Positions 1-38,976 of a DNA stretch of 38,976 bases are shown here, in pieces; within the stretch, counting starts at the first letter, position 1; every line of letters starts with the position of its first letter. Origin of the DNA: Altererythrobacter sp. (GTDB lineage Bacteria > Pseudomonadota > Alphaproteobacteria > Sphingomonadales > Sphingomonadaceae); contig JABDKI010000035.1 in NCBI GenBank assembly GCA_013002295.1, positions 1 to 38,976 of the forward strand, read 5' to 3'. A program made the position numbers and the translations under genes. A model generated the notes under the pieces. The model saw nothing but the letters and a program-made list of their open reading frames with translations, had not been told where the DNA came from and did no database searches.

Positions 1-1422
1 CAGCTGTCAACAGGCGGCTATGAGGCGGCTTTCAAACGGCTGCAGGAGGCAATCCATGCGGGCGATATCTATCAGGTCAACCTGACATATCAGCTCGCCG
101 GATCCTATCGCGGCGATCCCGTTGCGCTCTATTCGCAGCTGCGCCCGGCGGCAGAGGCTGGCTATGGCGGGTTGATCTTTGACGGTTCGCATTGGCTCTT
201 GAGCCTTTCGCCCGAGCTCTTTGTCTCGCTCAAAGGTGACGCGGCCAAGGTCAAGCCGATGAAAGGCACCAGGCCGCGCGGCGACACGGCCGAAGCCGAT
301 CAGGCATTGGCTGACGAATTGGCCAGCTCAGTCAAAGACAAGGCCGAGAATCTGATGATTGTTGACTTGATGCGCAATGACCTCAGCCGCGTGGCGGAAG
401 CTGGCAGCGTGCGCGTAGAGGCTCCATTTACCGTCGAAAGCTATCCAACCGTGCATCAAATGGTTTCCAGCGTTCATGCCAGGCTTCAACCGGGCAAAAC
501 CGCAGCCGATCTGATCCGCGCAATCTTCCCGTGCGGCTCGATAACAGGCGCGCCCAAGATCCGTGCGATGGAGCTGATCAACGAAACCGAGCGCGATGCG
601 CGCGGACCCTATTGCGGGGCAATCGGGCGCATCAATGCCAACGGCGATGCGGCCTTCAATGTTGCAATCCGCACGCTTCGCTTAACGCCGGAAGAGAACA
701 ATCGTGGGCGCGCGGTCATGGGCGTAGGCTCTGCGATAGTCGCTGACAGCGAAGCCATGGCTGAACGGCGCGAATGCGAAGTGAAGGCAGGATTTGCACG
801 CCACCTGAGCGATTGTGATCTGATCGAGACCATGCTGTTTGACCCGGAAAGCGGGATCGACCTGCTCGAATTGCATTTGGAACGGATCAAGGCGAGTGCG
901 GCTGATCTTGGCTTTTCGTTTGATCGCCATGCTGCGCGCAATCAAATTCAGGCGTTGTGCTTCGATCTGGAGCAGCGGAGCAAAATTCGCCTGCTGGCCT
1001 CGCGGCGCGGGGAATTAGCATTGCAAGCAGGCCCTGTGCCGAGTGCCAGCGATGCACCGTTCAAATGCATTGCGTTGCCAATGCCGGTCGATCCCGGCGA
1101 TTGGCGCTTGCGTCACAAGACGACGGATCGCGGGTTTTACGAGGAAGCACTGGCCGCCGCAAAGGCCGAAGGTGCCGACGAAGCTCTCCTCGTCCACCCG
1201 GATGGCTTCGTGACCGAAGGCAGCTTCACGAATATCTTTGTTGAGCGCGATGGAGTGTTACTCACACCGCCGTCCACTCTGGGCCTGCTGCCTGGCGTGC
1301 TGCGCCGTTCGCTTTTGGACTGCGGCAAAGCGCGCGAAGAGAATTTAACTCTGAATGACCTCGAAAACGGCTTTTTGATCGGAAACGCTGTGCGCGGATT
1401 GGTAAAGGCCGAACTCATATGA
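1..1422 (+). CDS. pabB: Aminodeoxychorismate synthase component I fused to aminodeoxychorismate lyase (PabB-PabC); 5' end outside window
   Basis: Frame 1 is open from base 1. Chorismate-binding motifs (KPMKGTRPRG, ENLMIVDLMRND, GSITGAPKIRAMELI) are followed by a class IV aminotransferase-like domain (EALLVHPDGFVTEGSFTNIFVERDGVLLTPP). Confidence 0.93.
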   Translation, partial: QLSTGGYEAAFKRLQEAIHAGDIYQVNLTYQLAGSYRGDPVALYSQLRPAAEAGYGGLIFDGSHWLLSLSPELFVSLKGDAAKVKPMKGTRPRGDTAEADQALADELASSVKDKAENLMIVDLMRNDLSRVAEAGSVRVEAPFTVESYPTVHQMVSSVHARLQPGKTAADLIRAIFPCGSITGAPKIRAMELINETERDARGPYCGAIGRINANGDAAFNVAIRTLRLTPEENNRGRAVMGVGSAIVADSEAMAERRECEVKAGFARHLSDCDLIETMLFDPESGIDLLELHLERIKASAADLGFSFDRHAARNQIQALCFDLEQRSKIRLLASRRGELALQAGPVPSASDAPFKCIALPMPVDPGDWRLRHKTTDRGFYEEALAAAKAEGADEALLVHPDGFVTEGSFTNIFVERDGVLLTPPSTLGLLPGVLRRSLLDCGKAREENLTLNDLENGFLIGNAVRGLVKAELI

Positions 1423-2141
1423 ATATCGAAATACTCTTCGAAGACGGCGAAGCGCTGGTGATCAACAAGCCCGCCGGGCTTCCAGTTGATCGCCCCAAGC
1501 GCGGTGGCCCCGCTTTGTGGGACCATATCGAGCAGCTGAAACTGGGCTTTCAACGCCCACCGGTTGCTGTGCACCGGCTCGATACCGATACCAGCGGTTG
1601 CCTGATTCTTGCGCGCAATCCGAAAGCGCTGAAACGCTTCAACAAGGCATTCGAGGACCGAATGGTCGGCAAGACCTATCTGGCGGTGATGGATTTTGAG
1701 CCATCCGAGCAATCCGGCACAATCGAGCTCAACCTTTCCAAGATCAGCTCTGCAGAAAAGGGCTGGCGCATGATTGCCGCCAAGAAAGGCAAGCCCGCCG
1801 TCTCGCATTGGGAGCTACTCCAGACAATCGGAGAGGGTGATCGAAAACGCTCGCTCATCCGGTTCCGCCCCGAGACCGGGCGCACACATCAGTTGCGCGT
1901 GCACGCTCTGCAAGGGCTCGGCGTTCCGCTGCTCGGCGACCCGGTTTACGGGCCGGTGCGCGGCCAGAACAAGGGTGCACCGCGCACCATGCTGCACGCT
2001 GAAGCCATTCATATGACGCGCCCCGGCAAGGATCCGATCAGCGCATATGCGCCTTTCCCAGCGGACTTTGCCAAAACAGGCCTCAGCGCGCCTGAACCAC
2101 CTCCGCCGCCTGTCCGAACGCCTGTTTCCGACGATGGATGA
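1419..2141 (+). CDS. RluA-family pseudouridine synthase
   Basis: HRLDTDTSGCLILARN catalytic motif and GRTHQLRVH; ATGA overlap with the upstream gene. Confidence 0.93.
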   Translation: MNIEILFEDGEALVINKPAGLPVDRPKRGGPALWDHIEQLKLGFQRPPVAVHRLDTDTSGCLILARNPKALKRFNKAFEDRMVGKTYLAVMDFEPSEQSGTIELNLSKISSAEKGWRMIAAKKGKPAVSHWELLQTIGEGDRKRSLIRFRPETGRTHQLRVHALQGLGVPLLGDPVYGPVRGQNKGAPRTMLHAEAIHMTRPGKDPISAYAPFPADFAKTGLSAPEPPPPPVRTPVSDDG

Positions 2142-2550
2142 GGAGTTCCTCGCCCGCGCACATGCTTTGGCCGAAGAGAGCTTTCTTGCTGGCAGTGGGC
2201 CGGGCGGACAGAATGCCAACAAGGTGGCGACCGAGGTTCAGCTGCGGCTCAACATCTACAATCTGCGCCTGCACCCGCAGGTTTTCGCACGGCTGAAAGA
2301 CATCGCCGGTAGCAAGCTGACGGCGTCAGGCGACTTGCTGATCACTGCGCGCGAACATCGCACGCAAGAGGCCAATCGGACCGCCGCGCGCGACAAGCTC
2401 GAGCAATTGCTCACTAAAGCGCACGAGCGCCCCAAGCCGCGCGCCAAAAGCCGCGTCAATCGTGTGGGCAAGGTCCAGCGGCTGAAAGCCAAGAAAGCGC
2501 GCGGCGACGTGAAGGCGAAAAGAGGTAAAGTCAGTCGTTCAGATTGGTAG
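2134..2550 (+). CDS. arfB: Alternative ribosome-rescue factor ArfB (YaeJ), GGQ-type peptidyl-tRNA hydrolase
   Basis: SGPGGQNANKVATEVQLR motif and basic C-terminal tail. The ATG at 2134 is the likely start; the longer ORF from 2047 only overlaps the previous gene. Confidence 0.9.
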   Translation: MDEEFLARAHALAEESFLAGSGPGGQNANKVATEVQLRLNIYNLRLHPQVFARLKDIAGSKLTASGDLLITAREHRTQEANRTAARDKLEQLLTKAHERPKPRAKSRVNRVGKVQRLKAKKARGDVKAKRGKVSRSDW

Positions 2551-2643
2551 GCCGATCGGTGAGTCTTGCTTGACTTTTGCCCCAGAATCACCCAATGGCG
2601 CGCCTCTGGATGGCGGTGCTGCTCGCGCCGCCTGTATTTTTTC

Positions 2644-2663
2644 GGCTGACCATCAGCCCTTTT
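2644..2663 (+). terminator. Terminator-like hairpin between arfB and rpmG
   Basis: GGCTGA-CCA-TCAGCC stem followed by CTTTT; ends about 20 nt before the rpmG ATG. Confidence 0.45.
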
Positions 2664-2683
2664 GCAAGTTTTAGGATACCGTC

Positions 2684-2851
2684 ATGGCGAAGCCAGCAAC
2701 CGTCAAGATCAAGCTCGTCTCGACTGCAGACACGGGCTTCTATTACGTGACGAAGAAGAACCCACGTAACATCACTGAGAAGATGACCTTCCGCAAATAT
2801 GACCCGGTTGTGCGCAAGCACGTCGAGTTCAAGGAAGCCAAGATCAAGTGA
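2684..2851 (+). CDS. rpmG: 50S ribosomal protein L33
   Basis: Translates to [55 protein letters not shown] (55 aa), a typical L33. Absent from the supplied ORF list because it is shorter than 60 aa. Confidence 0.96.
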
Positions 2852-2919
2852 TCTTGCTGAACGGCTGAACGCAATCAAGTTCAGTGACAGTTCAACGCCG
2901 CGTGATTAGAAAGCGCAGC

Positions 2920-3585
2920 ATGAGCATCTTTGCATTTCTTTCCAAACGCCCGCTGCGCATTGCGCTGGCAGGTGCTGCCCTGTGCGCGATCCCCGCATCA
3001 ATCGCGACGACCGCTCCTGCCATCGCGCAGTCCGAAGCGGGTGATCTGAACCGTGCCGTCAGCGCGCTGCGCCAGATCGCCACGCTAAAGGCCGATTTCT
3101 CGCAAACTGATCGTTTGGGCCAAACCGCCGAAGGCGTGCTGACGCTGAAACGCGGCGGCAAGATCCGATTCGACTATGGCGAAGATCAGGATTTGCTCGT
3201 CATATCCAATGGCCGCTCGCTCTACCTCGTCGATTATGAGGTGAATCAGGTTCAACGCTGGCCGATCCGCAATTCGCCCTTGGGCGCATTGCTTGATCCG
3301 GAGCGCGACATCACCCGCTATGGCAAGCTGGTTCAAACCGGCAATTCCGATGTGATCAGCATCGAAGTGCGCGACCCGAAGCGCCCCGAATTCGGCATGA
3401 TCAATATGATCTTTGTGCGCGACGTGACAGCCCCTGGTGGGCTGGAGCTCAACACCTGGGTTGCGCTTGATGCGCAAAACAATCGCACAACCGTGCGGCT
3501 AAGGAATCACCGCTATGGCGTGTCTGTTCCCGACAGCACGTTCCAATTCCGCGATCCTCGCCGCTCATCTCGTCGCCCACGCTGA
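2920..3585 (+). CDS. lolA: Outer-membrane lipoprotein carrier protein LolA family
   Basis: Signal peptide followed by LKADFSQTDRLGQTAEGVLTLKRGGKIRFDY; typical LolA fold signatures. Start assigned to the ATG at 2920 rather than the GTG at 2884. Confidence 0.88.
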   Translation: MSIFAFLSKRPLRIALAGAALCAIPASIATTAPAIAQSEAGDLNRAVSALRQIATLKADFSQTDRLGQTAEGVLTLKRGGKIRFDYGEDQDLLVISNGRSLYLVDYEVNQVQRWPIRNSPLGALLDPERDITRYGKLVQTGNSDVISIEVRDPKRPEFGMINMIFVRDVTAPGGLELNTWVALDAQNNRTTVRLRNHRYGVSVPDSTFQFRDPRRSSRRPR

Positions 3586-3639
3586 ACGCTTCGCCCGCGC
3601 AAGGTTGTAAGAACGCGACAGAGCGCTGTGCGCCATTCA

Positions 3640-3798
3640 TTTACGTGAAAGCTGAGAAGGGGTAGTCTTTTCTTGTGAACCGGACGAAGGCAGGTTTCCC
3701 CCCTGTTGCCTCAACCTTCATCGAAGTGCGGTTCATCCAAGCGTGACGAACGCTAACTAGGAACCCTCGTGCCAATGCCCCCGGCGCGAGGGTTTTTT
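3640..3798 (+). ncRNA. Candidate structured small RNA (5' end not defined)
   Basis: Non-coding interval with successive stems: TGAACCG(3676-3682)/CGGTTCA(3729-3735) enclosing GAAGG/CCTTC and CAGG/CCTG around a C-rich loop; AGCGT(3740-3744)/ACGCT(3750-3754); then an intrinsic terminator. Confidence 0.5.
3764..3798 (+). terminator. Rho-independent terminator
   Basis: CCCTCGTGCC(3764-3773) pairs with GGCGCGAGGG(3783-3792), 10 bp with one G-U, followed by TTTTTT. Confidence 0.88.
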
Positions 3799-3827
3799 GT
3801 TATGCCTCGTGTTTTCCGCACTCGCCT

Positions 3828-3872
3828 CCGCGAGCGCGATTTCCTCGCGGCCTGCGGACAAGTCCGCGCCGC
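3828..3872. repeat. GC-rich extragenic palindrome cluster (REP-like candidate)
   Basis: CCGCGAG(3828-3834)/CTCGCGG(3844-3850), plus an overlapping stem GCGGC-CT-GCGGAC-AA-GTCCGC-GCCGC (3847-3872). Confidence 0.5.
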
Positions 3873-3946
3873 TGCGGGCGGCCGGTCGGCCTTGCGGTCT
3901 ATCTACAGACAGCCCGATCCAGTTCTTAGAGGATCACCTTGGTCTC

Positions 3947-5380
3947 TTAGTCATCCCAACCAAGCGCGTTGACGATAATGTCATAAACTACATTCTGCTC
4001 GATCACGCCGCGCACGCGATCTGCACCTGGGCCCTGGCCGTATAGCGCAACATCTTCGCCGCCATGCGTTTCGCTGCGTGTAGGGATCGCTGCCTGCTGA
4101 TGCGCATGGACACCCGTTTCAGGGATCGGGCGTTCCGCCAGATTTGCAATTGCGCCGGGGCCATTCTGGTATCCAAGGGTGGTGTATGGCTTGCCATCAG
4201 TGGCAGTGGTCGCCTCCGCAAGTTCAGCCGAACCACCTTCAGGCGACACCACAAGGCCCAGAATGTCATTTCCGCGCCTAGGATAGCCCGACATCGTGAA
4301 GACATGGCTGTGGTCAGCGGTCACCAGAATGAGCGTTTCTTCAGGGTTGGTATTCTCGATCGCATACTGAATCGCATTGGCGAACTCGACCGCTTCTTCC
4401 AATGCATACCCGGCCTGCCCGGCATGGTGCCCGTGATCGATCCGGCCCGATTCCACCATCAGATAATAACCTTCGGGGTCATCCTTAAGCCGCGAGATCG
4501 CTTGCTCTGTCATTTCCGTCAGCGTCGGCTCGGTCGAATCTTTGGTCCGGTCCACTGTATAAGTCATATGGCTGGGCGAGAAGAGCCCCAACACCGGCTT
4601 GTCGATGGGTGCGGAGGCGAGTTCGGCTGCGGTCGATACAAATGTGCCGCCGGTGCGCCCGCTCCATTCCGCTGGCAAATTGGCATCGGAAGCGATCCTG
4701 CGTCCGCCAAGATCAGCACCATAGAACGCCGCCTGGCCGCCGCCCAATGCGACGTCGAATGTGCTGCCCACCAACTGCGCCGCGATATCATCGCACCCTC
4801 TGCCGCGCTGGTCTTCTGGAATGGCGGAGTCGGCTTCCCAGCCGCGATCCGGACTGCGCGAGTATACACTGGCCGGGGTCGCATGCGTAATCCGTGCGGT
4901 CGACACGATACCAAGCGCAAGCCCTCGCTCGGTGGCTGACTCGCCAAAAATTGGCAATGCATTGGCCAGTCCACTTTCGCAATCGCCCGCCACAACATCC
5001 GGGCCAACACCCAGCACGCCGATCTTGGTCTTGACGCCTGTGTGCATCGCGCTTGCTGTGCCCGCACTATCGGGCACCTGAGCATTGCTGTTATAGGTTT
5101 TTACGAGCGCAACATTTTCGAAATTCTCGAACGGCAGGACATATTCCTCACCGCTCTGACCTTTCTTCTGGCCGGCATATATACGCGCGGCAGTGACCGT
5201 GGAAACACCCATGCCATCACCGATAAACAGGATGATGTTCTTCGCCTTGGGCTCAGGCACCTCTGCTGGCATTGCCGAGGCGCTGGCAACCTCGCTCTGC
5301 CCATATCCAGCGGGCGAGCATGCAGCCAACGGAAAAGCCATTGCAGCTGCAAGTGAAAGCGCGCGGCGCGATGTCGTCAT
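3947..5380 (-). CDS. Alkaline phosphatase (PhoA family), predicted lipoprotein
   Basis: KNIILFIGDGMG, VPDSAGTASAMHTGVKTK, ESGRIDHGHHAGQ, VTADHSH motifs; N-terminal LAAC lipobox-like sequence. Confidence 0.93.
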   Translation of the reverse strand: MTTSRRALSLAAAMAFPLAACSPAGYGQSEVASASAMPAEVPEPKAKNIILFIGDGMGVSTVTAARIYAGQKKGQSGEEYVLPFENFENVALVKTYNSNAQVPDSAGTASAMHTGVKTKIGVLGVGPDVVAGDCESGLANALPIFGESATERGLALGIVSTARITHATPASVYSRSPDRGWEADSAIPEDQRGRGCDDIAAQLVGSTFDVALGGGQAAFYGADLGGRRIASDANLPAEWSGRTGGTFVSTAAELASAPIDKPVLGLFSPSHMTYTVDRTKDSTEPTLTEMTEQAISRLKDDPEGYYLMVESGRIDHGHHAGQAGYALEEAVEFANAIQYAIENTNPEETLILVTADHSHVFTMSGYPRRGNDILGLVVSPEGGSAELAEATTATDGKPYTTLGYQNGPGAIANLAERPIPETGVHAHQQAAIPTRSETHGGEDVALYGQGPGADRVRGVIEQNVVYDIIVNALGWDD

Positions 5381-5484
5381 CGGGTATCTCCTTCTCTCGG
5401 GCCTACCGCTATCGCTATTCTTTGTGACGGGAAAGCTAAAGGTGTGCTGGACCCAAAAGAATACGCGCCCTAAGTGCTATTCGT

Positions 5485-6279
5485 ATGGTTTCTATCGCGA
5501 CTTGGAATATCAATTCGGTGCGGCTGCGGCTGCCGATTGTTGAACGGTTTCTGGAAGAGGAAGCACCCGATGTGCTGTGCTTGCAGGAAATCAAATGTCA
5601 GGAGCACCAGTTTCCTGCGCAGGCGCTGGCTGATGCGGGCTACAAGTATCAGGCGATCCATGGTCAAAAAGGTTATCATGGCGTCGCAACGATCAGCCGA
5701 ATTCCATTGAAAGAATTCAGCCGCCATGACTGGCAGGCCAATGGCGAGGCGCGCCATGTCGGCGTCGAATTGCTCGGCCCGGGCAAGGGCATGGTGCTTG
5801 AAAACGTCTATGTGCCAGCCGGTGGAGACGAGCCGGACCGCGAGAAGAATGCCAAATTTGGGCAAAAGCTGGACTTTCTAGGCCGCATGATCGGCTGGGC
5901 AGACAAGATTGACCGCCCAACCATGATTGTGGGCGATTTCAACATTGCACCGCTCGAAAGCGATGTGTGGAATCACAAGCAATTGCTCAAGGTTGTCAGC
6001 CATACCCCTGTTGAAGTGGATACGCTCGAGCAATTCAAGCAAGCCCATGGCTGGGTCGATCTGGGGCGCGAATTTATCCGCGATCCGGACCGCTACTTCA
6101 GCTGGTGGAGTTATCGTTCCAAGGATTGGAAAGTGAATGATCGCGGGCGCAGGCTTGATCATATGTGGGCGAGCCCCGAGCTGGCCGCGCAAGCCACTGG
6201 CCATCGTCTGCGCGAAGATGCGCGCGACTGGGAGAAGCCAAGCGATCATATCCCGCTGATCACGGAGTTTGCGCTCTGA
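5485..6279 (+). CDS. xth: Exodeoxyribonuclease III
   Basis: MVSIATWNINSVRLRLP, LCLQEIKCQ, VGDFNIAP and RRLDHMWASP motifs of the ExoIII family. Confidence 0.95.
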   Translation: MVSIATWNINSVRLRLPIVERFLEEEAPDVLCLQEIKCQEHQFPAQALADAGYKYQAIHGQKGYHGVATISRIPLKEFSRHDWQANGEARHVGVELLGPGKGMVLENVYVPAGGDEPDREKNAKFGQKLDFLGRMIGWADKIDRPTMIVGDFNIAPLESDVWNHKQLLKVVSHTPVEVDTLEQFKQAHGWVDLGREFIRDPDRYFSWWSYRSKDWKVNDRGRRLDHMWASPELAAQATGHRLREDARDWEKPSDHIPLITEFAL

Positions 6280-6308
6280 GTGTAGGTGCCCCCTCGCCCT
6301 CTCGCCGC

Positions 6309-7349
6309 GTGGCGCAAGCGGTGGATGCGCTGCGCCATGGCTGGCCGATTGCGTTTGATGGGGGGCCTGTTGTCTTGCCGGCCGAGACAGCGGTCGCAAC
6401 CGGCGCGACATCGGGAAAGATGCTGATTTCTGCAGCTCGCGCACTCACTTTGAAACTTGCAAACCAGCGCGAGGCGGCTGTTCCGCACGCGCCTGTCCTG
6501 ATCCGCAGCGGTGAGCCTTTTGAACTGAGCGAGGCACGCGCGGTGGCGGACCCGGCGCTTGATCTGAAGCACCCGTTCAAAGGACCCTACAAAGCCGAAA
6601 TGCTGGAATGGCACGAGGTTGCCGAGGCAGCGCTGGAGCTGGCCCGGATTGCCGGAATCCTGCCTGCATTCATGGTGGACCCAATCGATGCGGGCGAAGC
6701 AGTGCCGGTTGCAGCAAGTGATCTGTCTGAATGGAGCGAGCGCAGCCAACTGAATATCGCGACCCGCGCCAGATTGCCGGTTGCGGCTTGCGACACTGCC
6801 GAGATCGTCGCGTTTCGCAGTGCAGATGATACACGCGAGCACGTCGCGCTGATCATCGGAGATCAGAGCGGAGACAAGGTTCCGCTCGTCCGGCTGCATT
6901 CCGAGTGCCTGACGGGCGATATCCTGGGCAGCCTCAAATGCGATTGCGGCCCGCAATTGGATGCCGCACTGGCGGCAATGGCAGATGAAGCGACAGAGAC
7001 CGGAGGTTGGGGCGCATTGCTATATATGCGTCAGGAGGGGCGCGGGATCGGCCTGATCAACAAGCTGCGCGCTTATCGCTTGCAAGATCAGGGGTTCGAC
7101 ACTGTCGAAGCCAATGAGCGGCTTGGCTTGCCCGATGAATCGCGCGATTTCGCCACTGCTGCGCGGATGCTCGACCTGCTCGGCGCGCGCACGATCCGGC
7201 TGATGACGAACAATCCCAAGAAAGCCGCCGCGCTTGAAGCCGCTGGCATCACTGTGAACGAAAGGGTCCCGCATCAGCTGCCGGATAATCCGCACAATGC
7301 GCGCTATCTCGCCACGAAGCGCGACAAGTCAGGGCATCTCCTCAAATGA
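6309..7349 (+). CDS. ribA: GTP cyclohydrolase II with an N-terminal RibB-like (probably non-catalytic) domain; exact start uncertain (ORF open from 6165)
   Basis: LVRLHSECLTGDILGSLKCDCGPQL, YMRQEGRGIGLINKLRAY and LMTNNPKK are RibA hallmarks. The N-terminal half resembles RibB but lacks the DDEDRENEGD loop. Confidence 0.92.
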   Translation: MAQAVDALRHGWPIAFDGGPVVLPAETAVATGATSGKMLISAARALTLKLANQREAAVPHAPVLIRSGEPFELSEARAVADPALDLKHPFKGPYKAEMLEWHEVAEAALELARIAGILPAFMVDPIDAGEAVPVAASDLSEWSERSQLNIATRARLPVAACDTAEIVAFRSADDTREHVALIIGDQSGDKVPLVRLHSECLTGDILGSLKCDCGPQLDAALAAMADEATETGGWGALLYMRQEGRGIGLINKLRAYRLQDQGFDTVEANERLGLPDESRDFATAARMLDLLGARTIRLMTNNPKKAAALEAAGITVNERVPHQLPDNPHNARYLATKRDKSGHLLK

Positions 7350-7843
7350 GCATCACCTACCGCCCGGAGGAACCGGACGACCGCCGCCCGATCTTCAAGC
7401 TTACCGAAGCCGCCTTCAAAGACATGCCCTTCAGCGATGGCGACGAGCGAGAGCTGGTTGATCGTTTGCGTAAGGACGGCGACCTAACGCTATCCCTGGT
7501 TGCAGAGACATCCGAAGGGATCATCGGCCATATCGCGTTCTCACCCGTTACCATCAGCGATGGCACGAAAAAATGGTACGGCTTGGGACCAGTTTCTGTT
7601 TGGCCCGAATTGCAGGGCAAGGGTATTGGCGGTGCGTTGATCAATCGCGGGATTACGCAAATGCGCGGGATCGGTGCGAAAGGGATCGTCTTGCTGGGTA
7701 GCCCGAAGTATTATTCACGCTTCGGTTTCAAATCGGACCCGTTGATTGCCTATCCCGGTCCGCCGCCAGAATACTTTCAATATCTTATCCTCGCCGGCGA
7801 AAAACCAGTCGGGACAGTCAGTTACGCCCCTGGATTTGAGTGA
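7346..7843 (+). CDS. GNAT-family N-acetyltransferase
   Basis: GLGPVSVWPELQGKGIGGALINRGI acetyl-CoA-binding motif; ATGA overlap with ribA. Confidence 0.9.
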   Translation: MSITYRPEEPDDRRPIFKLTEAAFKDMPFSDGDERELVDRLRKDGDLTLSLVAETSEGIIGHIAFSPVTISDGTKKWYGLGPVSVWPELQGKGIGGALINRGITQMRGIGAKGIVLLGSPKYYSRFGFKSDPLIAYPGPPPEYFQYLILAGEKPVGTVSYAPGFE

Positions 7844-7949
7844 TCGGTAACTCGGTTTATCGCAATCCTTGCAAGATTTAACATGTTGCGCCCTTGGCGA
7901 GCGTGCTCGCGCCGCGCTATGACGCGCGCGATTTCAGGAGGAATTACCA

Positions 7950-8273
7950 ATGAAGAAATTTGCATACACCATCCTTGCTGGCGCTGCTGCGCTGACAGTG
8001 GCAGCTTGCGGCGGCGCTGATGACGCTTCGATTGAAGCAGAAGCTGATACCGTTGAGATGCCAGCTGATGCAGCACTTGAAGATGTGACTGGCGAAGCCG
8101 TTGCAGACACAGAAGCGGTGATTGGCGAAGCCGAAGACGCCGCTGTGACAGAAGAAGACGCTAACGAAGCTGCGGATGCAGCAGCCGACGTTGCTGCAGC
8201 TGCGGAAGAAGCTGCGAATGCAGCCGACGCGATTGGCGACGCTGTTGACCGCGTGGAAGCTGTCGTCGAGTAA
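7950..8273 (+). CDS. Small Ala/Glu/Asp-rich lipoprotein of unknown function
   Basis: MKKFAYTILAGAAALTVAACGG signal and lipobox; the rest is low-complexity acidic (EADTVEMPADAALEDVTGEAVADTEAV...). AGGAGG-like ribosome binding site upstream. Confidence 0.8.
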   Translation: MKKFAYTILAGAAALTVAACGGADDASIEAEADTVEMPADAALEDVTGEAVADTEAVIGEAEDAAVTEEDANEAADAAADVAAAAEEAANAADAIGDAVDRVEAVVE

Positions 8274-8300
8274 GCTTTTCGGCCTGTCAGGGTCACAAAT

Positions 8301-8347
8301 GCAAAGCGGACGGGTTGCCATCAGGCGATTCGTCCGCTTTTGCTTTT
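8301..8347 (+). terminator. Intrinsic terminator after the acidic lipoprotein gene
   Basis: AAAGCGGACG(8303-8312) pairs perfectly with CGTCCGCTTT(8331-8340), followed by TGCTTTT. Confidence 0.7.
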
Positions 8348-8436
8348 GGGCGAGAGAAAGCCTGCCAGATTGGGCAGGAGACATCACGCGTTCGCACCCC
8401 GATTGAACGCGCGATCAGGAGAGGACCCGAATTCAC

Positions 8437-9615
8437 ATGTCGCAATCCGGAATGGACCCAGAAACTTTCGAGCAATTCATCGAGCAGCTTGACCGCTATG
8501 TGCGTGAGCGGCTGATCCCGGCCGAAAGGGACGTAATCGAAAATGATCGTCTGCCCGATGACATTGTTGCGGAGATGAAGGAAATGGGCCTGTTCGGGCT
8601 GACAGTGCCCGAAGAATATGGCGGCGCTGGGCTGAATACCACGCAGTATGCCCGCACGGTGCGATCGATGAGCTATGCCGCGCCTGCGTTCCGCTCAATC
8701 TTCTCGATCAACGTCGGGATGTTCAATTCCGCGATCAAAAACGGCGCTACCGAAGAGCAGAAGGCCGAATGGTGGCCGCGCGTCGCCGCGGGCGAAATCG
8801 CGTGCTTCGGCCTGACCGAACCGGGCAGCGGCTCTGACAGCGCCGCGATGCAGACTTTCGCCAAGCCTGACCCAAGCGGCAATGGCTGGGTGCTCAATGG
8901 CACCAAGCGCTACATCACCAACGCCCCGCATGCGAATGTTGCGCTGATCATGGCGCGCACCGAAAAAGAGGCATTGCCCAAGAATGCGCATGTCAGTGCG
9001 TTCATTGTGCCGATGGATACTCCGGGCATTTCCACCGGCAGCCCGGACAAGAAGATGGGCCAGTCAGGCGCGCATATCTCTGACGTGATGCTCGACGATG
9101 TGCATGTTCCGGGCGAAGCACTGCTTGGCGGAGAGACCGGCAAGGGTTTCCGATTTGCCATGATGAGTTTGGACAACGGACGCATTTCGGTGGGTGCGGC
9201 CAGCACAGGCTATGCCCGCCGCGCGCTCGACAGCGCGCTGCGCTATGCGAACGAGCGCAAGGCGTTTGGCGAGCCGATCGCGAATTTCCAGCTGATCCAG
9301 CAAATGCTCGCGGAGAGTGAGACTGAAATCTATGCCGCTGAAGCCATGATGGCAGATGTCACCGCGCGCGCTGACCGCGGCGAGAACGTTATCACCAAGG
9401 CAGCGGCCTTCAAAGTCTTCGCATCCGAGATGTGCGGGCGCGTGGTTGACCGGGTGGTCCAAATCTATGGCGGCGCAGGTTATCTCGCTGAATATGATGC
9501 CGAGCGTTTCTTCCGCGATGCACGTATTTACCGCATCTACGAAGGGACCACGCAGATCCTTCAGCTCCAGATCGCCAAGCATATGCTGCGCGAGTGGAAT
9601 GCGGTGCACGGCTGA
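8437..9615 (+). CDS. Acyl-CoA dehydrogenase
   Basis: ACFGLTEPGSGSDSAAMQT, QIYGGAGYLAEYDAERFFRDARIYRIYEGTTQI motifs. Confidence 0.95.
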   Translation: MSQSGMDPETFEQFIEQLDRYVRERLIPAERDVIENDRLPDDIVAEMKEMGLFGLTVPEEYGGAGLNTTQYARTVRSMSYAAPAFRSIFSINVGMFNSAIKNGATEEQKAEWWPRVAAGEIACFGLTEPGSGSDSAAMQTFAKPDPSGNGWVLNGTKRYITNAPHANVALIMARTEKEALPKNAHVSAFIVPMDTPGISTGSPDKKMGQSGAHISDVMLDDVHVPGEALLGGETGKGFRFAMMSLDNGRISVGAASTGYARRALDSALRYANERKAFGEPIANFQLIQQMLAESETEIYAAEAMMADVTARADRGENVITKAAAFKVFASEMCGRVVDRVVQIYGGAGYLAEYDAERFFRDARIYRIYEGTTQILQLQIAKHMLREWNAVHG

Positions 9616-10847
9616 TGTATCAGCTACTCAACGACCTGTCCGTCATCGAAGTCTCAAGCTTCGTCGCGTCGCCCACCATCGGGCTGTATTGCGCGCAGAT
9701 GGGCGCCGAGGTGATCCGCGTAGATCACAAGGCAGGCGGGCTCGACTACGACCGATACATGCTGACCAAGGAAGGCCGCAGTTTAAGCTGGGAGAATTTG
9801 AACCGCGCCAAGAAGTCGGTCGCGCTGGACTTGCGCAGCGGGGAAGGCCGCGAGCTTTGCGTCGAGCTGGCGCGCAAGACCGGCCAATGCGTTACCAACC
9901 TGCCTGAGAAAAGCTTCCTGAGCCATGCGGCCTTGTCTGATGGGCGGCCCGATATGGTCAGCGTGCGCATCATGGGTTGGCACGACGGTCGGCAGGCGAT
10001 GGACTTCACAGTCAACGCCGCCAGCGGTTATCCCCTGATGTGCGGGCCGGAAGATTGGGACATGGCCACAGCGCCCCCGGTCAATCAGGTGTTGCCGGCG
10101 TGGGATTTCATCACCGGAGCCTATGGCGCATTTGCCCTGCTCGCCGCATTGCGCCACCGCGATGCAAGCGGTGAAGGCAGCGAAGTGCGCATTCCGTTGG
10201 GCGATGTCGCCATCGGTACTATGGCAAACAGCGGGTCGATGGCAGAAATGCTTTATCGCGGGGCAGACCGCGAACGTTTGGGCAATGCCATCTGGGGCGC
10301 ATTCGGGCGTGATTTCAGAAGCCTCGACAACCAACGCTTCATGGTGGCAGCGCTCACTCCCAAGCAGTGGGATGGGCTGGTTGCCGCCTTTGGCCTCACT
10401 GAAGAGATTGCTGCGCTTGAGGCGGAATTGGGTGTGCGCTTCGCTGATGGGGATCGCCCACGCTTCGAACATCGCCACCGGTTGTTCGACCTGTTTCAGC
10501 AGGCGGCAGGGCAGCACGACTATGACGATCTTGCCGCGCGGATGAGCGAGCACGGCTGCACGTTCGAGCGTTATCGCACCATGCATGAAGCTGCGAACGA
10601 TCCTGAGTTGGTAGCCGACAACCCGCTGTTCGGGCCCTCGCCTGCGAACCCCTCAGGATTGGAATATCCTGCTACGCGCAGCTTTGCGAATATGCCTGAG
10701 AAGCAAATTGGTGACCCTGCACCTGCGCCATACCTTGGCCAGCACAGCGAAGAGGTTTTGGCCGAGAGGCTTGGCTTGTCCTCTGGCGCGATTGGCAAGT
10801 TGATCGATGCAGGCACGGTAGCTCTTTCAGACAAGGAAACACGATGA
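9615..10847 (+). CDS. CaiB/BaiF (family III) CoA-transferase
   Basis: VIEVSSFVASPTIGLYCAQMGAEVIRVDHKAGGLDYDR...LNRAKKSVALDLRSGEGRELCVELA. Likely ATG at 9615 (TGATG overlap). Confidence 0.92.
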   Translation: MYQLLNDLSVIEVSSFVASPTIGLYCAQMGAEVIRVDHKAGGLDYDRYMLTKEGRSLSWENLNRAKKSVALDLRSGEGRELCVELARKTGQCVTNLPEKSFLSHAALSDGRPDMVSVRIMGWHDGRQAMDFTVNAASGYPLMCGPEDWDMATAPPVNQVLPAWDFITGAYGAFALLAALRHRDASGEGSEVRIPLGDVAIGTMANSGSMAEMLYRGADRERLGNAIWGAFGRDFRSLDNQRFMVAALTPKQWDGLVAAFGLTEEIAALEAELGVRFADGDRPRFEHRHRLFDLFQQAAGQHDYDDLAARMSEHGCTFERYRTMHEAANDPELVADNPLFGPSPANPSGLEYPATRSFANMPEKQIGDPAPAPYLGQHSEEVLAERLGLSSGAIGKLIDAGTVALSDKETR

Positions 10848-12073
10848 CTAAGAGACGCGCAGCTATTGTTTCACCCTTGCGCACGCCGGTGGGCAAATTC
10901 CTCGGCACGCTGTCCCCGCTTGATGCGGGCAAGATGGGTGCAGTGATCCTGAAGGCGCTGATCGAACGCAGCGGGATTGATCCGGCGCGGGTCGATGATG
11001 TCGTGTTCAGTCAGGGTTATGGCAATGCCGAAGCGCCCGCGATCGGCCACTGGAGCTGGCTGGCCGCTGGCCTGCCGATCGAAGTTCCCGGTTTCCAGCT
11101 GGACCGCCGCTGCGGCTCTGGCGTGCAGGCGGTGGCGACCGCAGCGATGATGGTCGAGACCGGCATGGCAGACGTGGTGGTCGCGGGCGGCTGTGAGAGC
11201 ATGTCGAATGTAGAGCATTACACGACTGACCTTCGTGGCGGTGTGCGCATGGGTGACATGACGCTGCATGATCGCCTCAGCCGCGGACGCTTGATGAGCC
11301 AGCCAATCGAGCGGTTTGGGGTCATCACGGGGATGATCGAAACCGCAGAGAATCTGGCGAAGGATTACAACATCACGCGCGAAGAGGCGGACGCGTTTGC
11401 TGTCCGCTCTCACCAGAACGCTGCCAAAGCTTGGGAAGAGGGCAAATTCGCCGATCATCTGGTGCCCGTAGAAATCCCGCAGCGGCGCGGCGATCCCGTA
11501 ACATTCGATCAAGACGAAGGATATCGCGCGGACGCCAGCATGGAGACGCTCGGATCACTGCGCGCGATCGATCTGAAACGTGATCCCGATGCCATCGTCA
11601 CTGCGGGCAATGCCAGCCAGCAGAATGACGCGGCGGCGGCTTGTCTGGTCGTCGCTGAAGACAAGCTTGAGGAAATGGGCCTTACCCCTTCACTATGGTT
11701 CCATGGCTGGGCGGCTGCAGGGTGTGACCCCAGCCGAATGGGTATTGGCCCGGTGCCAGCGGTGGAACGGCTGTTCGCGCGCACCGGTATGAGCTGGGAC
11801 GATATCGGCCTGGTGGAGCTTAACGAAGCCTTCGCCCCGCAAGTTCTCGCCGTGCTGAAAGGCTGGGGCTGGTCAGATGATGACAGCCGCCGCGAAATCC
11901 TGAACGTCAACGGCTCGGGCATTTCGCTTGGTCACCCGATCGGCGCGACCGGCGGGCGTATTCTGGCAGACATGACGGCGGAAATGCATCGCCGCGAAGT
12001 TCGCTACGGGTTGGAAACAATGTGCATCGGGGGCGGGCAGGGAATCGCTGCGATATTCGAACGCGCGGCGTAA
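10844..12073 (+). CDS. Acetyl-CoA C-acyltransferase (thiolase)
   Basis: RRCGSGVQAVATAAMMV, GGCESMSN, NVNGSGISLGHPIGATGGR and CIGGGQGIA thiolase signatures. Confidence 0.95.
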   Translation: MTKRRAAIVSPLRTPVGKFLGTLSPLDAGKMGAVILKALIERSGIDPARVDDVVFSQGYGNAEAPAIGHWSWLAAGLPIEVPGFQLDRRCGSGVQAVATAAMMVETGMADVVVAGGCESMSNVEHYTTDLRGGVRMGDMTLHDRLSRGRLMSQPIERFGVITGMIETAENLAKDYNITREEADAFAVRSHQNAAKAWEEGKFADHLVPVEIPQRRGDPVTFDQDEGYRADASMETLGSLRAIDLKRDPDAIVTAGNASQQNDAAAACLVVAEDKLEEMGLTPSLWFHGWAAAGCDPSRMGIGPVPAVERLFARTGMSWDDIGLVELNEAFAPQVLAVLKGWGWSDDDSRREILNVNGSGISLGHPIGATGGRILADMTAEMHRREVRYGLETMCIGGGQGIAAIFERAA

Positions 12074-12091
12074 TCATGATAGGATGCGCTT

Positions 12092-12943
12092 ATGACTGAG
12101 TGGGACAATTGGATCGGACGCGAGCAGGTCCAGCGTGATACGCTCGACAATGCGCTGGCGAATCGTTGGTTTGCGACTTTCGATTTGGAAGCTTCGGCTA
12201 TCGGGATGATGCCACAGGGCATTCATTTGTGCTTGTGCACGCCGGAAGCGCCGCAGGCCGCGCTGGGTGAAGATGGTCATCCAAAGCGCGACGAAAGCGA
12301 CCAGAGCTTCTTCCCGCCGATACCGCTGCCGCGCCGGATGTGGGCCGCAAGCGAGATTGAGTTTCTGGAACCAATTCCCATTGGCGCAGATATCGAACGC
12401 ACCGGCCGTATTGTTTCGATTGCCGAGAAAGACGGCAAGAGCGGCAAGCTTGGCTTTGTCGATGTCGAGCATGTGACCAAGTCCGACGGTCTAGCCGCGG
12501 TGCGCGAAACGCAGACATTGGTTTATCGCGACGCCGTTGCACACGATGCTCCGCTTAGTCTGCCGAAGCCAAGCGACGAGGTCTTCGAACCGTCTGCGTG
12601 GGATATGCACGAGATTCTGACGCCCGATCCGCGGCTGCTGTTCCGTTTCTCCGCGCTCACTTTCAACACGCACCGCATCCATTACGACATGCCCTATGCG
12701 CGGGACGTTGAGCGCTACCGCGGCTTGGTGGTGCATGGACCACTGATGGCGAGCCTGCTTTTGCAGATGGCCGCGAGAACGCTGGGCGAGAACAAGCTCA
12801 AGAGTTTCAATTTCCGCGCTGTCAGTCCGGCGATTGCAGATGAAGTGCTGCATTTGGCCATGCGCAAATCAGGCGGCGGCTACGAGTTTGGCGCTTTTGC
12901 GAGCGATGGCAGGGAATGCGTTAAGGCGTCGGCTACGGCCTAG
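12092..12943 (+). CDS. MaoC/HTD2-like acyl-CoA hydratase (mesaconyl-C4-CoA / itaconyl-CoA hydratase-like)
   Basis: FFPPIPLPRRMWAASEIEF, FRFSALTFNTHRIHYDMPYARDVERYRGLVVHGPLMASLLL motifs. Confidence 0.85.
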   Translation: MTEWDNWIGREQVQRDTLDNALANRWFATFDLEASAIGMMPQGIHLCLCTPEAPQAALGEDGHPKRDESDQSFFPPIPLPRRMWAASEIEFLEPIPIGADIERTGRIVSIAEKDGKSGKLGFVDVEHVTKSDGLAAVRETQTLVYRDAVAHDAPLSLPKPSDEVFEPSAWDMHEILTPDPRLLFRFSALTFNTHRIHYDMPYARDVERYRGLVVHGPLMASLLLQMAARTLGENKLKSFNFRAVSPAIADEVLHLAMRKSGGGYEFGAFASDGRECVKASATA

Positions 12944-13797
12944 TCTTCTATATCCACCGGATAGTCTGCGATGGGCTCTAGCACTGAATAGCTTTCGCGC
13001 TGCGGCGCGCGCCCTAGCTCGGGAAACTCCAACGGCGGCGGGTCGATATGCGTATCTGGCAAGCGGTTCAGTAAGTCGCGCACTAAGGTTAACCGCCCTC
13101 GCTTCTGGTCATTGAAATCCACCAGCGTCCAGGGCGCCCACTCATTGTGGGTTGCTTGCAGCATCGCTTCGCGCGCAGCCGTATAGGCGTCGTACTTGCC
13201 GCGCGCAGCCAGATCGATCGGCGAGAGTTTCCAGCGCTTGAGCGGATCTTCAAGTCGTTCCTTCAAACGCTCTTCCTGATTCTCCTGATCTGTCGTCAGC
13301 CAGTACTTGAACAGCAAGATACCGTCATCGACGAGCTGCTTTTCAAAAAGCGGGGCTTGCTTCAGGAAAGCCTCCACCTGCGCGTCATCCGCAAAGCCCA
13401 TGACTTTCTCTACGCCCGCGCGATTGTACCAGCTGCGATCGAACAACACGATTTCGCCCGCATGCGGCAGATGCTTCACGTAGCGCTGGAAATACCATTG
13501 GGTTTGCTCGTCTTCGCTTGGTTTGGAAAGCGCCGCTGTGCGGCACTGGCGCGGGTTCAAACGCCCGCCCACAGCGCGGATTGCGCCGCCCTTGCCTGCT
13601 GTGTCTCGCCCTTCGAAGATTACGCAGATCCGCGCGCCTGTGGTCCGCGCCCACCGCGCCATCGCCACCAGTTCTTCCTCCAATGGCTCAAGCAGCTCTT
13701 CATACTGCTTGCGTTTAAGCTTCTCCAAGCGCACCTCCCGTTTGCACAGCCCAAATTGGCGTGGTATAGTTACAACTGAAACTATGGCTACAATCAC
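12940..13797 (-). CDS. ppk2: Polyphosphate kinase 2 family protein (true start may be internal to the ORF)
   Basis: VIFEGRDTAGKGGAIRAV, GEIVLFDRSWYNRAGVEKVMGF and KYWLTTDQENQEERLKERLEDPLKRWKLSPID motifs. Confidence 0.92.
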   Translation of the reverse strand: MIVAIVSVVTIPRQFGLCKREVRLEKLKRKQYEELLEPLEEELVAMARWARTTGARICVIFEGRDTAGKGGAIRAVGGRLNPRQCRTAALSKPSEDEQTQWYFQRYVKHLPHAGEIVLFDRSWYNRAGVEKVMGFADDAQVEAFLKQAPLFEKQLVDDGILLFKYWLTTDQENQEERLKERLEDPLKRWKLSPIDLAARGKYDAYTAAREAMLQATHNEWAPWTLVDFNDQKRGRLTLVRDLLNRLPDTHIDPPPLEFPELGRAPQRESYSVLEPIADYPVDIED

Positions 13798-14725
13798 AGA
13801 ACCACAGCAGGATTATTCGATCCTGCCCGATTTACCGGCGGATGTCTTTACTGCGCCGCTGAAAAAGCCTGCGCATGTGGGCGATGACTGGCTGGAGCCA
13901 GCGCAGACCGACTACACATCTGAAGATCACGCGATCTGGGATGACCTGTTTGCGCGGCAAATGAAGGTTCTGCCGGGCCGCGCAGCAACCGCTTTCATGG
14001 CGGGCCTTGAAAAGCTGGACCTCGGTCGCGGCGGCGTGCCCGAATTCGGCAAAATGTCGGAAGAGCTGGGCGCGCTCACAGGCTGGAGCGTTGTGCCTGT
14101 TCCGATGCTGATCCCCGATCACGTGTTCTTCTGGCATCTGGCCAATCGCCGTTTTCCGGCCGGCAATTTCATCCGCACGCGCGAGACATTCGACTACATT
14201 CAGGAACCTGACGTATTCCACGATGTCTTCGGGCATGTGCCTATGCTGACCGATCCGGTTTTCGCGGATTACATGCAGGAATATGGCCGCGCAGGGTGGA
14301 AGGCGATGCGCTACAATCACCTCAAGGCCCTAGGCGCGCTCTATTGGTATACAGTCGAATTCGGACTGATCGAAGAAGCGCCTGACGACATTCGCGCCTA
14401 TGGTGCTGGCATCTTGTCTGGCCCCACCGAAGCCGTTTTCTCTGTCGAAGCGGAAAGCCCAAACCGGATCATGCTGAATGTCGATCGCGTTATGCGCACC
14501 GACTATGTAATCAGCGATCTACAGCCGACATATTTCGTGATCGAGAGTTTCGAGGATCTCTATCGCCAAACTGTCGAGCGTGACTTTGATCGGCTCTATC
14601 GCAGCCTTGGCCACAGCTTCACTTACGCCAACACGGCAATAATCGATGTCGACAATGTCGTGCATCGCGGCAGTCAGGAATATCTGCTGCGCGGTGGTCG
14701 CGGATCAGGCGCCAAACCTGTTTGA
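13784..14725 (+). CDS. phhA: Phenylalanine 4-monooxygenase
   Basis: FFWHLANRRFPAGNFIRTRETFDYIQEPDVFHDVFGHVPML and YWYTVEFGLI aromatic amino acid hydroxylase motifs; ATG at 13784. Confidence 0.95.
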   Translation: MATITEPQQDYSILPDLPADVFTAPLKKPAHVGDDWLEPAQTDYTSEDHAIWDDLFARQMKVLPGRAATAFMAGLEKLDLGRGGVPEFGKMSEELGALTGWSVVPVPMLIPDHVFFWHLANRRFPAGNFIRTRETFDYIQEPDVFHDVFGHVPMLTDPVFADYMQEYGRAGWKAMRYNHLKALGALYWYTVEFGLIEEAPDDIRAYGAGILSGPTEAVFSVEAESPNRIMLNVDRVMRTDYVISDLQPTYFVIESFEDLYRQTVERDFDRLYRSLGHSFTYANTAIIDVDNVVHRGSQEYLLRGGRGSGAKPV

Positions 14726-14742
14726 TGTGAATATACAGCCTC

Positions 14743-15006
14743 TCAGGCGGAGGTTCGGTTGAGCATAAGTTTGCTGATCGCAACCAGCACAGCCGCCCCG
14801 GCTATCGACGCGCCCAGCGCTGTCCAGCTGAGGCCGCCCAGAAACGCCCAATTGTTTGCAAACAGTCCGGAAATCAGCGCGCCAACCAATCCAAAGCCGA
14901 TATCACGCCGGATACCTGGCACGTTTTCGGTGCGCGTCAGGATCGCGGCAAGCCAGCCGATGAGCGATCCGATAAAGATGAAGCACAATAGGGACATAGG
15001 TTCCAA
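14743..15006 (-). CDS. GlsB/YeaQ/YmgE family stress-response membrane protein
   Basis: Small multi-TM protein: FIFIGSLIGWLAAILTRTENVPGIRRDIGFGLVGALISGLFAN. Confidence 0.85.
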   Translation of the reverse strand: MEPMSLLCFIFIGSLIGWLAAILTRTENVPGIRRDIGFGLVGALISGLFANNWAFLGGLSWTALGASIAGAAVLVAISKLMLNRTSA

Positions 15007-15039
15007 GCGTGTCTAAATTCTGAGTTCCTCTACTCCTCT

Positions 15040-15064
15040 AACATCGCGGAGGGATAAAGGTTCC
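15040..15064 (-). promoter_or_regulatory. Candidate EcfG-type (general stress response sigma) promoter for the GlsB/YeaQ gene
   Basis: Minus strand GGAAC (15064-15060) + 16 nt + TGTT (15043-15040), close to the alphaproteobacterial EcfG consensus GGAAC-N16/17-CGTT; about 34 nt upstream of the ATG. Confidence 0.5.
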
Positions 15065-15068
15065 AAAA

Positions 15069-15926
15069 TCAGAAAATCGCCAGCAAGGCCGCACCAAGTA
15101 TGACGCGGTACACCACAAAGACCATCATCGAGGCTTTCTTGAGGAAATTCATCAGAAAAGCCATTGTTGCGAAGGCGGCGATAAAGGTGAAAATTCCGGC
15201 CCACAGCGCGTCCCATGCAAGGTTGGTTCCTGCTTCGAATATCTCCGGCACGATCAAAACCCCGGCGCCTGCGACTGCCGGGATAGAAAGCAGGAATGAG
15301 AACCGCGCCGCTTCGACACGCTGATATCCAAGGAATCTGGCCGCGGTCATGGTTACACCGGATCGGCTTGTGCCGGGGATGATCGCCAGCGCCTGTGCAA
15401 GGCCGACAATCAAGCCGTCGCGCCAGCTCATCTCTTCGAAAACTTTGACTTCCTTGCCGACCTTGTCCGCAATACCAAGCAGCACGCCGTAAAAGATCAG
15501 GTTCACTGCGATCAGATCGACAAAGCGGATCGAATTCATCAGATCGCCATCGACAATCTCGATACCGAACACGTTTTCCGCAAGCCCGTTGAATGCGCCC
15601 ATCTTGATGGAAAGCCCGAATAAAACCGCGGGGATCGTGCCGATCACGATCCACCAGAACAGGCGCCGTTCGGCGGGAGCATTGGGCGCTGATGCACCGA
15701 TGCCAACGCTAGCAAATCCGCCGCGCGCCAGAACCACTACGTCTTTGAAAAAATAGACGATGATTGCCAGCAATGATCCTACATGCACCGCGACATCGAT
15801 TAGCGGACCTTGGTCCGGCAAATCCGTCAGATACGGGATCAGGATCAAATGCCCTGACGAGGAAATCGGCAGGAACTCAGTGATCCCCTGAACGATCGCA
15901 ATAAGAAGCTGCTGAAACAGTGTCAT
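15069..15926 (-). CDS. uppP: Undecaprenyl-diphosphatase
   Basis: IVQGITEFLPISSSGHLIL and IIPGTSRSGVTMTAARFLG signatures. Confidence 0.96.
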   Translation of the reverse strand: MTLFQQLLIAIVQGITEFLPISSSGHLILIPYLTDLPDQGPLIDVAVHVGSLLAIIVYFFKDVVVLARGGFASVGIGASAPNAPAERRLFWWIVIGTIPAVLFGLSIKMGAFNGLAENVFGIEIVDGDLMNSIRFVDLIAVNLIFYGVLLGIADKVGKEVKVFEEMSWRDGLIVGLAQALAIIPGTSRSGVTMTAARFLGYQRVEAARFSFLLSIPAVAGAGVLIVPEIFEAGTNLAWDALWAGIFTFIAAFATMAFLMNFLKKASMMVFVVYRVILGAALLAIF

Positions 15927-15945
15927 AGCTCTCGCCTAATGAGCA

Positions 15946-15981
15946 AAGGGCAGGACAAGTCAAGCGACCAGCCCTGCCCTT
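15946..15981 (-). terminator. Hairpin after the M13 peptidase gene; possible weak terminator
   Basis: AAGGGCAGG(15946-15954)/CCTGCCCTT(15973-15981), 9-bp perfect stem; little U-tract. Confidence 0.35.
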
Positions 15982-16006
15982 CAGCAATTTCAGTGATGGT
16001 TTCCGC

Positions 16007-18154
16007 TTACCAAATGCGGATACGCTCTTCCGGTGGCAGATAGAGATCATGCTCCTCCGTCACGTTGAACGCTTCGTACCACGCATCCAGGTGACGCACG
16101 GCGTTGTTCAAACGGAACGTGCCCGGAGGGTGGTTCGCCGTCATGACGCGGTTGCGCAGGCTTTCCTCGCGCTCCATCCCGCGCCAGATTTGCGCAAAGC
16201 CCAGGAAGAACCGTTGATCGCCGGTCAAGCCGTCAATCACAGGTGCGTCCTCCTCGCCAAGCGAAATGCGATAGGCGCGATAGGCCATTTGCAATCCAAC
16301 CACGTCGCCTAGCGTCTCGCCCATGGATTGAGGGCCGCGCAGGCAGACTGGCCCTTCCGGGCTATCAACCGGGCAATAGGCTTCGATGAATTCTGCCATC
16401 CGGGCGGTGAATTGCTCGAAACCTTCGCGGTCTTCGTCCTGCCACCAGTTCCGCAGCTTGCCCGTAGCATCATATTGAGAGCCCTGGTCGTCATAACCAT
16501 GACCAATCTCATGGCCGATAACTGCGCCGATGCCGCCGTAATTGACCGCCGGATCAGCATCGCCGCCAAAGAACGGCGGCTGCAGGATCGCGGCAGGGAA
16601 CACGATACGGTTGGTGAGCGGCGAATAATACGCATTCACCGTTTGCGGCAGCATACCCCATTCGGTCGGATCAACCGGCTTGTCCAATTCCTTCAGCGCA
16701 TCTGCGCGCGCCCAGGCGATCGTATTGATACGGTTGGCGAGCGGATCGTTTGAGGTGATGTCGAGACCGTCGTAAGTCTCGAACTCATCCGGATAGCCCA
16801 CCATTGGCACGAAGCCGTTGAGCTTTTCAGTGGCTTGCTCGATCGTTGCATCGGTCATCCACTCGTTTTCTTCCAGAGCAGCTGCCATCGCGAGCTTGAG
16901 GTTGCCAACCAGTGTTTCCATTCGCGCCTTGCTTTCAGGCGGGAAGAAGCGCGCCACATACAGCGTGCCGAGCTGCTCGCCGAGTTGGCTCTCGACCGTA
17001 CCAATTGCGCGTTTCCAACGCGGGCGCTGCTCGGTGCGTCCGCCGATCGTCTTGCCGAAGAATTCGAAATTGGCATTGTCGAGTTCGCTCGAAAGCACTG
17101 ACGCATTTCCCGACAGGAATTGCGCAGCCATATAGGCTTTGATTGTGGCCAGCGGCGTTTCTGTCAGCAACTGCATCATCGCCGGCAAGCCGCCGCCGAT
17201 CATCCCGAGCTGTTCGCTGGTCAGGCTGTATTCCGCGATTTCATCTTCGGTCGGCGGGATTTGCGGCACGAGGTACCGGGCCTGCCCGTCAAACTTGCCA
17301 GCAGAAATCACTGTCTCAATCGGAAAGCCGCCCGATAGGGCCTTCAACTCATCAAGGGTGAGCTCGTTATAGGTAAGGTTGGGCATGCGGAAAATCTGCC
17401 GCGCCCACTCCAGCTCCGCGACCTTGTGCTCAAATGCATAGACAGCTTCCGCCGCAGCGGCCGGGTCCTGATAGCCGGCAGCACCAAGCAGCTTTGTCAG
17501 ATACACCTTGTAGGCGCCGCGGATTTCGAGATTGCTCTCTGAATCGACCAGATAATAGTCGCGGTCGGGCAATCCCATACCGTCGAAGCCGATTGAGACC
17601 GCGTGATCGGTCGGGTTGCGCGAGTCGACGGTTACGCCCGCACTCACCAGCGCCGGATAGCCGGGTGTTTCGAACAGCTCGGCCAGGCGGGCCATGTCAG
17701 GGGCTGTGAAAATCTCGTTGAGATAGGGCTGTGCCGGGGCAAGGCCAGTTGCATCGATAGCGTCCATATCGAGATAGGCGTTATAGGCATCGACGATCCG
17801 GCGCGCCGTCGTACCCTGCTCAGGGCTCGATGCGACAAGATCCGCAATCAGCGTTTCGACATCGGCGACCGATTTTTCTCGCAACATGTCAAACGCGCCG
17901 TAACGCTGGCGGTCAGCCGGGATCTCGTTGTTGGCAACCCACAGTCCATTGACATAAGCGTCGAAATCATCGCCCGGTGCGCGTGCTTGATCAATAGTGT
18001 CCAGTCCCACGCCCCAAGCACCGAAATCCATGGTCGGCGACGATGGCGCTTCCGCTGCAGTTTCAGTTTCGGTTGTAGTCTCATCAGCCAGCGCCGGTGC
18101 GGCGATGACAAGCGCGATTGCGCTGGTGCCAGTGGCAAGCAGTTGCCTAATCAT
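16007..18154 (-). CDS. M13 family metallopeptidase (neprilysin-like), secreted; ORF open to 18205
   Basis: AVIGHEIGHGYDDQGSQYDATGKLRNWW zinc motif (HExxH), NAYYSPLTNRIVFPAAILQPPFF; signal peptide after the ATG at 18154. Confidence 0.93.
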   Translation of the reverse strand: MIRQLLATGTSAIALVIAAPALADETTTETETAAEAPSSPTMDFGAWGVGLDTIDQARAPGDDFDAYVNGLWVANNEIPADRQRYGAFDMLREKSVADVETLIADLVASSPEQGTTARRIVDAYNAYLDMDAIDATGLAPAQPYLNEIFTAPDMARLAELFETPGYPALVSAGVTVDSRNPTDHAVSIGFDGMGLPDRDYYLVDSESNLEIRGAYKVYLTKLLGAAGYQDPAAAAEAVYAFEHKVAELEWARQIFRMPNLTYNELTLDELKALSGGFPIETVISAGKFDGQARYLVPQIPPTEDEIAEYSLTSEQLGMIGGGLPAMMQLLTETPLATIKAYMAAQFLSGNASVLSSELDNANFEFFGKTIGGRTEQRPRWKRAIGTVESQLGEQLGTLYVARFFPPESKARMETLVGNLKLAMAAALEENEWMTDATIEQATEKLNGFVPMVGYPDEFETYDGLDITSNDPLANRINTIAWARADALKELDKPVDPTEWGMLPQTVNAYYSPLTNRIVFPAAILQPPFFGGDADPAVNYGGIGAVIGHEIGHGYDDQGSQYDATGKLRNWWQDEDREGFEQFTARMAEFIEAYCPVDSPEGPVCLRGPQSMGETLGDVVGLQMAYRAYRISLGEEDAPVIDGLTGDQRFFLGFAQIWRGMEREESLRNRVMTANHPPGTFRLNNAVRHLDAWYEAFNVTEEHDLYLPPEERIRIW

Positions 18155-18283
18155 ATGTGCGTCCCCAAGATTGACGTTTCTCGGCGTGATCTTGCCGAAT
18201 TCCATTGCAACGCCTTAAACCGAATTTCGCTCCCGCGCCGTCGTTTGTCGGAAATGTGCGCAGTTGGTCGAGAATTGCGGGCT

Positions 18284-20140
18284 TCAAGCGGCCTCGTGCG
18301 AAGCAAATTGCAGCTTTGCCAAACGCGCATAAAGCCCGCCCGCACTGGACAATTGCCCATGCGTGCCTTGCTCGGCAATCCGGCCTTCATCGAGCACGAT
18401 GATGCGGTTCGCCGCGCGGACGGTTGCCAAGCGGTGCGCGATGACCAGCGTCGTGCGATCTTTCATCAGCTCATCGAGCGCTTGCTGAACCAATTGTTCG
18501 CTTTCGGCATCCAATGCGCTGGTCGCTTCATCGAGTAACAAAATCGGCGCATCGCGCAGCAGTGCCCGCGCAATGGCGATCCTTTGCTGCTGCCCGCCTG
18601 ATAACCTTGTTCCGCTTTCACCAAGATAGGTGTCGAGCCCGTCAGGTAGATCGCGCAGGAAAGCCTCTGCATTGGCCGCGCGCGCCGCTTCCCAGATCTC
18701 TTCCTCGCTCGCGCCCCATTTGCCGTAACGCAGGTTGTCGCGTGCGGTTGCGCTGAACAGCACGCCGTCTTGCGGAACGAAGGCGATGCGTTCGCGCACG
18801 TCAGCGGGGTCCGCTTTGGTCAGCGGAATACCATCCAAACGGATAGTGCCGGCTTGCGGGTCGTAAAACCGTTCTGCCAATTGGAAAATGGTCGATTTAC
18901 CCGCCCCTGACGGCCCCACGATGGCAACCGTTTCGCCCGGCTCGATTTCCAGTGTGAAGTCCTGCAGCGCGGCAGATTCCGGGCGCGTGGGATAGCGAAA
19001 GGTGACATTGCGGAACGACAGTCCGCCGCGCGCCGGAACTGGCAAGGCTTGCGGTTTTTCCGGCGCGGCGATGGTCGGTTTGGCGTTCAATAGCTCGTTC
19101 AGCCGGCTGGCCGCACCGGCCCCGCGCAAAAGATCGCCATAAACTTCAGTCAATGAACCGAACGAGCCGGCAACAATCCCGCCGGTCAGTACAAATGCAA
19201 AGATTGTCCCGCCCGAAATGGTCCCTTCAGAGACCGCGATGGCTCCGCGCCACATCATCATGGTCACGCCGCCGAAGATCAGCACAATCACGATTGATGT
19301 CATCGCCGCGCGCAAGGCGATTCGCCGCTTTGCCGTTTGGAATGTACGCTCGACCGCGCCGCCAAACCGCTCCGCTTCGCGCGTTTCCTGACCGAACGCC
19401 TGCACGATCTTCATCGAAGAAAGCACTTCAGTCACCATTGCACCTACATCCGCGACACGATCCTGGCTGGAGCGCGCGACAGAGCGGATTCTGCGCCCGA
19501 ACAGCATGATCGGTATGATGACGAGCGGTATACCCATCAGCAGCCCCAGCGTGAGGTTAGGCACCAGGAACAGGAGCAGTACCGTGCCGCCAATCGCGGT
19601 CAGCGTATTGCGCAAAGCGATAGAGACTGTCGTTCCGACAACCTGTTCGATAACCGCCGTGTCGCTGGTCATTCGGCTGGAGATTTCCTTGGGGCTGTTC
19701 TCTTCGTAGAAGCTGGGCGACAAACGCAGCAGATTGCGTTGAACCTGCAACCGGATATCGGCGACAACCCGCTCTCCGATCCAGCTGACAAAGTAAAATC
19801 TCAGCGCCGTGCCGATGCCCAGTACGAACACAATCATCAGCAGATATTGGAAAGCTTCCGCAATCTGCGCCGATCCAGCGGTGCCGCCAAAGGCTTCATC
19901 AATAATGACTTTAAATCGCCACGGGATCGCCAGCGTAGCCGCAGCCGTGACGAGCAAGGCGACAAACGCCAGCAGAATCTGGCGGGGATACTTGGCCGCA
20001 GCGGCGTAGACCATTCTCAGCGGCCCAAGCGATTTGGCCTTGAGCAGCTCGCTCGCCGCTCCGTCAGCCTCGGCCTTGTTCCGGCGAAAAAGGCCCTTGC
20101 GCGGTGGCTGGTTCTCGATTGTTTCGTTTTGCCCGTTCAT
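18284..20140 (-). CDS. ABC transporter, fused permease and ATP-binding protein (MsbA-like exporter)
   Basis: TM domain plus GPSGAGKSTIFQL Walker A, LSGGQQQRIAIARALLRDAPILLLDEATSALD signature and Walker B. Confidence 0.94.
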   Translation of the reverse strand: MNGQNETIENQPPRKGLFRRNKAEADGAASELLKAKSLGPLRMVYAAAAKYPRQILLAFVALLVTAAATLAIPWRFKVIIDEAFGGTAGSAQIAEAFQYLLMIVFVLGIGTALRFYFVSWIGERVVADIRLQVQRNLLRLSPSFYEENSPKEISSRMTSDTAVIEQVVGTTVSIALRNTLTAIGGTVLLLFLVPNLTLGLLMGIPLVIIPIMLFGRRIRSVARSSQDRVADVGAMVTEVLSSMKIVQAFGQETREAERFGGAVERTFQTAKRRIALRAAMTSIVIVLIFGGVTMMMWRGAIAVSEGTISGGTIFAFVLTGGIVAGSFGSLTEVYGDLLRGAGAASRLNELLNAKPTIAAPEKPQALPVPARGGLSFRNVTFRYPTRPESAALQDFTLEIEPGETVAIVGPSGAGKSTIFQLAERFYDPQAGTIRLDGIPLTKADPADVRERIAFVPQDGVLFSATARDNLRYGKWGASEEEIWEAARAANAEAFLRDLPDGLDTYLGESGTRLSGGQQQRIAIARALLRDAPILLLDEATSALDAESEQLVQQALDELMKDRTTLVIAHRLATVRAANRIIVLDEGRIAEQGTHGQLSSAGGLYARLAKLQFASHEAA

Positions 20141-20224
20141 TGCTTGCCACAGGTAGTCCTACGTGGCGCAAATTTCACGCGCTAATTCTGCATGCTCGCC
20201 ATGCGATTCTGACAATTGCGGAAA

Positions 20225-20241
20225 ATTGTGCATTGCACAAT
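20225..20241. promoter_or_regulatory. Candidate PhaR-type operator upstream of phaZ
   Basis: ATTGTGC-ATT-GCACAAT perfect 7-bp inverted repeat containing TGC-N3-GCA, about 78 nt upstream of the likely phaZ start. Confidence 0.45.
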
Positions 20242-20318
20242 GTTCTTCAACGGTCCAAGAAACCTCTCCCAACCGCACGGCAAGAGGCGGGATACCTAAC
20301 AACACACAGGGGAACGCC

Positions 20319-21575
20319 TTGCTTTATCACGCCTATGAATTGCAGCGCGCCTGGCTGTCGAGCGCCAGCGCAATCGCTTCTATCGGAGCTGAAATGCTCA
20401 AGAACCCGGCAAATCCATGGGGTTACACTGGGCTAGGCCCCATGGCCGCAAGCGCTATGGATGTTTTTGCGCATGCGACCGCAAGCTATGACAAGCCTGC
20501 CTTCGGCATCTCGGAAGTGCCATCGGGCGGCAAAAACAGGCAGGTCGAGGAAGCAACCGTGCTCAACAAGCCGTTCGGCGATCTGAAGCGTTTTTGCCAC
20601 GAAAGCCTGAACGAAGATGCGCCGCGGCTGCTGATCGTAGCGCCAATGAGCGGTCACTACGCCACGCTGCTGCGCGGCACTGTCGAGCGTATGCTGGAAA
20701 GCTGCGAGGTCTACATCACAGATTGGGCGGACGCGAAAACCGTGCCGCTGCATGAAGGCACCTTCGATCTCGATGATTATATCGATTATGTGATCGAATT
20801 TCTGGGCCACATCCACGAAACAACCGGCCATCGCCCCAACATGATGGCAGTGTGTCAGCCGTCAGTCCCTGCCTTTGCAGCGACCGCTCTGATGAACCTG
20901 CATAAGGACCCGGCAACGCCGGCAACGCTGACCATGATGGGCGGGCCGATCGATACGCGGTGCTCCCCCACCACAGTGAACAATCTGGCGATGGACCGCC
21001 CGATCGAATGGTTCCGCCAATCGGTTATCGCAAAGGTGCCGATGAATCATCACGGTGCGGGACGCGAAGTCTATCCTGGGTTTCTGCAGCTGGCAGGCTT
21101 CATGAGCATGAACCTCGGCAGCCACATGATGAGCCACTACGAGATGTTCAAGCATCTGACCGCGGGCGATGATGACAGCGCGCAGGCCACAAAGGACTTT
21201 TACGACGAGTACCGCAGCGTGTGCGATATGACGGCCGAATTCTATCTCCAGACGGTAGAAGAAGTGTTCCAGAAGCACTCGATCCCCAATGGCGAGTTCC
21301 GCCACAAGGGCGAGATTGTTGATCTCGGCAAGATCGCGGACACGGCTCTGCTCGCCATCGAAGGTGAGCGCGACGATATCTCGGGGCTAGGCCAGACCAA
21401 GGCTGCGCTGGATCTTGCGACCGGTTTGGCCGCGTCCAAGAAACGCTATTACATGGCGGAAGGCGCCGGGCATTACGGCATCTTCAACGGCAGCAAATGG
21501 CGCGATAAAGTTGCGCCCGAAGTCGAATCCTTCATTGCACAGCACGCCCGCTCAAGGCTGAAAGCGGTCGCCTAA
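20319..21575 (+). CDS. phaZ: Intracellular polyhydroxyalkanoate depolymerase; likely TTG start at 20319 (ORF open from 20163)
   Basis: LYHAYELQRAWLSSASAIA N-terminus, GHYATLLRGTVERMLESCEVYITDWADAKTVPL, HYGIFNGSKWRDKVAPEVESFI; AGGGGA upstream of the TTG. Confidence 0.93.
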   Translation: MLYHAYELQRAWLSSASAIASIGAEMLKNPANPWGYTGLGPMAASAMDVFAHATASYDKPAFGISEVPSGGKNRQVEEATVLNKPFGDLKRFCHESLNEDAPRLLIVAPMSGHYATLLRGTVERMLESCEVYITDWADAKTVPLHEGTFDLDDYIDYVIEFLGHIHETTGHRPNMMAVCQPSVPAFAATALMNLHKDPATPATLTMMGGPIDTRCSPTTVNNLAMDRPIEWFRQSVIAKVPMNHHGAGREVYPGFLQLAGFMSMNLGSHMMSHYEMFKHLTAGDDDSAQATKDFYDEYRSVCDMTAEFYLQTVEEVFQKHSIPNGEFRHKGEIVDLGKIADTALLAIEGERDDISGLGQTKAALDLATGLAASKKRYYMAEGAGHYGIFNGSKWRDKVAPEVESFIAQHARSRLKAVA

Positions 21576-22183
21576 GGGTCGCTTGTGTCTGGAGATCGCG
21601 ACAGAGCGCGTTTGATTATTCGCCGCGCGGTCATCAGCAGCCATGCTGTGAGCGCTAGCAGGACCAGCGCGATCACGCCTGAAGCCAACGGGTATTCGTA
21701 CACAAGATAGAGCAGTCCAATAGTCGCGGCATCCTCTATGCTGGATAGCGCGACATTGCTGACCGGTTCCGGGCTGGTGTTCACTACGGCCCGTGTGCCA
21801 GCCTTACCAGCATGAGTCGCCAAAGACGCGCCGCCACCCAGCAGGAATGCGATGACTTGCATCGCCGGGTCCGACGGATCGACAATCGCCAGCGCCAGCA
21901 AGGCCCCGCCGATGGGGCGGAACAATGTATGTATCGTATCCCACAGGCTATCGAGCCACATGACCTTGTCGGCGAAGAACTCAGCTAACACGCCGATGAA
22001 CGCAATACCTATCACCCACGGGTTGGCCAGCACTGCTAGCGCAGCGAGATTTTCCGGTACGGGTATTGCTTCGGAACGCATGGCAATGCCGGTCGCGAAG
22101 ATACACAGATATAGCCGCCAACCCGAAAGCAGGCTGACGCTTCCTGCAATACCGATGATCTCCATGATTCCCATGCTCTGCAA
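21572..22183 (-). CDS. DUF4126 domain-containing membrane protein
   Basis: GWRLYLCIFATGIA, WVIGIAFIGVLAEFFADKVMWLDSLWDTIHTLFRPIGGALLA, typical of DUF4126. Stop overlaps the phaZ stop on the opposite strand. Confidence 0.82.
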   Translation of the reverse strand: MQSMGIMEIIGIAGSVSLLSGWRLYLCIFATGIAMRSEAIPVPENLAALAVLANPWVIGIAFIGVLAEFFADKVMWLDSLWDTIHTLFRPIGGALLALAIVDPSDPAMQVIAFLLGGGASLATHAGKAGTRAVVNTSPEPVSNVALSSIEDAATIGLLYLVYEYPLASGVIALVLLALTAWLLMTARRIIKRALSRSPDTSDP

Positions 22184-22222
22184 GAATGCGCTCTGATGGG
22201 CATTTGAGCAAGTTCTTGGTTT

Positions 22223-22960
22223 CTAGATCAAAAGGCCCGCTCGTTCGAGGCATTCGCGAAAGTCACTATTCGGACGCAGCCGGAAGCGCTCGTCTGTGAC
22301 CCTTGCGCTCTGGATTCTGTCGCATCGAAACGTGCGCGGAGATCCGCGAAGGTGATCGAACGCAACGATATACCAGACAGGGTAATTGAGCATCAAATAG
22401 TGCGGTTCGATCTGCCTTTGCGAGGTTTCACCATCTTCCCGTCGGTAGCTGATCGTCATGGCGACTTGATCGAGAAACGCCTGGTGCAACGTTTGCACGA
22501 TGGGCCTAGGAGGAACGCTGAATCCAGCCTGCACATAAGTGGACGCGGTAAGCCCAATGAGTATCCGGGACTTCAATTTCTCCACCGCTCGGCGCTTCTC
22601 TCGCGAAAATGACGCAATCAATTGCCGCCTGACCGAAGCGAGGTTTGCAAGGAACATCGGCGAGTTCATCTGTTCTGCCACAGCGATGCTGATCAGCAGG
22701 TCAACCGCTTCTGCATAGGATAGATTGAGCCGGCCCACACCCCAATGGTGATCCAGGCGCACGCCGCCGCCGCGTCCACGGTCAGCATCGATTGGCAGTC
22801 CCTGCTCGCGCATCAGGCGGAGGTCACGAGCGATCGTTCGCTCGCTGACGCCAAAACGCTGGGCGAGACCGCTGACCGTGCACAAGCCCTCTTGCTTGAG
22901 CTCTGCGGCAAGCAATTCCATCCGTCTCAACCGGCCATCTGCATCTGAGCGCGCCATCAA
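22223..22960 (-). CDS. WYL-domain transcriptional regulator (YafY family)
   Basis: N-terminal HTH (LAQRFGVSERTIARDLRLMREQGLPIDADRGRGGGVRL) plus WYL-like region (ISYRREDGETSQRQIEPHYLMLNYPVWYIVAFDHLRGSPRTFRCDRI). Confidence 0.9.
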   Translation of the reverse strand: MMARSDADGRLRRMELLAAELKQEGLCTVSGLAQRFGVSERTIARDLRLMREQGLPIDADRGRGGGVRLDHHWGVGRLNLSYAEAVDLLISIAVAEQMNSPMFLANLASVRRQLIASFSREKRRAVEKLKSRILIGLTASTYVQAGFSVPPRPIVQTLHQAFLDQVAMTISYRREDGETSQRQIEPHYLMLNYPVWYIVAFDHLRGSPRTFRCDRIQSARVTDERFRLRPNSDFRECLERAGLLI

Positions 22961-23034
22961 TCAAATAGGCCATAAAATGTCATATTTGTCGATATCAAGC
23001 TGATCTCAATCATGGACAAAATGGAGATCGACAC

Positions 23035-23400
23035 ATGAAACTGAATTACCTCGTATTCGGCACAAACCAGATGGAGGCTGCGACCGGGTTCTACGATTCG
23101 CTCTTTGCTGAAATGGGAGCGACGAAGCTGATGACTGGCGAACGCATGACCTTCTGGCAGGGCGAAGAGTATACATTCGCGCTCGCGTTGCCGTTTGACG
23201 AGAATCCCGCGAGCAACGGAAATGGCACGACGGCCGGGTTTGAGGCGGGGTCGCCGGAAGAGGTCAAGCGACTACACGCAAAGGTGCTCGAACTGGGCGG
23301 ATCGTGCGAGGGCGAGCCGGGCGATCGCGGACCGATGTACGCTGCCTATGCGCGAGATCTCGATAGCAACAAGATCACGTTCTATACGATGACGCCATAA
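23035..23400 (+). CDS. VOC (glyoxalase/dioxygenase-like) family protein
   Basis: MKLNYLVFGTNQMEAATGFYDSLFAEMG...AAYARDLDSNKITFYTM; divergent to the WYL regulator. Confidence 0.85.
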   Translation: MKLNYLVFGTNQMEAATGFYDSLFAEMGATKLMTGERMTFWQGEEYTFALALPFDENPASNGNGTTAGFEAGSPEEVKRLHAKVLELGGSCEGEPGDRGPMYAAYARDLDSNKITFYTMTP

Positions 23401-23489
23401 GCCAAAGTCGCAGCGTGCCCCACGCACGCACGAAAAAGGGCGGCGCGCCCGATGACCCGCCGCCCACAATTCGGTTCTGCTGGATAACT

Positions 23490-24671
23490 TTAGAAGACTT
23501 CAAACATTCCGGCTGCGCCCATGCCGCCGCCCACGCACATGGTGACAACGACATATTTCGCGCCGCGGCGCTTGCCTTCGATCAATGCGTGGCCAACGCA
23601 GCGTGCGCCGGTCATGCCGTAAGGGTGCCCGATCGAGATCGAGCCGCCATTGACGTTCAGAATGTCATTGTCGATGCCGAGCTTGTCACGGCAGTAAAGC
23701 ACTTGCACGGCGAAAGCTTCGTTGAGTTCCCAAAGGCCAACCTCGTCCATCTTCACGCCGGTTTGCTTCAGCAATTTCGGGATCGCGAAGACCGGGCCGA
23801 TACCCATTTCGTCAGGCTCCGTGCCGGCAACAGCCATGCCGACATAACGGCCCAATGGCTGCAAGCCCTTCTGCTCAGCCAATTTCGCTTCCATCAGCAC
23901 GCTGGCCGAAGAGCCATCGGACAGCTGCGAGGCGTTGCCAGCCGTGATGCACATGCCCGGACCCATAACCGGCTGAAGCGATTGAAGACCCTCTAGCGTG
24001 GTTGAAGGGCGATTGCCTTCATCCTTGGTGATCGTGGTTTCGACCATTGAGACTTCGCCTGTCTCCTTGTCCTTGACCCCCATCGTAGTGGTGACAGGCA
24101 CGATCTCGTCATCGAACTTGCCGGCTTCCTGGCCTGCAGCAGTGCGCATCTGCGATTGCAGCGCATACTCGTCCTGCGCTTCGCGGCTGACATTGTAACG
24201 CTTGGCAACAGTCTCTGCCGTGCCGAGCATCGGCATGTACACGTCCTTGTGCATTGCGATCAGCGAGTGATCGGGCGCAACACGCATTTCCGGCGTCTGG
24301 ACCATTGAAATCGAGTCCTGACCGCCGCCGACGACGATATCCATATTGTCGACGATGATCTGCTTCGCAGCTGTGCTGATCGCCATCAGGCCCGAAGAGC
24401 ACTGACGGTCAATCGTCTGTGCGGCCACGGATACCGGCGCACCACCGCGCAGGGCAACCTGGCGGCCGATATTGCCTGCTTGCGTGCCCTGGGTCAGAAC
24501 CGCACCCCATACGACATCGTCAATCTCAGCGGCGTCGATGCCAGAGCGCTCTACAGCCGCTGCAAATGAGAACGAGCCGAGTGTAGCGCCCGGAGTGGCG
24601 TTGAAGCCGCCTTTGTATGCACGCCCGATGGGCGTACGAGCGGTAGAAACGATGACTGCATCACGTGACAT
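23490..24671 (-). CDS. Acetyl-CoA C-acyltransferase (thiolase)
   Basis: [45 protein letters not shown] and [13 protein letters not shown] signatures. Confidence 0.95.
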
Positions 24672-24752
24672 AATGGGGGGGTCCTTTCGAAAGGTAATAC
24701 GATCCAGCCCCGCTGTTCGCGGAGCCTAATTTTTAACTAAGATCCGGTCAGA

Positions 24753-25208
24753 TCAAACGAAGAATTGCGTGATCCACTCGCACATCAGAGCAGGCTTGTC
24801 CTCACCTTCGATCTCGATGGTGATTTCAGCCGTCTGCTGCCATTGGCCAGGGCGCTTCTCGATCATTTCGACCAGCTTCCAGTGACCGCGGATACGCTTG
24901 CCAACGCGCACAGGCGCGATGAAACGGGTTTTGTTGCCACCATAGTTCACACCCATTTTGACATTGTCGATCCTGGGCATGTCGCTGTTCGCGGAAAGAT
25001 ACGGGATCATCGACAGTGTCATGAAGCCATGCACGATAGTGCCGCCGAATGGCGTCAGCTTGGCTTTCTCTTCATCAATATGGATGAATTGGTGATCGCC
25101 GGTCGCATCAGCGAACATGTTGACCTTGTCTTGAGTCATTTCGACCCATTCGCTGGTGCCGATGTTTTCGCCGGTTTTGCCGGCCAGTTCTTGCGGTGTC
25201 ATGCCCAA
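24753..25208 (-). CDS. MaoC-family dehydratase (NodN-like)
   Basis: MFADATGDHQFIHIDEEKAKLTPFGGTIVHGFMTLSMIPYL hot-dog hydratase motif. Confidence 0.9.
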   Translation of the reverse strand: MGMTPQELAGKTGENIGTSEWVEMTQDKVNMFADATGDHQFIHIDEEKAKLTPFGGTIVHGFMTLSMIPYLSANSDMPRIDNVKMGVNYGGNKTRFIAPVRVGKRIRGHWKLVEMIEKRPGQWQQTAEITIEIEGEDKPALMCEWITQFFV

Positions 25209-25426
25209 CTCCTCTTGAGAAACCTATGTGCTGAGCGGGACTCGCTCAGAAGTTGCAAGCTTCATGGCGCATCCTACGGCAAATCGCAATGAAGTTTCCG
25301 TAAACGTCAACCTGCCGCTACGGAATCGCCACGCAAAATGCGGGTTTTCGGGCCGGCGAGCGCCAATCGAGACGCCTTTGGCTGCGTTAGCGGGCTATTT
25401 ACCCTGATCCGCTATGCTCTCCGCCT

Positions 25427-26344
25427 ATGGGCTATTCAGATATCTCTACACGCAAGCCGCCGCTCAGCCGCCATCCAGCCTTCATGCCGTTGATTGCTGT
25501 ATGGCTTGCGGCTCTGCTGGGCGGAAGTATTGCGGTGCTGCCGACAGGCGTGATTGGCGCTGGTATGGCACAAGCCCCGTTTGCCGTGCCGGCCTTCGCG
25601 GCAAACCCAATCGCGATGGCAGGACTTGCGGCGCTTCTCGGTGCTGGCCTAGGTTGGGCCGTAGCGCGTGCGATCTCTGCCGTGCAGCACCTACCTGACA
25701 AGTCCGCCTCAGCCATTGAGCACAGCGTGAGCGAAACCGAGGAAGCCGAGGCCGTTGAAGCACAGCCGGTTGAACCACTGCGCATTGTCGAGGTGGAAGA
25801 AGTTGCACAGCCCGTGGTTGAATGGGAGGTCGTCAAAGCCGAGGTGATCGAACCGGAGGTTGTTGAAGACCTTGGTTCAGAACAAGCGCTGGGAGCTGAT
25901 GACATAGCCCCAGAGCCTCAGGCCTATGACGATGCGCCGTTCTATGCCGATATAGACTTGAGCGAATTGCTGGGCGCGCCGCGGGTCGAAGCTGCCGAAC
26001 CAAGTGAGGCACCGATTGATGCGGAGATGGCAGCGGGACAGATTCCGGTCGCACAGGCCGAGCCAGAGACCATGCCAGCGACCGTGCCAGAAACCGTGCC
26101 GCTGCCCGTTGCCACTCAACCGAAGGCAAAACTGCCGCAGCACGGCAAAGCGGTGAACCTGCTGCGCGCGCACGACACGCAGGAACTGGCCATGCCGCAG
26201 CTGATTGAGCGATTCGCGGTCGCACTGGATGACCAACGCCGGCTCGCAGAGGGATCCGCGCATAGCTATTCTCCTCCAGTACCACCATCCAGCATGACAC
26301 AGCGTTTGCGCGCGTTGGTTGAGGTTCCGCCACTCGCTGAGTAG
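25427..26344 (+). CDS. Membrane-anchored protein of unknown function with acidic/Pro-rich linker
   Basis: ATG ORF of 305 aa; two hydrophobic segments (FMPLIAVWLAALLGGSIAVLPTGVIGAGM; IAMAGLAALLGAGLGWAVARAI), then an E/V/P-rich region and a conserved-looking C-terminus. Confidence 0.72.
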   Translation: MGYSDISTRKPPLSRHPAFMPLIAVWLAALLGGSIAVLPTGVIGAGMAQAPFAVPAFAANPIAMAGLAALLGAGLGWAVARAISAVQHLPDKSASAIEHSVSETEEAEAVEAQPVEPLRIVEVEEVAQPVVEWEVVKAEVIEPEVVEDLGSEQALGADDIAPEPQAYDDAPFYADIDLSELLGAPRVEAAEPSEAPIDAEMAAGQIPVAQAEPETMPATVPETVPLPVATQPKAKLPQHGKAVNLLRAHDTQELAMPQLIERFAVALDDQRRLAEGSAHSYSPPVPPSSMTQRLRALVEVPPLAE

Positions 26345-26571
26345 GCTTTTGCTGTTGGATTGGACCGAAAGCTAGCTCCGCAGGCTAAAGTTCAACCATA
26401 GTCGGCTGAAATATTGCTACCCTCTTCGCAGTTGCAAAAATCATTTCATGTCGCCATGAGAGCTTTGAGCGATGGAAAAGCTGCGCCAAGCAGCATCCGG
26501 GATTTCGCTTAATTGCCGGACAGCGTCTCCGTGCGCGGTCGCACCCCGGCATCTGACATGATGGAGTTTGA

Positions 26572-29500
26572 ATGGGATACCCAGCGCCCCAGGGCTTGTA
26601 TGACTCGCGTAACGAACATGACGCCTGTGGTGTCGGTTTTGTCGCGCATATCAAAGGCGTGCCTTCGCACGACATCGTCACGCAAGCGTTGGAAATTCTC
26701 AAGAACATCGATCACCGCGGTGCTGTCGGCGCCGATCCATTGCTGGGTGATGGTGCGGGAATCCTGCTGCAAATCCCCGATCCGCTGATTCGCAAATGGG
26801 CGAAAGAACAAGGTCGTGATTTGCCCGCACCCGGCGACTACGCTGTGGCGATGTGCTTCATGCCGCAGGACGAGGCGGCGCGTGCTTTTGTAACCGAACA
26901 GTTCGAGCGATTTACTGCAAAAGAGGGCCAGACACTGATCGGCTGGCGCGATGTGCCGGTAAATCTGGATGGCTTGGGCAAGGCCGTGGTCGATTCGATG
27001 CCGGTGATCCAGCAAGCGATCATCGCCCGCGGAGACAATTGCGCCGATCAAGACGCGTTCGAACGCAAAGTGATCGTGATCCGCAAACAGACGCTCAATC
27101 CGCTGAGTGCGCAGGCGGAAAAGCACGATCTGCCGGGCCTGACTGATACCTATATGCCCAGCTTCTCAAGCCGGACGATTGTTTACAAGGGCCTGTTGCT
27201 CGCAAATCAGGTAGGCAGTTTCTACGACGATTTGCGTGATCCGGATTGCGTTAGCGCGCTGGGCCTTGTGCACCAAAGGTTCAGCACCAACACCTTCCCC
27301 AGCTGGCGCTTGGCTCACCCCTATCGCATGATTGCGCACAATGGTGAGATCAATACCGTTCGCGGCAATGTGAACTGGATGAATGCGCGCCGCCGCACGA
27401 TGGAATCGACGCTGCTGGGCCCCGATTTGGACAAAATGTGGCCGCTAATTCCGCACGGCCAGTCTGACACCGCATGTCTCGACAATGCACTCGAACTGCT
27501 GCTTGCGGGCGGATACAGCCTTGCGCATGCGATGATGATGCTGATGCCAGAGGCTTGGGCGAAGAACGAGCTGATGGATGCCGAACGCAGGGCATTCTAC
27601 GAATATCACGCGGCTTTGATGGAGCCATGGGATGGCCCCGCCGCAGTCGCATTTACCGATGGCCGCCAGATCGGCGCCACGCTGGACCGCAATGGTCTGC
27701 GCCCCGCGCGTTTCTGCGTGACAAAGGACGATATCGTCTGCCTCGCATCGGAAAGCGGCGTGCTGCCGTTTGCCGAGGAAGACGTCATCCGCAAATGGCG
27801 CTTGCAGCCAGGCAAGATGCTGCTGATCGATTTCGAGCAGGGTCGCATCATCGAAGATGCCGAGCTGAAGGCCAATCTTGCCAGCGCGCAGCCTTACGAA
27901 AAATGGCTGAGCCAAGCGCAATACAAGCTCGACGATCTGGATGTGGTCGACCCCGAGTTCGCCCAGCTTCCGCAAGACGAGAATCAGGACACGCCCACTC
28001 TGCTGCAAGCGCAGCAGGCATTCGGCTACACACAGGAAGACATCGCCAAATTCCTGGAGCCGATGGCAGTGCGGGGCGAAGACCCGATCGGTTCGATGGG
28101 CACGGACACGCCGATCGCGGTGCTCTCTAACCGCAGCCGTCTGCTGTACGATTATTTCAAGCAGAACTTTGCGCAGGTCACGAATCCGCCGATCGATCCG
28201 ATCCGTGAAGAGCTGGTGATGAGCCTTCTTTCGATGATCGGGCCGCGCCCGAACCTGCTCGGCATGGATGCTGGCACGCACAAGCGCCTGGAAATAAGCC
28301 AACCGATCCTCACCAATGAGGATTTGGCCAAGATTCGCTCCGTCGAAGTCGCATTGGATGGTGCGTTCCGCACTGAAACCATCGACATGACTTGGCGCGC
28401 CAGCAAGGGGCCCAAGGGTCTCAAGATGGCGCTGAAGGAAATGTGCTGGGCCGCGACTGAAGCGGTGTTGCAGGACAAGAACATTCTGGTGCTGTCAGAC
28501 CGCAAGCAGGGACCGGACCGGATTCCGATGCCTGCGCTTCTCGCAACAGCCGCTGTGCACCACCATCTGGTGCGACAGGGCCTGCGTATGCAAACCGGAC
28601 TTGTGGTCGAAACAGGCGAGGCGCGCGAGGTGCATCACTATTGCGTGCTGGCAGGTTACGGCGCGGAAGCGATCAATCCCTATATCGCGTTCGAGACCCT
28701 GGAAGACTTGCGCGCCAAAAAGCACAGCGATCTTTCCGCCGCTGATGCACAGAAGAACTACATCAAAGCGGTAGGCAAAGGCATCCTGAAGGTCATGTCC
28801 AAGATGGGCATTTCGACTTACCAGTCATACTGCGGTGCGCAGATCTTCGATGCGGTCGGCCTGTCCAGCGATTTCATCGAGAACTATTTCAAGGGCACCG
28901 CGACCACCATCGAAGGCGTAGGCCTGAAGGAAGTGGCCGAGGAAACCGTGCGTCGCCATGCGCAGGCCTATGGCAACAATCCTCTGTATAAGAACATGCT
29001 CGATGTCGGCGGGATCTACCAATATCGCCTTCGCGGTGAAGAACACGCATGGACACCGGAAAACGTCGCATTCTTGCAGCACGCGGTGCGCGGCAACAAG
29101 CATGCCGACTACGAGTCCTTCGCCAAAAGCGTGAACGAGCAATCCGAACGCCTGCTGACAATTCGCGGTCTTATGGAGTTCAAGAAGGCGGACGAAGCTA
29201 TCCCGCTGGATGAAGTCGAGCCTGCAAGCGAAATCGTCAAACGTTTCAGCACCGGCGCGATGAGCTTCGGCTCGATCAGCCACGAAGCGCACTCGACTCT
29301 CGCCATCGCGATGAACCGTATCGGCGGGCGTTCGAACACTGGCGAAGGCGGCGAAGAGCCTGCGCGTTTCAAGCCGATGGAAAATGGCGATTCGATGCGC
29401 AGCCGGATCAAGCAGGTCGCATCGGGCCGGTTCGGCGTGACCACCGAATATCTCGTCAATTCGGACGATATCCAGATCAAGATGGCACAAGGCGCGAAGC

Positions 29501-31224
29501 CCGGCGAAGGCGGCCAACTGCCTGGCCATAAGGTCGACAAGCGGATTGGCGCAGTGCGCCATTCGACCCCGGGTGTTGGCTTGATCAGCCCGCCTCCGCA
29601 CCACGATATCTATTCGATCGAGGATCTGGCGCAGCTGATCCATGATCTCAAAAACACCAATCCGGTGGCGCGCATTTCTGTGAAACTTGTGTCCGAAGTG
29701 GGCGTTGGCACCGTTGCTGCAGGCGTTTCAAAGGCTCGCGCAGACCATGTGACCATCGCAGGCTATGATGGCGGCACAGGTGCATCACCTTTGACCAGCC
29801 TGACCCACGCGGGCTCGCCATGGGAAATCGGCCTGGCAGAGACACAGCAGACGCTGCTTTTGAACGATCTGCGTTCGCGCATTGCAGTCCAGGTTGATGG
29901 CGGTCTGCGTACAGGCCGCGACGTCGCCATCGGCGCGCTGTTGGGTGCTGACGAGTTCGGCTTTGCCACAGCTCCGCTGATCGCGGCAGGCTGCATCATG
30001 ATGCGCAAGTGCCATTTGAACACCTGCCCTGTAGGCGTAGCGACACAAGATCCTGTTCTGCGTGCGCGTTTTACCGGCCAACCAGAACATGTGGTCAATT
30101 ACATGTTCTTCGTTGCGGAGGAATTGCGCCAGATCATGGCGGAAATGGGCTTCCGCACAGTTGAGGAAATGGTTGGCCGGGTCGACAAACTCGATATGCG
30201 CCGGGTGGACCGCCATTGGAAAGCCGCAGGCGTCAATCTCTCGCGTCTGCTGACCAAAGTCGACATTCCTGAGGATGCGCCGCTGCACAACACGGAAACG
30301 CAGGATCACGGCCTTTCAGGCGCGATGGATAACGAGCTGATTGCGGCATGCAAGGACGCGATCAGCGAAGGCAAGCCAGTGCAATTGACCCGCGAAATTC
30401 GCAATGTGAACCGCACTGTCGGCACCATGCTGTCAGGCGAAATCGCCAAGGCCTATGGCCACGAAGGCCTGCCCGCTGACACGATCCGCATCAACTTAAG
30501 CGGTGTGGCCGGCCAAAGCTTCGCCGCATGGCTCGCGCATGGTGTCACGCTCGATCTGTCGGGTGATGCCAATGACTATGTTGGCAAGGGCCTGTCGGGC
30601 GGGCGCGTTATCGTGAAGCAGCCCGAGGGCATTGAGCGCGATCCGGCGGACAACATCATCGTTGGCAATACCGTGCTTTACGGCGCGATAGCCGGTGAAG
30701 CCTATTTCGAAGGTGTTGCGGGCGAACGTTTCGCGGTGCGCAATTCCGGCGCGATCGCTGTTGTCGAAGGGGCGGGCGATCACGCGTGCGAATATATGAC
30801 CGGCGGCGTTGTGGTCGTGCTTGGCAAGACAGGTCGCAATTTTGCCGCCGGGATGAGCGGCGGCGTTGCCTATGTTTACGACCCCGAAGGCAAGTTCGAA
30901 CAGCTAGTCAATCCGGCTCAAGTTGATCTGGTGCCGATGACCGATGCGCGCGATGAGGAAGACGGCACGGGCCGGCCTTCACAGCGCCCACAATCGGTCA
31001 ATGATTTCGGCATGGGCGACATGCTGCGCCACGATGGCGAGCGGTTGAAAATTCTGGTCGAGCGCCACAAGCTTCATACCAGCAGTGCGAAGGCCGCCGC
31101 GATCCTCGACAATTGGGACGCTGAAGTCAGCAAATTCGTCAAAGTCATGCCGCGCGACTACGAACGCGCGCTGCGCCAACTCGAAGCCGAGCGCGATGAA
31201 GCCGCTTCGGTTGCAGCAGAATAA
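26572..31224 (+). CDS. gltB: Glutamate synthase large subunit
   Basis: [16 protein letters not shown]-terminal nucleophile Cys, [60 protein letters not shown]. Confidence 0.97.
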
Positions 31225-31243
31225 GATTACGGGACGCTAGAAC

Positions 31244-32680
31244 ATGGGCAAGGATACAGGCTTCCTCGAACTCGACCGGCGCGAGCGCGACTATCTCGAA
31301 CCGAAAGAGCGCTTGAACAATTACCGCGAATTTATCGTGCAGCCAGACGATGCAACCCTGCAAGCGCAGGCGAGCCGCTGCATGGATTGCGGCATTCCGT
31401 ATTGTCACAACGGTTGCCCGGTGAACAACATCATACCGGACTGGAACCATCTGGTATATGAAGGCGATTGGAAGAACGCCTTGGCCGTGCTCCATTCGAC
31501 CAACAATTTCCCCGAGTTTACAGGCCGCATTTGCCCCGCGCCATGCGAGGCAAGCTGCACACTCAACATCACCGATCAGCCGGTTACGATCAAATCGATC
31601 GAATGCGCGATCGTCGATCGCGGCTGGGAAGAAGGCTGGATCACGCCGCAAATGCCGGAGAAGAAGACCGGCAAATCGGTTGCGGTCATCGGTTCTGGTC
31701 CTGCTGGCATGGCGTGCGCGCAGCAGCTGGCGCGCGCAGGCCACACTGTAACGCTGTTTGAAAAGAATGACCGGATCGGCGGATTGCTGCGTTACGGTAT
31801 TCCTGATTTCAAGATGGAAAAGCATCTGATCAACCGCCGTGCGGTGCAGATGGAGGCCGAAGGGGTCGAGTTCAAAACCAGCAAAGAGATAGGTGTCGAT
31901 GTTTCGTTCAAGAGCCTTCAGGAAAACTACGACGCCGTAGTGCTCGCGGGCGGAGCAGAAGATGCCCGGCCTCTGCAAATTCCCGGCGCGGAAATGACAG
32001 GCGTGCGTCTGGCGATGGAGTTCCTGACCCAGCAGAACAAGCGCAATGCCGGCGATGATGAGGTGCGCGCGGCACCGCGCGGCAGCTTGCTAGCCACCGG
32101 CAAGAAGGTGGTCGTGATCGGCGGCGGCGATACCGGTAGCGACTGTGTTGGCACATCCAACCGCCAGGGCGCGGAAAGCGTCGTACAGCTGGAGATCATG
32201 CCCAAACCGCCGGAGAAGGAAGACAAGGCAATGACGTGGCCGGATTGGCCGCTGAAGCTGCGCACCTCTTCCAGCCATGAGGAAGGTGTCGAGCGCGACT
32301 GGGCCGTGTTGGCCAAGCGGGTGGTGGGTGATGGCGAAACCGTGACCGGACTGGAATGCGTACGCGTCGAATGGAAAGACGGCCGTATGCAGGAGATCGA
32401 AGGAAGCGACTTCACTATCGAAGCCGATCTGATTCTGCTCGCGATGGGTTTTGTCGGGCCGAAGAAAGCGGGCCTGCTTGATCAGACCGGTGTCGAACTG
32501 ACAGATCGCGGAAACGTTGCCGCGGACACAGATAGCTATACGACCAGCGTTGAGAACGTCTTTGCATGCGGCGATATGCGGCGCGGACAATCGCTTGTCG
32601 TCTGGGCGATTCGTGAAGGGCGCCAGGCTGCACGCGCAGTAGACCAAGCACTCATGGGTGTATCTGAACTGCCACGCTAA
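31244..32680 (+). CDS. gltD: Glutamate synthase small subunit
   Basis: [39 protein letters not shown], two dinucleotide-binding motifs ([27 protein letters not shown]). Confidence 0.97.
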
Positions 32681-32686
32681 GAACCT

Positions 32687-32775
32687 GTCCGTATTTCTCA
32701 CACCAGATGTCGGCCTCATACAATGCAATCGGTGAAAAATACTTCACTCCAGTAAGTGGTTGAGAGAAAACGGAC
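32687..32775 (+). promoter_or_regulatory. Candidate structured 5' leader upstream of the porin gene
   Basis: Closing stem GTCCGT(32687-32692)/ACGGAC(32770-32775) extended by TTCTCA/TGAGA, with internal CACC/GGTG and ACTT/AAGT helices; followed directly by AGGGGA and the ATG. Confidence 0.35.
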
Positions 32776-32788
32776 TTAGGGGAATGCA

Positions 32789-34111
32789 ATGCAGGTCGCA
32801 CTGCGTGCGCGGATTTCGCGCACTTTACTGGCAGCGAGTTCTGCGCTTAGCGCAACGTTGCTGGCGTTTCTTCTGGCAGCTCCGGCCCATGCCAGCGAAG
32901 AGACGAATAGCCCAGAGGCGATCGGCCCCGAACTGGATTCTTCCGCAGAGGTTGCGCGAGACCCGTCAGCCGCGTCAGTCGCGCCGGCTGCATCCACTCC
33001 TCCAGCACCGCCGCAAACCGAACCCGTCATGTTCAAGCTTGTGGCCTCCCAATTTGTCGATACGCCGGTGCAAGGCGATGCGCCAAAAACCGTGCGCTAT
33101 TCCGGCCGGGTCGATGGCTATCTCGACATTAGCGGCAGTGCGTTCGGCGGCGATGACAGCCTGACGTTGACGGTCCGGCCCGAATACACCTGGGGCAAGG
33201 ATTCCAACGGTGAGATTGGCCTGATCCCGAACAACACCGCGCTATTTCGCGCAGAAGGCCGCGGCGATTTTGATCTATCCGTGAGTGTGTCCAAGCGCTG
33301 GAGTTCGGGCGCAAAACTGACCGCGGGCAAAGTCAATGTGCTCGATCTGGGCGCAAAACTGCCAGTGGTTGGCAGCGACGGGCACTTCGGATTTCAAAAC
33401 CTGTCGATGGCGCTGCCGCCTTCGGCCATCATCGCAAACACGCTGACCGGTGCATTCCTGGAAGTGCCGACTGAGAAGGTGCTGTACCGCCTGTGGGTTT
33501 ACGACCCGGACTCGCAATATCAGCGCAGCGGGTTCGAGACCGCTTTTGAAAGCGGCGTCGGTTTCCTGGGTTCAGTCACCTTCCCAGTCAAAGTGGGCGG
33601 AAAGCCGGGATATTACGCGCTCAAATTGTCCGGCTCGACCCGCGATGACATCAATGTCGACTCTCTCCCGGCGGCGCTGATCCCTTCGCCCGGATCCGCC
33701 TTCGGCAACAAGAGCGGGGAGTTTGCGGCTGTTCTCGCGGGATATCAATATCTGGGCGTGTATCCAGAGGCGCCCGGCAAAGGCTGGGGCATTTTCGGGC
33801 AAGTCTATATCTCGAATGGCGATCCGACCTTCCTTGATCGCAGCGCGATGCTAGGCATTTCAGGCAATCCGCGTTTCCGCCCGCAAGATCGGTTCGGCGC
33901 GGCCTGGTTCCGCTATTCTCTGACCAATGGCCTTGTCCGCGCACTGGACCAGCGGCTGGCGCTGCAAGACGAAGAGGGCGTCGAGTATTTCTACACACTT
34001 GGCCTTAGCGACAATTTCCAAGTCACTGCCAACGTGCAGGTGATCGACAGCGCGGTGAGCGCGCGCGACACCGGCGTAATGGCGGGCTTGCGTGTAACCG
34101 CAAGTTTTTAG
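32789..34111 (+). CDS. Carbohydrate-selective porin OprB family-like outer-membrane protein
   Basis: Signal peptide, OprB-like features (YSGRVDGYLDISG, GIFGQVYISNGDPTFLDRSAMLGISG), alternating beta pattern and C-terminal Phe. Confidence 0.78.
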   Translation: MQVALRARISRTLLAASSALSATLLAFLLAAPAHASEETNSPEAIGPELDSSAEVARDPSAASVAPAASTPPAPPQTEPVMFKLVASQFVDTPVQGDAPKTVRYSGRVDGYLDISGSAFGGDDSLTLTVRPEYTWGKDSNGEIGLIPNNTALFRAEGRGDFDLSVSVSKRWSSGAKLTAGKVNVLDLGAKLPVVGSDGHFGFQNLSMALPPSAIIANTLTGAFLEVPTEKVLYRLWVYDPDSQYQRSGFETAFESGVGFLGSVTFPVKVGGKPGYYALKLSGSTRDDINVDSLPAALIPSPGSAFGNKSGEFAAVLAGYQYLGVYPEAPGKGWGIFGQVYISNGDPTFLDRSAMLGISGNPRFRPQDRFGAAWFRYSLTNGLVRALDQRLALQDEEGVEYFYTLGLSDNFQVTANVQVIDSAVSARDTGVMAGLRVTASF

Positions 34112-34121
34112 CCTGAGCAGA

Positions 34122-34907
34122 CTAGCCCTGCTTCCTCGCCCGCTCCTGCACGGCGGCGCGGCGCGCCTCGACTTCCTCGGGCGTAACGGCAGAATTTGCG
34201 GCGGATGACAACTCCGCCTCCAGCGACATGCCGTCTGCAAAGCTTTGCGCATAGCCATCATCGATCAGCCGCTTGTATTTTGCCAGAAAGGCCGGATCGA
34301 TGCTCGCCATATCGGCGGCCAGTTTTCTGGCCAGCGGCAGCAATTCTTCCGGCTCGACCACATGGTTCACCAACCCCCATTCCTTCGCTGTCTGTGCATG
34401 AAGGAAATTGCCGGTGAAGCTCAGCTCTTTCGCGCGGCTGATACCGATCATCCGCGAGAGCTTTTGCGACAGGCCCCAACCCGGAACGATCCCGACGCGG
34501 GCATGCGTATCTGCAAAGCGGGCATTGCTGGCCGCGATCAGGACATCGCAGGCAATCGCGACTTCGAACCCGCCCGTGATCGCCACGCCATTGATCGCAC
34601 CGATCACAGGTTTGCGGCACAGCTCGATCGCCTTGACCGGATTCTCATCCGCGCCCTTGGCATTGGCTGCGCCCAGCGCGCCCTCTTGCGAACCCAATTC
34701 CTTCAGATCGAGCCCGGCGGTGAACGCCCGCTCCCCCGCGCCGGTCAAGATCACCACGCGCACGCTGTCATCCTCATCAACCTGCTTCATGACATGGTAG
34801 AGCCGCGACCGCAGCGCTTTGGACAGCGCATTCATCGCTTCAGGGCGGTTGAGAGTGACCGTGGCCACATTGTCGCTGATCTCCAGCAGGACTGTATCTT
34901 CGCTCAT
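34122..34907 (-). CDS. Enoyl-CoA hydratase/isomerase family protein
   Basis: VTLNRPEAMNALS, GAGERAFTAGLDLKEL, KPVIGAINGVAITGGFEVAIACDVLIA motifs. Confidence 0.94.
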   Translation of the reverse strand: MSEDTVLLEISDNVATVTLNRPEAMNALSKALRSRLYHVMKQVDEDDSVRVVILTGAGERAFTAGLDLKELGSQEGALGAANAKGADENPVKAIELCRKPVIGAINGVAITGGFEVAIACDVLIAASNARFADTHARVGIVPGWGLSQKLSRMIGISRAKELSFTGNFLHAQTAKEWGLVNHVVEPEELLPLARKLAADMASIDPAFLAKYKRLIDDGYAQSFADGMSLEAELSSAANSAVTPEEVEARRAAVQERARKQG

Positions 34908-34916
34908 TTCTCGCTC

Positions 34917-35252
34917 CTACTCCGCACCACTCGCGCAGCCTACGCAATTGGTCACACTGGGATCATGCCTAAGGCGTTTGCCGGCGATTTCCTCCCCGCA
35001 CTTTAGGCAATACCCCCATTCGCCATCGTCGATCCGTTCCAGCGCAGCTGAAACCCGCAACCGTTCGGCCGCGCGGCGGCGCTCGGCCGCTTGCGCCATG
35101 GCCTGCTGCTGCATCGCATCCATCCGGCTCAATCGCCCGACGCTGTCCTGTTGCAGCTCAACCGTGTCGCGCGAGTCCGCGTTGGACGCATCTTCTAGGT
35201 CCAGTTCCTCGCGGCGGACGAGCAAGGCTTTGCGGGCTTCATCTTCAGTCAT
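34917..35252 (-). CDS. DksA/TraR-family C4 zinc finger protein
   Basis: GEWGYCLKCGEEIAGKRLRHDPSVTNCVGC CxxC...CxxC finger after a coiled-coil-like N-terminus. Confidence 0.88.
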   Translation of the reverse strand: MTEDEARKALLVRREELDLEDASNADSRDTVELQQDSVGRLSRMDAMQQQAMAQAAERRRAAERLRVSAALERIDDGEWGYCLKCGEEIAGKRLRHDPSVTNCVGCASGAE

Positions 35253-35341
35253 CAGAAACAGACTTTCCTACACTTGGTCTGACAGAGCAAGGTTGCCCGA
35301 TGCGCAGCCATGCCACGATCCCGACCAGCGGCATTGTGCCA

Positions 35342-35418
35342 AAAGTCACACTTGCCTGTTGGAAATCTGCGGAAAATGACAATCTTGTCAGTAAGTTGCG
35401 CGGAAAGTCACACTTTCC
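35342..35418. repeat. Two AAAGTCACACTT elements flanking TGACA-ATCT-TGTCA, upstream of the dksA-like gene
   Basis: AAAGTCACACTT at 35342-35353 and 35404-35415; the second lies in a perfect palindrome GGAAAGT-CAC-ACTTTCC (35402-35418). Confidence 0.65.
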
Positions 35419-35452
35419 CAAAGCGTATCTGGCGTTCCATGGTTGTCTGCGT

Positions 35453-36130
35453 CTACCAATCGATGGCCCCGCGACCATGCCGCACAAGGAAAGCATTCGC
35501 CTGGCTGAACGGCCTGGAGCCGAAGAATCCGCGATGTGCCGAAAGCGGGCTTGGGTGCGGGCTTTTGATGATCAGATGATGATCGCCTCCACCCAATCCG
35601 CGAACACGACCAGCCTTCTTCTGTGCATGGCTGCCCCACAGGATAAACACCGTCGGCAGGCCCTGACCCACCACCGCCGCGACGCAGGCATCGGTTATTG
35701 CATCCCAGCCGCGCCCGGCATGGCTGCCCGCCTGACCGGATTCGACGGTCAGCGTGTTGTTGAGGAGCAGCACGCCCTGTTTGGCCCAGCGTGTCAGGTC
35801 ACCACTAGCGGGCGGCGCTGCGCCGAGATCGGCCTCGATTTCCTGATAGATATTGCGCAGGCTTGGCGGCAGCTTCACGCCGTCGCGCACCGAGAAAGAC
35901 AGACCATGCGCCTGACCGGGCCCGTGATAGGGGTCTTGCCCCAGGATCACGACCCGCACCCGATCAAGCGGCGTCATCGCGAGCGCCGCCAAGCGTTCAC
36001 CGCGCGGCGGGAAGATCGCTTTGCCCGCACCTTCTTGAGCGCGCAGCCAACCGCCCAGCTTGCGTGCTTCGGGTGTTTGCAGGGCCGGCTCCAATGCGCC
36101 GCGCCAACTGTCCGGGATCGTATCGGTCAT
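35453..36130 (-). CDS. ung: Uracil-DNA glycosylase
   Basis: VVILGQDPYHGPGQAHGLSFSV, GVLLLNNTLTVE, KSPHPSPLSAHRGFFGSRPFSQAN motifs. Confidence 0.96.
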   Translation of the reverse strand: MTDTIPDSWRGALEPALQTPEARKLGGWLRAQEGAGKAIFPPRGERLAALAMTPLDRVRVVILGQDPYHGPGQAHGLSFSVRDGVKLPPSLRNIYQEIEADLGAAPPASGDLTRWAKQGVLLLNNTLTVESGQAGSHAGRGWDAITDACVAAVVGQGLPTVFILWGSHAQKKAGRVRGLGGGDHHLIIKSPHPSPLSAHRGFFGSRPFSQANAFLVRHGRGAIDW

Positions 36131-36210
36131 GGCGCAAGGATAAGCCGCTGTGATGCGTTACGTCACCACCCCTTTCCCTCTTTCCCCAATCGGCGTAAGG
36201 CGAAGGGCAT

Positions 36211-36831
36211 ATGACAGTACATTTTCACGAAGAAGACCTGCCCGCTGGCGTGCTCGCTGGAGACGCGCCCTTGGCCGTAGACACAGAGACCATGGGCCTG
36301 ATCACACACCGTGATCGGTTGTGCGTGGTACAGATCAGCGATGGCAGCGGCGATGAACACCTTGTGCGCTTTGGCCCGGACAGTTCGTATGACGCGCCCA
36401 ATCTCAAGGCCCTGCTCGCCGATGAAAGCCGCCTGAAACTGTATCACTTCGCCCGCTTCGACCTCGCCGCTATCGAGCACTATCTGGGTGTAGTCGCAGC
36501 GCCGGTGTTCTGCACCAAGATCGCCAGCAAGCTCGTACGGACTTACACGGACCGGCATGGCCTGAAGAATCTGGTCGATGAAGTGTTGCATGAAAACCTG
36601 TCCAAACAGCAACAGTCGTCTGATTGGGGCGGGCCGGACTTGAACGATGCCCAGCGTGAATATGCAGCGTCTGATGTGCGCTATCTGCACCGTTTGCGCG
36701 ACGAGCTGATCAAGCGTCTGGAGCGCGAAGGGCGCTTGGAAATGGCGCAAGCATGCTTTGACTTTCTGCCAACGCGTGCGCGGCTCGATATCGCTGGCTG
36801 GCCGGATCACGACATATTCAGCCACAGTTGA
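36211..36831 (+). CDS. Ribonuclease D-like 3'-5' exonuclease
   Basis: LAVDTETMGLITHRDRLCVVQIS, LKLYHFARFDLAAI, EYAASDVRYLHRLRDEL (DEDDy exonuclease motifs). Confidence 0.92.
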   Translation: MTVHFHEEDLPAGVLAGDAPLAVDTETMGLITHRDRLCVVQISDGSGDEHLVRFGPDSSYDAPNLKALLADESRLKLYHFARFDLAAIEHYLGVVAAPVFCTKIASKLVRTYTDRHGLKNLVDEVLHENLSKQQQSSDWGGPDLNDAQREYAASDVRYLHRLRDELIKRLEREGRLEMAQACFDFLPTRARLDIAGWPDHDIFSHS

Positions 36832-36856
36832 TCTGCAAGAAGTATACCCCGCCCAC

Positions 36857-37522
36857 ATGGTCACTCACCGCCGCATAGAAACCAATGAAGCCAAGCAGCT
36901 TCGCAACCAGCGACAGCATTTTGCTGCGCCCGGTGGTTCGCATGATCGCTTGGTGAAATTTCTTGGCAAGGCGCTCCCCATGGGAGTGGGCGTTGTCGCC
37001 GCGCTGATGATCATCACACCGCTATCACCGGGCTCCGAAGTCAGCTTCCTGCTTGATCGCAACAAGGTGGCAATGATCGATGAGCGGCTGTCGGTCTCCA
37101 ATGCAATGTATCGCGGGCAGGATGATGGTGGGCGGCCATTTTCTTTGACGGCAGGCGAAGCCGTTCAACGCTCAAGCCGCGAAGGCATCGTCCGGATGGA
37201 AGATATGATGGCGCAGATCCTGTTGCGCGACGGCCCTGCACGTATCAGCGCAGAAGGCGGCGCCTACGATATCGATCAGGAAATCATGACCGTCGATGGG
37301 CCACTACGGCTTTCAGCTGCCGATGGATACACCATGACCGCGCGCGGCGTGTCCGTTGACCTGCAATCGCGCATGATGGTGGGCGATGGTCGGGTGGAGG
37401 GCGAAGTCCCTGCCGGCGCTTTTGAAGCTGACCGTATCGAAGTAGACATTGATGAGCGCAAAATCTCCTTGCGCGGGAATGCCCGTTTGACCATGCGTCC
37501 GGGCGAATTGAGGGTACCGTAA
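36857..37522 (+). CDS. lptC: LPS export ABC transporter periplasmic protein LptC
   Basis: Single N-terminal TM, then the LptC-like region (GPARISAEGGAYDIDQEIMTVDGPLRLSAADGYTMTARGVSVDLQSRMMVGDGRVEG); sits between rnd-like and lptA. Confidence 0.87.
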   Translation: MVTHRRIETNEAKQLRNQRQHFAAPGGSHDRLVKFLGKALPMGVGVVAALMIITPLSPGSEVSFLLDRNKVAMIDERLSVSNAMYRGQDDGGRPFSLTAGEAVQRSSREGIVRMEDMMAQILLRDGPARISAEGGAYDIDQEIMTVDGPLRLSAADGYTMTARGVSVDLQSRMMVGDGRVEGEVPAGAFEADRIEVDIDERKISLRGNARLTMRPGELRVP

Positions 37523-38067
37523 TGGCGAAGAATCTGGTCACTACATCTGCACGTTCAGCTGCAATCGGCTTTGTCGCCACGCTGGCCTTGTTCAGCGGGA
37601 TACAACTCAATGCGCAAGCATTCTCTGGCCACAACTCCAACGCGCCGGTGCAATTCGACGCGGGCGATATCGATGTTGAAGATCGGCAAAATCGCGTCGT
37701 GCTGGTCGGCGGCGTAACCGTGACGCAGGCGGGACTAACAGTCCGCTCACAGCGTATGCTGGTGAATTATAGCGATACGGGGAGTCTTTCGATTGCGCGG
37801 ATCACAGCAACCGGCGGTGTGAATGTGCAGCGAGGCAATGAGCGCGCGAGCGGCGATGTCGCCGTCTATGACTTGCAGCGCCGTATCATCACCATGGCAG
37901 GCAATGTGACGCTCAGCCGCGGGGGCGACAATCTGCGTGGCGGGCGCCTGACGATTGATCTCAATTCAGGCCGGGCAAGCGTTGATGGACAAGCGGCAAC
38001 CAATGGGGAAAGCTCCAACGGCCGGGTAACCGGGACATTTACCGTCGCAGGAAGTGACGAGAACTAG
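37522..38067 (+). CDS. lptA: LptA/OstA-like LPS transport periplasmic protein
   Basis: Signal peptide, then PVQFDAGDIDVEDRQNRVVLVGGVTVTQAGLTVRSQRMLVNY and VAVYDLQRRIITMAGNVTLSRGGDNLRGGRLTIDLNSG (OstA repeats). Confidence 0.9.
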   Translation: MAKNLVTTSARSAAIGFVATLALFSGIQLNAQAFSGHNSNAPVQFDAGDIDVEDRQNRVVLVGGVTVTQAGLTVRSQRMLVNYSDTGSLSIARITATGGVNVQRGNERASGDVAVYDLQRRIITMAGNVTLSRGGDNLRGGRLTIDLNSGRASVDGQAATNGESSNGRVTGTFTVAGSDEN

Positions 38068-38070
38068 ACG

Positions 38071-38976
38071 TTAGCGCCGGGCAGCAAAGCGGGCGATTTC
38101 TGTCAGGCCCTGTGCCAGAAGCAGTTCGGCGGCCTGGCTATTGCCAAGCAAATCCTTGTGCAATTGCATCAGCTTGGGTCCGAGCCGGTCAAGCTTTCGC
38201 CGGTGCCAGCTCCTCAACTGCTCCTGGATTTCACGCTCTTCCTTCCAGAAGATACCAAGCCTGGCCTTTGCGCCGCGGTCGAGCCCATCGAGCGATCCGC
38301 GCGGGCCCAGCTGCGAAGTAATTTGCGCCAATTGTGCCGCGCGCCGCTCTACCGCCAGCAAGACGCCAACCGGGTTCATGCCGTGCTCCCGCATCCGCTT
38401 TAGTTCTCCGTCCAGCCTGCCTGTATCGCCTTTGAGCACAGCATTGACGAGCGGCATGAAGCCGTCCTCTTCGGTCGCAGCGCCAACCGCTTCCAAGTCC
38501 TCTGCCGATAATGCAACCGGCGATTGTGGAGACGCATCGCAATAGGTCGAAAGTTTGGTGATCTCTGATTGTGCTAGCCGCACATCCAGGCCTGCCGCGC
38601 GCGCGATGCGCTCTGCCAGATCACCGCTTAGCCTCAGGCCAGCCGCATCAGCCATCTGCCGCACAGACCCTGTCACAGAACCTAGATCGGGCGGCCAGAA
38701 CATCGCCACGAGCGCGTCTTTACGCTTTTCCAGCAGCTTGGCGGTGCGCGACTTGTCGGTCGCAGATGTAGCGACCACCAGGATCGGTGCGGCCTCTCCG
38801 GCGCCCGCATCGCTCGTTTCGATCAGCGTCTTTAGTGCCTCATGCGCTTCATCGCCGTTCGCACGAACATAAATGTGGCGCTTGTCACCAAAGAGTGAAC
38901 CCGAGCGGGCTTCATCTCCAAGGAGGGCAGGGTCTTTCTTCAGATCTCCGCCGCTGATTTCGATCCGCTCTCCCGC
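38071..38976 (-). CDS. holA: DNA polymerase III delta subunit, N-terminus outside window
   Basis: Minus frame stays open beyond the ORF-track start to the window edge; HolA-like RLDGELKRMREHGMNPVGVLLAVERRAAQLAQI and VRANGDEAHEALKTLIE. Confidence 0.88.
   Translation of the reverse strand, partial: AGERIEISGGDLKKDPALLGDEARSGSLFGDKRHIYVRANGDEAHEALKTLIETSDAGAGEAAPILVVATSATDKSRTAKLLEKRKDALVAMFWPPDLGSVTGSVRQMADAAGLRLSGDLAERIARAAGLDVRLAQSEITKLSTYCDASPQSPVALSAEDLEAVGAATEEDGFMPLVNAVLKGDTGRLDGELKRMREHGMNPVGVLLAVERRAAQLAQITSQLGPRGSLDGLDRGAKARLGIFWKEEREIQEQLRSWHRRKLDRLGPKLMQLHKDLLGNSQAAELLLAQGLTEIARFAARR

Follow-up and report, generated by a model that had tools for sequence, protein, structure and literature searches.

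Small RNAs (sRNAs) with single-stranded C-rich loops have been described in several alphaproteobacteria. The general-stress sRNA GsrN of Caulobacter crescentus carries a six-C loop whose pairing with G-rich leaders has been shown experimentally, and Erythrobacter litoralis yielded no gsrN-like gene in the same study (PMC5869019). Among the other RNAs with which the present locus can be compared, SuhB is 61 nt long (PMC6563040) and chvR is confined to C. crescentus (PMC6237742). Here we analyze a locus within the window, the whole 38,976-nt stretch of DNA from Altererythrobacter sp., in which a first-pass annotation made from the letters alone had placed a structured sRNA between lolA and an alkaline phosphatase gene, either stand-alone or derived from the lolA 3'UTR. 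Our reading is that the locus is probably a stand-alone sRNA gene lying between lolA and xth, of the envelope-response type and acting in trans through its C6 loop. The features of the locus are collected in Table 1.

Table 1. Features of the lolA-xth locus (positions in the window)
Feature	Position	Strand	Basis or remark
lolA, outer-membrane lipoprotein carrier protein	2920..3585	+	ORF; upstream neighbor of the RNA
GTTGTA-N6-CGACA block	3604..3620	+	alignment of 36 intergenic regions; same genus only
Promoter-like module TTCAT-N6-GAAAG-N11-TA	3636..3664	+	paired blocks at an 11-bp spacing, followed by a -10-like TA
Small RNA	3675..3798 (5' end inferred, +/- 3 nt)	+	covariance model, promoter TA spacing, start of helix 1
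5' hairpin	3675..3736	+	outer helix 3675-3682 / 3729-3736, inner helix GAAGG/CCTTC
C-rich apical loop TTTCCCCCCTGTT, presumed seed	3695..3707	+	invariant columns; divergent genera
Hairpin AGCGT-GACGA-ACGCT	3740..3754	+	nearly invariant
Intrinsic terminator, T6 at 3793-3798	3759..3798	+	compensatory changes in 9/13 pairs, 99.9% of cells paired
Alkaline phosphatase (phoA-type)	3947..5380	-	convergent neighbor; in many, not all, relatives
xth, exodeoxyribonuclease III	5485..6279	+	downstream neighbor, kept family-wide

A conserved structure upheld by compensatory change

The minimum free energy (MFE) structure of positions 3640-3798 contains all of the claimed stems (-58.9 kcal/mol, z = -2.9), and a single one of 200 shuffled sequences was as stable. 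The covariance model matches at 3672-3796 (E 2e-23), and the predicted ends give an RNA of about 124 nt. Three of the elements drawn in the first-pass annotation hold up: the TGAACCG (3676-3682)/CGGTTCA (3729-3735) helix with its nested GAAGG/CCTTC lies in the MFE structure, the GACGA hairpin is present and hardly changes among relatives, and the intrinsic terminator, described as very good, ends in the expected T6 and has pairs supported by compensatory changes. The CAGG/CCTG pairing proposed around UUUCCCCC does not recur in relatives, where the conserved loop-closing pairs are GG(U)/(U)GCC and UUUCCCCCCUGUU is left as an open loop. This six-C loop of the 5' hairpin is nearly invariant in the same genus, and its core CCCCCTGTT is kept almost family-wide. 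The terminator has a stem of 13-15 bp followed by T6, and its loop carries an invariant GCCCCC, which most of the divergent genera have as well; a generic terminator scan did not call it at 3759-3798 because the loop exceeds 8 nt. A further 8-bp hairpin at 3654-3674 appears in the single-sequence fold; it belongs to the promoter region and lies outside the RNA.

For the analysis of covariation, 68 sequences were aligned to the covariance model and compared with 500 shuffles by five measures. In this alignment, which was fitted to the structure model and so leans towards that structure, 96.1% of cells were paired as against 81.6% in the shuffles, 358 cells carried double changes as against 108, and none of the 500 shuffles reached any of the five measures. 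Both sides had changed in 28 of the 39 pairs, including every pair of the outer helix (12/12) and of the inner helix (6/6), and sliding the partners by 1-3 columns lowered the pairing to 33-50%. The outer helix TGAACCG/CGGTTCA of the window is CAAGGCG/CGCCTTG in most relatives and CAAATCA/TGATTTG in one of them (L006), and compensatory changes in the 3676-3682/3729-3735 helix, which the annotation had named as the decisive test, are thus found at all 12 outer-helix pairs. The bias of the alignment is offset by folding the sequences singly, which does not share that weakness: all 36 same-genus RNAs (36/36) give the same order of elements, with a median z of about -4.5, and nearly all of 30 divergent genera fold into the same architecture. 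The computation shows that the pairing structure is under selection by compensatory change.

There is hardly any variation in the GACGA hairpin or in either C-rich loop, and therefore the constraint on these elements is one on sequence. The GACGA loop, which reads GAAGA in L069, is similar to GNRNA pentaloops, of which boxB is an example, and could be a protein-binding element.

Distribution in the Sphingomonadaceae

By DNA search, the window's genome and 35 of 36 same-genus relatives proved to have the region, which in each of them follows lolA. The covariance model extended this to 385 of 401 Sphingomonadaceae genomes, which span 94 of 96 genera; with few exceptions there is a single match per genome. 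Thirty weak matches, each from a different genus, were all confirmed by the model (30/30); lolA and/or xth lie beside nearly all of these diverged loci, and most of them have CCCCCTGTT, GCGTGACGAACGC and the GCCCCC terminator loop in common. A pattern scan of named genomes found the RNA in Sphingomonas, Sphingopyxis, Novosphingobium, Blastomonas, Erythrobacter and relatives; its sole match outside the family, in an Allosediminivita record (L178), receives no support from the covariance model. Several genomes that give no significant match still have a diverged version behind lolA. The C6 tract is lost in one genus (L271) and the usual terminator loop in another (L275), though the locus is kept, and losses of this kind in a few genera are awkward for an essential seed. 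Together with L272, where the locus behind lolA likewise persists with a diverged C tract or terminator loop, these are natural variants.

Outside the family, one plausible diverged case adjoins lolA in a neighboring family (G060), and the model gave no match in the other sampled genomes of the order. Among about 285 alphaproteobacterial genomes from outside the family, covariance model R1 detected no homolog save one marginal match (G813, E 7e-4), which we judged spurious. On the sequences sampled, the RNA thus appears to be almost absent outside Sphingomonadaceae. Minus-strand matches of the model to terminators were spurious, as was a second site in G152 (L268), an unrelated hairpin. The only clear double copy is in G070, where two copies with identical scores lie near both ends of a contig (G070:C2:14700-14828 and 2573859-2573987); either a duplication or an overlap in the assembly could account for them.

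The lolA frame is open from a GTG at 2884, with the ATG at 2920 as its likely start, and by tblastn a lolA ortholog adjoins the RNA in nearly all loci. The phoA-type gene is outside the sRNA unit; its insertion ahead of xth is optional, and in many relatives xth comes directly after the RNA. The GTTGTA-N6-CGACA block, a possible second regulator site, is lost in other genera. Downstream of the terminator, at about 3815-3900, a GC-rich stretch (CTCGCGGCCTGCGGACAAGTCCGC...GCTGCGGGCGGCCGGTCGGCCTTGCGGTC) recurs behind this terminator in several relatives (L003, L006, L010, L011, L018 and L022) and looks like a repeated extragenic element.

The Rfam scan that had been suggested as a check linked the RNA to no known family, suhB included: against the 4227 families of Rfam 15 there were 0 matches in the window at the gathering threshold, and the best weak matches of a permissive scan were at chance level (E 3.5-4.6). 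The conserved sequences are absent from the papers searched, a set that leaves subscription literature mostly uncovered, so that a listing among RNA-seq candidates is possible (Zymomonas Zms, Sphingopyxis dRNA-seq candidates). Judged by sequence, we rate the RNA as a previously uncatalogued sRNA family. A single-copy RNA in nearly all of a large and much-used family (Sphingomonas, Sphingopyxis, Novosphingobium, Erythrobacter), absent from Rfam, would give the Sphingomonadaceae a shared and directly testable sRNA.

A promoter-like module shared with exported-protein genes

Upstream of the RNA, at a distance of 10-13 nt, lies a module whose family-wide form is TTCAT-N6-GAMAG-N11-TA, with fixed spacing. 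Across 192 aligned loci, the distance from TTCA-N7-G[AC][AC]A[GT] to the TA is N11 in 173, N13 in 14, N12 in 4 and N10 in 1; TTCAT and TA are nearly invariant, with almost full information, and the flanks are close to random. The module is present even in a diverged 2.1-Mb genome (L096). Tandem half-sites with an 11-bp spacing, placed about 10 bp before a -10 element, are the layout of PhoB/OmpR-type activator sites. The starts of TTCAT and GAMAG are 11 bp apart, and 11 bp separate the end of the second block from the TA; the spacing fits this layout, although neither block is a clear repeat of the other. Upstream of the RNA there is no -35 TTG at the usual 17 bp. TTCAT/GAMAG may be read as a candidate tandem site for an OmpR/PhoB-type response regulator that would replace the -35 element. 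ChvI was considered as the regulator and rejected, since its published motifs (TTGC-N3-GCAA and GCC-N8-GCC; PMC9731502) do not match the module. Zymomonas promoters are usually of the form TTGNNN-N17-TANNNN, with a 6-bp discriminator after the -10 TANNNN (PMC7566282); from the TA at 3663 and the usual 12 nt in those promoters, the predicted start of the transcript is therefore close to 3675, where helix 1 begins.

The module also bears on the relation to lolA. In favor of a processed 3'UTR fragment or an elaborate lolA terminator with no trans role, the RNA is on the strand of lolA, begins some 90 nt beyond the stop codon of that gene and has a terminator at its end. We regard this origin as very unlikely, given that the RNA has its own promoter module with fixed spacing family-wide, that termination needs neither invariant loops nor a 5' hairpin that is long and covarying, and that in L096 the RNA is about 850 nt from lolA. 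The module begins no earlier than the lolA stop and is retained even where the end of lolA varies, so of the two origins offered in the annotation derivation from the 3'UTR is disfavored; a stand-alone structured sRNA is strongly supported by the compensatory changes, the family-wide conservation at one locus and the conserved promoter module of its own.

In 25 same-genus genomes a search for the module returned 39 matches, compared with 3 for the reversed pattern; 22 of the 39 are the RNA itself and 17 are other sites. The ten of these 17 that were translated all precede exported-protein genes, and the remaining seven match the same groups by sequence. The carriers are a cyclophilin-type periplasmic isomerase before queA, an RcnB-domain exported protein and an outer-membrane beta-barrel protein before tgt. 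In other genera the exact module is found at few places besides the RNA locus; at three of these the protein encoded next has a signal-peptide-like start, and not all of the extra sites precede exported proteins. The computation shows a conserved, predicted promoter module that the RNA shares with exported-protein genes. Its common occurrence before the RNA, the periplasmic cyclophilin, the RcnB-like exported protein and the outer-membrane barrel (L248-L257) could mark an unnamed envelope regulon of Sphingomonadaceae.

The same motif could also be the promoter of an unusual sigma factor, in which case TTCAT-GAMAG-TA would drive a housekeeping RNA that is made constitutively. The strict distance to the TA and the near universality of the RNA in the family agree with this, but the 11-bp tandem layout, the rarity of the module in the genome, the different form of the usual Zymomonas promoters (PMC7566282) and the envelope genes among the other carriers do not, and we hold it to be rather unlikely. 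With a response-regulator site as the preferred reading, the RNA would belong to an envelope-response regulon. We further propose, tentatively and at somewhat less than even confidence, that it is a core envelope-response sRNA of Sphingomonadaceae, co-activated with periplasmic-folding and outer-membrane genes by a response regulator and tuning the mRNAs of envelope proteins through the C6 loop. If true, this would give the lineage a counterpart of its own to the envelope-stress sRNAs of enterobacteria, placed beside lolA and with no sequence relative elsewhere, and the module would point to an unrecognized envelope regulon and to the regulator of that regulon.

Possible targets and mode of action

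In the mechanism that we propose, the RNA of about 124 nt, ending in a U-tailed terminator, would act in trans, with Hfq as its probable partner. Its exposed CCCCCCUGUU loop would pair with G-rich 5' leaders of mRNAs, possibly with help from the C-rich loop of the terminator, and this pairing would change the translation of the target mRNAs. The flanks of the same-genus loci hold no complement of the loop, and therefore no cis target. Pairing in trans is the likeliest mode because the C6 loop tops a covarying stem and the neighboring genes hold no complement, and we place moderate confidence in its being trans pairing with G-rich leaders through the C6 loop.

The complement of the loop is not enriched before start codons: across 37 genomes, AACAGGGGG before an ATG gave about 104 matches, compared with about 78 and 115 for shuffled prefixes. 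Lipoprotein and exported-protein starts were accordingly rejected as a target class, the shuffled prefixes giving as many matches with similar gene types. One lipoprotein gene leader, CAACAGGGGGAA (L226; G000:C91:77-97, minus strand), contains a 12-nt perfect complement of the loop over its Shine-Dalgarno sequence; it is the only such site in its genome assembly and is not distinguishable from chance. The annotation's suggestion that the C-rich loop pairs with G-rich Shine-Dalgarno sequences stands as the best mechanistic guess, with GsrN as the closer analog (PMC5869019), and finds no echo in the counts before starts.

Alternatively, the RNA may mainly titrate a protein or another RNA, its C-rich loops and GACGA hairpin serving as binding sites instead of an mRNA seed. 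The lack of enrichment speaks for such a sponge, the hairpin and both loops are more fixed in sequence than pairing needs, and Caulobacter has sponge RNAs, CrfA among them (PMC12559287). There is no candidate partner, however, and a C6 loop fits mRNA pairing by the precedent of GsrN (PMC5869019); we consider titration unlikely and retain trans pairing with mRNA leaders as the preferred reading.

Comparison with known systems

Like suhB/alpha-r8 (SuhB of Sphingopyxis, SisA-D of Caulobacter), the RNA is an sRNA found in sphingomonads, but it is about twice as long as the 61-nt SuhB and is not matched by the Rfam suhB model. ChvR, made in Caulobacter under the ChvG-ChvI envelope system, resembles it in having several stem-loops and in being driven by a regulator, both the regulator and the envelope link being putative for our RNA; it differs in its locus, and the published ChvI motifs differ from the module here.

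The cuckoo parallel drawn in the annotation does not extend to membership. The cuckoo/CcsR RNAs (CIN1 locus, Rhodobacter and others) likewise have hairpin loops rich in C with which G-rich leaders could pair, and the two such loops and the alphaproteobacterial host would suit an anti-Shine-Dalgarno RNA of this type. Yet 3580-3800 holds no CCUCC, the RNA lacks the CCUCCUCCC motif and tandem copies, being single copy, and its promoter and neighbors are different: these are lolA and phoA/xth, with no DUF1127 gene seen beside it, as judged by the identity of the neighbors. We consider membership extremely improbable. At the level of sequence, the locus has what a terminator-ended sRNA gene should have, namely its own promoter, a conserved structure and a Rho-independent terminator.

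By description, the closest likeness is to GsrN. Both are alphaproteobacterial RNAs of about 100-120 nt with a 5' hairpin, a C6 loop as the most conserved part and a 3' terminator, and the six-C loop in a 5' hairpin that characterizes GsrN is present here. In contrast to GsrN, our RNA has no EcfG-type promoter (GGAAC-N15/18-[CG]GTT has no match in 3501-3700), is located between lolA and xth and not near general-stress-response (GSR) genes, and has the extra, nearly invariant GACGA hairpin. The best reading is that the RNA falls outside GsrN membership and may nevertheless work as GsrN does.
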